From NCBI GenBank assembly GCA_018240405.1, contig JAFEFW010000621.1, positions 39,690-103,689 on the forward strand: a stretch of 64,000 bases of DNA, read 5' to 3'. The notes beneath the pieces were generated by a model. The model did not search any database and had not been told where the DNA came from. It saw only the letters and a program-made list of their open reading frames with translations. Positions 1 to 64,000 of this stretch are shown piece after piece. Every line of letters begins with the position of its first letter. Position 1 is the stretch's first letter. The translations under genes and the position numbers were made by a program. The DNA is from Pseudomonadota bacterium. Its GTDB lineage: Bacteria > Pseudomonadota > Alphaproteobacteria > Acetobacterales > Acetobacteraceae.

Positions 1-47
1 AGCCGGGGCGAAGGGAAGGCCGTGCTTTCGTGGCCTGCCTCGGGCTG

Positions 48-1268
48 TCAGTGGTTGGTGATCTCAATCATGGTGCGTACGCGGGGATAGACTTCCCGTG
101 CCCAGCGACTGCCGCTGAACACGCCATAATGACCGACGCCCGACTGGAGATGGTGCCGTTTCATGCTGATCCGCACGCCCGAACATAGATCGAGCGCCGC
201 CATCGTCTGGCCGATCGCGCAGATGTCGTCGCGCTCGCCCTCAACTGTGAGTAATGCCGTGCGGCGAATTACTTGCGGCCGGATCGGCTGGCCGTGCCAG
301 GTGAGCTTTCCCAGCGGCAGGTCGTGGTCCTGGAAGACCTTCTTCACCGTCTCCAGGTAGAACTCCGCCGGCAGGTCCATCACGGCATTGTATTCGTCGT
401 AGAATTTCTTGTGACTGGCGGCGGCAAGCGAATCGCCGCAGGCCAGCGCGCGGAATTGCGCCATATGCGCGTTCATGTGGCGATCAAGATTCATCGACAT
501 GAACGCCGTCAACTGCAGGAAGCCGGGATAGACCCGGCGAGATGCCCCGGGATAGCGCCAGGGAACCCTGGCAATCAGATTCTTCTCAAACCACTCGATT
601 GGCCGGGACTTGGCCAGGTCGTTGACCCGCGTCGGGTTCTGCCGTGTATCGATCGGACCGGCCATCAGCGTCAGGCTGCGAGGTTGCGCGCGATTGCCCT
701 GCTCCGCCATGACAGCCGTCGCGGCCAGCGCGGCGACGCAGGGCTGGCAGACCGCAACCATGTGGCTGCCTTCGCCCAGCACCTCCATGAATTGAATGAG
801 GTGGTCGACATAGGAGTCGAAGTCGAAGCTGCCGTCCGACAGCTTGACGTCGCGGGCGTTCTTCCAGTCGGTGATATAGACGTCGTGGTCAGGCAGCATC
901 ACCAGGATGGTGCCACGCAGCAGCGTGGCGAAGTGTCCCGACATCGGTGCCACGATCAGCACGCGAGGCTGCACCACGTCAATGTCCTTGCGGAATCGCA
1001 GCAGGGTGCCGAACGGCGTGTCGAAGACAGGCTCCTCGGTCACGGCGACGGCGTTGTTGCCGATCGTGGTGGTAGGAATATTATACGCTGGGCGGCTATG
1101 GGTGAGTGTCAGGCCGTCGAAAACGCCGCACGCTGCGCCGATCTGGCGGACGAAGCCCGGTGTGTACTCGCCCATGTCCAAGGCACGCGCCATGCTGGCG
1201 CCGAAGCGAGCCAGTTGACGGGCGGGATACAGCAGGTCGGCCTGCGCCTGATAAAGTTGATAGAGCAT
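48..1268 (-). CDS. phaZ: Intracellular polyhydroxyalkanoate (PHB) depolymerase
   Basis: This 406-aa alpha/beta-hydrolase probably cleaves stored polyhydroxybutyrate in the cytoplasm. The nucleophile elbow reads VCQPCVAA, with Cys177 in the position of the usual serine, as in PhaZ1-type intracellular depolymerases. A GERDDI segment and a GVGHYGVFSG segment near the C-terminus fit the acid and histidine of the triad. I chose the ATG at 1268 because the family typically begins MLYQLYE-like; an upstream in-frame start at 1319 would add 17 unconserved residues. The gene stands alone, and no phaC or phaP is next to it. Family assignment is firm. Confidence 0.93.
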   Translation of the reverse strand: MLYQLYQAQADLLYPARQLARFGASMARALDMGEYTPGFVRQIGAACGVFDGLTLTHSRPAYNIPTTTIGNNAVAVTEEPVFDTPFGTLLRFRKDIDVVQPRVLIVAPMSGHFATLLRGTILVMLPDHDVYITDWKNARDVKLSDGSFDFDSYVDHLIQFMEVLGEGSHMVAVCQPCVAALAATAVMAEQGNRAQPRSLTLMAGPIDTRQNPTRVNDLAKSRPIEWFEKNLIARVPWRYPGASRRVYPGFLQLTAFMSMNLDRHMNAHMAQFRALACGDSLAAASHKKFYDEYNAVMDLPAEFYLETVKKVFQDHDLPLGKLTWHGQPIRPQVIRRTALLTVEGERDDICAIGQTMAALDLCSGVRISMKRHHLQSGVGHYGVFSGSRWAREVYPRVRTMIEITNH

Positions 1269-1392
1269 TGCCCGCTGCGTCAGCCAAATCCCGTCATTCG
1301 GTTCGCGTAAAGCTATCACAAATCCTCGTCAGCACCGCAAAGCTGCTGTTATATTGCATCGCAGCATGCCAGCGGGATCGAGGGTTGTCACT

Positions 1393-2049
1393 ATGGCCGA
1401 AGCTACGTTGCTCATCAGCAGCAAGAATTACTCATCCTGGTCGCTCCGCGGCCACCTGCTGGTGCGCATGGCAGGGCTGCCAGTCCAGGAAAAAGTCGTC
1501 GATCCCGACGATCCGACCGCCCGCAAGGAACTGCTGATGCAGTCGTCGTCGATCCGCATCCCGGCGCTGATGCATGACGACGTGATGATCTGGGACACGC
1601 TGGCAATCGCCGAATACCTGAATGAGTTGTTCCCGGACGCCCACATGCTGCCGGAAGACCGCCTCGCCCGCGCGCGCTGCCGCTCGATCTCGGGGGAGAT
1701 GCATTCCGGCTTCAGCGCCTTACGGGAAGCGTGCCCGATGAACCTGCGGTTGTTCCGCCCAAAATTCCAGGTGTGGTCGGCCGTGCAAGCGGATATCGAC
1801 CGGATCGTCGAAATCTGGACAGAGTGCCTGACGTATTGGAAGGGGCCGTGGCTTTTCGGCCACAGGCCGTCCATCGCGGATGCAATGTATGCACCAGTCG
1901 TCACCAGGTTCCGCAGCTACGACATCAAGGTCGACAAACTCTGTGAGCGGTACTGCCACCACATCATGCGCTGGCCGGACATGAAGGAGTGGTTCACCGC
2001 CGCACAGAAGGAGCCAGAGCAGATCGACGAGCTCGATATCGAATTCTAG
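1393..2049 (+). CDS. Glutathione S-transferase family protein
   Basis: This 218-aa protein has the two-domain cytosolic GST layout. An N-terminal thioredoxin-like domain opens with a LLISSKNYSSWSLRG segment, where a serine is the likely glutathione-activating residue. An alpha-helical C-terminal domain begins near residue 90. The WDTLAIAEYLNELFP segment matches the glutathione-binding SIAEYL-type motif. The start at 1393 is preferred over 1354 because homologues begin directly at the first beta strand. The substrate cannot be read from the sequence. It diverges from phaZ and is probably monocistronic. Confidence 0.9.
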   Translation: MAEATLLISSKNYSSWSLRGHLLVRMAGLPVQEKVVDPDDPTARKELLMQSSSIRIPALMHDDVMIWDTLAIAEYLNELFPDAHMLPEDRLARARCRSISGEMHSGFSALREACPMNLRLFRPKFQVWSAVQADIDRIVEIWTECLTYWKGPWLFGHRPSIADAMYAPVVTRFRSYDIKVDKLCERYCHHIMRWPDMKEWFTAAQKEPEQIDELDIEF

Positions 2050-2522
2050 TACGCACTGTTTTTGCAGAGGCTATCGGCGGTCGGCTGCGCCACGGCCCCG
2101 CCGTGCAGGCGGGTTGGCGAAAAACAGCACTTATGGGGGCTGAGCAGGTCCGGCGAGGGCATAAGGGACGCCAAAGAGCGCAAGGATGCCATGCGTGCAC
2201 CTGGCCGGAGGCGGATCCACGCGATGCCTGTCCGCTCCATAATCAACAACCGAATTGGTTGGGCTATCGCGGCGGTTCTGCACCTCAAGCACTTGTTAGG
2301 TAGTTGCATGTAGGCGTAGCGCGCTGGTTGCGCCTACAACTACTGCTGATCGGCTACTCATTTCCAACCCCCAACCCGGGTCCAAAGACGGCCCGGTGCA
2401 GATTTCCATTGTCTTCAGGCGGAGAAATATAAGCCGCCATTTCAGCGGCAATTTCCTGCCGGGCAGCGCCAGTCCACGGCCCCCAGGGATGCATTGCCGA
2501 CGCATTGACGGGGAGGCTCGGC
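2050..2522. other. 473-bp intergenic region without a supported gene
   Basis: Short reading frames exist on both strands but none has convincing protein character or a ribosome binding site. The only clear structure is the bulged inverted repeat at 2300-2343. The 3' end carries the GGGGAGG ribosome binding site (about 2510-2516) of the downstream exported protein. Confidence 0.6.
2300..2343. repeat. Bulged inverted repeat (13 paired bases)
   Basis: GTAGTTG, a four-base bulge (CATG) and TAGGCG on the left pair exactly with CGCCTA and CAACTAC on the right, around a 14-base loop. No T-run follows on either strand, so it is not a canonical Rho-independent terminator. It may still end the transcript of the upstream GST gene. 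Confidence 0.5.
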
Positions 2523-3455
2523 ATGACGGTCAATAAATTAGGTCGATGGGCCGCCGCCGCATTCATCGGGCTGGCCGCGCCCGCCGCGCTCGCCGCCGAA
2601 CCCACATTCGGCGATCTGCTCGCCCGCGCCCAAGCCGAGATCGCGGCCGGCCGCCACTTCGCGCCACCGGGAGACAACGCGGCCGAGACCTTCATGGCCA
2701 TGATCGACGCTCTGCCGCAGGCGACGCCCGAGCAACTGTCGGCCTTTGAAGCTCTGCTGCAGCAGCAGCGGACTGTCATGGACCGTCAGCAGGCGCCGGC
2801 AGCCGCCGCGGGCGCCCCCGTTGTCGCCAGTTCGATCGCACCGGCGACGGTCACCACGCCCGAAATCGCGGCGCTTGGCGAGCCACGCCTCGCGGTCCCA
2901 TTCGACTCGGCCGGTCTGACGCAACAGGCGACGCCACCATCAGCGCCGGCCGAGAGCCGATCGCGCGGCGTACCACCACAACCGGTGCCGGACGCCACAC
3001 CGGAGCCAGATCCGGTGGCTGCGAAGCCGGCTATGCTTTCCCCGGCGCCGGCGCCGGCCGCCCCCGTCCCCCGGCCGAACGAAACGGCCTTGCTGACACC
3101 GCCTTCAGCCAGTCCGCCGGCGCCGCCACGTGATCAACCCCGCATCGTTCCGCCCGCGCCCAAAGCGGCACCTCTTGCGCCGGCAGTGGTTGCACAATTG
3201 TTCAAACGAGGGCAGGCCGCCGAGGCGCAACGCGATATCTCCGCCGCGCGACGCTATTACATGACTGCGGCGGAGCACGATTATCCGGGCGCAGCCACAG
3301 CCCTGGCTCGCCTCTACGACCCGGCCTTTCTGCAAAAGAACGCCATCGGCGGCATCGCACCGGACCAGGCGACCGCACAGTACTGGTATGGCCGCGCCAA
3401 GGCGCTGATCGCCGACCCGGCTCCATCGCATCCCAACACTCTGTCAGCGAGGTAA
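2523..3455 (+). CDS. Exported Pro/Ala-rich protein with C-terminal Sel1-like (TPR) segment
   Basis: This 310-aa protein begins with a signal peptide ending AAPAALAAEP, so it is exported. After a helical section comes a long Pro/Ala-rich linker (about residues 85-220). A C-terminal segment with AARRYYMTAAEHDYPGAA and TAQYWYGRAKALI resembles Sel1/TPR repeats, which mediate protein contacts. The start at 2523 is chosen because GGGGAGG lies just upstream and the signal peptide follows at once. Its stop overlaps the ribosome binding site of the next gene, so the two are probably co-transcribed. No enzymatic motif is visible. Confidence 0.75.
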   Translation: MTVNKLGRWAAAAFIGLAAPAALAAEPTFGDLLARAQAEIAAGRHFAPPGDNAAETFMAMIDALPQATPEQLSAFEALLQQQRTVMDRQQAPAAAAGAPVVASSIAPATVTTPEIAALGEPRLAVPFDSAGLTQQATPPSAPAESRSRGVPPQPVPDATPEPDPVAAKPAMLSPAPAPAAPVPRPNETALLTPPSASPPAPPRDQPRIVPPAPKAAPLAPAVVAQLFKRGQAAEAQRDISAARRYYMTAAEHDYPGAATALARLYDPAFLQKNAIGGIAPDQATAQYWYGRAKALIADPAPSHPNTLSAR

Positions 3456-3456
3456 T

Positions 3457-4554
3457 ATGCGCCGCCGTTCGTTTCTGTCTGCCGCCTCGGCCACCGCTCT
3501 GCTGGCTACGACGCGGGCCGCGGACGCCGCGCCACCGCCGGTTACGATCGGCATTATGGGCGGTGAGATCGACGGCACATTCATGCGCGTCGCAACCGAC
3601 CTGACATCGGTCCTGAATTCCGACAAGCTGCGGGTCATACCGGTCGTCGGCAAGGGCTCGCTGCAAAACATGGGCGATCTGCTGCGCCTGCCTGGGATTG
3701 ACCTCGCGCTGATCGCCGCCGACGTGCTGGACTACGCGCGGCATACAAATCTCTACCCCGGTGAACTCGAGAAGATTGCTTACATCTGCAAGCTCTACGA
3801 CAACGACCTGCATGTCTGCGCGCGGCCGGAGATTACCAGTCTGGCAGACCTGAACGGCAAACCCGTCAACATCGACGTTGAAGGAGCCGGAACGAATCTG
3901 ACGGCGCGCGCCGTGTTCCAGGCCTGCGGCGTGTCGCCGATCTTTCGTACCGAAGAGCCGACGATTGGCCAGAGCCGCCTGCAGAAAGGTGAGATTGCCG
4001 CGAATGTCTATTGTGCCGGCCGGCCCGTCCGGCTGTTCGTAAACACGCCCGCAGGGACAAACCTGCATTTCATTCCTGTGCCGATGAATGCCACGCTCGC
4101 ACAGACCTATCTGCCCTCCGGCCAGTTGACGGCGGCGGATTACCCGAACCTTGTGCCGGCCGGGCAAGAGATCGAGACGGTCGGGGTTGGCGTCACCCTG
4201 GCCTGCTTCAACTGGCCGATGTCGGCGCAGCGCTATCGGAACCTGGTGCTGTTTGTGGATACATTCTTTGAGAAATTCCCCGAGTTGCTGACGCCGCCGC
4301 ACCATCCGGCCTGGCGGCACGTCAATCTGGCGGCGGCGCAACCTGGTTGGACGCGCTTTAAGCCGGCCGCGGACTGGCTGGCGCGACGGCAGGCCGAAGC
4401 CTCGGCGAATGTAACGGACCGCGACCCTGACCGGGCGGCGTTCAACGCGTTCCTGGCCAAGAATGGCGGCGCTCGCATGACGCCGGCCGAGCGCGAAGCC
4501 ACCTGGCAATATTTCCGACAATTCGCTCGGACGCAGCAATCCGCGGCCAGATAA
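3457..4554 (+). CDS. TAXI-family TRAP transporter solute-binding protein
   Basis: This 365-aa periplasmic protein starts with a twin-arginine-like leader (MRRRSFLSAASATALL). The GIMGGEIDGTFMRVATDL segment and GSLQNM are typical of TAXI-type TRAP binding proteins. The gene begins one base after the stop of the preceding exported protein, using a GAGG that overlaps that stop. No TRAP membrane subunit (dctM-like) lies nearby, so either the permease is elsewhere or the protein works as a sensor. The ligand is unknown. Confidence 0.85.
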   Translation: MRRRSFLSAASATALLATTRAADAAPPPVTIGIMGGEIDGTFMRVATDLTSVLNSDKLRVIPVVGKGSLQNMGDLLRLPGIDLALIAADVLDYARHTNLYPGELEKIAYICKLYDNDLHVCARPEITSLADLNGKPVNIDVEGAGTNLTARAVFQACGVSPIFRTEEPTIGQSRLQKGEIAANVYCAGRPVRLFVNTPAGTNLHFIPVPMNATLAQTYLPSGQLTAADYPNLVPAGQEIETVGVGVTLACFNWPMSAQRYRNLVLFVDTFFEKFPELLTPPHHPAWRHVNLAAAQPGWTRFKPAADWLARRQAEASANVTDRDPDRAAFNAFLAKNGGARMTPAEREATWQYFRQFARTQQSAAR

Positions 4555-4927
4555 GCGAGGCGGTCGGCGGCGGCCGCATCCGCACTCAGATAGAGCAGTC
4601 TGCAGGATTGTCGGCGCCGCACCTACTTCCTTAACCATCATGGCGGGCGAAAGCCCATATGCGCCAACGTTGGGCGAGCCGCGGCCTAACCCGTCCTGGT
4701 CGACCTGCGCCCACCATGACGATGGTGTGTTGACGTCGCAGGTTAGTGGATACCGGACCCAAAGCGAGTGCCAATTGGTGCAGGCGCACCATCACGGGGG
4801 GAGCCAGCAAGCCGTCGCGCACATCGCTGCGCACCGCCCACGGCAGATGGTTGCCGCAGCATGTGACCCGGGTGGGCGAAAGCCCGGCCAGCGCACGGTC
4901 CGAGACAAGGCCACGAGGGCGCAGGGC
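4555..4927. other. 373-bp intergenic region with two identical GAAA-capped hairpins
   Basis: No convincing gene is visible. The same 12-mer GGGCGAAAGCCC, a 4-bp stem with a GAAA loop, occurs at 4645-4656 and 4874-4885. It separates a plus-strand operon from the minus-strand flavin oxidoreductase gene. A 67-codon minus-strand frame (4631-4834) lacks a ribosome binding site. Confidence 0.55.
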
Positions 4928-5977
4928 TTACCTCACGCGCGGCATCACCTCCTGGCAGAGCAGGCGCAACGCCTCCTTTTCCTGCGCGTGAGGTACTTTG
5001 CCGCCGCAATTGAGCTCCACCAGGATTCCGTCCAGCCCCAAATCGTTCCGCAGCGCCAGCAGCCGGTCCGCCACGTCCTGTGGCGTGCCGATGAGTACGG
5101 AGCCGCGCAGCGCCTCCTCGTAGGTAATGGTGTTGAGCCGAGCGGCAGTGCGCGCACGCTGGTCGGCGCCGTCGACACCGGCGCGAGCGGCGGAGTCGGC
5201 CAGCAGCGCGCCCTGCGCGCGATAATAGTGCATCAGGCTTGCCTCGGCTTCCGATCGCGCGGCGTCGGCGGTCCGTGCGATGTAGCCGGGTGCGCGGAGA
5301 TACACCGCGCCGTTGCCGGGGTGGCCGGCATCCCGCCATGCCTGGCGGTAGGCCTGGATGTTCGCCGTGAACATCCGCGCGTCCTCGTGCCGGATGGCCA
5401 GGAAGATCGGCTTGCCGCGCCTGCCGATGGCAACGAAGCTGTCGGCGCTGGTCGCGGCCACGCGGATCGGCGGGCCGGAAGTCTGGAATGGCCGCGGCGT
5501 GACCGTCACGTCCTGGAAGCGAAAATGCCGGCCGGAGAACGAAATCGTCGGCCGCGCCCAAGCCTGTTCGATGATGTCCAACGTCTCGGCAAAGCGCTCG
5601 CGGCTCTCCGCGTATGGAACATTGTAGGCTTCATAGGTTTTCGCCACGCCGCTGCGGCCGACGCCGAACACCAGCCGTCCCTGGCTGATCTGGTCGACGG
5701 TCGCCGCTTCCTCGGCGATACGCAGCGGGTTGCACAGCGGCAGCACCTGTACGCCGATGCCGATCGCCATGCGCCGGGTCCGTGCCGCGATGGCGGACGC
5801 CACACATAGCGGCGCCGACAGCACTGACCGGGCGGGATCGAAATGAAGCTCCGCCAGCCACATGACGTCGAGACCCCAGTCCTCGGCGGCATCGCAGATG
5901 GCAAAGGCTTCACGGAATGCATCCGAATCCGGGCGCCCGTCGAGCGATGGGAATTCGTGAAAGACACCGACTTCCAT
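4928..5977 (-). CDS. Luciferase-like (LLM class) flavin-dependent oxidoreductase
   Basis: This 349-aa protein has the luciferase-like TIM-barrel pattern: MEVGVFHEFPSL at the start, MWLAELHF (the xEHHF-type strand), TRRMAIGIGVQVLPL, and VDQISQGRLVFGVGRS. The family uses reduced FMN or F420 to oxidise small organic molecules. The start at 5977 fits the first beta strand better than an upstream ATG. No flavin reductase is adjacent, and the substrate is unknown. Confidence 0.88.
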   Translation of the reverse strand: MEVGVFHEFPSLDGRPDSDAFREAFAICDAAEDWGLDVMWLAELHFDPARSVLSAPLCVASAIAARTRRMAIGIGVQVLPLCNPLRIAEEAATVDQISQGRLVFGVGRSGVAKTYEAYNVPYAESRERFAETLDIIEQAWARPTISFSGRHFRFQDVTVTPRPFQTSGPPIRVAATSADSFVAIGRRGKPIFLAIRHEDARMFTANIQAYRQAWRDAGHPGNGAVYLRAPGYIARTADAARSEAEASLMHYYRAQGALLADSAARAGVDGADQRARTAARLNTITYEEALRGSVLIGTPQDVADRLLALRNDLGLDGILVELNCGGKVPHAQEKEALRLLCQEVMPRVR

Positions 5978-6067
5978 TGGCCACACCCCCTGCTCCTGAC
6001 AGGGTGGGACGAATTCGCCAGTGTGACAACGGCAGAGATACCACCGGGCGCCAGGCCCAGCGCGACC

Positions 6068-7951
6068 CTATTCCCCTGACAACTCGCGCCGGCGGCGGTC
6101 CAGTTCCTCACTGTAGCGGCGGAGCGCGTATTGTTCGGTTAGCATTCCAATGACGTGCCGGTCGGCGGCATTGTCGACAACGATCAACGCATCGCTCTCG
6201 GCGTTTTCGAACATCGCCACCGCTTCCTTGATCGTCATCTGCGGCAGCAGGATCGTGTCGCTGTAGTGCACGATGTCGCGCACCGTGTGCGCGGCGTCCT
6301 CATCCGCGTAGGCCTCCGACAGCAGCGCGATCCCGGCGTAACGATCATCCTCATCAAGGGCGACGACGCGCTGCGTCGCACCCAGCGGAAAGTCGCGGCG
6401 AAAGGCAGACAACGGCGTATCGGCCCGCACCGTCCGCATGTCGCGCCGCATCATTCGCCCCACGGTCAGGCTGCGCATCCAGCCGATATCGACAGCGCTG
6501 CGGATCGCCTCCCCGCGCAGGTGGAAGCGCCAGGTGGCGAAGGAGTAGCCGAAGGTGCGCCGCACTGTCAGCGAGGACACGACGCAGGCCGCCAGCACCG
6601 CGACCGTCATCGGCAGGCTGCCGGTCGCCTCCAGCGCCAGGAACCCCATGGTCAGTGGCCCGCCGATGATCGCCACGGCCAGCCCGCTCATGCCAACCAG
6701 GGCACAGACCGCGGGCGAAACAGTATGACCCGTGCTGACCAGCGCCAGCGTGCCGGCGAAGGCTTTGCCCAGCAGCACGCCAAGGAACAGCGACGCGAAA
6801 AACAACCCGCCGCGGAAGCCGGAGCCAATTGAAATCGCCGACGCCACCGCCTTCAGCGCGACCAGCAGTATCAGCCACTCCAGCGGCATGAAGATGGAGA
6901 AATACAGGCTCAGCGCGCCATGCCCCGACGACAGCACGGCCGGCGTCAACAGCGCCAGGCCGCCGACGATGGCGCCGCCGATCATGGGCCGAAGCCAGAT
7001 CGGCACCTTGCTGCGGCGGAACAATTCCTCGGTGATGGTGACGCCGCGCATGATCGAAATGCCAAGCAGCGCGCAGAGCATGCCCAATGCCAGCAGCGGG
7101 ATGTAGTCGAGCGGTTGGATCGAGCTTGGAACATACGCGTTGAGGTCGAAGATGTTGCCGCCCAACGCGCGTACCACAGCCTGCGACACCAGCGCGGCGA
7201 CAGCAACCGGCGCGAATGTGCCCAGCGTGTAGGTCCCGATCACCAGCTCAAACGCGTAAAAGGCGCCCGTCAGTGGCGCGTTGAATGCGCCTGATATCGC
7301 CGCGGCCGCCCCGCACCCGACCAACAGGCGCAGATCGGAACGCCGCACCCGGAATGCCTGCCCCACGCGGGAGGCGATAGCGGAGCCGATCTGGGTATAC
7401 CCTGCCTCCAGCCCGATCGAGGCGCCGAAGCCGTTCGACATGATCGTTTGCAGGACGACAATCAGGCTGCCGTTCATCGACATGCGGCCGCCGAACAATG
7501 CATTTGCCTCGATCGGGTCGACCGTCCGACGTGGATGCAGGCGTGTCAGGCCAAGCGTCACCACGCCGAGCAGCAAGCCACCCAGCACCGGAACGAGAAC
7601 CGTCCGGTATGGATCGACGTATTCCATGGCGCTGAGGCGCTGATCCGGCCCGATGCCAAACAGCATCTCATGGACGAATTGCGTGGTCTCGGTCATCGCC
7701 CAGACCGCAACGCCAGTGCCGCAACCCATGAAGGCGGCGAGCACCACCAGCCAGATTTCGTCGGCCCGCACCATGGCCCGGAGCACCTGCGGTGCGTGCA
7801 GCACCGCCGATCCCAGTGGGCGGCGTGGCCGGCGTGCACGGGGGGCGTGTCGTTTTGATTTCGGATCGGACTCGGTATTGGACACACTTGTCCCGGCGAG
7901 GCGGACGCCAGGAGCGTCCGCTAGGGAAGGATCGCCGGGCAGATGCGACAT
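6068..7951 (-). CDS. ClC-family chloride channel/transporter with two C-terminal CBS domains
   Basis: This 627-aa inner-membrane protein has a basic N-terminal tail, about a dozen hydrophobic helices (roughly residues 65-480) and two CBS domains (roughly 500-615) that usually bind adenosine nucleotides. The gating glutamate is present as Glu182 in GLEAGYTQIGSA. The canonical selectivity motif GSGIP is not recognisable (the region reads FGGRMSMNGS), and the later GxFxP motif reads GSGFRGG. It is therefore a diverged ClC whose ion selectivity cannot be assumed. Confidence 0.9.
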   Translation of the reverse strand: MSHLPGDPSLADAPGVRLAGTSVSNTESDPKSKRHAPRARRPRRPLGSAVLHAPQVLRAMVRADEIWLVVLAAFMGCGTGVAVWAMTETTQFVHEMLFGIGPDQRLSAMEYVDPYRTVLVPVLGGLLLGVVTLGLTRLHPRRTVDPIEANALFGGRMSMNGSLIVVLQTIMSNGFGASIGLEAGYTQIGSAIASRVGQAFRVRRSDLRLLVGCGAAAAISGAFNAPLTGAFYAFELVIGTYTLGTFAPVAVAALVSQAVVRALGGNIFDLNAYVPSSIQPLDYIPLLALGMLCALLGISIMRGVTITEELFRRSKVPIWLRPMIGGAIVGGLALLTPAVLSSGHGALSLYFSIFMPLEWLILLVALKAVASAISIGSGFRGGLFFASLFLGVLLGKAFAGTLALVSTGHTVSPAVCALVGMSGLAVAIIGGPLTMGFLALEATGSLPMTVAVLAACVVSSLTVRRTFGYSFATWRFHLRGEAIRSAVDIGWMRSLTVGRMMRRDMRTVRADTPLSAFRRDFPLGATQRVVALDEDDRYAGIALLSEAYADEDAAHTVRDIVHYSDTILLPQMTIKEAVAMFENAESDALIVVDNAADRHVIGMLTEQYALRRYSEELDRRRRELSGE

Positions 7952-8116
7952 TCGGGGCGTCCAGCGCGAAGGTCTGTTGACAGTGTTTTGGGCGGAACGC
8001 CCATGGGACGCAACAGTTCAACCGCCAATTGGGACGCTATTACGGTAAAATCATTTTCCGCTGTGCCGACCCCTCCCTGCGGCGCCGTTGCCACCGCAGG
8101 TGCCGCATCCAGGCGG

Positions 8117-9094
8117 TCAGAGCCCGCGTTCTGCCTTTGTCGCCGCCAGATCGTCTTCGACAAACGCCCGCACGACCTCGATTACCGGCTCATGCGCCGA
8201 GAACCCAAGCGTCCGGCTGTGTAGCGCCTCAAAGGCCGGCGGCCAGGTCGACACGATGGCGGCGATCGCCTTGTCCTCGACCCGCTTCACCAGCTTTGAC
8301 GCTCCGGGAGATACCTCATCCAGGGCCTGTAGCAGGTGCGCGACAGTCGTGCTGATTCCGGGCGGGTCGACGCTACGGTCCAGGCCCATCTTCGACGTGT
8401 CCATCGACGCAGCGTGCAGCAGCCAGTCCACCGCTCTGCGCGGACTGCACACCCAGACGGCGAAATCGTCCGCCACCGGCAATTCCGTTTCCAGACCCAG
8501 CAGCGGTTCGCGGACGATCGCGGAGAAAAAGGAACTGGCCGCCTTGTTGGGACGGCCCGGCCGCACGATCACCGTCGGCAGCCGCAGCGTCACTGCATCG
8601 ACAAAGCCGCGGCGGGAGGCATCGGCCAAAATCAGCTCGGCTGCCGCCTTCTGCGCACCGTAGGAGTTGCCGGGAATTTGCCTTGTGTTGTCCGGCATCA
8701 CCTTGTCCTGGCTGCCGCTGAAGCTGGCCACGGAGCTTGTGAACACCACGCGTGGCGCGGTTTTCAAGGCGCGGCACCGGTCGATCACCGCGTCGGTCCC
8801 GCGCAGATTGACGCGGCGACCGAGGTCATAATCCGCCTCGGCGGCCGCGCTGACCACCGCGGCGAGGTGGAAAATGACGTCTGTGCCCGGCGGCACGGCG
8901 GCTTCCGGCAAGTCGACCAGGTCTCCGGCGATCGAGGTGACCGGGAACGTGGCGCCGTCCGGCTTCGGCGGCTCCGCCATGTCGAACAGCGTCAGCCCGG
9001 TGACCGTCCTGCCGCCGAGCGTGCCGTCCTTGGCCAGGCGCGCCGCGACCTTGCGGCCGAGGAACCCGCCGCCGCCCAGGATGGAAATCTGCAT
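8117..9094 (-). CDS. denD: NAD-dependent epimerase/dehydratase family, D-erythronate dehydrogenase-like
   Basis: This 325-aa extended SDR has the Rossmann motif ILGGGGFLGRKVA at the start and the catalytic pair YGAQK (NSYGAQKAAAEL). The arrangement FHLAAVVSAAAEADYDLGRRVN matches the DenD group of NAD-dependent dehydrogenases that oxidise the C2 hydroxyl of D-erythronate-like acids. None of the kinase, isomerase or aldolase partners of that pathway is adjacent, so the substrate is only inferred. It diverges from the lactonase-like gene at 9178. Confidence 0.78.
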   Translation of the reverse strand: MQISILGGGGFLGRKVAARLAKDGTLGGRTVTGLTLFDMAEPPKPDGATFPVTSIAGDLVDLPEAAVPPGTDVIFHLAAVVSAAAEADYDLGRRVNLRGTDAVIDRCRALKTAPRVVFTSSVASFSGSQDKVMPDNTRQIPGNSYGAQKAAAELILADASRRGFVDAVTLRLPTVIVRPGRPNKAASSFFSAIVREPLLGLETELPVADDFAVWVCSPRRAVDWLLHAASMDTSKMGLDRSVDPPGISTTVAHLLQALDEVSPGASKLVKRVEDKAIAAIVSTWPPAFEALHSRTLGFSAHEPVIEVVRAFVEDDLAATKAERGL

Positions 9095-9177
9095 CGCCTG
9101 TCCTCCTTCTGCCGGGATGCTTTGTCGCGCCGGCGGACGATCTTGCCAACTACCGTGTGGCGGATGAGCATTCCGCT

Positions 9178-10071
9178 ATGTGGTTCGATCCTCCGAAAGA
9201 AATCCCGACCCGTGTGCTGACGCGCATGCCCGATCGGTTCCGCCGGTTCGAGGCATCGGAATGGTCCGACGCGAACCGCGCGGGTGCGCCGGTCGACTGC
9301 TTCCTGGAGGGGCCGTGCTACGACGCGCAGGGACGGCTGCACGTGGTGGACATCCCGTACGGCCGCATCTTCCGCATCGAGCCGAACCTGGACTGGACGC
9401 TGATCGCGGAATACCCGGGTTGGCCGAACGGCCTGAAAGTGCAGCCGGACGGCGAATTGCTGGCGGCCGACTACCGCCATGGCCTGGTGCGCATCGACCC
9501 CGACACCGGCGCCACACGCGCGGTGCTGCAGACGGTGATGAGCGAGAGCTTCAAGGGCCTGAACGACCTGACGCTGCACCATGACGAGTCGATCCTGTTC
9601 ACCGACCAGGGGCAGACCGGTCTGCAGGATCCGACCGGACGTGTCTGGCGGCTGCACAAGGACGGGCGGCTGGACAAGCTGATCAGCACGGGTCCCAGCC
9701 CGAACGGGCTGGTGCTGAACACCGCGCAGACACATTTATATGTGGCGATGACGCGGTCCTGTGAGGTGTGGCGCTTCCTGCTGCGCCCGGACGCGGTGGT
9801 GGCAAAGGCGCAATGCTTTGCGCGTGTGCCGCCCGGCGTGGCAGGGCCGGACGGGCTGGCAATGGATAGCGCCGACCGGCTGTATATCGCCAATCCTGGC
9901 CATGGCTGCATCTGGCTGGTCGACCCGCACGGCCTTCCGCTGTACCGGATTCAGTCGGCCGTCGGGCGGATGACGACGAACTGTGCCCTGACGCCGGATG
10001 AACGCAGCTTGGTCATTACGGAGTCGGAAGGTGGGTCGATCCTGATCGCCGACCTGCCGCCCGCAGCGTAA
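9178..10071 (+). CDS. SMP-30/gluconolactonase/LRE family protein
   Basis: This 297-aa beta-propeller protein has the repeated PNGL and DGLAMDSADRLYIAN motifs of SMP-30/gluconolactonases, which hydrolyse sugar lactones with a bound divalent metal. EGPCYDAQGRLHVVDI near the N-terminus contains the metal-binding Glu position. The start is uncertain between GTG 9157 and ATG 9178; neither has a clear ribosome binding site. Divergence from the sugar-acid dehydrogenase-like gene suggests a shared role in sugar acid metabolism, which is inference. Confidence 0.87.
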   Translation: MWFDPPKEIPTRVLTRMPDRFRRFEASEWSDANRAGAPVDCFLEGPCYDAQGRLHVVDIPYGRIFRIEPNLDWTLIAEYPGWPNGLKVQPDGELLAADYRHGLVRIDPDTGATRAVLQTVMSESFKGLNDLTLHHDESILFTDQGQTGLQDPTGRVWRLHKDGRLDKLISTGPSPNGLVLNTAQTHLYVAMTRSCEVWRFLLRPDAVVAKAQCFARVPPGVAGPDGLAMDSADRLYIANPGHGCIWLVDPHGLPLYRIQSAVGRMTTNCALTPDERSLVITESEGGSILIADLPPAA

Positions 10072-10156
10072 ACCGGGCCGCTGTCGCGCCAAAATTGAGC
10101 GGGCTTGTTACGACTGGATCGTCCTGACGCGCACCCGTGAATAACGACACATGCCG

Positions 10157-10957
10157 CTACGATGCTCTGGATGGCCCTACGAGCGTGGCCCCGCCGTCAA
10201 CGACCAATGTCTGTCCGGTGATGTAGCGCGCCTGGTCCGACAGCAGGAAGCGAACCGCGCTGCCGATGTCCCAACCCGTCCCCTCGCGCCCCAGGACGGA
10301 GGCCTTGCGGCGCATCTCCCGCGCCTCATCCGTCATGCCGCGGCCATAGACCATCGGGGTGTAGACGGCGCCCGGCGCCACGCAGTTGGCTCGAATGCCC
10401 TGCGGGCCGTGGTCGACGGCCAGGGCCTTGGTCAGCCCGATCACCGCGCTCTTTGAAACGGTATATGCCGTCAGTCCGCGCGGGCGCAGCGCTGAAATGG
10501 ACGACACGTTGACGATCGCGCCACCGCCGGCCGTGCGAATCATAGCGGGTATCGCATGCTTGCAGCACAGAAACATCGTGTCCACGTTGACGCGCATTAC
10601 CTGCGCCCAATGTTCCTCGCTCTCGTCCACCACCGACAATCGGCTGCCGATGCCCACGTTGTTATCGAGGCAGTCAAGGCGGCCCCAGCGCGAGACCGCA
10701 TCGGCGACCATTGCCTCACATTGCTTCGACTCAGTCACGTCATAGGCGGCGGCGGCGGCACTGCCGCCCTCGGCACGGATCATCTGCACGGTACGTTCCG
10801 CGAGTCCCAGATCGCGGTCGACCACCAGCACATGCGCGCCAGCGCGGCCCAACAGGATTGCCGCGGCCCTGCCGTTGCCGATGCCGTCATCCTTCGCACC
10901 GCCACCGGTGACGATCGCAACTTTCCCGATCAGGCCCCATTCCTCGTTCGGTGTCAT
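10157..10957 (-). CDS. SDR family NAD(P)-dependent oxidoreductase
   Basis: This 266-aa classical SDR has VTGGGAKDDGIGNG as cofactor loop, NNVG in place of the usual NNAG, the serine of VNVSSISA, and YTVSK as catalytic Tyr/Lys. It ends with a GQTLVVDGGAT cofactor clamp. AGGAGA precedes the ATG. It is the last gene of the minus-strand catabolic cluster, 22 bp after the solute-binding protein gene, and probably oxidises an alcohol intermediate. Confidence 0.9.
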   Translation of the reverse strand: MTPNEEWGLIGKVAIVTGGGAKDDGIGNGRAAAILLGRAGAHVLVVDRDLGLAERTVQMIRAEGGSAAAAAYDVTESKQCEAMVADAVSRWGRLDCLDNNVGIGSRLSVVDESEEHWAQVMRVNVDTMFLCCKHAIPAMIRTAGGGAIVNVSSISALRPRGLTAYTVSKSAVIGLTKALAVDHGPQGIRANCVAPGAVYTPMVYGRGMTDEAREMRRKASVLGREGTGWDIGSAVRFLLSDQARYITGQTLVVDGGATLVGPSRAS

Positions 10958-10979
10958 TGCGATCGTCTCCTGTGCTCGG

Positions 10980-12227
10980 TCAGCCGCTCACCATTGGGCA
11001 TCCACCCCCGGCCATCGGGCGGAAGGCCTGGTCGCCCGGAATGACGGCTTCGATCGATGCCAGATCGAACGGCGCCTTCGACTCACTTGGCTTCTTGATC
11101 TTCATCAGCAGCATATCATGGACGTTCCGCCCGTCGGGCCGGACGACGCACTTACCCAGATACGGGTCGTCGATCTTCATGCTCTTCAGCTGCTCGACGA
11201 CAGCGCGGCCATCCTTCTTGGCCGTGGGCAAGCCGACAGCCGCCGCGGCCTTCAGGTACCAGTAGGTCCCGGTGTAGTCGCCGACATGGTTGGCAGCCAT
11301 CGGGTTGTTGTTCAGGGCCGGGGCCAGCCGCTTCGCCAGGGTACGCAGCGCGTCGTTGCGGTCCCAGTAGGCCGGCGCCGAGTAGGTCAGCCCCTGCCCG
11401 ACATCTAGGCCGATCGCGTAGACGAGCGGTGTGTCGAACAGCGTCATGGTCATGACCTGGTCGCCACTGGCCTTCGGCCCGACCATGCCAAACTCCACGG
11501 CCTGCTTGACGCAGTTCACGGCATCGCTGCCGGAGTTGGCCAGGCAGATGATCTTGGCGCCGCTGGCCTTTGCCTGCAGCAGGAAGCCGGAGAAATCGGT
11601 GGTGCCAGGGAACGGATGTGCGGCCGACCCGACAACCTTGCCGCCGCTCTTCTCGATGACCTGCGTCATGCTGGCGACCTGGGACTTGCCCATCGCATAG
11701 TCGGCCAGGATGAAAAACCAGGTGTCCTTGCCCTGGTTCAGCCAGGCGCGCGCAACGCCGACGCCCAGCCCGTACGTGTCGTGCGTCCAGTGAACGTGGT
11801 TCGGGCCACAGTACTTGCCAGTGAGATCGTCCGTGGCGGTGGACGTCATCATCAGCACCTTGTTCCGCTCTTTCGCCAGTGTCGTCATCCCCAGCGCCAT
11901 GGCCGAAAGTGGGATGTCGACGATGCAGTCCACGCCCTGCGTGTCGAACCAGTTGCGGGCGATACTCAGCCCGACATCCGATTTCAACTGGAAGTCGCTG
12001 ACCACGACCTCCACCGGGAGATCCGGATGCTCCTTGGAAAAATCCTCGGCGGCGAGTTTGACCGCCATGACGGCGCCTGGGCCGGACAGCGTCGCATAGA
12101 CACTGTTCAGGTCGCTGAGGGACCCGACTTTCAGGCCCTCGGCGGCATAGCCGCGATGGATATAGGGTGCAAAAATGGCTGTCGTGGTGGCACCGGCCAA
12201 AAGCGTGCGCCGCGTGACGCGAGTCAT
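10980..12227 (-). CDS. ABC transporter substrate-binding protein (branched-chain amino acid/Leu-Ile-Val type)
   Basis: This 415-aa type I periplasmic binding protein begins with an export leader (TRRTLLAGATTTAIFA) and mature sequence EGLKVGSLSDLN. The SGPGAVMAVKLAAEDF segment is typical of the LivJ-like fold. Permease and ATPase genes are absent from the whole cluster, so the protein must use components encoded elsewhere. It probably captures the compound, or a breakdown product, degraded by the surrounding enzymes. Confidence 0.88.
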   Translation of the reverse strand: MTRVTRRTLLAGATTTAIFAPYIHRGYAAEGLKVGSLSDLNSVYATLSGPGAVMAVKLAAEDFSKEHPDLPVEVVVSDFQLKSDVGLSIARNWFDTQGVDCIVDIPLSAMALGMTTLAKERNKVLMMTSTATDDLTGKYCGPNHVHWTHDTYGLGVGVARAWLNQGKDTWFFILADYAMGKSQVASMTQVIEKSGGKVVGSAAHPFPGTTDFSGFLLQAKASGAKIICLANSGSDAVNCVKQAVEFGMVGPKASGDQVMTMTLFDTPLVYAIGLDVGQGLTYSAPAYWDRNDALRTLAKRLAPALNNNPMAANHVGDYTGTYWYLKAAAAVGLPTAKKDGRAVVEQLKSMKIDDPYLGKCVVRPDGRNVHDMLLMKIKKPSESKAPFDLASIEAVIPGDQAFRPMAGGGCPMVSG

Positions 12228-12294
12228 GATTCTGTATCCTCCCGTTCGGCGGCAGGGCCGCCTTGGGGGATGTTACGCGGCTGAACGGCTGTGG

Positions 12295-12325
12295 CAATGG
12301 CGGGCGTGGTGACGCGCCGCCATTG
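12295..12325. repeat. Strong hairpin between two catabolic genes
   Basis: CAATGGCGG at 12295-12303 and CCGCCATTG at 12317-12325 form a perfect 9-bp stem, extended inward by GCG/CGC. It begins 8 bp after the stop of the minus-strand LLM gene. Without a T-run it is more likely an mRNA 3'-end or stability element than a classical terminator. Confidence 0.5.
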
Positions 12326-12332
12326 CGTAAAT

Positions 12333-13427
12333 TCATTCCGCTGCCAGTTTGGCCGACTTCGGCTGCCAGGATTTCAGCACCGGCAGCACCTCCTTGGCGA
12401 ACAGGCGCAGCCCCCGCTCCGAGACCTCGAGCGGCGTGCCACCGAAGCGGAACGCGACGTTCAATTCGTAGGTGCCCAACAGGTCGCGGCGCGCTTCCAG
12501 GCCGCGCAGGATCTTGTCCGGCGTGCCCCAGCTTGCCGCCTGCATGAAGCCGTTGACGGCGCCTTCAAGTCCGGTCTTCCGCGCGATCTCAGCCTTCTGC
12601 TGGTAGGCGTCGTAGCCCTTCACGGTGGCGAAGTGATCACCGAGGAATTCGTAATGGTAGAAATTACTCTCGACGAACTTGCCCTGGTATTTGCGGGCTT
12701 CCTCCTCGGCCTCGGCGAGATTGCTGCTGCAGATGCAGAATTCCGTCAGCATCAGGTGCGGCGGCTCTGTCCCGTGCAGTTCGCGATGCAGCTTGCGGCC
12801 GGTCTCGATCGCCGGCAGGCGCATCTCCCACGGCCGGTCGGCGAACATGACCATGTGAGCGCCAAGCTTCGCGGCGGACCGCACCGAATCTTCCGAGGAC
12901 GCGACGGCGTAGATGCGGCCGTCAAACGAATGGCTCGGACGCGGCCGGATTTCGACGCGCGGCTGTTTGTAGAACGGGCCATCACCTTCCATGAAGCCGG
13001 TCTTCAGCGCGTTGATGATCATCGGCGCGGCTTCATCGAAGCGGCCGCGCGATTCATCCATGCTGAGGCGGAAGGCGTGGAACTCACGCCGAGCAAGGCC
13101 GCGGCCCATGCCGAAGCGCAGGCGGCCTTTCGAGAGATTGTCCAGCACCGCCGCCTGCTCCGCCACACGCAGCGGGTCGTGCCACGGCAGGATGACTGCC
13201 GCTGTGCCCACGTCGATGTTCGGGCACAGCGCCGTCAGGTAGGTCATCAGCTGCAGATTATCGGGCACGAACGAATAGTCGGCGAAATGATGTTCCGCGG
13301 ACCACAGGCAGTCGAAGCCCAGATCGGCGGCCATCTGCGCCAGGCGGATCTCCTCATCCCAGACGCGCTGGTCGGAACAGCCTTCCCAGCCATAGCTGGC
13401 GAAGACCATCATCATGCCGACATCCAT
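12333..13427 (-). CDS. Luciferase-like (LLM class) flavin-dependent oxidoreductase
   Basis: This 364-aa protein carries LLM signatures: FDCLWSAEHHFADYSF (the EHHF strand), ALCPNIDVGTAAVILPWHDPLRVAEQ and LDNLSKGRLRFGMGRG. It is expected to use reduced flavin for a monooxygenation. The start at 13427 leaves a GGGAG at good spacing; the GTG at 13436 would overlap that site. It lies in the minus-strand catabolic cluster next to a second LLM gene of a different subgroup. Confidence 0.88.
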   Translation of the reverse strand: MDVGMMMVFASYGWEGCSDQRVWDEEIRLAQMAADLGFDCLWSAEHHFADYSFVPDNLQLMTYLTALCPNIDVGTAAVILPWHDPLRVAEQAAVLDNLSKGRLRFGMGRGLARREFHAFRLSMDESRGRFDEAAPMIINALKTGFMEGDGPFYKQPRVEIRPRPSHSFDGRIYAVASSEDSVRSAAKLGAHMVMFADRPWEMRLPAIETGRKLHRELHGTEPPHLMLTEFCICSSNLAEAEEEARKYQGKFVESNFYHYEFLGDHFATVKGYDAYQQKAEIARKTGLEGAVNGFMQAASWGTPDKILRGLEARRDLLGTYELNVAFRFGGTPLEVSERGLRLFAKEVLPVLKSWQPKSAKLAAE

Positions 13428-13506
13428 GCTGTTCACTCCCGATTGTGTTTGATGGCGTGGATGCTTCCACGCGTCCGTCCAGGGCGCAACCCGCGGCGGC
13501 CGCGCC

Positions 13507-14382
13507 TCACCAGCGCTCCGCCAGCTTCACGAGGCGTCCGAGTTCGGCCATGCGCTCCTGCACACGTTCCGGCCGCTGGCTGCCGAGGTTCGGCAGCAGG
13601 CGGTGCACACCGAGCGCGGCGTAGTCCTGCATGGCGTCGATCGGCATGGTCGGGGGCGGCGTGATAATAATCTGGTAGTCAGGACCACGCTGCTTCCCTT
13701 CCTTCGCAAAGGCTGCGTCCAGCTTGGCCAGCATCTCCTTCGTTGCCGCCGGATCGCGGTTGAAGCCGTACCAGCCGCTGCCGAAACGGACAGCCCGGCG
13801 GAACGCGGCATCGGCGTAGCCACCGACGATGATGGGGATGTGCGGCTTCTGGATCGGCTTCGGGTCCATCCGCAGGGTCTCGAACTTCACCCATTTGCCG
13901 GCGAAGTCGACAACCTCCTCGGTCCACAGCCGTTGCATGACCGTCAGGAACTCATCGCAGCGGGCGCCGCGGTCGTGCCAGCCATAGCCGCAGGCTTCGA
14001 CTTCCTCTTTGTTCCAGCCGACGCCGATGCCGAAATCGATCCGCCCGTCGCTGAGCCAGTCCAGCGTGCACATCTCCTTCGCGGTGTAGATCGGATTGCG
14101 CTGCGGAACGAGCGCGACGCCGGTGCCGAAACGAACATTCCGGGTGATGGACGCGAGGAAGCCGAATGTTGCGGTCACGTCCAGCATGCCGCCGCCGGGC
14201 GGCACCGGGATGCGGCCGTCCTTGGAGCTTGGGTAGCCGTAGGTATTGCGGTCGAAGAGCGCGACGTGTTCGCCCATCCAGATCGATTCCATGCCCAGAT
14301 CCTCGGCCTGCCGGCCGAAGTCGCGGATCATGGCGGGCGTCGCCTGTGGCGACATGAATGTTGAAAAGACTCCGATCTTCAT
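13507..14382 (-). CDS. LLM class oxidoreductase (F420-dependent-like subgroup)
   Basis: This 291-aa protein starts MKIGVFSTFMSP after a GGAGGAG ribosome binding site. DLGMESIWMGEHVAL, VRFGTGVALVPQRNPIYTAK and SDGRIDFGIGVGWNKEE match the luciferase-like subgroup often annotated as F420-dependent, although many proteobacterial members use FMN. It follows the crotonase gene and precedes the second LLM gene, and probably hydroxylates or oxidises a pathway intermediate. Confidence 0.87.
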   Translation of the reverse strand: MKIGVFSTFMSPQATPAMIRDFGRQAEDLGMESIWMGEHVALFDRNTYGYPSSKDGRIPVPPGGGMLDVTATFGFLASITRNVRFGTGVALVPQRNPIYTAKEMCTLDWLSDGRIDFGIGVGWNKEEVEACGYGWHDRGARCDEFLTVMQRLWTEEVVDFAGKWVKFETLRMDPKPIQKPHIPIIVGGYADAAFRRAVRFGSGWYGFNRDPAATKEMLAKLDAAFAKEGKQRGPDYQIIITPPPTMPIDAMQDYAALGVHRLLPNLGSQRPERVQERMAELGRLVKLAERW

Positions 14383-14502
14383 TGCGGCGCTCCTCCGGTG
14401 ACTGGTCATATACGCAACGCCACGCCGTCATCGATTACGGCGCGATATCATTCGCCTGGCGATACCGCACTGCTGTCCGGCCGCGTTGTGCCCGGGCCTC
14501 GC

Positions 14503-15300
14503 TCAGGTGCCGTTGTAGTCCGGCTTGCGTTTCTCACGGAATGCGTTGACACCTTCCTGGTGGTCACGCGTCACGTTCGACATCACTTCATACGCGATGC
14601 CGGCGTCGAAGTGGGCATGGACAAGCTGCTTCAGTGCCAGGTTGGTGGTGACCTTGGTCCAGCGAATGGCTTTCGTTGCGCCCTTGGCGAGACGCTCCGC
14701 CAGGGCGTTGACCGTGGCGTCCAACTGGTCGTCGCTGACCACCTGGTTGATCAGCCCAATGCGCTCGGCCTCTGTGGCCGTCATCAGGTCGCCGGTGAAC
14801 AGGTATTGTTTGGCCCTGGCATAGCCGACGAGTTGCGGCCAGATCAGCGCACCGCCGTCACCCGCGACCAGGCCGACGCTGACATGCGGATCGCCGATCC
14901 GGGCGCGGTCGGTGGCAATAATGATGTCTGAGAAGAGCGCGATCGTGGCGCCCAGTCCGGTGGCATGGCCGTTCAGCCGGCAGATCAGCGGCTTTTCCAG
15001 GTCAAGCTGGCCGAAGACGATCCGTTTCGCCTCCACCGCCGTGCGTTCGAAGCTCTCAGGCTGGTCGATCGCGTCCTGCATCCACTTGATGTCGCCGCCG
15101 GCACAGAACGCCTTGCCGGCGCCCGTCAGCACGATGATGTCGGCGTCGCTGTCATTCTGCACATCATAGAAAATGTCCGACAGTTCCGTGTGCATTTGGG
15201 CGTTGACAGCGTTCAGCGCCTCGGGCCGGTTGAGCGTCAGCGTCAGGATGCGGCCCTGCCGGGACGCGGCGATCGTCGTGTACTGATCATACGTTTTCAT
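14503..15300 (-). CDS. Enoyl-CoA hydratase/isomerase family protein
   Basis: This 265-aa crotonase-fold protein has the oxyanion-hole segments GKAFCAGGDIKWM and GHATGLGATIALF. The active-site loop reads GLVAGDGGALIWPQLVG, as in a subgroup of crotonases that differs from standard hydratases, so hydratase, isomerase or hydrolase activity are all possible. It begins 12 bp after the acyl-CoA dehydrogenase gene at 15313 and belongs to the same transcript. Confidence 0.9.
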   Translation of the reverse strand: MKTYDQYTTIAASRQGRILTLTLNRPEALNAVNAQMHTELSDIFYDVQNDSDADIIVLTGAGKAFCAGGDIKWMQDAIDQPESFERTAVEAKRIVFGQLDLEKPLICRLNGHATGLGATIALFSDIIIATDRARIGDPHVSVGLVAGDGGALIWPQLVGYARAKQYLFTGDLMTATEAERIGLINQVVSDDQLDATVNALAERLAKGATKAIRWTKVTTNLALKQLVHAHFDAGIAYEVMSNVTRDHQEGVNAFREKRKPDYNGT

Positions 15301-15312
15301 GATGTCATCCGC

Positions 15313-16443
15313 TCAGTTCGGCGCGGCCAGGGCGCCGGAAGCTTCGGCGTAACGGACGAGATGGAAGTCGGCGTTGCCGAAGAGGGTCTCGATCTGCATC
15401 AGGCGCTTGAAACCGTGACCGATCTTCAGTTCGTCGGTCATGCCCATGCCGCCGTGCAGTTGCACCGCGTCGCCGCCGATCAGCCGCCCCGCCTGGCAAA
15501 TCTGCGCCTTCAGGGCAGAACACGTCGCCCGCCTCTCGATCGGGTCACCGCCGATTGCGGCCAGCGCCGCGTCAACCATGCCGCGGCACTCTTCCAGCGC
15601 AACGAACATGTCGACCAGGCGATGTTGCAACACCTGGAAGCGGGATAGCGGCTGGCCGAACTGCTTGCGGGTCTTCAGGTAGGCGTTGGTGTCGTTCAGC
15701 AGAAAGTCCATCACACCGACGGCTTCAGCGGACACCGCCAGTGTGGCGCGATCCAGCACAAGATCCAGCGCGTCGGCGGCATCGCCGTCGCCGAGCCGCG
15801 TTGCAGGTGCGCCGGTCAGTACGAGGTCGGCGGCAACGCGGCCGTCGACGGTCCGCCAGGACTTCTGCTCAAGACGGCCGGCGGACGGAGCGACAACGAA
15901 CACACCAAGTTTGCCCTGCGGATCATGCGCCGTGACCAGCAGGCGATCGGCCGCCGGCGCATCCAGCACCGCGCATTTTTCGCCCGACAGCGACCATCCG
16001 TCGCCATTCGGCCGCGCCGCGGTCGTGACCGGTCCGCGGGCGTAGCCCAGCCGCGGCTCCATATACGCCAGGGCCAGTTTCGTGCGTCCGGCAACAATCT
16101 CAGGCAGGATCGCGGCCTGCTGCGCCGCTGTGCCACAGGCGGCAACCAGGCCAGCGCCTAGCACGCAGGTGGAGAGGACAGGCTCAACCAGCAGGCCGCG
16201 GCCGACGCCGGTCATCAGGCACAGCAGCGCCGCGTCATCCAGTCCGGCGCCGCCATGCGCTTCCGCAATTGGCAGTCCCAACCAGCCGAGTTCAGCGAAC
16301 TCCTGCCACGCCGCCTCATCGTGCCCGACGGCGGCGGCCTTGGCCGAACGATGACGCGGAAGCTGGTAGTCGCGCTCGACCCAGCGATCAATGGATTCGC
16401 GAAGCTGAACCAGGTCTTCTTCGGACATTGACGACATGCTCAT
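15313..16443 (-). CDS. Acyl-CoA dehydrogenase family protein (second subunit of a likely pair)
   Basis: This 376-aa flavoprotein-fold protein has the C-terminal QLHGGMGMTDE motif followed by GHGFKRL, typical of the partner subunit in heteromeric acyl-CoA dehydrogenases. The YGGSNEIQRN-type ending is absent. Its start overlaps the stop of the upstream acyl-CoA dehydrogenase gene by 4 bp (ATGA), which implies coupled synthesis. Known paired enzymes of this design act on bulky ring or branched acyl-CoAs such as steroid side chains; that substrate class is inference here. Confidence 0.88.
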   Translation of the reverse strand: MSMSSMSEEDLVQLRESIDRWVERDYQLPRHRSAKAAAVGHDEAAWQEFAELGWLGLPIAEAHGGAGLDDAALLCLMTGVGRGLLVEPVLSTCVLGAGLVAACGTAAQQAAILPEIVAGRTKLALAYMEPRLGYARGPVTTAARPNGDGWSLSGEKCAVLDAPAADRLLVTAHDPQGKLGVFVVAPSAGRLEQKSWRTVDGRVAADLVLTGAPATRLGDGDAADALDLVLDRATLAVSAEAVGVMDFLLNDTNAYLKTRKQFGQPLSRFQVLQHRLVDMFVALEECRGMVDAALAAIGGDPIERRATCSALKAQICQAGRLIGGDAVQLHGGMGMTDELKIGHGFKRLMQIETLFGNADFHLVRYAEASGALAAPN

Positions 16444-17639
16444 AGCCCCAGCGCCGCCTTCGCAATGATGTTGCGCTGGATCTCATTCGAGCCGCCATAG
16501 ATCGTTGCGGCCCGGCCAAACAGGAACTCGCGCATCATGCCGGTCGCGCCGGCCGCGCCGATCTCCTCCTCATTCCAGTTCGGCGCCAGCGCCTCGATCT
16601 GGTATGGCAGGCCGCGCCGCCCCTGCACCTCCACCATCAGGTGCGTGATGGATTGCATCAGTTCCGAACCGCGGATTTTCAGCACCGAGGCTTCCGGACC
16701 CGGCGGCGCGTCAGCCGTCCCGGCGCCAAGCTGGCGCATGCACATCGCCTCCAGCACGCGGATACCGAGGGAGATCTGAATCATCTTGCGGCTGAAATCT
16801 CCGTCGCGCAGCAACGGTGCACCGCCCTCATACGTCTCGGCTGCCATCCGACGCAGCTGGGCATACAGCCGCTTCAGTTTGCCCACTTCGGCGATTAATA
16901 CGCGTTCATTGCTGAGCAGGAATTTTGCGTAGGTCCAGCCGCGATTCTCCTCACCAACGCGGTTGGCCACTGGCACCCGCACATCATCGAAGAAGACCTG
17001 GTTCAAATGGTGGCACATATCGATCGAAATGATCGGCCGGATGGTGATGCCGGGCGTCCGCAGATCGATCAACAGGAACGAAATACCTTCCTGCGCCTTG
17101 CCGCCTTCAGCGGTGCGGACCAGGGCGAATACCCAGTCCGCCATGTGCGAATACGAGGTCCAGATCTTGCCGCCATTCACCACGTAATGGTCGCCGTCAC
17201 GCCGTGCCCTGGTTTGCAGATTGGCCAGATCAGAGCCGGCACCGGGTTCCGAGTAACCCTGGCACCAGAACACGTCGGAGGTCAGAATCCCAGGCAAATG
17301 CTGGCGCTTCTGCTCCTCATTGCCAAACGTGTAGATCACTGGGCCGACGTAATTGATGCCGAACGGGATCACCCACGGGGCGCCGGCCTGGGTGGTTTCC
17401 TCCTCAAAGATCCAGCGCTGCAGCGGCGTCCAGTCGCAGCCGCCGTACTGCTTAGGCCAGTGGCCGGCGATCCAGCCGCGGCGGTGCAGAATCTTCTGCC
17501 AGCGGACGTAATCCTGGCGCTCCAGCGATTTGCCGAGCAGGACGCGGTCGCGCAGGTCAGCGGGCAGGTCGGACTTGATGAATGCTCTGACTTCGCGCCG
17601 GAACGCGTCGTCGCTTGGCGTTGCCATGGTTGTTTCCAT
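16440..17639 (-). CDS. Acyl-CoA dehydrogenase family protein (first subunit of a likely pair)
   Basis: This 399-aa protein has the acyl-CoA dehydrogenase pattern: WCQGYSEPGAGSDLANLQT (FAD/substrate loop), KIWTSYSHMADW, and the C-terminal IYGGSNEIQRNIIA. It overlaps the next dehydrogenase by 4 bp, and together they probably form an alpha/beta FAD enzyme introducing a C=C bond into an acyl-CoA. An alternative start lies four codons downstream. Confidence 0.9.
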   Translation of the reverse strand: METTMATPSDDAFRREVRAFIKSDLPADLRDRVLLGKSLERQDYVRWQKILHRRGWIAGHWPKQYGGCDWTPLQRWIFEEETTQAGAPWVIPFGINYVGPVIYTFGNEEQKRQHLPGILTSDVFWCQGYSEPGAGSDLANLQTRARRDGDHYVVNGGKIWTSYSHMADWVFALVRTAEGGKAQEGISFLLIDLRTPGITIRPIISIDMCHHLNQVFFDDVRVPVANRVGEENRGWTYAKFLLSNERVLIAEVGKLKRLYAQLRRMAAETYEGGAPLLRDGDFSRKMIQISLGIRVLEAMCMRQLGAGTADAPPGPEASVLKIRGSELMQSITHLMVEVQGRRGLPYQIEALAPNWNEEEIGAAGATGMMREFLFGRAATIYGGSNEIQRNIIAKAALGL

Positions 17640-17711
17640 CCCCGGAACTCGTCAGGTCCGGCAGCGTAAGGCGGCCGTTGGGGCGGCACAAGGCAACCCC
17701 AAACGCAGGTG

Positions 17712-18089
17712 TCAGACCTGCGTAAACGCCGCCTGCCGCGCCCAGGCGGGATGGCGCAGGCCGGCCTTGATGCGCGCGCCATTCTCAACCGACAGCGCAT
17801 TGGCAACCGCCGCCCAGGGCATGCCACGCGCCTGAAACGTCTCGGCCAGCGCCGCCATCGTGGCGTCATCACGCCAGCTCCACAGCCGCTCGACCAGCGG
17901 CTCAAACGTGCGGGTCCATTCAGGTCCCGGTGCCCGGCCTGGCGCGAATGTCTCGACCAGGGCGATCAGCTCGTCAACGCTGGCGCCGCGGACCGCCCGT
18001 CGCATCTGGTCTTCCGTCAGCCCCAAGGTGACGGCCGCCGCGTTCCGCAGCCGCCACAGTTCATCCAGGTTCGCCTGATCGTTGCTCAT
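17712..18089 (-). CDS. Unrecognised 125-aa protein, partner of the 534-aa protein
   Basis: I do not recognise this small, soluble, helix-rich protein. It has a LWRLRNAAAVTLGLTEDQMR segment near the N-terminus and a Trp-rich middle (RTFEPLVERLWSWRDD). No cysteine pair, signal peptide or membrane segment is visible. It starts three bases after the stop of the 534-aa gene, so the two are almost certainly co-transcribed and may form a complex. Upstream of both lies a perfect FNR-type box. Confidence 0.7.
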   Translation of the reverse strand: MSNDQANLDELWRLRNAAAVTLGLTEDQMRRAVRGASVDELIALVETFAPGRAPGPEWTRTFEPLVERLWSWRDDATMAALAETFQARGMPWAAVANALSVENGARIKAGLRHPAWARQAAFTQV

Positions 18090-18092
18090 GGC

Positions 18093-19697
18093 TCAGGCCT
18101 CCTGCGGGTGAAAGTAGTGGGCGAAAACCTGGTAGCAGTCGTGGGTCGGAGCACGCTTGATGTAACGCGCCTGGTGCTTGACGTAGCCGCGGATGAGGTC
18201 GTCCCGGCGCGAGGTCTGGTTGTGGCGGAACTCCTCCAGTTCGGTTGCGCAATTCCGCATCACATGCGGATCGTTCTGCCAGTGGCAGGCCGCGTAGGTG
18301 ATCGTGTCGAGCAGGTTATGGCGTTCGGTCGTCCGCTCCAGGTAGGAGTCGACCAGTGCGGCGGAGCGTGGCGCGTCCTGCGCCAGCACATGCTCCTTGA
18401 TGACCGGCAGCATGCGGTCCACCGCGATGCCGTCCGCCCAGCCGCGATAGACGTGGCGTGATTCCAGCGCCGATGCGGGGTCGCGCGGATAGATGGCGTT
18501 CGACCGGATGGTGTCGTTCATGAACCGCGCGCCCATGAACACGGCCTTGACCTGGTGCGGATTGTCGAAGTTGCGGATCCAGGACTGCACGACATTCATG
18601 TAGTCCAGCGCATGAGTCGGGTGCAGGAAGGCGCTCGGATGTTCCAGCACGTCCATGAAATAGCGCTGGAAGCAGACGATCACCGCGTCGCCGACATCCA
18701 GCAGTCCGGCACCGCGCTTGAAGAAAGCCATCAGCGTGGCATTGACTTCCAAGGGCCCGCCCCAGACCAGCACCTCGGTCAGCTTGTCGAGTTCACGCTC
18801 CGTCAGCGGCGCACTCGATCGTTTCGGAATAGCCGCTTGGTCGGGCAATTCCATGCGGCAGATCGTGCTGATTTCGGTCCACAGGCCGTAGAGCCGCGGC
18901 GAGCAGCCCAGATCCGGAACGACGGTGTAGAACAGCTCGTGCGAATTCTCCCAGCCGAGGTAATCGGCAATGTCGACCAGCGCCCGCGCGCGCAGGGCCT
19001 TGTGGCCGATGTTCTGGTAACCGCCGCGGTTGATGATGGTGTCCTGCAGGTCGATGATGCCGGCGAACAGGATGGCGTCCTTCAGCTTCTGCCGGGCAGA
19101 CGGATCGTTGGCCAAACCCAGGAACAGCCCGTAGGCCTCGGCTTTCTGACCCTCGGCGATGGCCCAGTTCATGCGGCCCAGGCGATCATCGACGGAGCCG
19201 TCCGTGATCGGTGCGTGGTCTTCAAAGTAGATTTTCGGCGGATCCCAGGAGGGACCGTCGAACCGGTTCACATGCTCATCCGGGCCGGGGAACTTGCGGT
19301 TACACTGCTCCGCATCCCGTGCGTAATGGCCGGGGAATTCGCAGACCACCTGCTCCCACACGTTCAGGCCTTGCGGCACGTACCACACGGCCTGGATGTT
19401 CGGCAGGACACCGCGTGTGCCGCCCAGTTCGTTCATCAGCGAAATGGCGCCGCGCCAACCCAGGATCGTGTGGTCGTAATTCACGCCCCGCAGCTCGCCG
19501 TTCGGCAGGCGCATCAGGTGCGAGGGTACCTGGACGAACGGTGCCGCGGCTGCGATCGTTTCCTTGATCATCGCCTTCAGCGGCCGGTTTTCCTCAGTCA
19601 TCAGACGACAGAAGGTCGCAGTCGCCTCGCGGTAGCGGACTTCCCGGATCTCATCCCGCAACCGCTCGACGGAGGCTGCGCCGTACACCATGTCCAT
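18093..19697 (-). CDS. Unrecognised His-rich 534-aa protein
   Basis: I cannot assign this large soluble protein to a named family. It begins MDMVYGAASVERLRDEIREV after AGGGGAA and contains many histidines: VNYDHTILGW, CEFPGHYARD, YQNIGHKALRARAL, WENSHELFY, LHPTHALDYM and a C-terminal cluster ending HDCYQVFAHYFHPQEA. The spaced His and acidic residues in predicted helices would suit a metal- or heme-dependent oxidoreductase, loosely recalling questin-oxidase-like proteins, but this is only an impression. It lies inside a CoA-dependent catabolic cluster, 3 bp from its small partner, and has its own upstream region with an FNR/FixK-type palindrome. Confidence 0.75.
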   Translation of the reverse strand: MDMVYGAASVERLRDEIREVRYREATATFCRLMTEENRPLKAMIKETIAAAAPFVQVPSHLMRLPNGELRGVNYDHTILGWRGAISLMNELGGTRGVLPNIQAVWYVPQGLNVWEQVVCEFPGHYARDAEQCNRKFPGPDEHVNRFDGPSWDPPKIYFEDHAPITDGSVDDRLGRMNWAIAEGQKAEAYGLFLGLANDPSARQKLKDAILFAGIIDLQDTIINRGGYQNIGHKALRARALVDIADYLGWENSHELFYTVVPDLGCSPRLYGLWTEISTICRMELPDQAAIPKRSSAPLTERELDKLTEVLVWGGPLEVNATLMAFFKRGAGLLDVGDAVIVCFQRYFMDVLEHPSAFLHPTHALDYMNVVQSWIRNFDNPHQVKAVFMGARFMNDTIRSNAIYPRDPASALESRHVYRGWADGIAVDRMLPVIKEHVLAQDAPRSAALVDSYLERTTERHNLLDTITYAACHWQNDPHVMRNCATELEEFRHNQTSRRDDLIRGYVKHQARYIKRAPTHDCYQVFAHYFHPQEA

Positions 19698-19777
19698 GGA
19701 CGTTCCCCTTTGCTCGCGCCCCGGTGCGTGCAGGGCGCGTCCCATTGGGCAGCTTGGCGGTGGGCCAGGGCATGTCC

Positions 19778-19791
19778 TTGATCCAGATCAA
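19778..19791. promoter_or_regulatory. Perfect FNR/FixK-type binding site (TTGATCCAGATCAA)
   Basis: The site matches the FNR-family consensus TTGAT-N4-ATCAA exactly, and the symmetry extends to CCTTGAT/ATCAAGG (19776-19793). It sits in the 150-bp gap between the stop of the CoA-transferase gene and the start of the 534-aa gene, centred about 87 bp upstream of that start. I see no convincing -10 element, so activation or repression cannot be decided. The inference is oxygen- or nitric-oxide-responsive control of the unknown gene pair. Confidence 0.7.
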
Positions 19792-19847
19792 GGCCACCAC
19801 GCCCGACCGTCGTCGCGCGGTTCTGGGAACGATAACCATTGGATTGG

Positions 19848-21056
19848 CTATGTTTCGACGACTGCGATCTTGCGGGCGAGCAGGTCATCAATGGCCGCCT
19901 CGTCCAGCCCGGACTCGGCCAGGATCTCCCGGGTGTGTTGCCCGATCCGTGGCGCGAACCTTCCGCCAACCGGCGGCTTCGTTTCGGACCACGTGCTGGG
20001 CTCGCGCATGACGCGGATGCGGCCTTCGGTCGGATGCTCCTCCCAGCGGAAGAACCCGATATCGGTCAGATGCGGGTCCTGCATCAGCGATTCCAGCGTG
20101 TGCGGCCGCATGCAGGGGATGTCCGCGTCGTGCAGCAGTGCCAGCCATTCCTCCGTCGTGCGGTGCTGCAACTCGTCACCGATCATTTCGTACAGCGAGT
20201 CGATATTGGCGGTGCGCGACGTAATGGTGGCGAAGCGCGGGTCCTCGTCCAGCAGATGGCCCTTGCCGATTGCCTCAAAGAAGCGTCGCCACTGGCCGTC
20301 ATTGTAGGGCAGCACCGCGAGGTAGCCGTCCTTGGTGGCATAGGGCCGGCGAGCCTGCGACAGGGTCCGCTTGTAGCCGGCCTCGCTGGTCGGCGGATCG
20401 AAGGTCTGGCCCTGCATGTGCTCTGACAGCACAAACTGCGCCATGGTTTCGAACATTGGCACTTCGATCATCTGGCCAATGCCGGTCCGCTCCTTCGCCA
20501 GCAATCCCGCCAGCAGCGCATTGGCCGCGGCGCCGCCGACGATGCGGTCGATCGCCGCCATCGGAATGAAGCGCGGCTGACCGGTCGACCGCTGCAGCAG
20601 CGTCGGGATGGCCGAGGCCGCCTGGATCAGATCGTCATAGGCCGGCCGCCCGGCATAGCGCCCGCCGCTACCGTAGCCGACCATCGACAGGTAGACGATC
20701 TTCGGATTGACCTTGCGCACGGACTCGTAATCAAGCCCGAGCCGCGCCAGCGCCGCCTGGCGGATGTTGGAGGCAAACGCGTCGACGTTCGCTGCCAGGC
20801 GGAGGATGGCGTCGCGTGCCTCGGGCTGCTTCAGGTCGATGCAGATGCTGCGCTTGCCCTTGGCATTGTGCTGGAACGTTCCGCTCATGCCGCGGCTTTT
20901 CGGCACGCCGACGTGCCGGGAGGAGTCGCCGCCGGGCGCCTCCACCTTGATCACGTCGGCGCCGTAGTCGGCGATGATACGCGTGCACCACGGGCCCATC
21001 TGCACCGTGGTCAGGTCAAGAAGGCGGATACCCGCCAGTGGTCCACCGGTCATCAT
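19848..21056 (-). CDS. CaiB/BaiF family CoA transferase
   Basis: This 402-aa class III CoA transferase has the N-terminal GIRLLDLTTVQMGPWCTRII segment, DYGADVIKVEAPGGD, and the catalytic Asp in RPAYDDLIQAAS. It should move CoA between acyl groups, activating a carboxylic acid for the acyl-CoA dehydrogenases encoded downstream. It begins 6 bp after the GMC oxidoreductase gene, so oxidation to an acid and CoA activation may be successive steps. Confidence 0.92.
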   Translation of the reverse strand: MMTGGPLAGIRLLDLTTVQMGPWCTRIIADYGADVIKVEAPGGDSSRHVGVPKSRGMSGTFQHNAKGKRSICIDLKQPEARDAILRLAANVDAFASNIRQAALARLGLDYESVRKVNPKIVYLSMVGYGSGGRYAGRPAYDDLIQAASAIPTLLQRSTGQPRFIPMAAIDRIVGGAAANALLAGLLAKERTGIGQMIEVPMFETMAQFVLSEHMQGQTFDPPTSEAGYKRTLSQARRPYATKDGYLAVLPYNDGQWRRFFEAIGKGHLLDEDPRFATITSRTANIDSLYEMIGDELQHRTTEEWLALLHDADIPCMRPHTLESLMQDPHLTDIGFFRWEEHPTEGRIRVMREPSTWSETKPPVGGRFAPRIGQHTREILAESGLDEAAIDDLLARKIAVVET

Positions 21057-21062
21057 CCAGCC

Positions 21063-22661
21063 TCAGTCGAACAGCGTCGCGAGGCGCTGCTTGATGTTGT
21101 CTGCAACATACAGCGCCAGCGCACCAATGGTGCGCGTCGGGTTCAAGCCGGCGGAGGTGACGAAGATGCTGCCGTCGACAACGAACAAGTTCTTCACGTC
21201 GTGGCTGCGGCCCCATTCGTTCACCACCGAGCGTTCCGGGTCGGTGCCCATGCGCGCGGTGCCCATGAGGTGCCAGCCGCCCTCGGCGATCGGCGATTCA
21301 TAGCCGATGTCCCAGGCGCCGGCCGACTTCAGGATATCGGTGGCGCGGTCCACCGCATGCGCCAGCATCTTCTTGCTGTTGTCGCTGAGGCGATAGTTGA
21401 TCTTCGGCGCGGGTATGCCGTTGCTGTCCTTCAGCACCGGGTCCAGCGTCACCCGGTTATGCTCCTCGGGCAGGTCTTCACAGATACCGACCATGCCGCA
21501 GCGATGGCGGAACAAGCGGCGATATTCGTCGTGGTGACCGGCGCCCCAGGGCAGGCGGCCATTCGCCATACCCTGGACAGCCGCCGCCACCTGGTTCTGG
21601 CCGCGGGAGAATTCGAAAATGTAGCCACGGACGAAGCCGCGCGACAGGTCGGTCTCGTAGAACTGGTGGCTCCAGATGCAGTTGCCGGGGCCTTTGTTGC
21701 CGTCCAGTTCCTCATCGAAATAGCCCCAGATGCGGGCATAGGGATGGAACATCAGGTTCTTGCCGACCAGGCCACTGGAATTGGCGATGCCGTTGGGGAA
21801 TTTTCCGGACACCGAGTTCAACAGCAGGCGCGGCGTGCCGACGCCGTTGCAGGCGACGATCACCACCTCAGCCGCCTGGAATTTTTCCACGCCCTCTGCG
21901 TCGTAATAGATCACGCCCGAGGCCATGCCATTCGGGCCAACGGTGATCTCGCGCACCCGGCAGCGCGGCCACACCTCCACGCCGGCGCGCATCGCAACCG
22001 GGAGATAGGTGATGTCGCTGCTGGCCTTCGCCCCCTGCGCGCAGCCCGACGTGCAATGCGCCAGGTTGATGCACTTGGCCCTGCCCTCGTAGTCCTCCGA
22101 GGCGATGGCGCTATCGGATGGCCACCAGTGCCAGCCCAGCTTGTTCAGGCCGCGGCCCAGCGCACTCGCGGACCGGCCCAGCGGCAGCGGCGGCATGATG
22201 GCCGGCTTCGGCGGATACGCCGGGTCCCCGGCCAGGCCGGAGACGCCCATCATCCGGTCGTTCTCATCGTAGTACGGCTCCAGCGTCTGGTAGTCGATCG
22301 GCCAGTCATCGGCGACGCCGTCCAGCGTCTTCACGCGGAAATCCGACGGATGGAAGCGGGGAAAATGCCCGGCATAGAGCACCGTGCTGCCGCCGACGCC
22401 GTTGAAATTGGCGACCTGGATGTCCGATTCGGCGCCATTGATCGGATAGTCCGTTTCGCGGCGGCGCCGGTTCGGGTTGTGGTGCATGTCCGACAGTTGC
22501 CGCGCCTCCCAGTCGCGCCCGGACGTCGGGTATTGCGAGGGAGTCTGCCAATCCCCCTGCTCCATGCAGACGATTCGCATCTTCGTCTCGGCCAGGCTCC
22601 ATGCCACCGCCGCACCCGAGGCGCCTGTGCCAATGATCAGAACGTCGACGGGTGCGGACAT
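21063..22661 (-). CDS. GMC family FAD-dependent oxidoreductase
   Basis: This 532-aa flavoprotein has the dinucleotide-binding motif DVLIIGTGASGAAVAW at its N-terminus, NFNGVGGSTVLYAG (the second GMC signature), a C-terminal GGWHLMGTARMG and GLNPTRTIGALAL. The family oxidises alcohols. I took the ATG at 22661 because it directly precedes the Rossmann strand; an ATG 20 codons upstream lacks conserved sequence. A segment AKCINLAHCTSGCAQGAK is Cys-rich, as in soluble gluconate-dehydrogenase-like GMC enzymes. It is followed after 6 bp by the CoA transferase gene. Confidence 0.9.
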   Translation of the reverse strand: MSAPVDVLIIGTGASGAAVAWSLAETKMRIVCMEQGDWQTPSQYPTSGRDWEARQLSDMHHNPNRRRRETDYPINGAESDIQVANFNGVGGSTVLYAGHFPRFHPSDFRVKTLDGVADDWPIDYQTLEPYYDENDRMMGVSGLAGDPAYPPKPAIMPPLPLGRSASALGRGLNKLGWHWWPSDSAIASEDYEGRAKCINLAHCTSGCAQGAKASSDITYLPVAMRAGVEVWPRCRVREITVGPNGMASGVIYYDAEGVEKFQAAEVVIVACNGVGTPRLLLNSVSGKFPNGIANSSGLVGKNLMFHPYARIWGYFDEELDGNKGPGNCIWSHQFYETDLSRGFVRGYIFEFSRGQNQVAAAVQGMANGRLPWGAGHHDEYRRLFRHRCGMVGICEDLPEEHNRVTLDPVLKDSNGIPAPKINYRLSDNSKKMLAHAVDRATDILKSAGAWDIGYESPIAEGGWHLMGTARMGTDPERSVVNEWGRSHDVKNLFVVDGSIFVTSAGLNPTRTIGALALYVADNIKQRLATLFD

Positions 22662-22735
22662 GGGGACGTTTCCCTGGTGTGGTTTATCCGGTAGTCCATG
22701 CCGCACGCCGACGCCTGTCAACAGGCCCGATACCG

Positions 22736-23548
22736 TCAGTTGCCGCGTTCGAAGCCCGGCCGCGGGACCAGGCTCATGAGCATCGAGGCGAATCCGCCAT
22801 CAACGACGATCTCCTGTCCGTTCACGTAGCCGGCACGGTCGCTGGCGAGGAACAGCGCCACCTGCGCCATGTCCTCCGGCGTCGCCACCCGGCCCAGCGG
22901 CACGGTGGCGTTACGGCGCTCCAGTACCTTCGGATCCTGGTAGAACGCCTCGCTCATCGGCGTGCGCACCATGCCGGGGCTGACGACGTTGCTGCGAATG
23001 CCGTGCGGCCCCCACTCCACCGCGAGTTGTCGCGACATCATCGCCACGCCGGCCTTACTGACGCTGTAGGCGCCGGAAAACGCCTGCGCATTGCTCGCGG
23101 CGATCGAGGCGGTGTGCACGATGGCGCCGCGCCGCCGCTCGATCATCGCCTTGCCGAAGGCCTGCGCGCACAGCAGGTAGCCGGTCAGGTTGACCGCCAG
23201 CACGAGATTCCAGTCCTCCAGCGTCACCGTCGCCAGACCGCCGGGGCGCAGCACGCCTGCATTGTTGATCAGGATATCGCACGGGCCGATTGCCTGCGCG
23301 GCGCGCTCTGCCGCGGCGACGCTGTCGGCATCGGCGATGTTGCATTCCAGCGCCAGCACCTTCGCCCCGGTCGGCCGCAGCGCCGCCTCCGTTGCCCGGC
23401 AGTTCTCCAGGTTGGTGTCGAGCAGGACCAGCGAGGCGCCGGCCTCCGCCATGCCAAGAGCGACGGCGCGACCGATGCCACCGCCGGCGCCCGTCACGAC
23501 GCAGACCCGCCCCTGCAGGCCGAGCCAATGATTGTCCTGATGCGCCAT
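22736..23548 (-). CDS. SDR family NAD(P)-dependent oxidoreductase
   Basis: This 270-aa classical SDR has VTGAGGGIGRAVAL, NNAGV, SIAASN and the catalytic YSVSK. AGGAGG lies at ideal distance before the ATG at 23548, which rejects a longer start at 23734. It is the first gene of the minus-strand catabolic cluster and diverges from a solute-binding protein gene, with a 228-bp shared upstream region that should hold the main promoters. Confidence 0.92.
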   Translation of the reverse strand: MAHQDNHWLGLQGRVCVVTGAGGGIGRAVALGMAEAGASLVLLDTNLENCRATEAALRPTGAKVLALECNIADADSVAAAERAAQAIGPCDILINNAGVLRPGGLATVTLEDWNLVLAVNLTGYLLCAQAFGKAMIERRRGAIVHTASIAASNAQAFSGAYSVSKAGVAMMSRQLAVEWGPHGIRSNVVSPGMVRTPMSEAFYQDPKVLERRNATVPLGRVATPEDMAQVALFLASDRAGYVNGQEIVVDGGFASMLMSLVPRPGFERGN

Positions 23549-23776
23549 TGTGCGCTTCCTCCTGTATGGTGAAGCGGTCTTCGGCGACAGCACGTGGAGC
23601 GTCAAGCGCGAGCGTCCGCCGCGACCACTTCGTGGCCGGTCAGAGCACGATGATTTCGGTTGCCGTGTGACACTGGCAGCGCGCATTGTGCACATCGGCC
23701 GGGCAAAGAGTCGGCCGACAGGGAAAAGCTTCACAAAACGACGCGTAACAGCGATCGATCACAGGGAGAACGAAAC

Positions 23777-24991
23777 ATGATCACACGCCGCAAGGCTGTG
23801 GTCGCGGGGCTTGCCGCCGCGACCATGGGACGGGCTGTACGCGCCTATGCCGCGGACCCGCCCGGCGTCACCGCGACTGAAATCAAGATCGGCAACACCA
23901 TGCCGTATAGTGGTCCGGCCTCATCCTACAGCGTCATCGGGCGCACCGAGTCGGCCTTCTTCAACATGGTGAACGACCAGGGCGGCGTTGGCGGCCGCAA
24001 AGTTAATTTCATTTCGCTGGATGACGGCTACAGCCCGCCAAAGACCGTCGAGCAGGTGCGCAAACTGGTCGAGGAGGATCAGGTCGCGTTCTGCTTCCAG
24101 AACCTTGGCACGCCGTGCAATTCCGCAATTGCCAGCTACATGACCACCAAGAAGATCCCGCATCTGTTCATCGGCTCCGGCGCCAGCAAATGGAGTGACG
24201 TGAAGAAGTATCCGTGGACGATGGGCTGGCAGCCGAGTTACCGAACGGAAGCGCAGATCTACACCAAGCACATCCTGCAGACAATCAAGGACCCCAAGTT
24301 GGCGATTCTTTACCAGAACGATGACTTTGGAAAGGACTATCCGATCGGCGTGCGCGATGCGCTGGGCAATGACTGGGACAAGTATGTCGTCCGCAACATC
24401 AGTTACGAACCAACCGATGCGACGATCGACTCGCAGATCGCCGACATGAAGAACAGTGGCGCGAATGTCATCCTGGTTGCTGCGATTCCCAAATTTGCCG
24501 CGCAGGCGATCGGCCGGGTGCATTCGCTGACCTGGAAGCCGACTTTCTACATGAGCAACGTCGCCATTTCAGTCGGAACGGTCATGAATCCGGCCGGACC
24601 GGAGAAGGCGATCGGCATGCTGAGTTCGCAGTACCTGAAGGACCCGACCGATCCGGCCTGGGCGGACGATCCGCACATGAAGACGTGGCGGGCGTTCATG
24701 GCGAAATACAATCCCAGTGGCGACACCACCGACGCAGCGACGGCCTTCGCCTATGGCATTAGCCATACAATGCTGCAGGTGCTGAAGCAGTGCGACGGCG
24801 ACTTCACCAGGGCAAACATCATGCGGCAGGCCGAAAACCTGCGCGACTACGTGAACCCGATGACGCTGCCGGGCATCACCATCAACACTGGCCCGACAGA
24901 CCACCGGCCAATCAAGGCGATGCAGATGCAGCGCTGGGACGGCAAGACCTGGGTGCGCTTCGGCGACTTGATTGAAGGCGCAAGCGTGTAG
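23777..24991 (+). CDS. ABC transporter substrate-binding protein (Leu/Ile/Val-type)
   Basis: This 404-aa exported protein begins MITRRKAVVAGLAAATMG (twin-arginine-like) and continues VTATEIKIGNTMPYSGPAS, the hallmark of LivJ/HBP-type binding proteins. AGGGAGAA precedes the ATG at 23777. It faces away from the catabolic cluster and shares its regulatory gap, so it probably binds the cluster's substrate. No permease genes are adjacent. Confidence 0.9.
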   Translation: MITRRKAVVAGLAAATMGRAVRAYAADPPGVTATEIKIGNTMPYSGPASSYSVIGRTESAFFNMVNDQGGVGGRKVNFISLDDGYSPPKTVEQVRKLVEEDQVAFCFQNLGTPCNSAIASYMTTKKIPHLFIGSGASKWSDVKKYPWTMGWQPSYRTEAQIYTKHILQTIKDPKLAILYQNDDFGKDYPIGVRDALGNDWDKYVVRNISYEPTDATIDSQIADMKNSGANVILVAAIPKFAAQAIGRVHSLTWKPTFYMSNVAISVGTVMNPAGPEKAIGMLSSQYLKDPTDPAWADDPHMKTWRAFMAKYNPSGDTTDAATAFAYGISHTMLQVLKQCDGDFTRANIMRQAENLRDYVNPMTLPGITINTGPTDHRPIKAMQMQRWDGKTWVRFGDLIEGASV

Positions 24992-25009
24992 CAACCGGAT
25001 GGACTGGTT

Positions 25010-25042
25010 CGGCGCCGGTGCGCTCGCGGTGGACCGGCGCCG
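25010..25042. terminator. Hairpin between convergent genes, probable bidirectional terminator
   Basis: CGGCGCCGGT and ACCGGCGCCG form a perfect 10-bp inverted repeat with a 13-base loop between the plus-strand solute-binding gene and the minus-strand DUF2235 gene. T-runs are short on both sides, so termination strength is uncertain. Confidence 0.55.
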
Positions 25043-25051
25043 CCTTGCCTG

Positions 25052-27304
25052 TCATTGCGTGCTATCCTTCTTCTCCTTAATCAGGGTGATGACAATGTCA
25101 GCGGAGCCGCGGTTGTTCTGGTAGAATTCGTTCGTGAAGCCGTTCCACCACAGCACGACGTCATTGACCCAGATCCGGACGGTGCCATCCGCCCGCGGCA
25201 CCAGCGTCGCCACAAAGCGACTTCCCTCCGGGTAAAACTCGAGCGGCTGCACATGCCGGATGCCATCGCTGGACTCGATGGTGACAAACGGCTGAAACCA
25301 GCGCCCCGACAAGGACCGCCGCACCGGCAGCGCCAGGTAACCGACGAGCCATTTGAAACGGGACGACTCAAACCCCTCGGGGCCGGTCGCAATCGTGCTG
25401 TCCAGCCAGTCTTCCTGGATCATCAGCCGGACGCTGTAGGTGTTGCCCGCTTTGACGGCTTCCTGGCCTTTCCAACACAGCATTGCCGTGGCGAACTGCT
25501 TCGCATCGTCGCGCGGCGGGTCCAGCTTGCAGAACCGATCGTTCGACTCGGCGGTGGCAATGGCCTGCCGTGCGACCGGAACCGCAACGATGAGCAAACC
25601 GCCCAGCAGTCCGAACAGCAGCACCCCAACGCCAAACAGGTTCGGCAGGGCCTGCCATTTCAACCAGCGTATCGTGGACAGGTAGGCATGATTGGTCCGG
25701 ATTCGACGGACAAGCCCGCCGGCGCCATCGGTGCGCGGCGCACGGCCACCACGGAACGGCGCCAGTACCGCCCACATGAGATCATGGATTCGCTGCTGCT
25801 GGCTGGCGCCACGCAGCAACAGCAGCGTCAGGGCCGCCACCAGCAGAAGCGTTGCGCCGGGATGGGTGGCAAACGCGTCGGTCCAGAACGACAGCCCGAA
25901 TGGCAGGAAGCCGCCAAGGCCTCGGATCAACGGCGAGATTGAACAATACCATGCCGTGCAGGCGCCGGCCTCCGGCCCGCTCCCCCAGAACGGCATCGTT
26001 GCAAGGACAGCAGAGACGAAAACTGTCAGGAAATAGTTGATCCTTTTACGCCAGATTTCGTCCCACACCTGCGCCTGCCCGTCCATGCGCACGCGCCGCT
26101 GCTCCGGGCTTTCCTGCATCGCGGCCACCGATCCGTCGGGCTGCAGGACCTGGAACGACCCGGGCAGGACAACGGGGGCGTAGCGTTCCACGGATGTGGT
26201 GAGTCGTTGCATCACACTGTGATGCAGGATGACCGACTTCAGATGCGCTTTGGCCTTGCGGCTCGGATTGCGCATTGCCACAGTCTCGGGATCGTCCGGC
26301 AAAAGGAACGCCGACAGGCGGCGCGGCTGGTAGCGATAGTAACCGGACATCCCCTTGCGAGAATCGTGAATTGGCGCGGACGCGCTGGGCGGCGGCGCAA
26401 AACGATCCGACGCATTGGGCAGGAAGCGCAGACCAACGGCCGCGGCCTCCTGCATCATCCAGGCAAGAGGTTGATGCGATAATGCATCATCTGGATAGCC
26501 GCCGCCGACATCGGCATGCATACCAGCAAACCACACCTGCTTGATCCGTTCCGGTTCGTGTGACTCGATCTCATCCCATATCACCGGGTGAAACGTGTCG
26601 CGCTCATCGTCCAGGGCCAGCGCATGTCGGGCTGTCGCAACCTTCCGATTGAGCTTTCTGTCAGGCATCGACAGCGGAAACACCCAAAGGTCGATTCCAC
26701 GGGTGAGCTCGGCCAATGGTGTCCCATAGGCAGCGACGGTATCCCATACACCGACGAACGTAACCTGCTCGACCGGCGTCTGGCGGTCCGGGTCGTACTG
26801 GATCTGCTTCCACATCCGGCGCCACACTGCGATGGCTGCATCCCGTACGGGCCGGGCCAGGCGCACAATGATCGGCATGGCGACGACGATGCCGCGGGCC
26901 AGGCGGTAGTGCCGGTAGATGTCGCGAGTTGCGTAGCTCAGCGTCTTTGCGTCGACATCACGCAAGACGCCTTCTCGCGCGATCAGACCGGCAACAATGC
27001 GCGCGGTGAAGGCGCCACGGCTGAAGCCGAAGATGTAGATCTCATCGCCGGGCTCCCAGTGCTCGCAAAGGAACTCGTACAGGTGCAGGACGTTGCGCTT
27101 GAGACCATAGCCGAACGCTCCGCCGAGCAGGGCGAGCGGCCGGAACGCGGAGGTACCAACGCCATCGTTGTAACAGGCGATCTGCGGGATGCTGTCGCCA
27201 TCCCGCGTCAGGTCGAGCGATTGGTAGAGCCGCCAGACGTTTGTCTTGAACAGCTTGGCGGAGCTGTTACCCGTGCCGTCGGAGAGCAGAACGATCCGTT
27301 TCAT
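25052..27304 (-). CDS. DUF2235 (phospholipase-like alpha/beta hydrolase) membrane protein
   Basis: This 750-aa protein opens MKRIVLLSDGTGNSS, the DUF2235 signature. The nucleophile elbow is GFSRGAFTAR with Ser95, and MHADVGGGYPDD provides the usual His/Asp segment. Three hydrophobic stretches follow: YFLTVFVSAVLATMPFWG, TLLLVAALTLLLL and LFGVGVLLFGLLGGLLIV. The catalytic part is therefore joined to a membrane anchor and a C-terminal soluble region. Some DUF2235 proteins are type VI secretion phospholipase effectors, but no VgrG, PAAR or immunity gene is adjacent, so a housekeeping lipid hydrolase is equally likely. Confidence 0.87.
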   Translation of the reverse strand: MKRIVLLSDGTGNSSAKLFKTNVWRLYQSLDLTRDGDSIPQIACYNDGVGTSAFRPLALLGGAFGYGLKRNVLHLYEFLCEHWEPGDEIYIFGFSRGAFTARIVAGLIAREGVLRDVDAKTLSYATRDIYRHYRLARGIVVAMPIIVRLARPVRDAAIAVWRRMWKQIQYDPDRQTPVEQVTFVGVWDTVAAYGTPLAELTRGIDLWVFPLSMPDRKLNRKVATARHALALDDERDTFHPVIWDEIESHEPERIKQVWFAGMHADVGGGYPDDALSHQPLAWMMQEAAAVGLRFLPNASDRFAPPPSASAPIHDSRKGMSGYYRYQPRRLSAFLLPDDPETVAMRNPSRKAKAHLKSVILHHSVMQRLTTSVERYAPVVLPGSFQVLQPDGSVAAMQESPEQRRVRMDGQAQVWDEIWRKRINYFLTVFVSAVLATMPFWGSGPEAGACTAWYCSISPLIRGLGGFLPFGLSFWTDAFATHPGATLLLVAALTLLLLRGASQQQRIHDLMWAVLAPFRGGRAPRTDGAGGLVRRIRTNHAYLSTIRWLKWQALPNLFGVGVLLFGLLGGLLIVAVPVARQAIATAESNDRFCKLDPPRDDAKQFATAMLCWKGQEAVKAGNTYSVRLMIQEDWLDSTIATGPEGFESSRFKWLVGYLALPVRRSLSGRWFQPFVTIESSDGIRHVQPLEFYPEGSRFVATLVPRADGTVRIWVNDVVLWWNGFTNEFYQNNRGSADIVITLIKEKKDSTQ

Positions 27305-27358
27305 CCCCGTGCCTTTCATGCGCTGGCAAACACTGATACCCATGGGGCATGCGACCAC

Positions 27359-27370
27359 TGAAACGTTTCA
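27359..27370. promoter_or_regulatory. Perfect 12-bp palindrome TGAAACGTTTCA, LacI-type operator candidate
   Basis: The palindrome has the central CG and A/T-flanked symmetry of LacI/GalR-family operators. It lies in the gap between the divergent DUF2235 and SDR genes, 55 bp upstream of the former. No regulator gene is nearby. Confidence 0.4.
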
Positions 27371-27493
27371 TAGTTTGCTTGTTGTCGTGACGGCGGTGCT
27401 GGCGTGCGCGATCCTCCATGGGTGATCGGGGATGATTAAACAGCCCGTGGGCGCTGTATAACAGGTGCCGAACAGCCAACGGATCCTCAGCTC

Positions 27494-28234
27494 ATGCGAA
27501 TTTCTCCGGACCTCGCCGGCCGCGTCGCCCTGGTCACCGGCGGATCGCGCGGCATCGGTGCCGCCATCGCCGTCATGCTGGCCGAAGGCGGTGCCGACGT
27601 TGCCATAAACTACCGCAGCAGCACTGCCGAGGCGAACGCCGTCGCGGTTGCGGTTCGCGCCGCGGGCCGTCGCGCGTTGACCGTCGCCGCCGATGTCTCG
27701 GACACCATGGCAGTGACGCGGATGGTCGACTTGATCCAGGCCGGCCTCGGCCCCGTCGATATCCTGGTCAACAACGCCGGGATCGGCCTGGTCCGCGGCA
27801 TCGACGACCTGACCGAGGACGATTTCGATCGCACCATCGCCGTCAACCTGAAGTCGGTCTTTCTGTGCACGCAGGCGGTGCTGCCGCACATGCGCGCCCA
27901 GGGTTGGGGCCGGATCGTCAACATCTCCTCAGGTGCGGCGCGCGGTGCAGGCGGCGTCGGCCTGCACTACAACGCCTCCAAGGCCGGCATGGAGGGAATG
28001 ACGCGCGGCTACGCTGCCCGCCTGGTCAAGGAGGGTATCACCGTGAATGCCGTCGCCCCGTCGCTGATCGAGACCGACATGGTGAAGGCTGGCCTCGGCT
28101 CCTCGCTGTCACGCATCCCGCTCGGGCGCTACGGCACACCGCAAGAGGTTGCGCAAGTCGTCCTGATGCTGGTCGGCAACGCGTACATGACCGGCCAGAC
28201 GGTGGCGTTGTCTGGCGGCATGTCATTTAGCTGA
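27494..28234 (+). CDS. SDR family oxidoreductase (FabG-like 3-oxoacyl reductase)
   Basis: This 246-aa classical SDR has VTGGSRGIGAAIAV, VNNAGIGL, the catalytic serine in NISSGAARG and YNASK. It closes with TGQTVALSGGMSFS. Length and motifs fit FabG-like beta-ketoacyl reductases, although a dedicated fatty-acid role cannot be claimed because no acyl-carrier genes are near. It precedes the dodecin gene by 120 bp. Confidence 0.9.
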   Translation: MRISPDLAGRVALVTGGSRGIGAAIAVMLAEGGADVAINYRSSTAEANAVAVAVRAAGRRALTVAADVSDTMAVTRMVDLIQAGLGPVDILVNNAGIGLVRGIDDLTEDDFDRTIAVNLKSVFLCTQAVLPHMRAQGWGRIVNISSGAARGAGGVGLHYNASKAGMEGMTRGYAARLVKEGITVNAVAPSLIETDMVKAGLGSSLSRIPLGRYGTPQEVAQVVLMLVGNAYMTGQTVALSGGMSFS

Positions 28235-28354
28235 GCGGCCATCCTCCTGAGCGGGCGTTATCACGGTGTCGTGCGCGCGCCGGTGCGGCCGCTGCCCCTA
28301 GACTGCGCCTTGCCCGGCGCAGACCGGGCTGCGGGAAACAAGGGAGCACGCGTC

Positions 28355-28567
28355 ATGACGGAGCACGTCTACAAGGTCGTGGAACTCGTCGGCACTTCAG
28401 AGGAGAGCGTGACCAAGGCCATCGACCGCGCCATCACCAAGGCATCCGAGACCCTGCGCCACCTCGGCTGGTTTGAGGTCGTGCAGGTACGCGGGCATAT
28501 CCAGGACGGCAAGGTCGAGCACTACCAGGTGACGATCAAGGCTGGCTTCCGCCTGGAAGACAGTTAA
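28355..28567 (+). CDS. Dodecin family flavin-binding protein
   Basis: This 70-aa protein matches dodecins, dodecameric flavin-storage proteins of the cytoplasm. EHVYKVVELVGTSEESV at the start, Trp39 in HLGWFEVV (which stacks on the flavin) and YQVTIKAGFRLED at the end are characteristic. AGGGAG precedes the ATG at 28355; a longer frame upstream is not conserved. Confidence 0.95.
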   Translation: MTEHVYKVVELVGTSEESVTKAIDRAITKASETLRHLGWFEVVQVRGHIQDGKVEHYQVTIKAGFRLEDS

Positions 28568-28588
28568 CGGACACCCGGCCGGCGGCAC

Positions 28589-29518
28589 TCAGACTGCCGT
28601 CCGCACGCCCAGGATATGGGCGATCGCGTAGGTCAGGTCCGGCCGGTTCAGCGTGTAGAAGTGGAATTCATCCACGCCGTTTGCCTGGAGCAAACGCACC
28701 TGCTCCGCCGCCACGACCATGCCGACCATGCGCCGCGTTTCGGCGTCGTCCTCGGTGCCTTCGAACAGCCGCGCCATCCAGGCCGGCACCGACGCGCCGC
28801 AGGCTGCGGAAAACTTCACGATCGATGCAAAGTTCGAGACCGGCATGATGCCCGGCACGATCGGCGCGGTGATCCCGGCCGCAAGGCACAGATCGAGAAA
28901 GCGCAGATATGTTGATGTTTCAAAGAAATACTGGGTGATGGCCCGGGTCGCCCCGGCATCCAGCTTCCGCTTCAGATTCTCCAGGTCGGCCATCGGATTG
29001 GAGGCGCCGGGATGCACCTCGGGGTAGGCCGCCACCGAGATCTCGAACGGCGCCACTTTGGCCAGACCGGCAACCAGATCCGCCGCATAGGCATAGCCGC
29101 CTGGATGGGGACTATAGCTCTGGCCAGGCGGCGGGTCGCCGCGCAGCGCGACGATATGGCGCACTCCGGCATCCCAATAGCGGCGGGCGACGTCATCCAC
29201 CTCACCGCAGGTGGCGCCGACACAGGTCAGATGAGCGGCCGGCACCAGTGATGTCTCCTGCACGATGCGCGCGACCGTGGCGTGCGTGCGAGCCTGGGTG
29301 CTGCCGCCGGCACCGTAGGTAACCGAGACGAAACGCGGCTGCAGCGGCGCAAGGCGTTGGATGCAGGTCCAAAGCTGTTGCTCCAATGCCTCGGTCCGCG
29401 GTGGAAAGAACTCAAACGACAGGGCCGGCGGCTTGTGATCCGCCGCCTGCATCGGCAATCCGGTAAAGCGCGGACCGGTAAGCCAGCGCTGCAGCGTTGG
29501 TTCGGATGTGTCGTTCAT
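28589..29518 (-). CDS. metF: 5,10-methylenetetrahydrofolate reductase
   Basis: This 309-aa TIM-barrel flavoprotein reduces methylenetetrahydrofolate to methyl-THF for methionine synthesis. SFEFFPPRTEALEQQL holds the catalytic Glu, followed by FVSVTYGAGGSTQART, HIVALRGDPP and a C-terminal GVDEFHFYTLNR, all typical of MetF. It converges with dodecin and diverges from mlaA. I saw no SAM, SAH or cobalamin riboswitch in the upstream gap. Confidence 0.96.
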   Translation of the reverse strand: MNDTSEPTLQRWLTGPRFTGLPMQAADHKPPALSFEFFPPRTEALEQQLWTCIQRLAPLQPRFVSVTYGAGGSTQARTHATVARIVQETSLVPAAHLTCVGATCGEVDDVARRYWDAGVRHIVALRGDPPPGQSYSPHPGGYAYAADLVAGLAKVAPFEISVAAYPEVHPGASNPMADLENLKRKLDAGATRAITQYFFETSTYLRFLDLCLAAGITAPIVPGIMPVSNFASIVKFSAACGASVPAWMARLFEGTEDDAETRRMVGMVVAAEQVRLLQANGVDEFHFYTLNRPDLTYAIAHILGVRTAV

Positions 29519-29672
29519 GTCGCTTGAATCCCCCGGATTGGGTGTTCAACGCAAGCGTTACCTGACGTTGCGATTCCCTCGGTCGGCCCGACATGGTAGC
29601 AGGAAGTCCCGTGTCGCTCACGTAAAGGTCAAGGATCGGGCGTTCCAATTCCGATCAAACTCGCCATTTGGG

Positions 29673-29696
29673 CCTAGGTCGGTTATCCGAACCAGG
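29673..29696. promoter_or_regulatory. Imperfect inverted repeat upstream of mlaA
   Basis: CCTAGGTCGG and CCGAACCAGG form a 10-bp inverted repeat with two mismatches around TTAT, 25 bp before the mlaA ATG. It could be an operator or an mRNA leader hairpin; neither can be decided here. Confidence 0.3.
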
Positions 29697-29721
29697 TGCA
29701 GTCCCTTGCCAGAGGAAACTG

Positions 29722-30549
29722 ATGCCGTCTGTCCCACGTTCTCGCCACACCGTCGCTGGGGCATTTCGGCATTGCGCCATCGCCGCCACACTTCTTGTCA
29801 TCCTAAGCGGGTGCGCCACGCCGCCGCCGGCGGACGATCCGGACGCCGTCGCGGACTTCAAGCAAACGAATGATCCACTGGAACCGACCAATCGTGTCTT
29901 TTACGCGATCAACAATGGTCTCGACACGGTGATCCTGAAGCCGGCGGCGCAGGCCTATCGATTCGCCGTACCCGGACCAGTACGCGACGGCGTGCACAAC
30001 GTACTGAGCAACATCAGCACGCCGGTATTGCTCGCCAACGATATGCTGGAAGGCAAGCCGCGTCGTGCCGGCGACACCTTCATGCGCTTCGTCATCAACT
30101 CGACAGTGGGCGTGCTGGGAGTGTTTGACGTGGCGAAGGGCTGGGGCTACCCCAGGCATGATGCGGATTTTGGCCTGACCCTCGCGAACTGGGGGGTGCC
30201 AGATGGGCCGTTCCTATATCTGCCAGTGCTCGGCCCCAGCGATCCACGCGACGCAGCTGGCTTTGGCGTTGACTTGGCTATGGACCCGTTCACCTGGGTT
30301 GGAAGCCCTCACAACACCGGCCTGAAGGCATTCAACTGGTCGCGTTTCGGCCTGAACGCCGTGGATACAAGAGAGCGTCTGCTCGACCCGATCGATCAAA
30401 TCAAGAAGACGGCGCTCGACCCATACGCCACATTCCGCAGCCTCTACCGCCAGCATAGGGCAGCCCAGCTCAAGGAGCTTCAGGAAGACACCCGTCAGAC
30501 CATTCCTGCCTGGTTCCCGCAGCCGAAAGAGACCGCCGCCGCCCGTTAG
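29722..30549 (+). CDS. mlaA: MlaA (VacJ) family outer-membrane lipoprotein
   Basis: This 275-aa lipoprotein has a signal peptide and lipobox LSGC (Cys31). The NDPLEPTNRVFYAINNGLD segment and LPVLGPSDPRDAAG are family hallmarks. MlaA sits in the outer membrane and removes misplaced phospholipids from the outer leaflet, passing them to MlaC. The mlaC homologue follows 28 bp later; the MlaFED inner-membrane complex is not in this window. Confidence 0.95.
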   Translation: MPSVPRSRHTVAGAFRHCAIAATLLVILSGCATPPPADDPDAVADFKQTNDPLEPTNRVFYAINNGLDTVILKPAAQAYRFAVPGPVRDGVHNVLSNISTPVLLANDMLEGKPRRAGDTFMRFVINSTVGVLGVFDVAKGWGYPRHDADFGLTLANWGVPDGPFLYLPVLGPSDPRDAAGFGVDLAMDPFTWVGSPHNTGLKAFNWSRFGLNAVDTRERLLDPIDQIKKTALDPYATFRSLYRQHRAAQLKELQEDTRQTIPAWFPQPKETAAAR

Positions 30550-30577
30550 GCGGTCCTGCCACCGGAGTTTGCTCAAA

Positions 30578-31183
30578 ATGACTCACCGCCGGACATTCCT
30601 GAGTTTCATGGCCATCGCAGGCCTTTCCGCCGCACCGGCCTGGGCACAGCTTTCGCCCGCCGAGAAGGCTGCAGTGTTCGTGAAGGCCACGGGCGACAAG
30701 CTGGTGGCCGCAATCAATGCCCCCGGTTCGGAGGCCGATAAGCGCGCGGCACTGATTCGCGTCGTTGACCAAACGGTCGATGTCGATGAGATCGCCCGTT
30801 TCTGCCTCGGCCGCTATTGGCGCAAGGCGACACCGGATCAGCAGAAGCAGTATGTCGATCTGTTCCGCTCCGTGCTGGTGACGAACATCACTGCGAAAAT
30901 GGGGCAGTATCAGGGGGTGTCCTTCAGCATGGGCCGCCGGCAGGAGCAGGGTGAGGACGCCGCGGTTATGACCACCGTGCTACGCCCGAGCCAGCCGCCG
31001 ACCAACGTCGACTGGATCATTTCCAACCCGGGGACCAACCCGAAGATCGTCGACGTCAAGGCCGAGGGCACGTCGCTCCGGCTGACACAGCGCCAGGATT
31101 ATGCGTCCTTCCTCAGCCACAACAACGAGGATATTGGCGCCCTGATCAGCGCGATGCGCCAGCAGGTGGCGGCAAACAAGTAG
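30578..31183 (+). CDS. mlaC: MlaC/Ttg2D family phospholipid-binding periplasmic protein
   Basis: This 201-aa protein has an export leader (MTHRRTFLSFMAIAGLS, cleavage after AWA) and the MlaC-type helical/beta fold with TVDVDEIARFCLGRYWRKAT and QQKQYVDLFRSVLV. It ferries phospholipids across the periplasm between MlaA and the MlaFED complex. Co-transcription with mlaA is likely. The ATG at 30578 is preferred over a TTG at 30569. Confidence 0.93.
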   Translation: MTHRRTFLSFMAIAGLSAAPAWAQLSPAEKAAVFVKATGDKLVAAINAPGSEADKRAALIRVVDQTVDVDEIARFCLGRYWRKATPDQQKQYVDLFRSVLVTNITAKMGQYQGVSFSMGRRQEQGEDAAVMTTVLRPSQPPTNVDWIISNPGTNPKIVDVKAEGTSLRLTQRQDYASFLSHNNEDIGALISAMRQQVAANK

Positions 31184-31204
31184 CAGCGGCGGTCAGGGGG
31201 CAGG

Positions 31205-31717
31205 TCAGCCCTCGAGGCTCTCATAGAGCAGCATCCGGTAGCCATTCTGGATGAAGGTTTCGGCCTCATGCATGCCGATGCCACCGAGCACGGTACGCGA
31301 GCCGAAGTTGGTCTCCCGCGCGACAGCCACAATACGGCGGAGTCCGGCACGGTCGTGGCCAAAGCGCAGTGCTGCCCATGCGGCTTCACGTGCCAGACCA
31401 CGGCCCTGTGCCTCGGGCCACAGCGCAAATCGTAGACCGACGCCGCGGCCGTCCGGCCGGTCCTCCAGGCCGGTCACCCCGACGAAACGATCTCCATCCG
31501 CCGGTTCGCGGATGGCCCAGATGCCGTAGCCGTGGCGGCCCCAGGCGGTGACGAAGCGACCCAGGTCGTCGGCCGCCCGTACCGCGTCGCGTACGCCACC
31601 AAGCATAACGGCGAACACGCGCGGATCAGCGGCGATGCCACGAAAGTCACTGAGGTCGGCGCCGCCAATGGGCGTCAGCACCAGCCGTCCGGTCCGCAAG
31701 ATCCATAGTGGATTCAT
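31205..31717 (-). CDS. GNAT family N-acetyltransferase
   Basis: This 170-aa protein resembles RimJ/RimL-type acetyltransferases. TGRLVLTPIGGADLSD opens the fold, and GVGLRFALWPEAQGRGLAREA includes the acetyl-CoA-binding Q/R-x-x-G-x-A/G pattern (QGRGLA). RTVLGGIGMHEAETF closes the domain. The acceptor could be a protein N-terminus or a small amine. It converges with mlaC. Confidence 0.9.
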   Translation of the reverse strand: MNPLWILRTGRLVLTPIGGADLSDFRGIAADPRVFAVMLGGVRDAVRAADDLGRFVTAWGRHGYGIWAIREPADGDRFVGVTGLEDRPDGRGVGLRFALWPEAQGRGLAREAAWAALRFGHDRAGLRRIVAVARETNFGSRTVLGGIGMHEAETFIQNGYRMLLYESLEG

Positions 31718-32049
31718 TGCGGCAGCGCCGGTTCACGGATGGGATCGGACGGCTCAGATGCGACGGCGCGATTCAGGCTGGGCCAACGGTCGAAGACACG
31801 CCGGCGCGGCGGCCGGCGTCCGTCCTATATCGGTCAGTTCGTGCGACATAAGCGTTGTTTGCAGAGTGCAGCCGGAATTACCAGCGGCACCAGTCTGGTT
31901 GCTGCCATGCACGCCGGACCAGCGCCACATAGCACCGCAGCGATCCACAACCATAGCGAGTATTTTCTTGCGCCTTAGCAATCGAGTGTGGTAGGAACAA
32001 AAATGGAATACGCCGGCACCCTCGCCGGACACCGACGAAGGTTTGAACC
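31718..32049. other. 332-bp intergenic region between divergent genes
   Basis: No coding frame with protein-like character, RNA gene or repeat was recognised. It should hold the promoters of the acetyltransferase (minus) and of the 220-aa protein (plus), whose ATG is preceded by GAAGG. Confidence 0.6.
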
Positions 32050-32712
32050 ATGCCAGACACGGTCGCCGCCCTGATAGACACGCCGGATGAGGAGCTGCTC
32101 GATCTGATCGACAGCTTGCTTGACGACCTCGCGCCGTTGTTCATCCGGGATCCCGGCGATCTGCCGGCTGGTCGGCGCCGGGCGCTCCTCGCCATGCTGG
32201 CATACCACCCTCGTTCCGCCGCCGATTACCTGAGTGCCGCGCAAATCGTCGGTCACACCAGGCTCGGCATTACCTTGATGCGCGAGGCAGCGGACCCGGC
32301 AACGCCACAGGCCATGCGACTGCAGATGACCAGCCGTATCCAGTCGCTGAGCCGTACTGCCGCGCAGGTCGAGACAATGATGGTGCGCAGGCACAAGCGC
32401 GAACTTGCGGAAGCCGAGGCGGCGACGGTCGCCCCGCCGGGCCCGCCAGCGGACGCCGCGCTGCCACAATCCGACCCGGACTTTGAAGCGATGCTCCGGG
32501 CAGCAAGTGCGATGGCGGCCAGAGCGTCTCTCTCCGCCGCGCCGGACCAGCCCGCGCAGCAGCTTGACCACATGACTGCTCCGCTGCTTCCGACGGCTTC
32601 CGAGCGCGCGTGGGCGGATGCAGAGACATCCGAGACGCCGTGGCAAAATAGTAGCGCCATGCCGCTGCCGGGCCTGATCCCCGCTGAGACGCGGCCGCCG
32701 CTGCCGGGCTAG
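32050..32712 (+). CDS. Unrecognised 220-aa helical protein with disordered C-terminal half
   Basis: I do not recognise this protein. The first 120 residues are predicted helical and acidic-to-basic (DEELLDLIDSLLDDLAPLF, then AGRRRALLAMLAYHP and a MMVRRHKRELAEAEAA helix). The remainder is Ala/Pro-rich and probably disordered. There is no signal peptide or membrane segment. It precedes the PhyH-type dioxygenase gene by 80 bp on the same strand without an obvious functional link. Confidence 0.65.
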   Translation: MPDTVAALIDTPDEELLDLIDSLLDDLAPLFIRDPGDLPAGRRRALLAMLAYHPRSAADYLSAAQIVGHTRLGITLMREAADPATPQAMRLQMTSRIQSLSRTAAQVETMMVRRHKRELAEAEAATVAPPGPPADAALPQSDPDFEAMLRAASAMAARASLSAAPDQPAQQLDHMTAPLLPTASERAWADAETSETPWQNSSAMPLPGLIPAETRPPLPG

Positions 32713-32792
32713 CCAAACCTCCCCGCGACGGTTTGCCACCGTCCGCCGCCGGTCCTATCCTGCCTCGTTCAGGAGGCAACCGGGACCAAGGC

Positions 32793-33947
32793 ATGAACGA
32801 CGTGGCAACGATTGCCGTGCCCGACTACGGGACGGAACAAGCAGCAATGCGTGCGTATTGCGAGGAAGGCGCGGAAAAAGCCCGTCGCCTCGGCAACCGC
32901 GGCCCAATCCGCTATACTGACGACGGGCGTATCCACCCGGACATCGTCGACGCTTACTGGCGCTGCGGCTTTTACGTCTTTGAGGGCGTTCTGAAACCGG
33001 ACGAACTTGCCGATATCGAAGCCGACATCAAGGATATCCTAGACCGGCTGCCGGTCGAGAAGGGAGCGGTCGTCGACGCCAAAGGCCGACCCGCGCTCAC
33101 CGTGGGCCTCAAGGCCCCGACACTGTTCTGGTCCAAGCCGCTGGGCGATCCGTTCGGTGGTACCGAACTGGCCAATGGCCGTCACCCGGTGAAGATGTTC
33201 GAGCCCAAGGCCGCGGACGATGCGCCGAAGGAAGTCGTCTATCTGATCCTCGGCTCCCTGCAATTTTCCGACGCTGTCCTGCGCGTCTACGGTCACCCCG
33301 ACCTTCTGGCCGTGGCGGCGGCTATCAACGGTGACGACTTCGTCCCGTTCAACGAAGCCCTTTTCATCAAGGAGCCAGGCCGCGGCGCCTCCGTTGCCTG
33401 GCATCAGGACGGCGTGACGCACTGGGACAGTCCTGACTGGGATGAAGGCTCGCACGGCTTCAACATGATGGCGCAGCTTTATGGATGCACCCCGGCCAAT
33501 GGCGTCTGGGTCGTCCCGGGCTCCCACAAGCTGGGCAAGGCCGACATCAGGGCCATGGTCGCGGCGGCGGGCACGGAGCGGCTGGCCGATGCGGTGCCGA
33601 TCGTCTGCGCGCCCGGTGATGTGGCTGTGACGAACCGGCAGACCGTGCACGGGTCCTTCGCCAATACGTCCAAGGACTGGCGCGTCACATTGAACCAGGG
33701 GTTTCACCGCCGGAAGTCGGTGCTGGGCGTGGCTGGCGGCGGCCTGCACAACGCGCCGGGCGTCTACGACGCTGAACGGATTCACCGCCGCGCGCGCATA
33801 ATCGGCTATGCCATCGACGCGCGCCGCCAGCGCTTCCCGCAGGAGACGCCCTATCGTTACCAGCCGCTGGCCGGCGAAACCTGGCGCTGGGACGCGGCTG
33901 CAAAGGCCGATATCGTCGACTACAACCTGCTCGATCTGAGCATCTGA
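32793..33947 (+). CDS. Phytanoyl-CoA dioxygenase (PhyH) family Fe(II)/2-oxoglutarate oxygenase
   Basis: This 384-aa protein has the 2-His-1-carboxylate iron triad: His204 and Asp206 in AWHQDG and His286 in RQTVHGSF, with Arg297 in DWRVTLNQ as likely 2-oxoglutarate anchor. PhyH relatives hydroxylate acyl-CoAs, ectoine, halogenated or free organic acids, so the substrate is open. The ATG at 32793 is preferred to an upstream frame at 32733. A rhodanese-like gene follows 15 bp later. Confidence 0.9.
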   Translation: MNDVATIAVPDYGTEQAAMRAYCEEGAEKARRLGNRGPIRYTDDGRIHPDIVDAYWRCGFYVFEGVLKPDELADIEADIKDILDRLPVEKGAVVDAKGRPALTVGLKAPTLFWSKPLGDPFGGTELANGRHPVKMFEPKAADDAPKEVVYLILGSLQFSDAVLRVYGHPDLLAVAAAINGDDFVPFNEALFIKEPGRGASVAWHQDGVTHWDSPDWDEGSHGFNMMAQLYGCTPANGVWVVPGSHKLGKADIRAMVAAAGTERLADAVPIVCAPGDVAVTNRQTVHGSFANTSKDWRVTLNQGFHRRKSVLGVAGGGLHNAPGVYDAERIHRRARIIGYAIDARRQRFPQETPYRYQPLAGETWRWDAAAKADIVDYNLLDLSI

Positions 33948-33962
33948 ACGAAGGCTGACCTC

Positions 33963-34364
33963 ATGCAGATCAAGAAGGGCTACAAGCAACTCGTAGCCGA
34001 GGCCAACGCCGAGATCGTGACCCTGTCGGTGGACGACGCGATCAAGCACCACGGCAGGGATGACGTGGTGTTCGTCGACATCCGCGATCCGCGGGAGCTG
34101 GAGCGCGATGGCAAGGTGCCCGGTGCATTTTCCTGCACGCGCGGCATGCTCGAGTTCTGGATCGACCCCGAAAGTCCCTATGCCAAGCCAATCTTCCAGG
34201 AAGACAAGAAGTTCGTCTTCTTCTGCGCCGGCGGGCTGCGCTCCGCCCTGGCTGCCAAGACCGCGCAGGACATGGGGCTGGAGAACGTGTCCCACATCGA
34301 GGGGGGCTTCGGCGCGTGGAAGAAGGCCGGCGGTCCTATAGACGCCCCGAAGCCAAAAGCCTGA
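33963..34364 (+). CDS. Rhodanese-like domain protein
   Basis: This 133-aa single-domain rhodanese carries the active-site loop FFCAGGLRSALA with Cys88, able to accept a sulfane sulfur, and the upstream VFVDIRDPRELERDGKVPG CDC25-like strand. It is cytosolic with no export signal. The 15-bp gap from the PhyH-type dioxygenase implies one transcript, an unusual pairing. Confidence 0.92.
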   Translation: MQIKKGYKQLVAEANAEIVTLSVDDAIKHHGRDDVVFVDIRDPRELERDGKVPGAFSCTRGMLEFWIDPESPYAKPIFQEDKKFVFFCAGGLRSALAAKTAQDMGLENVSHIEGGFGAWKKAGGPIDAPKPKA

Positions 34365-34387
34365 AGGCTGAGCTCGGGCCGGCCTGT

Positions 34388-34912
34388 TCAGGTTCGGGCA
34401 GGCTGCCCTTTCAGCATGGCCTCAGGCAGCCAGACCCGCCGGACCTGCCAGCTTGCGCCGCGCAAATCAAGCTGCATACGAATCGGATCCTGCAGCGCCT
34501 GCGGCTGCAGTTCGACGGTAAAACTGGTCGGGCTCTCGAAGAAGGCCCAGTTCACACGCACGCCAGACATGGCCGTGGCCGGGGAGGATGCGGCGCGCGG
34601 CGTCGTCGACGCGGCGGCGATGGCCTGTGGCGTCACCGCCTTGTCGATGGCGGTGGATGCAATGCCGCGGACGAAGCCGGCGCCAAACGCAGGTAGCTTG
34701 CCGGGAGCGGCCGGCCCGCTGTCAATCACGAGGTCGGCAATGTCCTCCTTGATGCCCTCGCGCACCGAGTGCCAATCCACAAGCTTTTCGAGTGTCCTGG
34801 CATCGGCTGTCTGTACCGCGGTGCCGAGCCGGTACAGGGTGACGTAGGGATACGCGAGATAAACAAGTGAGGCTGTTACAACAGTCGCAAGAAGTGGCCA
34901 CCTGGCTCGCAT
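34388..34912 (-). CDS. DUF2939 domain-containing protein
   Basis: This 174-aa protein has one N-terminal hydrophobic segment (LLATVVTASLVYLAYPYVTL) followed by YRLGTAVQTADARTLEKLVD, the typical opening of DUF2939 proteins. The rest is predicted alpha/beta and periplasmic. The function of the family is unknown. It converges with the rhodanese gene. Confidence 0.82.
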   Translation of the reverse strand: MRARWPLLATVVTASLVYLAYPYVTLYRLGTAVQTADARTLEKLVDWHSVREGIKEDIADLVIDSGPAAPGKLPAFGAGFVRGIASTAIDKAVTPQAIAAASTTPRAASSPATAMSGVRVNWAFFESPTSFTVELQPQALQDPIRMQLDLRGASWQVRRVWLPEAMLKGQPART

Positions 34913-35011
34913 GGGGGAGGCTCCGTTCTGTCGCTGAACCGGGAATGACTCACCAGCCTATGCGGTTGCATCGACGGTGGTTCCCATAGCCTACAAATGG
35001 TTGATCATTCC

Positions 35012-36163
35012 TTAGCGTGCGGTTGCGCCGACGATCCGCTGGTATACCTCGGGGTCTGTCGCGCCTTCTGTCCCGAACAACAGGATGCGGCTGTCGGCGG
35101 CGACTCGCAGACTCCGACGTGCGTCCGTCTGCGCGGAAACTAGAAGACAAGCGGCGAGCCCTGCAACACCTGATTCGCCAATGATCAGATTGTGCTGCGC
35201 CAATAATCGCATGGCATCTGCCGCAGCTTCATCCGGGATCGCCATGAAAGCGGTCGCTGACCGCTCCAGTTCCTGCCAAGCGAGCAGGCTTGGTTCGCCG
35301 CACGCAAGTCCAGCCATGATTGTGTCGAGTTCGCCAGGGACGGTGGCAGGTGCGCCCCTTTCGCCGCTGGCCAGCAGGCAGGCAGCGTTCTCCGGCTCGA
35401 CGATGACCAGCGCCGGCGCTGGGTTGAAGCGGCTGCGCATCTGCACAGACACGGCGGCCGCGGCACCACCGACACCGGCCTGCATGAAGACGTGCGTTGG
35501 GGGAGGGCCCTGCCATTGATCCGCGGCTTCATCGGCCATCAGACGGTAGCCCTGCATGACCGTTCTTGGCACCTCGGTGTAGCCGCCATAGGCGGTGTCC
35601 GAGACAACGAACCAGCCATGGGTCTGCGCCTGCCGATCCGCCTCGCGCACCGCGTCATCGTAGTTGCCACGTACACGCTGCACGTCCGCCCCATAAGCGG
35701 CGATGGCGTCGATGCGGGGTTGGCTGACCGTCTCATGTACAAAGATGACGCAGCGACAATGGAAACGCCGTGCCCCCCAGGCGACGGCTCGGCCGTGATT
35801 ACCGTCGGTGGCGCAGGTGATGGTGATGGCTTGAGTCGCCTCGGCATAGCGGCCCGAAGCCAGGTCCGAGGAGCCGGCGTGACTGGCTACACCACGGCGC
35901 GCCAGCTCCGTGGTCAGCAGCGTGGCAACGGCATAAGCCCCGCCGAGCGCCTTGAAGGAGCCAAGACCGAAGCGGGGAGACTCGTCTTTAAGTCGGACCA
36001 TGGCGACGCCGGCACGGACGGCAATATCAGGTAAATCATGCAGCGGCGTGGGCGCGTAACCGTCCCACGAGGTAATCTCGGCTTTGGCGCGCCGAAACCC
36101 TCCCGCCGGCAGGACGACAATACCGGGTGTGCCGTGGCGGGGGTTGAGCAGCAGGCGCATCAA
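35012..36163 (-). CDS. dpaL: Diaminopropionate ammonia-lyase family PLP enzyme
   Basis: This 383-aa fold-type II PLP enzyme has the cofactor lysine in FGLGSFKALGGAYA and the phosphate-binding loop AGVGGAA. CATDGNHGRAVAWGA is the family's asparagine/substrate loop. It matches DpaL/YgeX enzymes, which convert 2,3-diaminopropionate to pyruvate and ammonia. Its ATG overlaps the hyuA stop by 4 bp, so it is translated with the hydantoinase-like genes and may degrade the amino acid they release. Confidence 0.9.
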   Translation of the reverse strand: MMRLLLNPRHGTPGIVVLPAGGFRRAKAEITSWDGYAPTPLHDLPDIAVRAGVAMVRLKDESPRFGLGSFKALGGAYAVATLLTTELARRGVASHAGSSDLASGRYAEATQAITITCATDGNHGRAVAWGARRFHCRCVIFVHETVSQPRIDAIAAYGADVQRVRGNYDDAVREADRQAQTHGWFVVSDTAYGGYTEVPRTVMQGYRLMADEAADQWQGPPPTHVFMQAGVGGAAAAVSVQMRSRFNPAPALVIVEPENAACLLASGERGAPATVPGELDTIMAGLACGEPSLLAWQELERSATAFMAIPDEAAADAMRLLAQHNLIIGESGVAGLAACLLVSAQTDARRSLRVAADSRILLFGTEGATDPEVYQRIVGATAR

Positions 36164-38220
36164 GCTTGCTCAAGCCGGATATTGCCGAACGGATCGAGCT
36201 CAACCGTCACGCCTCGCGGCACAAGGCAGGTGGCATCGTATTCCTGTACGATCAACGGGCCGTGCCGCATGCCGGAGAGCCCCGCGCGGTCGGTAACCGG
36301 TGTTTCCACCCAGCCGTCATGCGGGAACCAGGCACGGCGCATGGCTGGTACTTGCTGTGCGAAGGGCGGTATCGCGGCAGGCAGGCGGGGGGTCTCTGGC
36401 AGACCGCGCGCCATGACCGACAGCCCCATCAGTTCCACCGGCTCGTTTGCCGGCGCCCGAAACCCATAAGTCCGTTCGTGCTCCGCAGCGAACAGGTCGG
36501 CGATCTGGTTGGGGGCCACGATCCCGTCGGGCAGGGCCACCTCGATTTCGCTCGACTGTCCCGCGTAGCGGGCCGATGCGGCGCGTTGGAAAACCTGCCG
36601 CTCGGGCGGAAATCCATCGCGCTGCAACCGGTCCTGTCCTGCCGCGGCCAGATCCTCCAGGATTGCCGTGATCCGCGCCGGATCGGCATTGCCAAGCCGC
36701 GCGCGAATGCTCTGGCGGGCATGGTGTTCCGCATCGGCAACCAGCAGGCCAAAGGCGGAGAACACACCTGGCAGCGGCGGCACGATGACGCGGCGAATCC
36801 CAAGCTCGCCGGCGATTCCGGCAGCGAACAGCGGGCCATTGCCGCCGAACGCAAGCATCGCGAACTGCCGCGGGTCGCGGCCGCGTTCGACGGACACCGC
36901 CCGAATGGCCCGCATCATTGTAGCCGCGGCGAGACGAAGCATGCCATGGGCCGCCTCCTCCACCGAACATTTGAGCGGCCCGGCCAGATCGCGGTCTACC
37001 GCGGCGCGGGCGGCATCCAGGTCGAGCCGCATCCCGCCGCCAACCAGACCGCCCGGGTCCAGATAGCCCAAAACGAGGTTGCAATCAGTAATGGTCGGCG
37101 CGGTACCGCCGCGGCCATAACAGACCGGACCTGGCTCCGCGCCGGCACTTTGCGGCCCGACCTTTGGCGCCCCTGCCGCGTCCAGCCGACAGATCGAGCC
37201 GCCGCCAGCACCCACTTCGGCGAGATCAATCGCCGGCAGTTTCAACATATAGCCGGCGCCCACCAGCAGCCGGGAGCCGGCCATGACGCCGCCGCCGACC
37301 TCGATCGCCTCACTGCGGAGGACCTCGCTGTTCTCGACCAGGCCGGCTTTGGCAGTCGTTCCACCCATATCGAAGGTGATCAGACGAGGCTCATTCAGCC
37401 GACGAGCCAGCGCCGCGGCGCCGACCACGCCCGCAGCGGGACCGGACTCGATAATGTGAGCTGGCGAATGCGCCGCGAATTCGGCAGAGGCCAACCCGCC
37501 GTTGGACTGCATCAGTTGCAGGGGTGCCTCGATTCCCAGCGCCCGCAAGCGGGCATCCAGTGCCGTGATGTAGGCGCGCACGACAGGCTGCACATAGGCA
37601 TTGATGACGGTGGTGGAGGTGCGCGGATACTCCTTGATCTCCGGCAGGATTTCGCTGCTGACACTGATCGCAACATCCGGTAGCGCCTCGCGTACCATGG
37701 CCGCTACCGCCTGCTCATGCGCCGCATTGGCGTAGCTGTGCAGCAGGCAGATCGCGACGCTGGCGACATTCTCGCTCCGCAACATCGCCAGCACGGGCGC
37801 CATGCTGTCGCGGTCGAGCGGGATCGATACGGATCCGTCCGGCCGCAGCTTCTCGATCACCTCCAGCCGCAGCCGCCGCTCCACCAAGGCGCGCGGCTTG
37901 GTCCAGCCGATGTCGTAGAGCACCGGCATGCGCAGGTCACGTATTTCCAGGATGTCGCGGAACCCCTTGGTGGTGATCAGCGCCGTCTTGGCGCCCTTGC
38001 CCTCCAGCACTGTGTTCGAGCCGACGGTGGTGGCGTGCAACACATCCGTGACGGTGGCGGCTCGATCCGCGACCAGCGCGCGCAGGCCGGCGATGATGCC
38101 CTCGCCGTAGTCCTGCGGGGTGGAGGCGGTCTTGTGCGTGGTCACCGTCCCGTCGGCGGCGATCGCGACCAGATCGGTAAAGGTGCCGCCGATATCGACG
38201 CCGATGCGCACGCCGCTCAC
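36160..38220 (-). CDS. hyuA: Hydantoinase/oxoprolinase subunit A family protein
   Basis: This 686-aa protein starts with RIGVDIGGTFTDLVAI, the ATP-binding phosphate loop of the family, and contains ITFDMGGTTAKAGL. HyuA-type subunits drive ATP-dependent opening of 5-oxoproline, hydantoin or N-methylhydantoin rings together with HyuB. Start and stop overlap hyuB and dpaL by 4 bp each, so the three proteins are coupled. The exact ring substrate is unknown. Confidence 0.93.
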   Translation of the reverse strand: MSGVRIGVDIGGTFTDLVAIAADGTVTTHKTASTPQDYGEGIIAGLRALVADRAATVTDVLHATTVGSNTVLEGKGAKTALITTKGFRDILEIRDLRMPVLYDIGWTKPRALVERRLRLEVIEKLRPDGSVSIPLDRDSMAPVLAMLRSENVASVAICLLHSYANAAHEQAVAAMVREALPDVAISVSSEILPEIKEYPRTSTTVINAYVQPVVRAYITALDARLRALGIEAPLQLMQSNGGLASAEFAAHSPAHIIESGPAAGVVGAAALARRLNEPRLITFDMGGTTAKAGLVENSEVLRSEAIEVGGGVMAGSRLLVGAGYMLKLPAIDLAEVGAGGGSICRLDAAGAPKVGPQSAGAEPGPVCYGRGGTAPTITDCNLVLGYLDPGGLVGGGMRLDLDAARAAVDRDLAGPLKCSVEEAAHGMLRLAAATMMRAIRAVSVERGRDPRQFAMLAFGGNGPLFAAGIAGELGIRRVIVPPLPGVFSAFGLLVADAEHHARQSIRARLGNADPARITAILEDLAAAGQDRLQRDGFPPERQVFQRAASARYAGQSSEIEVALPDGIVAPNQIADLFAAEHERTYGFRAPANEPVELMGLSVMARGLPETPRLPAAIPPFAQQVPAMRRAWFPHDGWVETPVTDRAGLSGMRHGPLIVQEYDATCLVPRGVTVELDPFGNIRLEQA

Positions 38221-39980
38221 GCTGCCGGCTCCCAGGCGACGTCGGGGAGCGGTGGTCGTTCCGCTTTCAGCCGAGCGCGGAGGACTTCGGTGGCGGATTC
38301 ATCAATTGCCGGCGGGTCACCGGACGCCACCACACCGTAGTCGCGCGCAGCAGCTTCAATGGTGACCAGGCCGTCGCGCAGGTCGCGCGCCACCAGCGCC
38401 AGATCCCGTTCCAAAGCCGGCCCCCAGGCACCGGCGCCGGGCAGCTCGTGTCGAAAGACTTCTCCTTTGCGCAGCGTCATGGTGATCTTGGCGTGCAGCT
38501 TCGTTTCACTGGCGGTACCCGGATTCATCACGTTCAACCCCGGTGCGCCGGGTCCGCCGCCATACAGCCCGTACGGACGATGCGTCTGGCGGTCCGCACG
38601 CACCTGCAGCACGCCCTCATCGGCCAGCATCCGCCAAGTCTTGCGCTGGCTCATGCCGCCGCGGAACTTCCCGGCGCCGCCAGTATCAGGGACGAATTCG
38701 TAGTCTAAGACTTCGAGCGGGTTCTCTGCCTCGATCACCTCGACAGAGAAACTGGCCATATTGGCGAACATGCAGGTGTTGCCGTCGAGACCATCGGCCC
38801 AGGGCCGGCCGCCCCAGGCGCCGGAAATGAAATCGACGTAGATGAAGGGGTTGAGTTCCTTGTCGTAGCCGCCGATTGTTAAGCCGGTATTGCCGCCATC
38901 GGACGACGCGAACACCCGGTCCGGATAAAGCTTCGCCAGCGCACCGAACGCACAGTCCACGCCGCGGAACCCGGTCAGGCCGCGGGCGGCGCAGGCAGCC
39001 GGCAGCTTTCCGTGGGTGATCGTGCCGGGCGGCGCGATCACCTTGATCGGACGGAACACGCCGTCATTGTTCGGCATGTTCACCGACAGCACCGACTTCA
39101 CTGCCGTGAAACTCATGGCCGCCGTATAGCTGAGTGTATTGTTGATCGAGCCCTTCACCTGCGGGGCGCTGCCGGTCCAGTCCACCTCCATCGTGTCACC
39201 GCGCTTGCGGATGGTACAGACGAGGGGGATCGGCACACCGACATCGATCTGATCGTCGTCGATCCAGTCAGTGAACGTCGCCTCGCCATCAGGCAACTCC
39301 AGCAGGCACTGCCGGGTCAGCCGCTCCGAATAGTCCATCATCGCGACCATCAGCGATCGAACGCCGTCCGCGCCGTAACGTCCGACCAGGTCTGCCATGC
39401 CCCGGGCGGCGATTTCGCAGGCGGCCAACTGCGAGCGGATATCGCCGAACACCCGCCCCGGCAGACGCACGTTGCGCTCGATCATCCGGAACAGGGTCGG
39501 GTTCGGCCGGCCCTTCTCATACAGCTTCAACGGCGGAATCCGCAGTCCTTCGGCGTAGATCTCCAGGCTGTCCGAGGCGTTCGATCCTGGTACCCGACCA
39601 CCGACATCAGTGTGGTGGCAGATCGTGGCCGCGTAGGCGATGACCTTTCCCTCGGCGAACAGCGGCTTGAAAATGAAAATGTCGGGCAGGTGCATGCCGC
39701 CGTCATAGGGGTCGTTATTGATGAAAATGTCGCCTTCGGCGACGTCATCGCCATAGGCCTTCAGCACCGCCTGCAGCGCCACCGGGATCGAGCACAGATG
39801 CCCCGGCAGCGACAGCCCCTGCGCAACCAGCCGTCCCTGCCCGTCACACAACGCTGCGCTGTAATCCATGATGTTCTTCAACACCCCGGAATACGCTGTC
39901 CGGTAAATGGTCAGCACCATTTCGTCGCCGATGGCCGAGATCGCATTACGGAACAATTCCTCGGTAATGGCGTCATGCAT
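38217..39980 (-). CDS. hyuB: Hydantoinase/oxoprolinase subunit B family protein
   Basis: This 587-aa protein begins MHDAITEELFRNAISAIGDE, followed by YSGVLKNIMDYSAALCD, DIFINNDPYDGGMHLPD and CHHTDVGGRVPGSNA, all typical HyuB motifs; the His/Asp set probably binds metal. The ATG at 39980 matches the family start, while an upstream frame to 40184 overlaps the promoter region of the divergent protease-like gene. It heads the hyuB-hyuA-dpaL operon. Confidence 0.93.
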   Translation of the reverse strand: MHDAITEELFRNAISAIGDEMVLTIYRTAYSGVLKNIMDYSAALCDGQGRLVAQGLSLPGHLCSIPVALQAVLKAYGDDVAEGDIFINNDPYDGGMHLPDIFIFKPLFAEGKVIAYAATICHHTDVGGRVPGSNASDSLEIYAEGLRIPPLKLYEKGRPNPTLFRMIERNVRLPGRVFGDIRSQLAACEIAARGMADLVGRYGADGVRSLMVAMMDYSERLTRQCLLELPDGEATFTDWIDDDQIDVGVPIPLVCTIRKRGDTMEVDWTGSAPQVKGSINNTLSYTAAMSFTAVKSVLSVNMPNNDGVFRPIKVIAPPGTITHGKLPAACAARGLTGFRGVDCAFGALAKLYPDRVFASSDGGNTGLTIGGYDKELNPFIYVDFISGAWGGRPWADGLDGNTCMFANMASFSVEVIEAENPLEVLDYEFVPDTGGAGKFRGGMSQRKTWRMLADEGVLQVRADRQTHRPYGLYGGGPGAPGLNVMNPGTASETKLHAKITMTLRKGEVFRHELPGAGAWGPALERDLALVARDLRDGLVTIEAAARDYGVVASGDPPAIDESATEVLRARLKAERPPLPDVAWEPAA

Positions 39981-40089
39981 GCGGTGCTGTCCTTCCCTGC
40001 GGTGCCGTATGGGACCATTGATGCGGCGCCGTGGCAACGCCATGGGCGGTGTGGCAGGATCAGCCTGATACGCGACCAGGACCATTGGC

Positions 40090-41019
40090 ATGCCGCATCC
40101 GACGACACTTCTCCGCCTGCTGGCGCTGCTGCTGCTGTCGGCATTGGCGGCGTGCGGCTCGCCAGCGGACATGGTGGACTGCAATCTGCGTGAGGTGGCG
40201 AAGATGCCGATGCAGGTGCAGGATCATTTGCTGGTCGTGCCGGCCGGTATCAACGGCCAGTGGGTGAAATTCGTGGTCGATACCGGCGCCGAGCGCACCA
40301 CGTTATCCGCGGCCACCGCCGATCGGCTCAAGCTGCCACGCGACGCCCGATTCACCACCCGCTCACTTGGCGTTGGCGGCATCAGCACGACGTCCGATGC
40401 GCAGGTCGAGCGGCTGGTGTTGGGCGGCGTGCGCTTCCCGCTCGACCGCCTGGCCGTCGGCAATTTCAAGCTGCAGAATAGCCGCGGGCTGGACGCGGAC
40501 GGGTTGCTGGGCGCCGATATCCTGTTGGCGTTCGACCTTGATATCGACACACCCGGGGGGGCGTTAACCCTGTACCACGCCACGGTCTGTCCGTCGGTGA
40601 AGCCGCCCTGGCCTTATCCGGCGGTCGAAATCCCTGGTGTAAGCGCCCGCAAGGACCGGCTGCTACTGCCATTCACGCTGGACGATGTAGCAGGAACGGC
40701 GATCCTGGACACCGGCGCGCAGGTCAACCTGATCAGTGGTGCAATGGTGCAGCGGATGGGATTGAAGCCGGACGCGTTCGCCAATGACCCGCTGGTCCGC
40801 CAGCATGGCGTCGGGCCCAACGAAGTGACTGCGCGCATGCATCGCTTCAATACGCTGCGCGTCGGGCCTGTCGCGTTCCAGCCGGCCTACCTGACGGTAA
40901 TGGACGGCGACGCTGGCTTTGGCGACGCCTTGCTCGGTGAGCAGTTCTTGCAGGGACGCCGCGTCTGGCTGTCATTCAAGTCGCGGCAGGTCTACGTGTC
41001 GCTGCAGGGTACACGATAG
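40090..41019 (+). CDS. Predicted lipoprotein with two retropepsin-like aspartic protease domains
   Basis: This 309-aa protein has a signal peptide with lipobox LAAC (Cys22) and two aspartic protease motifs: FVVDTGAERT (Asp64) and AILDTGAQVN (Asp207). Each is followed by a hydrophobic-hydrophobic-Gly turn: DGLLGADILL and FGDALLGEQFL. Retropepsins normally dimerise with one motif per chain, so two in one chain could make an intramolecular active site like pepsin. It probably faces the periplasm, anchored in a membrane. Gly follows the Cys, so outer-membrane sorting is plausible. Substrates are unknown. Confidence 0.85.
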   Translation: MPHPTTLLRLLALLLLSALAACGSPADMVDCNLREVAKMPMQVQDHLLVVPAGINGQWVKFVVDTGAERTTLSAATADRLKLPRDARFTTRSLGVGGISTTSDAQVERLVLGGVRFPLDRLAVGNFKLQNSRGLDADGLLGADILLAFDLDIDTPGGALTLYHATVCPSVKPPWPYPAVEIPGVSARKDRLLLPFTLDDVAGTAILDTGAQVNLISGAMVQRMGLKPDAFANDPLVRQHGVGPNEVTARMHRFNTLRVGPVAFQPAYLTVMDGDAGFGDALLGEQFLQGRRVWLSFKSRQVYVSLQGTR

Positions 41020-41029
41020 GGTCCGGCGC

Positions 41030-42361
41030 CTACTCTCCGGACCGTTTCGCTCGCAATTCTGCCCAGTGCGCCAAGCGCCGGCTGATCTCGCGCTCAAAAC
41101 CACGGTCGCGCGGGCGGTAGAACTGGATGCGGTCCATGCCATCCGGGAAGTAGTTCTGGCCGGAGAAGGCTTCCTCGCTCTCGTGGTCATACTCATAGCC
41201 GGCGCCATAGCCCAACTGCTTCATCAGCTTGGTCGGCGCGTTGAGGATATGCGCCGGCGGCATCAGGCTACCGGTACCCTTGGCAGCGGCCCGAGCCTCA
41301 CCAAACGCGGTGTAGATGGCGTTCGATTTCGGCGCCGTGCCCAGGTAGATTACGACCTGCGCAACGGCCAATTCGCCCTCGGGCGACCCCAGACGCTCAT
41401 AGGTTTCCCATCCGGCCAGGGCCTGCGGCAGAGCATTCGGATCCGCCATGCCAATATCCTCGGCGGCAAAGCGGACCAACCGGCGGGCGATGTAGCGCGG
41501 GTCCTCGCCGCCGGCCAGCATGCGGGCGAACCAGTACAGCGCTGCATCCGGGTCGGAGCCGCGCAGCGACTTATGCAGCGCGGAGATCAGGTTGTAGTGC
41601 TCCTCGCGGTCCTTGTCGTACAGCGCAGCGCGTTTCGCCAGCAACGCGGATAGCGCCGGGACATCGAGTAGCGGCGTGTCGGGCGGCAGCGCAGCGATCT
41701 GCTCCGCCATGTTCAGCAGGTAGCGGCCGTCGCCGTCGGCCATCGCACGCAGGGTCCCACGCGCTTCGTCCGTCAGCGGCAGGGTGCGCTGCAGGTCCGC
41801 CTCCGCGCGCGTCAGCAGCAGCTCGAGCGCGGCATCGTCCAGCCGGCGCAGCACAAGGACCTGGCACCGGGACAGCAACGCCCCGTTCAGGGCAAAGGAA
41901 GGGTTTTCGGTCGTGGCGCCGATCAGGGTCACGGTGCCGTTCTCCACCACCGGTAGAAAACCGTCCTGCTGCGCCCGGTTGAACCGGTGGATCTCGTCGA
42001 CGAATAGCAGCGTTCCCTGCCCGGACCGGCGGCGCCTGGCGGCATCGTCGAAGGCGCGTTTAAGATCGGCGACGCCGGAAAACACCGCGGACAATTGCAC
42101 GAAGTGCAGTCTTGCCTGGGCGGCAAGCAGGCGGGCGATGGTCGTCTTGCCGACGCCGGGTGGTCCCCAAAGAATGAGCGAGGCCAGCGAGCCCCGTTCC
42201 AGCATCCGCGTCAGCGTGCCATCGGCACCCAGAAGATGGTCCTGGCCGACAACGTCCGCCAAGGCAAGCGGGCGCAACCGGTCGGCCAGAGGCCGGTAGC
42301 CCGATGGTTCCTGTGCTTGAGGGGGCTCGGCAGCGCCGAACAGATCTTCGGTATCGGACAC
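41030..42361 (-). CDS. rarA: Replication-associated recombination protein A (RarA/MgsA AAA+ ATPase)
   Basis: This 443-aa AAA+ protein has Walker A GPPGVGKTTIARLLAAQ, Walker B LLFVDEIHRFN and sensor GATTENPSF, followed by the MgsA C-terminal tetramerisation domain (DPDAALYWFARMLAGGEDP). RarA acts at stalled replication forks. The start is uncertain: I favour the GTG at 42361 (VSDTEDLFGAAEP) because the upstream extension to 42439 is Arg-rich and runs into the rplQ terminator. Confidence 0.92.
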   Translation of the reverse strand: MSDTEDLFGAAEPPQAQEPSGYRPLADRLRPLALADVVGQDHLLGADGTLTRMLERGSLASLILWGPPGVGKTTIARLLAAQARLHFVQLSAVFSGVADLKRAFDDAARRRRSGQGTLLFVDEIHRFNRAQQDGFLPVVENGTVTLIGATTENPSFALNGALLSRCQVLVLRRLDDAALELLLTRAEADLQRTLPLTDEARGTLRAMADGDGRYLLNMAEQIAALPPDTPLLDVPALSALLAKRAALYDKDREEHYNLISALHKSLRGSDPDAALYWFARMLAGGEDPRYIARRLVRFAAEDIGMADPNALPQALAGWETYERLGSPEGELAVAQVVIYLGTAPKSNAIYTAFGEARAAAKGTGSLMPPAHILNAPTKLMKQLGYGAGYEYDHESEEAFSGQNYFPDGMDRIQFYRPRDRGFEREISRRLAHWAELRAKRSGE

Positions 42362-42422
42362 AGATGGAGCATAAAGCCGTGCAGGCCGGAACGCGAATAG
42401 GCGGCCGGCGCGGCGCCCACAC

Positions 42423-42454
42423 AAAAACCGCCGACACAAGGCCGGCGGCTTTTT
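42423..42454 (-). terminator. Rho-independent terminator after rplQ
   Basis: Read on the minus strand, a stem of CCGCCG and CGGCGG is followed by TTTTT, 37 bp after the rplQ stop. It ends the alpha operon. An A-run on the other side allows weak bidirectional function. Confidence 0.8.
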
Positions 42455-42490
42455 GATCGCTCCCGCTATCGACGATAGGCAGAGGCGGGA

Positions 42491-42913
42491 CTACTCCTCG
42501 CCTTCGTCCTCGTCACGGACCTGCACCGGCCCGCTGTCCTTGCCTTTGGCCTCAGGATCACGGTCGACCAGTTCAATGACCGCCATATTCGCCGCGTCGC
42601 CATAACGAATGCCCGCCTTCAGGACACGCGTGTAGCCACCCTGGCGGGTCGAATAGCGTTCCGCCAGTGGGCCAAACAGCTTGCTGACGATGACGTCGTC
42701 CCGAAGCTCGGCATAAGCCAGCCGCTTATTGGCTAGACCGCCTTTCTTGCCCAGCGTGATCAGCTTCTCGGCGACCGGGCGAAGCTCCTTCGCCTTGGGC
42801 AGCGTCGTCGTGATCTGCTCGTGCTTCAGCAGGGCGTGCGCCATGTTGCGGAACATGGCAGCGCGGTGGGTGGAAGTAACGCCGAGCTTTCGGCCGGCAA
42901 CGCCGTGACGCAT
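42491..42913 (-). CDS. rplQ: 50S ribosomal protein L17
   Basis: This 140-aa protein begins [20 protein letters not shown], the universal L17 start (RH..GRKLGR..HR). It has an acidic C-terminal tail (VRDEDEGEE) beyond the conserved core. L17 lines the peptide exit side of the large subunit. It closes the alpha operon 15 bp after rpoA and is followed by a terminator. Confidence 0.98.
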
Positions 42914-42928
42914 GGTACCTGAATCCCC

Positions 42929-43960
42929 TTAGAACGGCTCTTCCAGCCGCTTCGCCAATTCTTCGATGTTCTCCGGCGGCCAGCCGGGAACGGTCATGCC
43001 AAGGCTGAGCCCCATGGAGTTCAGGACTTCCTTGATCTCATTCAGCGACTTGCGGCCGAAGTTCGGCGTACGCAGCATTTCCTGTTCGGATTTCTGCACC
43101 AGGTCGCCGATATAGACGATGTTGTCGTTCTTCAGGCAGTTTGCGCTGCGGACCGACAGCTCCAGCTCATCCACCTTGCGCAGCAGGTTGCGGTTGAACG
43201 GCAGGTCGTCCTGCGGCTCCTCCTGGCGGATATGCTGCGGCTCATCGAAGTTGATGAACAACTGCAACTGGTCCTGCAGGATACGCGCGGCGAGGGCGAC
43301 GGCATCCTCTGGCGTCACGGCGCCGTTGGTTTCAACAGTTAGCAGAAGCTTGTCGTAGTCGGTTACCTGACCGACGCGGGTCGGCACGACGTTGTAGGAA
43401 ACGCGGCGAACCGGGGAGTAAATCGAGTCGATCGGGATCAGTCCGATCGGTGCATCCTCGGGGCGATTGACCGAAGACGGCTGGTAGCCCTTGCCGAGAT
43501 TGACGGTGAACTCCATGCCCAGCTTCACGCCATCATCCAGCGTACAGATCACCAGGTCCGGGTTCATGATCTCAATGTCATGGCCGGACTGGATCTGGCC
43601 GGCGCGTACCTCGCCAGGGCCAGTGGCGGTCAGCGTCATGCGCTTCGGCCCCTCGCCGTGCATCCGCAGCGCCAGCTGCTTGATGTTAAGCACGATGTCG
43701 GTCACGTCCTCCCGCACGCCGGGGACGCTGCTGAACTCATGCAACACGCCATCGATCTGCACCGCGGTGACGGCGGCGCCCTGTAGTGACGACAGCAGGA
43801 TGCGCCGGATGGCATTGCCGAGGGTCATGCCAAAACCGCGCTCCAGCGGTTCGGCAACCACCGTGGCGACCTTCGACGGGTCGGCGCCGGGTTCGACTTC
43901 CAGCTTCTCGGGCTTAATCAGAGACTGCCAATTTCTCTGAATGACTGCACTTTGCCTCAT
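42929..43960 (-). CDS. rpoA: DNA-directed RNA polymerase alpha subunit
   Basis: This 343-aa protein has the N-terminal dimerisation domain ([20 protein letters not shown]) and the C-terminal domain that touches UP elements and activators ([15 protein letters not shown], then [16 protein letters not shown]). The ATG at 43960 ([20 protein letters not shown]) matches alphaproteobacterial homologues. It lies between rpsK and rplQ. Confidence 0.98.
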
Positions 43961-44063
43961 GCTACACCTTTCGAACTGCACCACGGCCCTGCGCACCGGC
44001 CGGAGGGACAGTCACACACCAGGTCGATCCGGCCGGGCAGGACCGGACGTTACGATCACAAAC

Positions 44064-44456
44064 TCAAACGCGGCGGCGCTTGCGCGGCCGGCAGCCGTTG
44101 TGCGGGATCGGCGTCATGTCGCGGATCGTCGACACCGAAAACCCGACAGCCTGCAGCGCACGCAACGCGCTTTCCCGCCCGGAACCCGGCCCGCTCACCT
44201 CAATCTCCAGCGACTCCATGCCATGTTCCCGCGCCTTGCGGCCGGCATCTTCAGCGGCAACCTGCGCGGCATAAGGGGTCGACTTCCGGCTGCCCTTGAA
44301 GCCCTGGCTGCCGGCCGAAGACCAGGCGATCGCGTTGCCCTGTGCGTCGGTGATGGTGATCACGGTGTTGTTGAACGTCGCGGCGACGTGGGCGACACCG
44401 GAGGTGATGTTCTTACGCTCCTTGCGGCGCGTACGGGCGGCGGCGGGTTTCGCCAT
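44064..44456 (-). CDS. rpsK: 30S ribosomal protein S11
   Basis: This 130-aa protein has [20 protein letters not shown] and ends with [18 protein letters not shown], the canonical S11 terminus. S11 sits on the platform near the mRNA exit. Gaps of 84 and 103 bp separate it from rpsM and rpoA. Confidence 0.98.
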
Positions 44457-44540
44457 GTGTCTCTGTTCCTGCCTGAACTGAAGGCCGCGCCAGGGAGGCG
44501 ACGCGGCAGTCGATTGAAACTTCGATCCGGAAAGCCGGCT

Positions 44541-44918
44541 TTACTTGGTGACCTTTTTCTTGCCGGCGATAGCCACCGCCTTGCCCTTGCGGGTGCGGGC
44601 ATTGGTGTGGGTCCGCTGGCCGCGCACCGGCAACCCGCGCCGGTGGCGCAGGCCGCGATAGCTGCCGAGGTCCATCAGACGCTTGATGTTCATTGCGACT
44701 TCGCGCCGCAGATCACCTTCCACCCGGTAGTCGCGGTCGATCAGCTCACGGATGCGGAGCACCTCCTCATCCGAAAGCTGGTTAACCCGGCGTTCGTCGG
44801 GGATGCTCAGCTTCTGGCAAATTTCGGCCGCCTTGGACGGGCCAATGCCATAGATGTAGCGAAGGCCGATGGTCACTCGCTTGTTCGTCGGAATGTTCAC
44901 GCCGGCAATACGCGCCAC
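44541..44918 (-). CDS. rpsM: 30S ribosomal protein S13
   Basis: This 125-aa protein begins (M)[14 protein letters not shown] and contains [14 protein letters not shown] and [20 protein letters not shown]. The GTG start at 44918 is fixed by this conserved beginning and by AGGAGAG upstream. S13 contacts the P-site tRNA and the subunit bridge. A good promoter lies about 120 bp upstream, so rpsM probably heads a separate transcript. Confidence 0.98.
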
Positions 44919-45040
44919 GCTTGACTCTCCTGTCGTCCGGGGGGCCGGATCATGCACTTGCCCAAAAGGGCCCAATAAAAGGCGCAAGCGGCGCCACGCC
45001 CATTCTGGGCTGCGCCGGGGTGGTTGCGCCGGAGGGCGGG

Positions 45041-45068
45041 AATATAGAGCCCGCCGCGACAGAGTCAA
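45041..45068 (-). promoter_or_regulatory. Sigma-70-type promoter for rpsM-rpsK-rpoA-rplQ
   Basis: On the minus strand TTGACT (45068-45063), a 16-bp spacer and TATATT (45046-45041) give a near-consensus promoter inside the 185-bp adk-rpsM gap. Transcription would begin near 45034, leaving a leader of about 115 nt. Confidence 0.7.
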
Positions 45069-45103
45069 TGAGACTTTATCAACTCTCCGTGAGGCGAAAG
45101 CAA

Positions 45104-45754
45104 CTAGACTTTCGCCAACACAGCCTCGATCTGCCGTGCCACCTCGTCAATTTCAGCCATTCCGTCAACTTCCCGCAGCACGCCGGTCTTTGCGTAATGC
45201 GGAATGATCGGCGCCGTCTGGGCATGATAGGCCTCAAGACGCGCAGCCACGGTCTCACGCCGGTCGTCCGCCCGGCGGACGAATTCGGCGGACCCGCAGG
45301 CGTCGCAGACGCCGTCCTTCTTCGTCGGCTTGAAGGTGTCGTGGTAGCCCATGCCGCACTTGGCGCAGGTGAAGCGGCCGGCAATCCGATCCGTTAGCGC
45401 GGCGTCGTCGACCTTCAACTCGATCACCGCGTCCAGCTTCAGGCCCTTCTCGGCCAGCATGCGGTCGAGCGCCTCGGCCTGCGGCACGGTGCGCGGGAAA
45501 CCATCAAGGATAAAGCCCTTCGCGGCGTCTGCCTTACCGAGGCGGGAGGACAGCATGCGGATCAGGATGTCGTCCGACACCAGGCCACCGGCGGCCATAA
45601 TGGCTTTGGCTTCGAGCCCGACCGGGGTTCCGGCGGCGACTTCAGCCCGCAGCATATCGCCCGTCGAGATCTGGACGATGCTGTATTTCTCCTCAAGCCA
45701 TTTAGCCTGGGTGCCCTTCCCCGCGCCGGGCGGGCCCAACAGTATGATATTCAC
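45104..45754 (-). CDS. adk: Adenylate kinase with zinc-type LID
   Basis: This 216-aa enzyme interconverts 2 ADP with ATP and AMP. It starts [20 protein letters not shown] (P-loop) and has the [13 protein letters not shown] motif. The long LID carries two CxxC pairs ([10 protein letters not shown] and CDACGS) that should bind structural zinc. Its ATG overlaps the secY stop by 4 bp, the normal alphaproteobacterial arrangement. Confidence 0.97.
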
Positions 45755-47091
45755 CTGCGTCCCTTTACTCGGTTCTTGCGCATCAGCCCCTCATATTGAT
45801 GGGCGAGGAGATGCGATTGAATTTGCGTGACCGTATCCATCGTAACGGACACGACAATCAAGATTGAAGTGCCGCCAAAATAGAATGGCAGCCCATAGTC
45901 GGCGATCAGCACTTCCGGCAGCAGGCAGATGACCACCAGGTAGATGCCGCCGACCGTCGTCAGCCGGGTCAGCACACGGTCGAAATATTGGGCAGTGGCG
46001 GTGCCTGGCCGGATGCCGGGGATAAAGCCGCCGTATTTCTTCAGGTTGTCGGCCGTCTCTTCAGGGTTGAAGACGACCGCGGTGTAGAAGTAGGCGAAGA
46101 AGATGATCAGGAAGGCGTACAGCGCCATATAGGCCGGCTGGCCGTGACCGACAGCGCCGGCAATCCATTGCAGCCACGCCGGACCGTCAGTCGCGAAGCC
46201 GGAGATCGTCGCCGGAATCAGCAGGATGGAGCTGGCGAAGATCGGCGGGATGACACCCGAAGTGTTGATCTTCAGCGGCATATGCGTTGAGTCGCCGCCG
46301 AACATGCGGTTGCCGACCTGGCGTTTCGGATACTGCACAGGGATGCGGCGCTGCGCACGCTCAACGAAAACGATCACAGCGACGGTCACCACCGCGATCA
46401 CCACGAACAGCAGGATGAAGAACGGCGACAACGCGCCGGTGCGGCCAAGTTCCAGGAGTGAGGCCAGCGCATGCGGCAGGTTGGCAACAATGCCGGCCAT
46501 GATGATCAGGCTGGTGCCGTTGCCGATGCCGCGGGCGGTGATCTGCTCACCCAGCCACATCAGGAACATGGTGCCGCCGACCAGGGTGATGATGCAGGAC
46601 AGGATGAAGAACGGTCCCGGATCGATGACGGCAGAGCCAAAGCTGCCCCGCATGGACTCCAGCCCGATGGCGATGCCGTAGGCCTGGAACATGGCGATGA
46701 ATACGGTCAGGTAGCGGGTGTACTGATTGAGTTTCTTGCGCCCGGATTCGCCTTCCTTCTTCAGCGCCTCAAGCGACGGGACCGCCGCCGACATCAACTG
46801 GATGATGATGCTGGCGCTGATGTAGGGCATGATGTTCAGCGCGAACACGGTCATGCGGCCGAGAGCGCCGCCGGTAAACATGTCGAACATGCCAAGGATG
46901 CCGCCGCCGTGCTGCGACATCATCTCGCCCATGACCGAGGCATCGACGCCGGGCACCGGAATATACGTGCCCAGCCGGTAGACGATCAGGGCGCCGAGGG
47001 TGAACCAGATGCGCTGCTTGAGCTCCGTCGCTTTCGCGAAGACGCCCATGCTCATGTTGGCGGCTAGCTGTTCGGCGGCAGATGCCATCAC
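45751..47091 (-). CDS. secY: Preprotein translocase subunit SecY
   Basis: This 446-aa inner-membrane protein has ten hydrophobic helices and the SecY motifs [14 protein letters not shown] near the N-terminus, [17 protein letters not shown] in the cytoplasmic loop and [20 protein letters not shown] later. It forms the protein-conducting channel with SecE and SecG. The start may be the GTG at 47091 or the ATG at 47088, which overlaps the stop of a 26-codon frame as TGATG. It is separated from rplO by 860 bp holding vapBC, which is abnormal for this operon. Confidence 0.97.
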
Positions 47092-47200
47092 GCGGTCTCT
47101 CGGTTGAAGGCTGGCTTATGGTTCGGCCCGAAGACCGGTGCAAGATGTTTGGGATCGATCAGCCGCATGTGGACGCGCAGCTTGCAGCACTTCCGCCAAA

Positions 47201-47230
47201 TTGTGTATAGCGGGGCTGAACCTATACACA
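47201..47230. promoter_or_regulatory. Palindromic vapBC promoter-operator
   Basis: TGTGTATAG (47202-47210) and CTATACACA (47222-47230) are perfect 9-bp inverted arms separated by 11 bp. TTGTGT (47201-47206), a 16-bp spacer and TATACA (47223-47228) look like -35 and -10 boxes inside the arms, so bound VapBC would block RNA polymerase. Predicted transcription starts only a few bases before the vapB ATG at 47240. The symmetry gives a similar weaker promoter toward secY. Confidence 0.7.
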
Positions 47231-47239
47231 TAACCCCGC

Positions 47240-47452
47240 ATGCGCACCAACATCGATATTGATGACGATCTTCTGGCCGAAGCGATGGCAGCAACCGGGC
47301 TTCCCACGAAGAAGGCCACGGTCGAGGAAGCGTTACGCCTCCTTGTGGTCCGCCACCGACGCCGAAGCGCATTGGCCGGGTTGGCGGGGATCGGCTGGGA
47401 AGGCGACTTGGACGCGATGCGCGAAGGGCGAGACTTCGGCTCGCCCTTGTGA
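47240..47452 (+). CDS. vapB: VapB family antitoxin
   Basis: This 70-aa protein begins MRTNIDIDDDLLAEAMAATG, the ribbon-helix-helix DNA-binding domain of the VapB group, followed by KKATVEEALRLLVV. The C-terminal WEGDLDAMREGRDF segment would wrap around the toxin. There is almost no leader and no Shine-Dalgarno, suggesting leaderless translation. It overlaps vapC by 4 bp (GTGA) and is preceded by a palindromic operator. Confidence 0.93.
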   Translation: MRTNIDIDDDLLAEAMAATGLPTKKATVEEALRLLVVRHRRRSALAGLAGIGWEGDLDAMREGRDFGSPL

Positions 47453-47850
47453 TCGTTGTCGATAGTTCCGTCTGGATCACGTGGATGCGCAGGGGCGAGA
47501 GCCGGCAGGCTGCAGCGCTGAAACGTCTGGTCGACACGGCCGACGACGAAATCCTGGTCGGCGACCTTGTCCTGCTGGAACTGCTTCAAGGTTCGGTCAG
47601 CGATTCCCATGCTATGCGTGTGGAAGGCTTTCTCCGACAGTTTCAGGTTGTTCCAATGATGAGCGACGAAATTGCCGTGGCGGCCGCTCGTCATTTCAGG
47701 CTCCTGCGCTCTCGCGGCGTGACCGTGCGGAAGACGGTCGACTTGATCATCGGCACGTTCTGCATTGCGGGGGATCACGCGCTGCTGCATGCCGATCGGG
47801 ACTTTATGCCGATGGTAACGCACCTCGGGCTGGAGCAAGTCGCCGTTTAG
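47449..47850 (+). CDS. vapC: VapC family PIN-domain toxin ribonuclease
   Basis: This 133-aa PIN domain has the acidic active-site set: Asp in IVVDSSVWITWM, Glu in LVLLELLQG, and Asp residues in KTVDLIIGTFC and LLHADRDFMPM. VapC toxins cut RNA, often tRNA or rRNA, when VapB is degraded. A GTG start overlaps the vapB stop. The pair stands opposite to, and inside, the ribosomal superoperon. Confidence 0.94.
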   Translation: MIVVDSSVWITWMRRGESRQAAALKRLVDTADDEILVGDLVLLELLQGSVSDSHAMRVEGFLRQFQVVPMMSDEIAVAAARHFRLLRSRGVTVRKTVDLIIGTFCIAGDHALLHADRDFMPMVTHLGLEQVAV

Positions 47851-47895
47851 CAAGATCAGCGCTTGGATAATGTGTGATGTGTCCTGAACGGAAAG

Positions 47896-47921
47896 CGGCG
47901 CCAGCATCACTGCTGGCGCCG
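47896..47921. terminator. Perfect 11-bp hairpin between vapC and rplO
   Basis: CGGCGCCAGCA and TGCTGGCGCCG flank a TCAC loop, with AAAG before and TTTG after. It lies between the converging ends of vapC and rplO and probably terminates both transcripts, though the T-runs are short. Confidence 0.65.
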
Positions 47922-47951
47922 TTTGCAATCCGTGACCTTTCCGCGCCTGGC

Positions 47952-48440
47952 TCAGGCCGCCGCTTCAGCCGCCGCCTTGGGTGCCACGGTCGTCGTCACC
48001 GATCCGCCAGCCGCCTCGATCGCCGCCTTTGCCGTAGCGGACGCGCCCGACACAGTGATCGTCACCGCACGGCTGATCGAGCCCTCGCCCAGCAGACGCA
48101 CGCCGCTCAGGTCGTCGCGCGCCAGTCCGGCCTTGATCAGCGTTTCCTCGGTGATCGGCTGGCCGGCGTCGATCTTGCCGGCGGCGATCGCGGCATCCAG
48201 CACACCCAGATTCACCGGGGCATATTCCTTGCGGAACGGGTTCTTGAAGCCGCGCTTCGGCAGACGGCGGTAGATCGGCAGCTGACCGCCCTCAAACCCG
48301 TTCAGCGATACGCCCTCACGCGCCTTCTGGCCCTTCACGCCCTTGCCCGACGTCTTGCCCTTGCCGGAGCCGATGCCGCGGCCGAGCCGCTTGGATTTAA
48401 GGCGGGCGCCGGGATTGTCCCGCAATTCGTTCAGGTTCAT
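47952..48440 (-). CDS. rplO: 50S ribosomal protein L15
   Basis: This 162-aa protein starts [20 protein letters not shown], contains [16 protein letters not shown] and [17 protein letters not shown], and has an Ala-rich tail. L15 binds 23S rRNA late in large-subunit assembly. It follows rpmD by 1 bp and is the last gene before the vapBC interruption, instead of being followed by secY. Confidence 0.98.
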
Positions 48441-48441
48441 G

Positions 48442-48624
48442 TCAGGAAAGCTCCTCCACCTTGATCAGGTGGGCGACCTTGCGGATCATCCCCCGGATCG
48501 AAGGCGTATCGTCCAGCTCCCGCGTCGCTCTGATCTTGTTCAGACCGAGGCCAACCAGGGTCTCCTTCTGGCCCGGCTTCCGCCCGGCCACCGACGCAAT
48601 CTGCGTCACACGCACCTTAGGCAT
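48442..48624 (-). CDS. rpmD: 50S ribosomal protein L30
   Basis: This 60-aa protein ([20 protein letters not shown], then [10 protein letters not shown]) is a normal-length L30 of the large subunit. The ATG at 48624 overlaps the rpsE stop by 8 bp; a longer frame to 48669 lies wholly inside rpsE and is rejected. Confidence 0.97.
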
Positions 48625-49222
48625 TGGCCTGCGCCTCCGGAGCCGCGGCTGCCGGAGCAGCCTGTTCACGACGGCCGAACAGCTCCGGCACCTTCTTGCC
48701 GCGGCGGGTCGCCACGGAGCGCGGGCTGGCGCATTTCTGCAGCGCTGCGAACGTCGCCTTTACCATGTTATGCGGGTTGCGGCTGCCGAGGTTCTTCGCC
48801 ACGACATCGCCAATGCCCAGCGATTCAAACACCGCGCGCAGCGGGCCACCGGCGATGATGCCGGTGCCGGCGGAGGCGGAGCGCAACACGACAGTGCCGG
48901 CGCCAAAATGGCCTTCGACATCGTGGTGCAGCGTGCGGCCTTCCTTCATCGGCACGCGGATCATACCGCGCTTGGCACGCTCCGTCGCCTTACGGATTGC
49001 CTCCGGCACCTCACGCGCCTTGCCGGCGCCGTAGCCGACGCGGCCCTTCTGGTCGCCAACCACCACCAGCGCCGCGAATGCGAAGCGCCGGCCGCCTTTC
49101 ACCACCTTGGCCACGCGGTTGATGGTGACCAGCTTGTCGACGATGCCGTCGTCCGCATCGCGCTCCTCGCGGCGATCGCGGTCCCGGCCCCGGCCGCCAC
49201 CTTCCCTCGGTTCCCGTGCCAT
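48617..49222 (-). CDS. rpsE: 30S ribosomal protein S5
   Basis: This 201-aa protein has a basic Arg/Gly/Asp-rich N-terminal extension before [20 protein letters not shown], the S5 RNA-binding domain, and [10 protein letters not shown]-like [21 protein letters not shown]5 influences decoding accuracy. An Ala-rich tail is also present. It overlaps rpmD by 8 bp. Confidence 0.98.
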
Positions 49223-49236
49223 TCGTCTACGTCCCT

Positions 49237-49599
49237 CTAGAAGTCCAGCCCGCCTTCGCGGGCGGCTTCGGCCAGCGCCTTGACGCGGCCGTGATACAGG
49301 TAAGCGCCGCGGTCGAAGACGACCTTGGTGACGCCGGCGGCCAACGCACGCTCCGCCACCAACTTACCAACGGCGGCAGCGGCCGCTTTGTCGGCGCCGG
49401 TCTTCAGCGTCGCCTTCAGGTCCTTGTCCAGCGACGAAGCGGCAGCCAGCGTGCGGCCATGCTCATCGTCAATGACCTGGGCGTGGATGTTCTTGCCGGA
49501 GCGGAACACCGACAGGCGCGGACGGCCATGCGCGTTCTGGCGCAGCTTGAAGCGCAGCCGCTGCTTGCGGCGCGCGGCGGGATCCTGCTTCGCGCTCAT
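49237..49599 (-). CDS. rplR: 50S ribosomal protein L18
   Basis: This 120-aa protein has [20 protein letters not shown] and [20 protein letters not shown], the L18 signatures for 5S rRNA binding. Its ATG overlaps the rplF stop by 4 bp. Confidence 0.98.
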
Positions 49600-50129
49600 T
49601 TCTTCTTGCCTTCCTTGCGCCGGATAGTTTCGTCGACGTAACGCGCACCCTTGCCCTTGTACGGCTCCGGCGGACGGAAGGCGCGGATTTCCGAGGCGAC
49701 CTGCCCGACAAGGCGTTTGTCGATCCCCTCGACCTTGATCGAGGTCGGACGCTCACAGGTGATCTTGATGCCTTCCGGCACGGGATAGACCACCGGATGG
49801 GAGAACCCGAGGTTGATCTCGAGATTCTTGCCCTGCACGGCGGCACGATAGCCGGTGCCGGTGATTTCCAGCGTGCGGTCGTAGCCCGTGGACACGCCCT
49901 TCACCATGTTGGCGATCAGCGCACGGGTGGTGCCCCACATCATGCGCGCCTGGGTGGTTTCATTGGCCGGCTTCACCGCGACCTTGTTGCCGTCGACCGT
50001 CGCCTCGACCTGATCGGTCAGCGGCAGCTTCAGCTCGCCCAGCCGGCCCTTGGCGGTGACCATGCCATTGGCGACGGCCACCTGCACACCGGCGGGAATC
50101 TCGACCGGATATTTTCCGACGCGTGACAT
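49596..50129 (-). CDS. rplF: 50S ribosomal protein L6
   Basis: This 177-aa protein starts [20 protein letters not shown] and ends with the conserved [16 protein letters not shown] segment. L6 lies near the factor-binding centre. It is 12 bp after rpsH and overlaps rplR by 4 bp. Confidence 0.98.
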
Positions 50130-50141
50130 CCGCGCTTCCCC

Positions 50142-50540
50142 TTAGAATACGCGGCAGAGGACTTCGCCGCCGACATTGGCAGCTCTGGCCTCCGCATCGC
50201 TCATCACGCCGCGCGGCGTGGACAGGATGGAAATGCCCAGGCCGGCATAGACCCGCGGCAGTTCCTTGATCTTCGAGTACACCCGGCGGCCCGGCTTGGA
50301 GACGCGCTGAATCTCCTTAATCACAGGCTCGCCCTCATTGTACTTCAGCTCGATACGCAGCTGTGCAATGCCGGGGCGGACTTCCTGGGCCTCAAACCCG
50401 CGGATGAAGCCTTCGCGCTTCAGCACGTTCAGCACATTGGCCCGCAGTTTCGACGCCGGCGCGAGACACACGGACTGGCGCGCACGCTGGGCGTTGCGGA
50501 TACGGGTCAGCATATCCCCCAAGGGATCGGAAAGTGACAT
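50142..50540 (-). CDS. rpsH: 30S ribosomal protein S8
   Basis: This 132-aa protein starts [20 protein letters not shown] and ends [20 protein letters not shown] plus [10 protein letters not shown]8 binds the central domain of 16S rRNA, and in E. coli represses the spc operon. Spacing is 12 bp on both sides. Confidence 0.98.
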
Positions 50541-50552
50541 TTGCCGTTTCCC

Positions 50553-50858
50553 TTACCAGCTCGCCTTGACCATGCCCGGAATCTGCCCCGAACTGGCCAG
50601 GTCGCGCAGCGCGTTGCGCGACAGCTTGAACTTGCGGTAGTTGCCGCGCGGACGGCCGGTCAGCTCGCAGCGCAGGCGCACCCGAACCGCCGCGCCGTTA
50701 CGCGGCAGTTCCGCAAGCTTCAGCGTCGCGTTGAAACGGTCTTCCACAGGAAGCGTCCGGTCCATCACGATCTCTTTCAGAGCCTGCCGCTTCGTCTTGT
50801 CGCGCTTGACCATTCTCTCGCGCTCGGCGTTGCGGTTGACCTTGGAAACTTTGGCCAT
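50553..50858 (-). CDS. rpsN: 30S ribosomal protein S14 (zinc-free type)
   Basis: This 101-aa protein is the long, zinc-independent form: it lacks the CxxC pairs and has [20 protein letters not shown] and ends [11 protein letters not shown]. It lies 73 bp after rplE, the longest gap within the S10-spc section, which could hold a leader or processing site. Confidence 0.98.
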
Positions 50859-50931
50859 CCTACTCTCTTTACCTCCGGAACCCGCAGCCCCCGGGCCTGG
50901 CCCGAAGGGTCTGTAGTTTTCCTGTTAAAAC

Positions 50932-51636
50932 CTAATTCGCGAACGGCAGATCGAAGGCCTTCAGCAGCGCCTTGGCTTCCGCATCAGTCCGGGCGGACGT
51001 CACGAACTGAATGTCCATGCCGCGCACAGAGTCGACCCGGTCGTAGTTGATTTCCGGGAAGATGATCTGCTCCTTCAGGCCCATCGCGAAGTTGCCACGC
51101 CCGTCGAAGCCCTTGCCCTGGATGCCGCGGAAGTCGCGCACGCGCGGCAGTGCAATGGTGACCAGACGGTCGAGGAACTCATACATGCGCGCCTTGCGCA
51201 GTGTGACCTTGCAGCCGATCGGCAGGCCGGCGCGAATCTTGAAGCCGGCAATGGCCTTCTTCGCCACCGTCTTCACCGGCCGCTGGCCGGCGATGACCGC
51301 CAGTTCCGCGACAGCCGAGTCCAGCTTCTTCTGATCCGCCGTCGCCTCGCCAACACCCATGTTGATGACGATCTTCTCCAGCTTCGGCACCTGCATTTCG
51401 TTCTTGTAGCCGAACTCCTGGCGCAGCTTCGCCCGGATCTCGGCCTGGTACCGCCGCTGCAGGCGCGGCGCCTCGGACGGCGCGGTTTCCGGGTTCTCGA
51501 CGCCGACGATTTCTACGCGACGGGCGGCGCGCTGCGCCTCCTTGCCGACGGGGGCGCCGGAGCCGCCGCGCGGTGCCGCGCTCTTCGCGCCGGCCTTGCC
51601 GCCCTTGCCCTTCGCAGCCGTTTTGCTTCCGCTCAT
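50932..51636 (-). CDS. rplE: 50S ribosomal protein L5 with N-terminal extension
   Basis: This 234-aa protein contains the whole L5 core ([31 protein letters not shown]) but has about 50 extra N-terminal residues rich in Lys, Ala and Gly ([20 protein letters not shown]) ending near [15 protein letters not shown], where normal L5 proteins of about 180 aa begin. L5 binds 5S rRNA and the P-site tRNA. No good internal ATG exists at the usual start, so the extension appears genuine. Confidence 0.97.
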
Positions 51637-51640
51637 GGTC

Positions 51641-51958
51641 CTAGCTCTCGATCACTTCGCCGGTCGCCTTGGCGACGCGGACCTTGCGACCACCCTCCAG
51701 CACGCGGAACCCGACCTTGGTCGGCTTCTCGGACTTCGGGTCGATCAGCTTCAGGTTCGACAGATGAATCCGCGCCTCACGCTGCTGGATGCCACCCTGT
51801 TCGGTCTGGCTCTGCTTCGTGTGGTGCGTGGCGACATTGATGCCGGCGACCAGCGCCTTGTCGTCCTTCGGAAAGACTTGGGTGACCTCGCCACGGCGGC
51901 CCTTGTCCTTGCCGGTGATCACCAGGACGGTGTCACCCTTGCGGATGCGCGCAGCCAT
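51641..51958 (-). CDS. rplX: 50S ribosomal protein L24
   Basis: This 105-aa protein has the KOW motif ([20 protein letters not shown]) and [13 protein letters not shown]24 starts large-subunit assembly. Its first base overlaps the rplN stop; rplE follows after 4 bp. Confidence 0.98.
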
Positions 51959-52326
51959 TACAGCACCTCCGGCGCCAGCGAGATGATCTTCATGAACCGC
52001 CGCCCACGCAGTTCACGCACCACCGGCCCAAAGATGCGGGTGCCGATCGGCTCCTGCTGCTTGTTGATCAGCACGGCGGCGTTGCGGTCGAAACGGATCG
52101 CGCTGCCGTCCGGGCGGCGCACCGGGAAGCTGGTGCGCACGATCACCGCCTGGTGCACGTCGCCCTTCTTCACCTTGCCGCGCGGAATCGCCTCCTTGAC
52201 CGACACGACGATGACGTCGCCAACCGAGGCGGTCTTGCGCTTGGAGCCGCCGAGAACCTTGATGCACTGCACGCGGCGCGCACCGGAATTGTCGGCGACT
52301 TCCAGATTGGATTCAGGATGAATCAT
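51958..52326 (-). CDS. rplN: 50S ribosomal protein L14
   Basis: This 122-aa protein begins [20 protein letters not shown] and has the conserved [14 protein letters not shown]14 forms part of the subunit bridge. It follows rpsQ by 12 bp. Confidence 0.98.
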
Positions 52327-52338
52327 CGCTCGCCTCCG

Positions 52339-52611
52339 TTATGCGGTGGTCTGCGTTGGCGCATCGCCGACCGGCTGGCCGTTGCGTTCAACCAGGGTCC
52401 AGGTCTTGCGCTTGCTGATCGGCGGGCATTCGATAATGCGCACCATGTCGCCGACCTGGCAGACATTGCCTTCATCATGCGCCGCATACTTCTTCGAGCG
52501 GCGGATGAATTTCTTGTACAGCGGATGCATGACGCGACGTTCGACAAGGACCGTGACGGTCTTGTCCATCTTGTCGCTGGTCACCCGCCCTGTCAGGACG
52601 CGCCTGGGCAT
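52339..52611 (-). CDS. rpsQ: 30S ribosomal protein S17
   Basis: This 90-aa protein has [19 protein letters not shown] and the [13 protein letters not shown] motif of S17, a primary 16S rRNA binder. It follows rpmC by 11 bp. Confidence 0.97.
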
Positions 52612-52622
52612 CGCCCTTCTCC

Positions 52623-52844
52623 TTACGCCTGGACGGCGGAGCGAGACTTCTCCGCCTGGATGGTTTTCACGCGCGCGATCTCGCGCCGCACCTCACGCAC
52701 CCGCGCGGTGCCTTCGGCCTGCCCGGTGGCACGCTGGAAGCGCAGGTTGAACTGTTCCTTGCGCAGATCGTTCAGCAGCGTGTCGAGTTCGTCCGGCGTC
52801 TTCGCCCGAACGTCGCTGGCCTTGTAGAGAGCCGCCTTGGCCAT
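52623..52844 (-). CDS. rpmC: 50S ribosomal protein L29
   Basis: This 73-aa protein ([20 protein letters not shown], then [16 protein letters not shown]) is a normal L29 at the exit tunnel. The ATG at 52844 lies 1 bp after the rplP stop; the longer frame to 52919 runs inside rplP and is rejected. Confidence 0.97.
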
Positions 52845-52845
52845 C

Positions 52846-53262
52846 CTACGAATCTCCCATACGGGCGATGAACTTGGTCTTGATCGGCAGCTTCGCGGCA
52901 CCGAGCTGCAGCGCCTCACGCGCCAGCTCCGGCGTCACGCCGTCGATCTCGAACATGATGCGCCCGGGCGCCACGCGCGCCACCCAGTATTCAGGCGAGC
53001 CCTTGCCGGAGCCCATGCGGACTTCGGCCGGCTTCGTCGACACCGGCACATCCGGGAAGATGCGGATCCAGACACGTCCGGCACGCCGCATGGCGCGGGT
53101 GATGGCACGGCGGGCGGATTCGATCTGCCGCGCGGTGATCCGCTCCGGCTCCAGCGCCTTCAGGCCGTAGGTGCCGAAGTTCAGCGCCGTGCCGCCCTTG
53201 GCATTGCCATGGATGCGGCCCTTGTGCTGCTTGCGGAATTTCGTCCGTTTCGGAGACAGCAT
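52846..53262 (-). CDS. rplP: 50S ribosomal protein L16
   Basis: This 138-aa protein starts [19 protein letters not shown] and contains [19 protein letters not shown], the L16 signature; it supports the A-site and 5S region. The ATG at 53262 is used rather than a TTG two codons upstream. It lies 6 bp after rpsC. Confidence 0.98.
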
Positions 53263-53268
53263 CGTCAA

Positions 53269-53946
53269 TTACCTCTGCGGCGCTTGCTCAGCGGCCCGGC
53301 GGTCCTGCGCCATCGGGTCGTGCGCCATGATCTCGCCCTTGAAGATCCACACCTTCACACCGCAGGTGCCGTAGGTGGTCTTCGCCGTCGCCTGGCCGTA
53401 GTCGATATCCGCACGCAGCGTGTGCAACGGCACGCGGCCTTCACGGTACCACTCCACGCGCGCGATTTCCGCGCCACCCAGACGCCCGCCGCAGTTGATG
53501 CGGATGCCCTGGGCGCCGAGGCGCATGGCCGACTGCACGGCCCGCTTCATGGCCCGACGGAAGGCAACGCGGCGCTCCAGCTGCTGGGCGATGTTCTCGG
53601 CCACCAGCGTGGCGTCGATTTCCGGCTTGCGGATTTCGACGATGTTCAACGCCACCTCGGCCTTGGCCATCTTCGAGAGATCCTTCTTCAGGGTCTCGAT
53701 GTCCTGGCCCTTCTTGCCGATCACCACGCCCGGGCGCGCGGCATAGATTGTCACCCGCGGCTTCTTTGCCGGACGCTCGATCACCACGCGGGACACGCCG
53801 GCGCCGCGCAGCTTGCCGCGCAGATGGTTGCGCAGCTTGATGTCGTCATGCAGCAGCTTCGAGTAGTCCATGCCGGCGAACCAGCGGCTGTCCCAGGTCC
53901 GGTTGATGCCAACGCGCAGACCGACCGGATTAACTTTGTGACCCAT
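53269..53946 (-). CDS. rpsC: 30S ribosomal protein S3
   Basis: This 225-aa protein starts [20 protein letters not shown] and has a KH domain ([18 protein letters not shown]) and the S3 C-terminal domain ([20 protein letters not shown]). S3 lines the mRNA entry tunnel. The ATG at 53946 overlaps the last base of the rplV stop. Confidence 0.98.
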
Positions 53947-54338
53947 TACGCGGTCTCCCCTTCGCCCTGCGCCCGCTCTGCCACCACGATCTTCAGGTGG
54001 CTGAACCACTTCTCAACCCGAGCGGCTCTGCCGCGGCCACGCGCGTGGAAGCGGCGCATCACCAGCGAGCGGCCGACTTCGGCGCGCGACACGATCAGGC
54101 GATCGACGTCGAGCTGGTGATTGTTCTCGGCGTTGCTGATCGCGCTCTCCAACGCCTTCTTCACCTGGCCGGCAATGCGGCGCTTGGAGAAGGTCAGCGT
54201 GGCAACTGCCTGCTGCGCCGGCATATTGCGGATCATCCCGGCAACCAGGTTCAGCTTCCGCGGGCTGACCCGCAGATTGCTGACGATGCACTGAGCCTCG
54301 TTATCCGCCAGGCGGCGGGGTGCTTCCGGCTTGCTCAT
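53946..54338 (-). CDS. rplV: 50S ribosomal protein L22
   Basis: This 130-aa protein has [20 protein letters not shown] and the [20 protein letters not shown] hairpin that reaches into the exit tunnel, where macrolide-resistance changes occur. The ATG at 54338 is 1 bp after rpsS; the upstream frame to 54404 lies within rpsS. Confidence 0.97.
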
Positions 54339-54339
54339 C

Positions 54340-54618
54340 TCAGCCTCGCTTCGCCTTCTTGTCGGCCGCATGGCCATGGAAGGTCCGCGTCGGCGAGAAC
54401 TCACCGAACTTGTGGCCGACCATGTTCTCGGTCACCTGCACCGGCAGGAACTTGTGGCCGTTGTAGACGCCGAAGGTGAGCCCCACGAACTGCGGCAGAA
54501 TCGTCGAGCGCCGCGACCAGATCTTGATGATCTCGTTGCGCGAGGACGCCCGCGACGCCTCGGCCTTGTTCAGGAGGTAGCCGTCGACGAACGGACCTTT
54601 CCAAACGGAACGCGCCAT
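54340..54618 (-). CDS. rpsS: 30S ribosomal protein S19
   Basis: This 92-aa protein starts [16 protein letters not shown] and ends with [20 protein letters not shown], the S19 hallmark near the 30S head. It is 2 bp after rplB. Confidence 0.98.
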
Positions 54619-54620
54619 CT

Positions 54621-55451
54621 CTACTTGCCCTTATTCCGGCGGCGGATGATCAGGTTATCCGTCCGCTTGTTGACGCGCGTCTTGTAGCCCTTGGTTGGGA
54701 TGCCCCACGGCGTGACCGGATGACGGCCACCGGAGCTGCGGCCTTCGCCGCCACCCAACGGGTGGTCGACCGGGTTCATGACGACGCCGCGATTGTGCGG
54801 GCGGAAGCCCATCCAGCGCGTGCGGCCGGCCTTGCCGATCTTCTGGTTCATGTTGTCGGGGTTCGACACCGCGCCGACACTGGCCATGCACTCGGCCCGC
54901 ACCAGGCGAAGCTCACCCGACATCAGCTTGATCTGCGCGTAGCCGGCATCCTTGCCGACCAGCTGCGCATAGGTGCCGGCAGAGCGCGCGACCTTGCCGC
55001 CGGCGCCGATCTTCATCTCCACATTGTGGATGATGGTGCCGACCGGGATCGCCGACATCGGCATGGCGTTGCCCGGCTTGATGTCGCAGCGCGGTCCGGA
55101 CACCACGGTGTCACCGACCTTCAGCCGCTGCGGCGCCAGGATGTAGGCCATCTCGCCATCCTGGTACTTGATCAGCGCGATGAACGCGGTGCGGTTCGGA
55201 TCATACTCCAGCCGCTCGACCGTCGCCGGCACATTGAACTTGCGCCGCTTGAAGTCGATGACGCGGTAGGCCTGCTTATGCCCGCCGCCGCGGAAGCGCG
55301 AGGTGATGCGTCCGTGGTTGTTGCGCCCGCCGGTGCTGTGCTGGCCCTGGGTCAAGCCCTTCACGGGCTTGCCCTTCCACAGCTCCGACCGGTCGATCAG
55401 CACGGTGCCGCGCAGGCTCGCCGTGACCGGGTTGTATTGTTTCAGTGCCAT
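54621..55451 (-). CDS. rplB: 50S ribosomal protein L2
   Basis: This 276-aa protein has the L2 start [37 protein letters not shown] and the C-terminal [20 protein letters not shown], where the histidine near the peptidyl-transferase centre lies. It follows rplW by 16 bp. Confidence 0.99.
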
Positions 55452-55467
55452 CTACGATTCGCCTTCG

Positions 55468-55785
55468 TCACACGGCGGTGCTGAGATCGATCGACTGGCC
55501 GGGGGCCAGCGTCACGATGGCTTTTTTCATGTCGGACCGGACGCCGGGGCGACCGCGGAACCGCTTGGTCTTGCCCTTCTGGATCAGGGTGTTGACCGAG
55601 ACGACCTTGACGTTGAACAGCGTTTCGACCGCCGCGGCGATCTGCGGCTTGGTGGCGTTGATCGCCACCTTGAAGCCGACCTGGCCGCCTTCGTTCAGGA
55701 TCGTCATCTTCTCGGTGATCAGCGGCGAGCGGATGATCTGGTACATCGCCTCCCGCGTCAGCGGCTTCTTCGGCGCCATGGTCAT
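55468..55785 (-). CDS. rplW: 50S ribosomal protein L23
   Basis: This 105-aa protein has [20 protein letters not shown] and [21 protein letters not shown]23 at the tunnel exit docks trigger factor and SRP. The ATG at 55785 overlaps the rplD stop by 4 bp; an in-frame ATG at 55779 is an alternative. Confidence 0.98.
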
Positions 55786-56426
55786 GCCGCTTCTCCCGTC
55801 GCCTGGGCGCCCGTCAGACGAGCCTTCAGCCCTTCGACGCCTGCCTGGGTGATCACCAGCACATCGTGGTTCAGGATGTCGTAGACATTGGCGCCGATGG
55901 TCGGCAGCACATCCAGCGTATGGATGTTGCGGCTGGCGCGCAGGAACGTCTCATCCACCGTCTGGTCGATGACCAGCGCGGAGCGCCAGCCCAGCGCCTT
56001 GATCTGCTTCGCCAGCGCGCCGGTCTTGCCCTCGGCGGTGGCCGCCTGCAGCACCACCAGCTTGTTGTCGGCAGCCTTCTGCGACAGCGCCGAGATCAGG
56101 CCGAGGCGGCGGACCTTCTTGTTCAGGCTGTAGCCGTGGTCGCGCACGACCGGGCCGTGGACGACGCCGCCGGTGCGGAACTGCGGCGCGCGCAGGCTGC
56201 CCTGGCGGGCGTTGCCCGTGCCCTTCTGCTTGTAGGGCTTCTTCGTCGTGCCCGACACCTCCGCCATGCCCTTCACCTTGTGGGTGCCGGAGCGGCGCTT
56301 CGCGAGCTGCCAGTGCACGACCCGCGCCATGATGTCCGGACGCGGCGTGGCGGCGAAGATCTCATCCGGCAGCTCCGCGCTGCCGGTGGTGGTTCCCTGG
56401 TCCAGGGAGATGATATCGACCTGCAT
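55782..56426 (-). CDS. rplD: 50S ribosomal protein L4
   Basis: This 214-aa protein has the RNA-binding loop [20 protein letters not shown] and [21 protein letters not shown]4 extends into the exit tunnel and in enterobacteria represses the S10 operon. It follows rplC by 10 bp and overlaps rplW by 4 bp. Confidence 0.98.
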
Positions 56427-56436
56427 CGTTTCCCCC

Positions 56437-57132
56437 TCAGGCCGCTGCTTCGATCAACGCCGCCGGATAGGCAGCGTCCGCCGGACGCGCGCGCTTCACT
56501 GCGTCGCGCACCAGCACGTAGCCGTCCTTGGCGCCTGGCACGGAGCCCTTCACCATGATCAAACCCTTCGCCGCATCAACCGCCGCGACTTCAAGGTTCA
56601 GCGTGGTGATGCGCTCAACGCCGAGGTGGCCGGCCATCTTCTTGTTCTTGAAGGTCTTGCCGGGATCCTGGCGGTTACCGGTCGAACCATGCGACCGATG
56701 GCTGATCGACACGCCGTGCGAGGCTTCCAGGCCGGAGAAGTTCCAGCGCTTCATCGAACCGGCGAAGCCTTTGCCCTTGGAAGTGGCGGTGACGTCCACC
56801 TTCTGGCCGGCGACAAAATGCGCGGCGGACAGCGTGGCGCCCGGCTCCAGCAGGGCGTCGGCATCGACGCGGAACTCGACCAGCTTCCGCTTCGGCTCGA
56901 CCTTCGCTTTGGCGAAGTGGCCGCGCTGCGGCTGCGTCACGTTCTTCACCTTCGCCTTGCCCCAGCCGATCTGGACAGCGGTGTAGCCGTCCCTCTCCTG
57001 CGTGCGCGCGGCGACGACCTGCACCTGGTCCAGGTGCAGCACGGTGACCGGCACGTGGGTGCCGTCGTCCCTAAAGATGCGGGTCATGCCAAGCTTCTTG
57101 GCCAGCAGACCGGTGCGAACAGGTTGGGGCAT
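56437..57132 (-). CDS. rplC: 50S ribosomal protein L3
   Basis: This 231-aa protein has [20 protein letters not shown] and the conserved [21 protein letters not shown]-type region (split here: [21 protein letters not shown]) plus [21 protein letters not shown]3 reaches the peptidyl-transferase centre. It lies 4 bp after rpsJ. Confidence 0.98.
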
Positions 57133-57136
57133 GGTC

Positions 57137-57445
57137 TTAGATCTTGATCTCGACGTCCACGCCGGCCGCGAGGTCGAGCTTCATCAGCGCGTCCACGGTC
57201 TGCGGCGTCGGCTCCACGATATCCAACAGCCGGCGATGCGTCCGGATTTCGAACTGCTCGCGGCTCTTCTTGTCGACGTGCGGGGAACGGTTGACCGTGA
57301 ACCGCTCGATATGGGTCGGCAGCGGGATCGGTCCGCGAACCCGAGCACCCGTACGGCGAGCCGTGTTGACGATCTCCTTCGTGCTGTTGTCGAGCACGCG
57401 GTGATCATAGGCCCGAAGGCGGATGCGAATATTCTGGTTGTCCAT
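57137..57445 (-). CDS. rpsJ: 30S ribosomal protein S10 (NusE)
   Basis: This 102-aa protein ([19 protein letters not shown], later [20 protein letters not shown]) is S10, which also acts in antitermination with NusB. It begins the S10 operon, but is only 88 bp after tuf, with a long hairpin between them. Confidence 0.98.
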
Positions 57446-57469
57446 CGTTCGCTCTTGTCAAACCCCCGC

Positions 57470-57530
57470 CGAAACGAGAACCGGCGCCCGCCCAGTCCGA
57501 GGGAAGGGGGCGAGCGCCGGTGGCGTTTCG
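57470..57530 (-). promoter_or_regulatory. Long interrupted hairpin between tuf and rpsJ
   Basis: Three matched blocks nest around one loop: CGAAAC/GTTTCG, ACCGGCGC/GCGCCGGT and CGCCC/GGGCG. The structure starts right after the tuf stop codons and ends 24 bp before the rpsJ start. No T-run follows, so it is more likely an RNA-processing, stability or regulatory leader element than a terminator. Confidence 0.6.
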
Positions 57531-57533
57531 TTA

Positions 57534-58721
<1,188 letters not shown>

Positions 58722-58734
58722 CGTAATCTCCGTC

Positions 58735-58750
58735 GATCCCGACAGGGATC
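58735..58750 (-). repeat. Small hairpin in the tuf leader
   Basis: GATCCC and GGGATC form a perfect 6-bp stem with a 4-base loop, a few bases upstream of the tuf ribosome binding site (GGAG). It could modulate tuf translation; it stands at the point where fusA would normally lie. Confidence 0.4.
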
Positions 58751-58823
58751 AGTTAGGTTAACTCATCGTCTGGGAGACTGATTCACGCGCTGCGGCATGG
58801 CGCCTCGCGCGATCAGGCTCCGG

Positions 58824-59300
58824 CTACCAGCGATAATGGCTGAACGCCTTGTTGGCTTCGGCCATCCGGTGGGTGTCTTCACGCTTCTTCACCGCCGAAC
58901 CACGATTGTTCACCGCGTCGAGCAGTTCGTTCGACAGGCGGTCCTGCATCGTGTTCTCGCCCCGCTTGCGCGCAGCATCGATGATCCAGCGGATCGCCAG
59001 GGCCTGCCGACGTTCGGCGCGCACTTCCACCGGCACCTGGTACGTGGCGCCGCCGACGCGCCGCGACCGGACTTCGACCGCCGGCTTCACGTTGTCCAGC
59101 GCTTCATGGAACATCCGGACCGGGTCGGCCTGCTGGCCACCGCGGCGCTTCAGGACGTCGAGCGCATTGTAGACAATGCCTTCAGCCACAGACTTTTTGC
59201 CGTCGAGCATCAGCGCATTCATGAAACGGCTGATGACGACATCGCCGAACTTCGCATCCGGCAGGATTTCGCGCTTTTCCGCGCGGTGACGACGAGACAT
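58824..59300 (-). CDS. rpsG: 30S ribosomal protein S7
   Basis: This 158-aa protein has [20 protein letters not shown] and [20 protein letters not shown], and ends [11 protein letters not shown]7 organises the 30S head and in E. coli represses the str operon. It lies 12 bp after rpsL. Confidence 0.98.
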
Positions 59301-59312
59301 GGTTCGGCCCCG

Positions 59313-59684
59313 TTACTTCGGCCGCTTCGCGCCGTACAGCGAGCGGCGCTGACGACGCTTGGCGATGCCCTGGGTATCCAGCACGCCACGCAGGATGTGG
59401 TAGCGCACGCCCGGAAGGTCCTTCACGCGGCCACCGCGGATCAGCACCACCGAGTGCTCCTGCAGATTATGGCCTTCGCCCGGGATGTAGCTCACGACCT
59501 CATAGCCATTGGTCAGGCGCACCTTGGCGACCTTACGAAGGGCCGAGTTCGGCTTCTTCGGCGTGGTGGTGTACACACGCGTGCAGACGCCACGCTTCTG
59601 CGGGCAGCCCTGCAGCGCCGGGACCTTGTTCCGGGACTTCTGCGGCTCCCGCCCCTTGGCGATCAGCTGGTTAATGGTCGGCAT
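59313..59684 (-). CDS. rpsL: 30S ribosomal protein S12
   Basis: This 123-aa protein has [34 protein letters not shown] and [14 protein letters not shown]. The lysines at the positions known for streptomycin resistance (KPNSA and RVKDLPG) are the sensitive wild-type residues. It is the first gene of the superoperon here, with a promoter about 220-245 bp upstream. Confidence 0.99.
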
Positions 59685-60382
59685 GGACCTCTTTCTCTTC
59701 TCCGTTCACGGTTGACGCCTGTGCGGGACCGGATCGCCGGCTAACAGGCAAAACCCGCCGGTCCGGGACAGGGTCCCATCCAGCGGGTGCGATCAAAGCG
59801 CGCGGCCTGAGCCTTCCTTCGGTGGGGAGGCGGCGCCGCATGCGACATTGGCCTGCAAGCAAACGACCGGCATCCGAAACCGGGGCCGACCGAGGGCGCG
59901 ATACCTAGAAGCCCGGTTTCCGAGAGTCAACAGCGATTCGCGCGAGGTGCGAGGCCGTGGGCTGCAGTTCTGGCATGCCGGTGCGTGCGTGCCGCGGATC
60001 CGCGCGCTGTGGGTGGGACTGGTTAGGAGACTTCGAACCGCCAAGACACCACGGTGCCCAGACGAGGCGCCACGGTGCCAGGAAGTGTGACCTTGGCGAC
60101 AATGGGCCCGCCTCGTTCGGTCCACAGGGTTGTCGGGCCGCCTGGCAGCGGGTGCGATTCCCCCGTGCGGTGCTCCAACGCTCGCAGCGCAGCGGCGCCA
60201 AAAGCCACCTCCACGCCGGATGATCCACCGCAACAGAGCTGACGCCCTGGCGCCGTGGCATCTCAACGGTTCAAGCGACATACAACGGCCTGACCGCAGC
60301 GGCACAAACGCGAAATACAAGACATTACCGGCCTGTTTGCGCTATTCGTTCAGACACGTCGGTCCGGGGTGACACCTATTTT
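59685..60382. other. 698-bp region between rpsL and asnB
   Basis: The region holds the putative rpsL promoter (59902-59930) and a leader of about 210 nt. The rest has no supported gene. A repeated CCACGGTGCC (60049-60058 and 60070-60079) is visible. rpoB and rpoC, which often precede rpsL, are absent. Confidence 0.6.
59902..59930 (-). promoter_or_regulatory. rpsL: Sigma-70-type promoter for the str/S10 superoperon
   Basis: On the minus strand TTGACT (59930-59925), a 17-bp spacer and TAGGTA (59907-59902) form a good promoter. The predicted start near 59895 leaves a leader of about 210 nt, long enough for ribosomal-protein feedback. Confidence 0.65.
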
Positions 60383-62146
60383 ATGTGCGGTATTGCTGGC
60401 CTGATCCTTGCGCCGGGGGCTCCGCCGCCCGATCCCGCCATCCTGCACCGGATGATCGATACACTGCACCACCGCGGGCCGGACGGCTCCGGCCAAACAG
60501 TGGCGGGCCGCGTGGCGCTGCTCCACAACCGGCTGTCGATTATCGATCTCGTGACCGGCGACCAGCCGTTTTTCGCCGGCAATGCGGCGCTGGTGGCCAA
60601 CGGCGAGGTCTACAACTACCGCGAACTGCGCGCCGCCATGCCGGGCGTGAACTTTGCCACCACCTGCGACTGCGAGCCGCCGCTGCATCTGTGGTTGCGC
60701 GACGGCAGCGCCTATGCCGACGCGTTGCGCGGCATGTATGCGATCGCCATCCATGAACGCAGCTCGCACCAGGTCACCCTCACCCGCGACCCGTTCGGCA
60801 TCAAGCCGCTGTATATCGCGCAGGTCGCCGGCGGATTGGCGTTTGCCTCGGAGCCGCAGGCGCTGCTGGAGGCAGGGCTGGTGCGGCGGGCGGTACGAAC
60901 GGCCAAAGTCGAAGAGTTGCTGCAGTTGCAGTTCACCACCGGCACCGACTGCATCTTCGAGGGCATCCAGCGCCTGCTGCCAGGGGAAACATTGCATTGC
61001 GCCGACGGCATGGTCGTCTCGCGGGAGCGGCTGCGGCCGATCCCGCCGGGGCCGCCGGAGGAGATTTCCGAGGACGCGGCGCTGCAGCGGCTGGACCAGG
61101 CGCTGACCGAGAGCGTCGAGCTGCATCAGCGTGCGGACGTGCCCTATGGCATGTTCCTGTCCGGCGGCATCGACAGCTCCGTCCTGATCACCCTGATGGC
61201 GCGGTTGAATGAGCAGCCGGTGTTGGCCTTCACCGCCGGGTTCGACGCGCCGGGATCGGTCGATGAGCGCGAACACGCCGCCGCCGTGGCCAAGGCCGTT
61301 GGCGCCCGCCATGAGGCGATCGAGGTGACCGAGGCAATGGTCTGGCGGCACCTGCCGGAGATCGTCGCCGCCATGGATGACCCGGCGATGGACTACGCCA
61401 TCATCCCGACCTGGTTCCTGGCTCGACGGGCGAGGCAGGACGTCAAGGTGGTGCTGTCCGGCGAGGGCGGGGACGAGATTTTCGGCGGCTATGACCGCTA
61501 CCGGCGGGCGATGCTGCCCTGGTGGCGCGGCGGCCAGCGCATGTGGGCCGGCGGCAGCTTCGACAAGGTGCCGGTGCTGCGCTCGCGGCTGGATGGCTGG
61601 CGCGACGACATGGCGGCGGCCGAGGCACGCGCCGGAGACAACGGACGGACCGCACTGGCCGCCGCACAGGCGCTGGATATCGAAGACTGGCTGCCGCACG
61701 ATCTGCTGCTGAAGCTGGACCGCTGCCTGATGGCGCACGCGGTGGAAGGGCGCACGCCGTTTCTCGACAAGGGCGTTGTGGAGGCTGCATTCCGGCTGCC
61801 GGATGCGATGAAGATGCGGGGGTCCATGGGGAAGTGGATCCTGCGCAAGTGGCTGGAGGCGAACCTGCCGATGGCGAAGCCGTTTGCGCCGAAGACCGGC
61901 TTCACCGTGCCGGTCGGGGCCTGGATCAAGGCCAAGGGCGACCGGCTCGGACCACTGGTCGCCGCACAGCCCGGCATTGCCGAGATCGCCCATCCCGACC
62001 GGGTGGAGGCGCTGTTCCGCGGCATCAGCCGCTGGCGGCACGGCTTCGCCTGCTGGAAGCTGCTGTTCTACGCACTCTGGCACCGGCGGCACATTCTGGG
62101 GCTGCCGCCGGAGGGCGATGTCTTCGAGACGCTGTCGGCGCGGTGA
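60383..62146 (+). CDS. asnB: Asparagine synthase (glutamine-hydrolysing)
   Basis: This 587-aa enzyme has the class II amidotransferase start MCGIAGLIL (Cys2 is the nucleophile) with NGEVYNYRELRA, and the C-terminal synthase domain with the ATP loop GMFLSGGIDSSVL and LSGEGGDEIFGGYDRYRR. It makes asparagine, or amidates another carboxylate, since AsnB-like enzymes also serve polysaccharide and peptide clusters; no such cluster is visible. The Met-Cys start fixes the initiation codon, although no strong ribosome binding site is seen. Confidence 0.94.
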   Translation: MCGIAGLILAPGAPPPDPAILHRMIDTLHHRGPDGSGQTVAGRVALLHNRLSIIDLVTGDQPFFAGNAALVANGEVYNYRELRAAMPGVNFATTCDCEPPLHLWLRDGSAYADALRGMYAIAIHERSSHQVTLTRDPFGIKPLYIAQVAGGLAFASEPQALLEAGLVRRAVRTAKVEELLQLQFTTGTDCIFEGIQRLLPGETLHCADGMVVSRERLRPIPPGPPEEISEDAALQRLDQALTESVELHQRADVPYGMFLSGGIDSSVLITLMARLNEQPVLAFTAGFDAPGSVDEREHAAAVAKAVGARHEAIEVTEAMVWRHLPEIVAAMDDPAMDYAIIPTWFLARRARQDVKVVLSGEGGDEIFGGYDRYRRAMLPWWRGGQRMWAGGSFDKVPVLRSRLDGWRDDMAAAEARAGDNGRTALAAAQALDIEDWLPHDLLLKLDRCLMAHAVEGRTPFLDKGVVEAAFRLPDAMKMRGSMGKWILRKWLEANLPMAKPFAPKTGFTVPVGAWIKAKGDRLGPLVAAQPGIAEIAHPDRVEALFRGISRWRHGFACWKLLFYALWHRRHILGLPPEGDVFETLSAR

Positions 62147-62194
62147 GTGATGCGGCAATGCCCTTGCATGCTATGTGTCCAGTGACAACTACTC

Positions 62195-62455
62195 ATGCCG
62201 CCAGCCGGTAAGCACGTTGCAACGCTGAAAGCGATCTTCGCAGAGCCGGTGAAGGCAAACATCGCCTGGCGCGACATTGAGGTGCTGTTTATTGCCTGCG
62301 GCGCCGAGATCAGCGAGGGTAGTGGATCACGCGTGCGGGTTGCCCTTAACGGAGCACGGGCGGTGTTTCACCGGCCACACCCGCAGAAGGAAACGGATCG
62401 AGGCGCTGTGAAATCTGTGCGGCGGTTCCTGGCGGAAGCGGGGCTTGCACCATGA
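62195..62455 (+). CDS. hicA: HicA family toxin (diverged active site)
   Basis: This 86-aa protein has the double-stranded RNA-binding-like HicA fold: TLKAIFAEPVKANIAWRDIE, then SEGSGSRVRVALNGARAVFH and PHPQKETDRGAVKSVRRFL. The usual catalytic GSH motif is replaced by GSR, as in a recognised HicA subgroup, so the active residue is unclear. Its stop overlaps the hicB start by 4 bp. Confidence 0.88.
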   Translation: MPPAGKHVATLKAIFAEPVKANIAWRDIEVLFIACGAEISEGSGSRVRVALNGARAVFHRPHPQKETDRGAVKSVRRFLAEAGLAP

Positions 62456-62781
62456 ATACCATGCAATATGAGCAATACGAGGCTCTCGTCACTTACGACG
62501 AGGATGCAGAGATCTTCCACGGCGAGGTTACCAACCTGCGCGACGTTGTGACGTTTCAAGGGCAGTCCGTTGAGGAATTAAAACGGGCCTTCGCCGAGTC
62601 GATCGCCGATTATCGCGCCTTCTGCCACGAGCGCGGTGAGACGCCGGAGGAACCGTATTCGGGCCAGATCGTCGTGCGGGTTCAACCGCCGCTGCATCGG
62701 GCTGTCGTCAGCGCTGCAAAGCAGGCCGGTATCAGCGTCAACGACTGGGTAGAGGCGACGCTGGAACGGGCATTGAACTGA
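62452..62781 (+). CDS. hicB: HicB family antitoxin with ribbon-helix-helix C-terminus
   Basis: This 109-aa protein has an N-terminal partial RNase-H-like domain (YEALVTYDEDAEIFHGEVTN, then QGQSVEELKRAFAESIADY) and a C-terminal ISVNDWVEATLERAL segment typical of a ribbon-helix-helix that represses the operon. It overlaps hicA by 4 bp (ATGA), giving the usual toxin-first order. It converges tightly with the downstream NAD-kinase-like gene. Confidence 0.92.
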   Translation: MNTMQYEQYEALVTYDEDAEIFHGEVTNLRDVVTFQGQSVEELKRAFAESIADYRAFCHERGETPEEPYSGQIVVRVQPPLHRAVVSAAKQAGISVNDWVEATLERALN

Positions 62782-62793
62782 CGGCCAACCGCC

Positions 62794-63729
62794 TCACACC
62801 ACCAGCAACCCCTGCCGCGGCGCGACACTGATTGTCGCCTGCGTGCCAGCATTGAACTCCAGCGAATCCGTCTCCATCCCGTCGCTGAAAATCACGCCAT
62901 TTTCCGCCATCTCCGACACCACGATCATCGTCTCGCCGGCGGAGACGCTACCGAATACCAGCGACGCGCCGGTGGTGCGGCTGGGGAAGGGTTCGCGGAC
63001 AAAAAAGCGCAGCGCACCTGCGTCCCAGGGTAGCGGCGCATCGATCCCGTCGGGTACCGGCACGCCGAAGCTCGCGGCCGCACCGGACCACCCGGCGAAC
63101 AGGCTCTTCAACCACCCCGTCGAACCGAGGCCGGTGGAGACGATGATGCCGCTGGAAGATTGCCGCTCCTGCGCCGCAGCGACCTGCAGTGTGTAGCGGG
63201 CGGAGACGTGGCTGCGCGGGCCGATGAACAGGTCGTTCACCGCGTCCAGCACCAGACCCGTGTTCAGCGACGCTCGTGCCATCGTCACGCTGCGGATGGG
63301 CCGGCGGCCGGCCAGGGCCTCCGGAACGATCCGCGGCAGGTCGTCCGGAACGAACGGCAGCAGCACGCCGTCCCAACGCGTCCTGTCCGGGTTGACCGCC
63401 ACCACGCGCTGACCGTCCAGGTATTTCAGCGTATTCGCGACCAACCCGTCCTGGCCGAGGACGACCACGAGATCGTCCTCGGCAAAGATGAAGTTCCCCA
63501 GATAGCGCCGGTCCACGCGTTGCACCCGGCCCACGGTCAGCAGATGCGCCTCGGTGGCGGCGATCGCCTCGCGGTACGTGCGCTGCTCCGCCAGGTAGTC
63601 AGCAAAGTCGGCACCGAGGTGTTCAATGTAGAAGCGTGCCTGCTGCAGCGTGTTGAAGCGGGCGATCAACTCGTCCAGCCGGGTCTGCCGCGTGATCAGC
63701 ACGATCTTGCGGTCGATGGCAGTGACCAT
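62794..63729 (-). CDS. Diverged NAD-kinase-fold protein
   Basis: This 311-aa protein keeps the key positions of NAD kinases: VVLGQDGLVANTLKYL (residues 92-95 GQDG in place of GGDG), VNPD at 112-115, AVNDLFIG (the NE position is ND), and STGLGSTGWLKS matching the TPTGSTAY loop. The N-terminal 80 residues are a helical extension containing FNTLQQARFYIEHLGADFAD. It could be an NAD kinase relative with changed substrate or a non-catalytic sensor. It is followed after 3 bp by nothing else on its own side; its upstream neighbour is the SPFH-like gene. Confidence 0.78.
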   Translation of the reverse strand: MVTAIDRKIVLITRQTRLDELIARFNTLQQARFYIEHLGADFADYLAEQRTYREAIAATEAHLLTVGRVQRVDRRYLGNFIFAEDDLVVVLGQDGLVANTLKYLDGQRVVAVNPDRTRWDGVLLPFVPDDLPRIVPEALAGRRPIRSVTMARASLNTGLVLDAVNDLFIGPRSHVSARYTLQVAAAQERQSSSGIIVSTGLGSTGWLKSLFAGWSGAAASFGVPVPDGIDAPLPWDAGALRFFVREPFPSRTTGASLVFGSVSAGETMIVVSEMAENGVIFSDGMETDSLEFNAGTQATISVAPRQGLLVV

Positions 63730-63732
63730 GGT

Positions 63733-64000
63733 TCACCTCGCACCCTGCGGCTGGACGATCTCCCGCAGCAGGTCCGGCGTGACGTTCAGTTGCCCGATCT
63801 TGGCAGCGTTATCGGCGAGGTCGCGGAACGCCAGCGCCATCAGGCGGCCGCCGTCCATCCCAACCGAGGCGAGCGCCTGCAACGTGCGCGGATCGCTGTC
63901 GCGGAACGCCTGCAGCATTGCCGATAAGCCGTACGCCTTGGCTTCCGCCTCCTCGCGGGCATTCGCGGAGGACAACGCGACCAGCGCCTGGTTCTGCTCC
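63733..64000 (-). CDS. C-terminal part of a probable SPFH/band-7 domain protein (partial)
   Basis: The gene runs off the window edge; the last 88 or so codons are seen. AREEAEAKAYGLSAMLQAFR and RDLADNAAKIGQLNVTPDLL resemble the helical tail of SPFH/flotillin-like proteins, which scaffold membrane microdomains. Its stop is 3 bp before the NAD-kinase-like start, so the two are co-transcribed. Assignment rests on this fragment only. Confidence 0.5.
   Translation of the reverse strand, partial: EQNQALVALSSANAREEAEAKAYGLSAMLQAFRDSDPRTLQALASVGMDGGRLMALAFRDLADNAAKIGQLNVTPDLLREIVQPQGAR

Follow-up and report, generated by a model that had tools for sequence, protein, structure and literature searches.

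The gene pair considered here lies in a 64-kb window, the term used below for the whole stretch of DNA that was analysed. Two open reading frames on the minus strand are adjacent and separated by a 3-bp spacer, and the larger one is preceded at its 5' end by a 150-bp gap (19698-19847), as the preliminary description had reported. The large protein belongs to a family that was divided by identity to the window's protein into class A (76-82%), class B (31-38%), and class C (26-29%); these labels are ours. The features of the locus are:

18093-19697, minus strand: 534-aa gene, class A of an undescribed family (ORF list, orthologue alignment, invariant residues)
17712-18089, minus strand: 125-aa gene, orphan helical partner (ORF, linkage to class A, helical model)
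19774-19793, minus strand: FNR/FixK-type operator, with core TTGATCTGGATCAA at 19778-19791 followed by G-GAC at 19774-19777
19751-19756, minus strand: predicted -10 hexamer CAAGCT, of NANNNT type, from which the box centre would be near -41

The 534-aa protein contains 21 histidines (3.9%). The ORF finder placed the start of the large gene at an ATG at 19745, giving 550 aa, and the orthologue alignment begins at the 534-aa start, not at the 550-aa start. The predicted transcription start at about 19744, obtained by arithmetic from the predicted promoter position, would exclude the longer form. Both genes were compared with four orthologues by codon position. Relative to L036, the 534-aa gene has 65, 45, and 231 changes at positions 1, 2, and 3 over 534 codons, and the 125-aa gene has 24, 17, and 62 over 122 codons. 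Changes at the third position dominate, and both are therefore selected coding genes.

TTGAT-N4-ATCAA is the operator type of FNR/FixK regulators, which serve as a low-oxygen switch. In the window, CCTTGATCCAGATCAAGG (19776-19793) consists of two perfect arms of 8 bp on either side of a 2-bp centre (CA). The arms of the "perfect 18-bp palindrome" noted earlier are thus perfect, but the expression is slightly too strong because the centre is not symmetric. The TTGAT-N4-ATCAA box occurs without mismatch once in the 64-kb window. Allowing up to two mismatches makes matches to TTGATNNNNATCAA common (24 in the window, compared to a mean of 10.55 in dinucleotide shuffles, none of which attained 24), so perfect boxes alone were counted. 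The preliminary description had named absence of the box upstream of orthologues as a refutation of its reading. The 5' end could be read at 14 class-A genes, namely the window's, those of 12 public loci, and the 5' half of the gene in genome G032; a perfect box was found at 12 of the 14, beginning 65-113 bp before the start codon, and is thus no chance occurrence. It is absent at L044, from a Hyphomicrobiaceae bin, and at L046, which matches a genome (G982) of another genus of the family. Low-oxygen control may therefore be a trait of one genus; 11 of the 12 box-bearing loci are placed in the window's genus, and L036 is unplaced. Among 21 paralogues of classes B and C, none has a site with fewer than three mismatches between 400 bp upstream and 60 bp inside the gene. 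A second copy of a class-A promoter with the first 47 codons is present on a 3-kb contig (L136; G033 contig 470); over the stretch compared, it matches the L039 promoter and represents a remnant duplication or an assembly artefact.

All 12 class-A promoters with the box have N-GAC directly after it, and among 11 aligned promoters conservation is poor at most of the remaining upstream positions. NANNNT contains the two best-kept positions of the -10 element. In nine of 11 promoters NANNNT stands at offset 35 or 36 from the box; in a test chosen after the conservation profile of those promoters had been seen, none of 10,000 within-sequence shuffles maximised over offsets reached nine, and the highest value was six. 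With G032 included, the hexamer is at this spacing in 10 of 12 promoters, L040 and L043 being without it. Most of the Fnr boxes in one published set are centred at -41.5 (PMC7713065). The spacing in class A is that of class II activators, with a predicted box centre at about -41.5. Conservation across orthologues and activator spacing to a -10-like hexamer bear out the assignment of the box as an FNR/FixK-type site, and the predicted low-oxygen regulation of the pair is well supported by this comparison. The observation made in the preliminary description is real, and stronger than its author could know. Like alphaproteobacterial FNR, FixK, and FnrL class II operons (-41.5), the pair has this operator and its spacing to a -10-like hexamer, and in this genome the box also occurs at narG and at a COX1-type oxidase. 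Unlike those operons, the genes controlled here belong to no described family, and the class-A promoters add N-GAC after the box.

Descriptions of FNR regulons have usually centred on respiratory and biosynthetic genes that were already known. Perfect boxes number 26 in the genome, and the backward control pattern has no copy; the boxes at L061 and L094 are apparently in one repeated stretch. The ORFs beside 25 sites were inspected (the 26th is the window's), and genes were scanned at nine sites judged informative. These genes encode nitrate reductase alpha (narG), COX1, SCP2, B12 radical-SAM, POR, aminotransferase, luciferase-like monooxygenase, FMO-like monooxygenase, and DUF1847 proteins, and a tenth box adjoins a gene for a Ribonuc_L-PSP protein. 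We take the SCP2 protein to be UbiT-like, the radical-SAM protein to be BchE-like, and the aminotransferase to be 5-aminolevulinate-synthase-like. Several other boxes lie inside genes, far from genes, or by unclear frames. The boxes that precede the luciferase-like and FMO-like monooxygenase genes (L057:1501 and L058:1501) are unexpected for a low-oxygen regulon. At L086:2520, the box with N-GAC at the Ribonuc_L-PSP gene, which is presumably chorismatase-like, lies approximately 0.4 kb from a Crp-type regulator with an ETLSR helix. Crp-type helix-turn-helix domains (HTH_Crp_2) have 17 matches in the genome, 11 of them over the cut-off. An E-x2-S-R recognition helix was seen in two of the nine regulator loci inspected (ETLSR in L070 and ETFSR in L076), several of the nine having been read in an evidently wrong frame. 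Glu, Ser, and Arg are given as the residues reading the Fnr box (PMC7713065), and the two helices fit this. The genome has FNR/FixK-type regulators.

The family of the large protein has three members in the window's own genome, the window's protein and two others at 36% and 29% identity. L113 and L114 were left unassigned to a class (about 28% identity to a class-C query and 36% to the window's protein). In surveys with differing thresholds, the family was present in 35 of 60 near relatives (own genome counted), 29 of 396 genomes of the order, six of 385 of the class, and two of 398 of the phylum, with the own genome included in each; it was also found in 18 of 61 genomes in or around a second genus carrying class C, a set to which the own genome does not belong. 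Named records with the family are bins from metagenomes, under the titles Acetobacteraceae, Asaia, Nitrosovibrio, Hyphomicrobiaceae, and Rhizobiales, and genome search puts the bins titled Asaia and Nitrosovibrio in the window's genus or family. In an alignment of 54 sequences, which omits the interrupted L041 and contig-cut copies, the residues invariant in all 54 are His 60, 76, 232, 362, and 478, Asp 75, 216, 262, and 476, Lys 233 and 514, and several Arg. These residues suggest that the 534-aa protein, taken to be cytosolic, is probably a metal-dependent enzyme. The earlier idea of a metal- or heme-dependent oxidoreductase is plausible, as the His, Asp, and Lys residues would fit a metal site. 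An AlphaFold2 model from 14 class-A sequences was unusable (mean pLDDT 38.1, pTM 0.25), and the mostly helical structure predicted for this protein is of low confidence.

Searches of Pfam, NCBIfam, PHROGs, and PDB sequences confirmed, for the libraries covered, that both proteins stand outside known families; only chance-level rows were obtained. A match of the large protein to a characterised family, which would have spoken against the preliminary reading, was looked for, and none was clear in these libraries. The 534-aa protein had one Pfam row (E 0.24) and at most chance rows in NCBIfam, PHROGs, and PDB sequences; one PDB profile search gave none and another gave a chance row at E 2.2, and plasmid records gave no match. 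Family members searched against Pfam (21) and NCBIfam (24) had scattered weak rows only, and those for ATP:guanido phosphotransferase, DNA polymerase III, RarA, and MtaC were taken as chance. The 125-aa protein had no match in Pfam or NCBIfam, one PHROGs row (E 0.08), and two designed helical proteins among PDB sequences (E about 1). All rows for sixteen members of its family had E values of at least 0.02 in Pfam and at least 0.05 in NCBIfam. Weak rows for HTH_29, HEAT, and others, and for the diol dehydratase small subunit (two of 16 members, E 0.052), were taken as chance.

The 125-aa gene is strictly linked to class A. At all 15 public class-A loci it follows the large gene, which is a remnant at L048, is cut by contig ends at L045 and L047, and has an in-frame stop at L041. 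No significant match to the 125-aa gene was found at 21 class B and C loci with flanks of 1.5 kb. The gene is present in 12 of 60 genomes. Eleven of these have an essentially whole class-A gene, a count that takes in G032 (split over two contigs) and G004 (one in-frame TAG); in the twelfth, G003, the 125-aa gene is kept behind a 65-residue remnant of the large gene. In genome G001 the partner is missing and the large gene is reduced to a remnant of 53 residues. Every whole class-A gene examined is accompanied by the 125-aa gene, which upholds the proposal that the two genes form a unit. Because of this strict linkage, the 125-aa protein most likely binds the 534-aa protein, as a subunit or a maturation factor. 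Its model is helical (mean pLDDT 81.6, pTM 0.71), and a fold search with the model in viral and PDB libraries gave nothing with E < 0.001.

Genes near the pair in the window encode CoA-transferase, acyl-CoA dehydrogenase, enoyl-CoA hydratase, GMC oxidoreductase, and luciferase-like proteins, and a role for the pair in the CoA-dependent degradation encoded around it had been proposed. When the flanks of 15 further class-A loci (up to about 6 kb, several shortened by contig ends) were compared at 40% identity over half the query length, nothing corresponded to the two acyl-CoA dehydrogenases, the enoyl-CoA hydratase, or the CoA-transferase of the window. A CoA-transferase-family gene directly downstream of the pair at L035 (27% identity) counts to the contrary, but the link to a CoA pathway is unsupported because the pair mostly has other neighbours elsewhere. 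The same 15 loci include a GMC oxidoreductase of the window's type at three, a second GMC family at five, and a luciferase-like gene at two, and the next called gene is on the opposite strand at seven. Because neighbours change between loci, the constant unit is the box with the two genes.

Paralogues have other surroundings. A TauD/TfdA dioxygenase gene lies downstream on the same strand in eight of 14 class-C loci, and in none of 19 class-C-like loci from the other genomes. The class-C loci listed for their context are L095:3782-6296, L003, L021, L023, L025, L026, L030, L031, and L033, with respect to TauD and to NHL-repeat genes; an NHL-repeat gene is within the flanks in six of 14 (one a partial match). 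A CoA-transferase gene is downstream in one of seven class-B loci, that of the window's own genome. Together, the neighbours suggest a role for the family in catabolism of small organic compounds.

The explanation we favour, while holding it tentatively and at somewhat less than even confidence, is an operon activated at low oxygen by an FNR/FixK-type regulator through a box at -41.5, encoding a helical metal-dependent enzyme and a helical partner. At low oxygen the regulator would become active, bind TTGATCTGGATCAA at about -41.5, and recruit RNA polymerase in the manner of class II FNR activation, and the operon would be induced. The 534-aa product would be cytosolic and mostly helical, with the invariant His, Asp, and Lys residues building a metal-dependent active site, and the 125-aa helical product would form a complex with it. 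Class A may then represent the low-oxygen branch of a small family of catabolic enzymes whose other branches would do without box and partner, some of their loci lying beside genes for TauD dioxygenase, GMC oxidoreductase, or luciferase-like monooxygenase.

The opposite sign of regulation has also to be considered. The box could repress, leaving the operon aerobic and off at low oxygen, which would match the oxygen-using enzymes encoded nearby. The Rhodobacter coxI gene, listed as repressed, carries the same box sequence as the pair, and TTGATctggATCAA at coxI is listed with negative regulation (PMC2908626). The two monooxygenase genes preceded by boxes elsewhere in the genome agree with repression. 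Against it stand the NANNNT hexamers, which 10 of the 12 promoters have at the distance of class II activation, and the same spacing readable at the COX1 and SCP2 sites, and we regard repression as unlikely. Quite unlikely, in our judgement, is a non-enzymatic role in which the large protein, helical in structure, would sense small ligands or act as a scaffold for them, with the 125-aa helical protein as its adaptor. Both proteins look helical, the large one at low confidence, and VIA-align comparison of the small protein's model gave middling rows that are largely helical-repeat scaffolds; HEAT matches in two of the 16 small-family members are sub-threshold. These structural matches are below the level that is meaningful for helical proteins, the many invariant polar residues of the large protein are typical of an active site, and some paralogues adjoin TauD or CoA-transferase genes.

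The lead that had looked best was an iron enzyme of the questin-oxidase type. The questin-oxidase family (PF14027) includes BTG13, in which one iron is held by four His and a Lys, and PDB entries for questin oxidase, BTG13, AflY, and the hydroquinone dioxygenase PaD match its profile. The 534-aa protein could be a very diverged mononuclear iron oxygenase of this kind (BTG13, AflY, PaD), which at low oxygen would cleave C-C bonds or oxidise rings. Beside a BTG13-type site, its family has five invariant His and two Lys, as judged from the alignment. Like PF14027, in which the invariants of five aligned members include H33, H123, H251, D317, H319, and K322, the family has several invariant His plus Lys with an Asp-x-His near the C terminus, and is helical by its low-confidence model. 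By eye, its motif order N..H / GH..R / THA / D.HV recalls PF14027 members. In contrast to these likenesses, no sequence or profile relationship was detectable: a PF14027 row was absent in all 21 large-family members searched, a PF14027 search of the own genome gave nothing, and local profile-profile comparison gave a probability of 0.1-0.2% (E 0.3-0.6), with both profiles shallow (Neff about 3). A forced global profile run (1%, E 0.024) covered 50 end columns and did not bring the motifs together. The 534-aa protein is also about 175-195 residues longer than five aligned bacterial PF14027 members, and induction at low oxygen would be unusual for an oxygenase. Membership in PF14027 was rejected on the failed sequence and profile tests, shallow as both profiles were, and such a relationship is very unlikely.

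A bolder form of the low-oxygen operon reading, which we consider possible if doubtful, is that the large proteins constitute a new all-helical family of His-ligated metalloenzymes. One branch would have become a low-oxygen specialist by acquiring a promoter that FNR activates and a helical subunit of its own, and would be kept as a self-contained cassette of box and two genes set in changing neighbourhoods. The comparative evidence strongly ties a pair outside the searched family libraries to low-oxygen control, in bacteria that entered the analysis mainly as metagenome bins. For an undescribed family it supplies a testable starting point, with low oxygen as the growth condition, a partner protein, residues that are candidates for the active site, and the contexts of paralogues. 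Elsewhere in the window, the minus-strand gene at 25052-27358 strongly matches PF09994 (E 3e-71), the catalytic domain of T6SS Tle1-like phospholipases.
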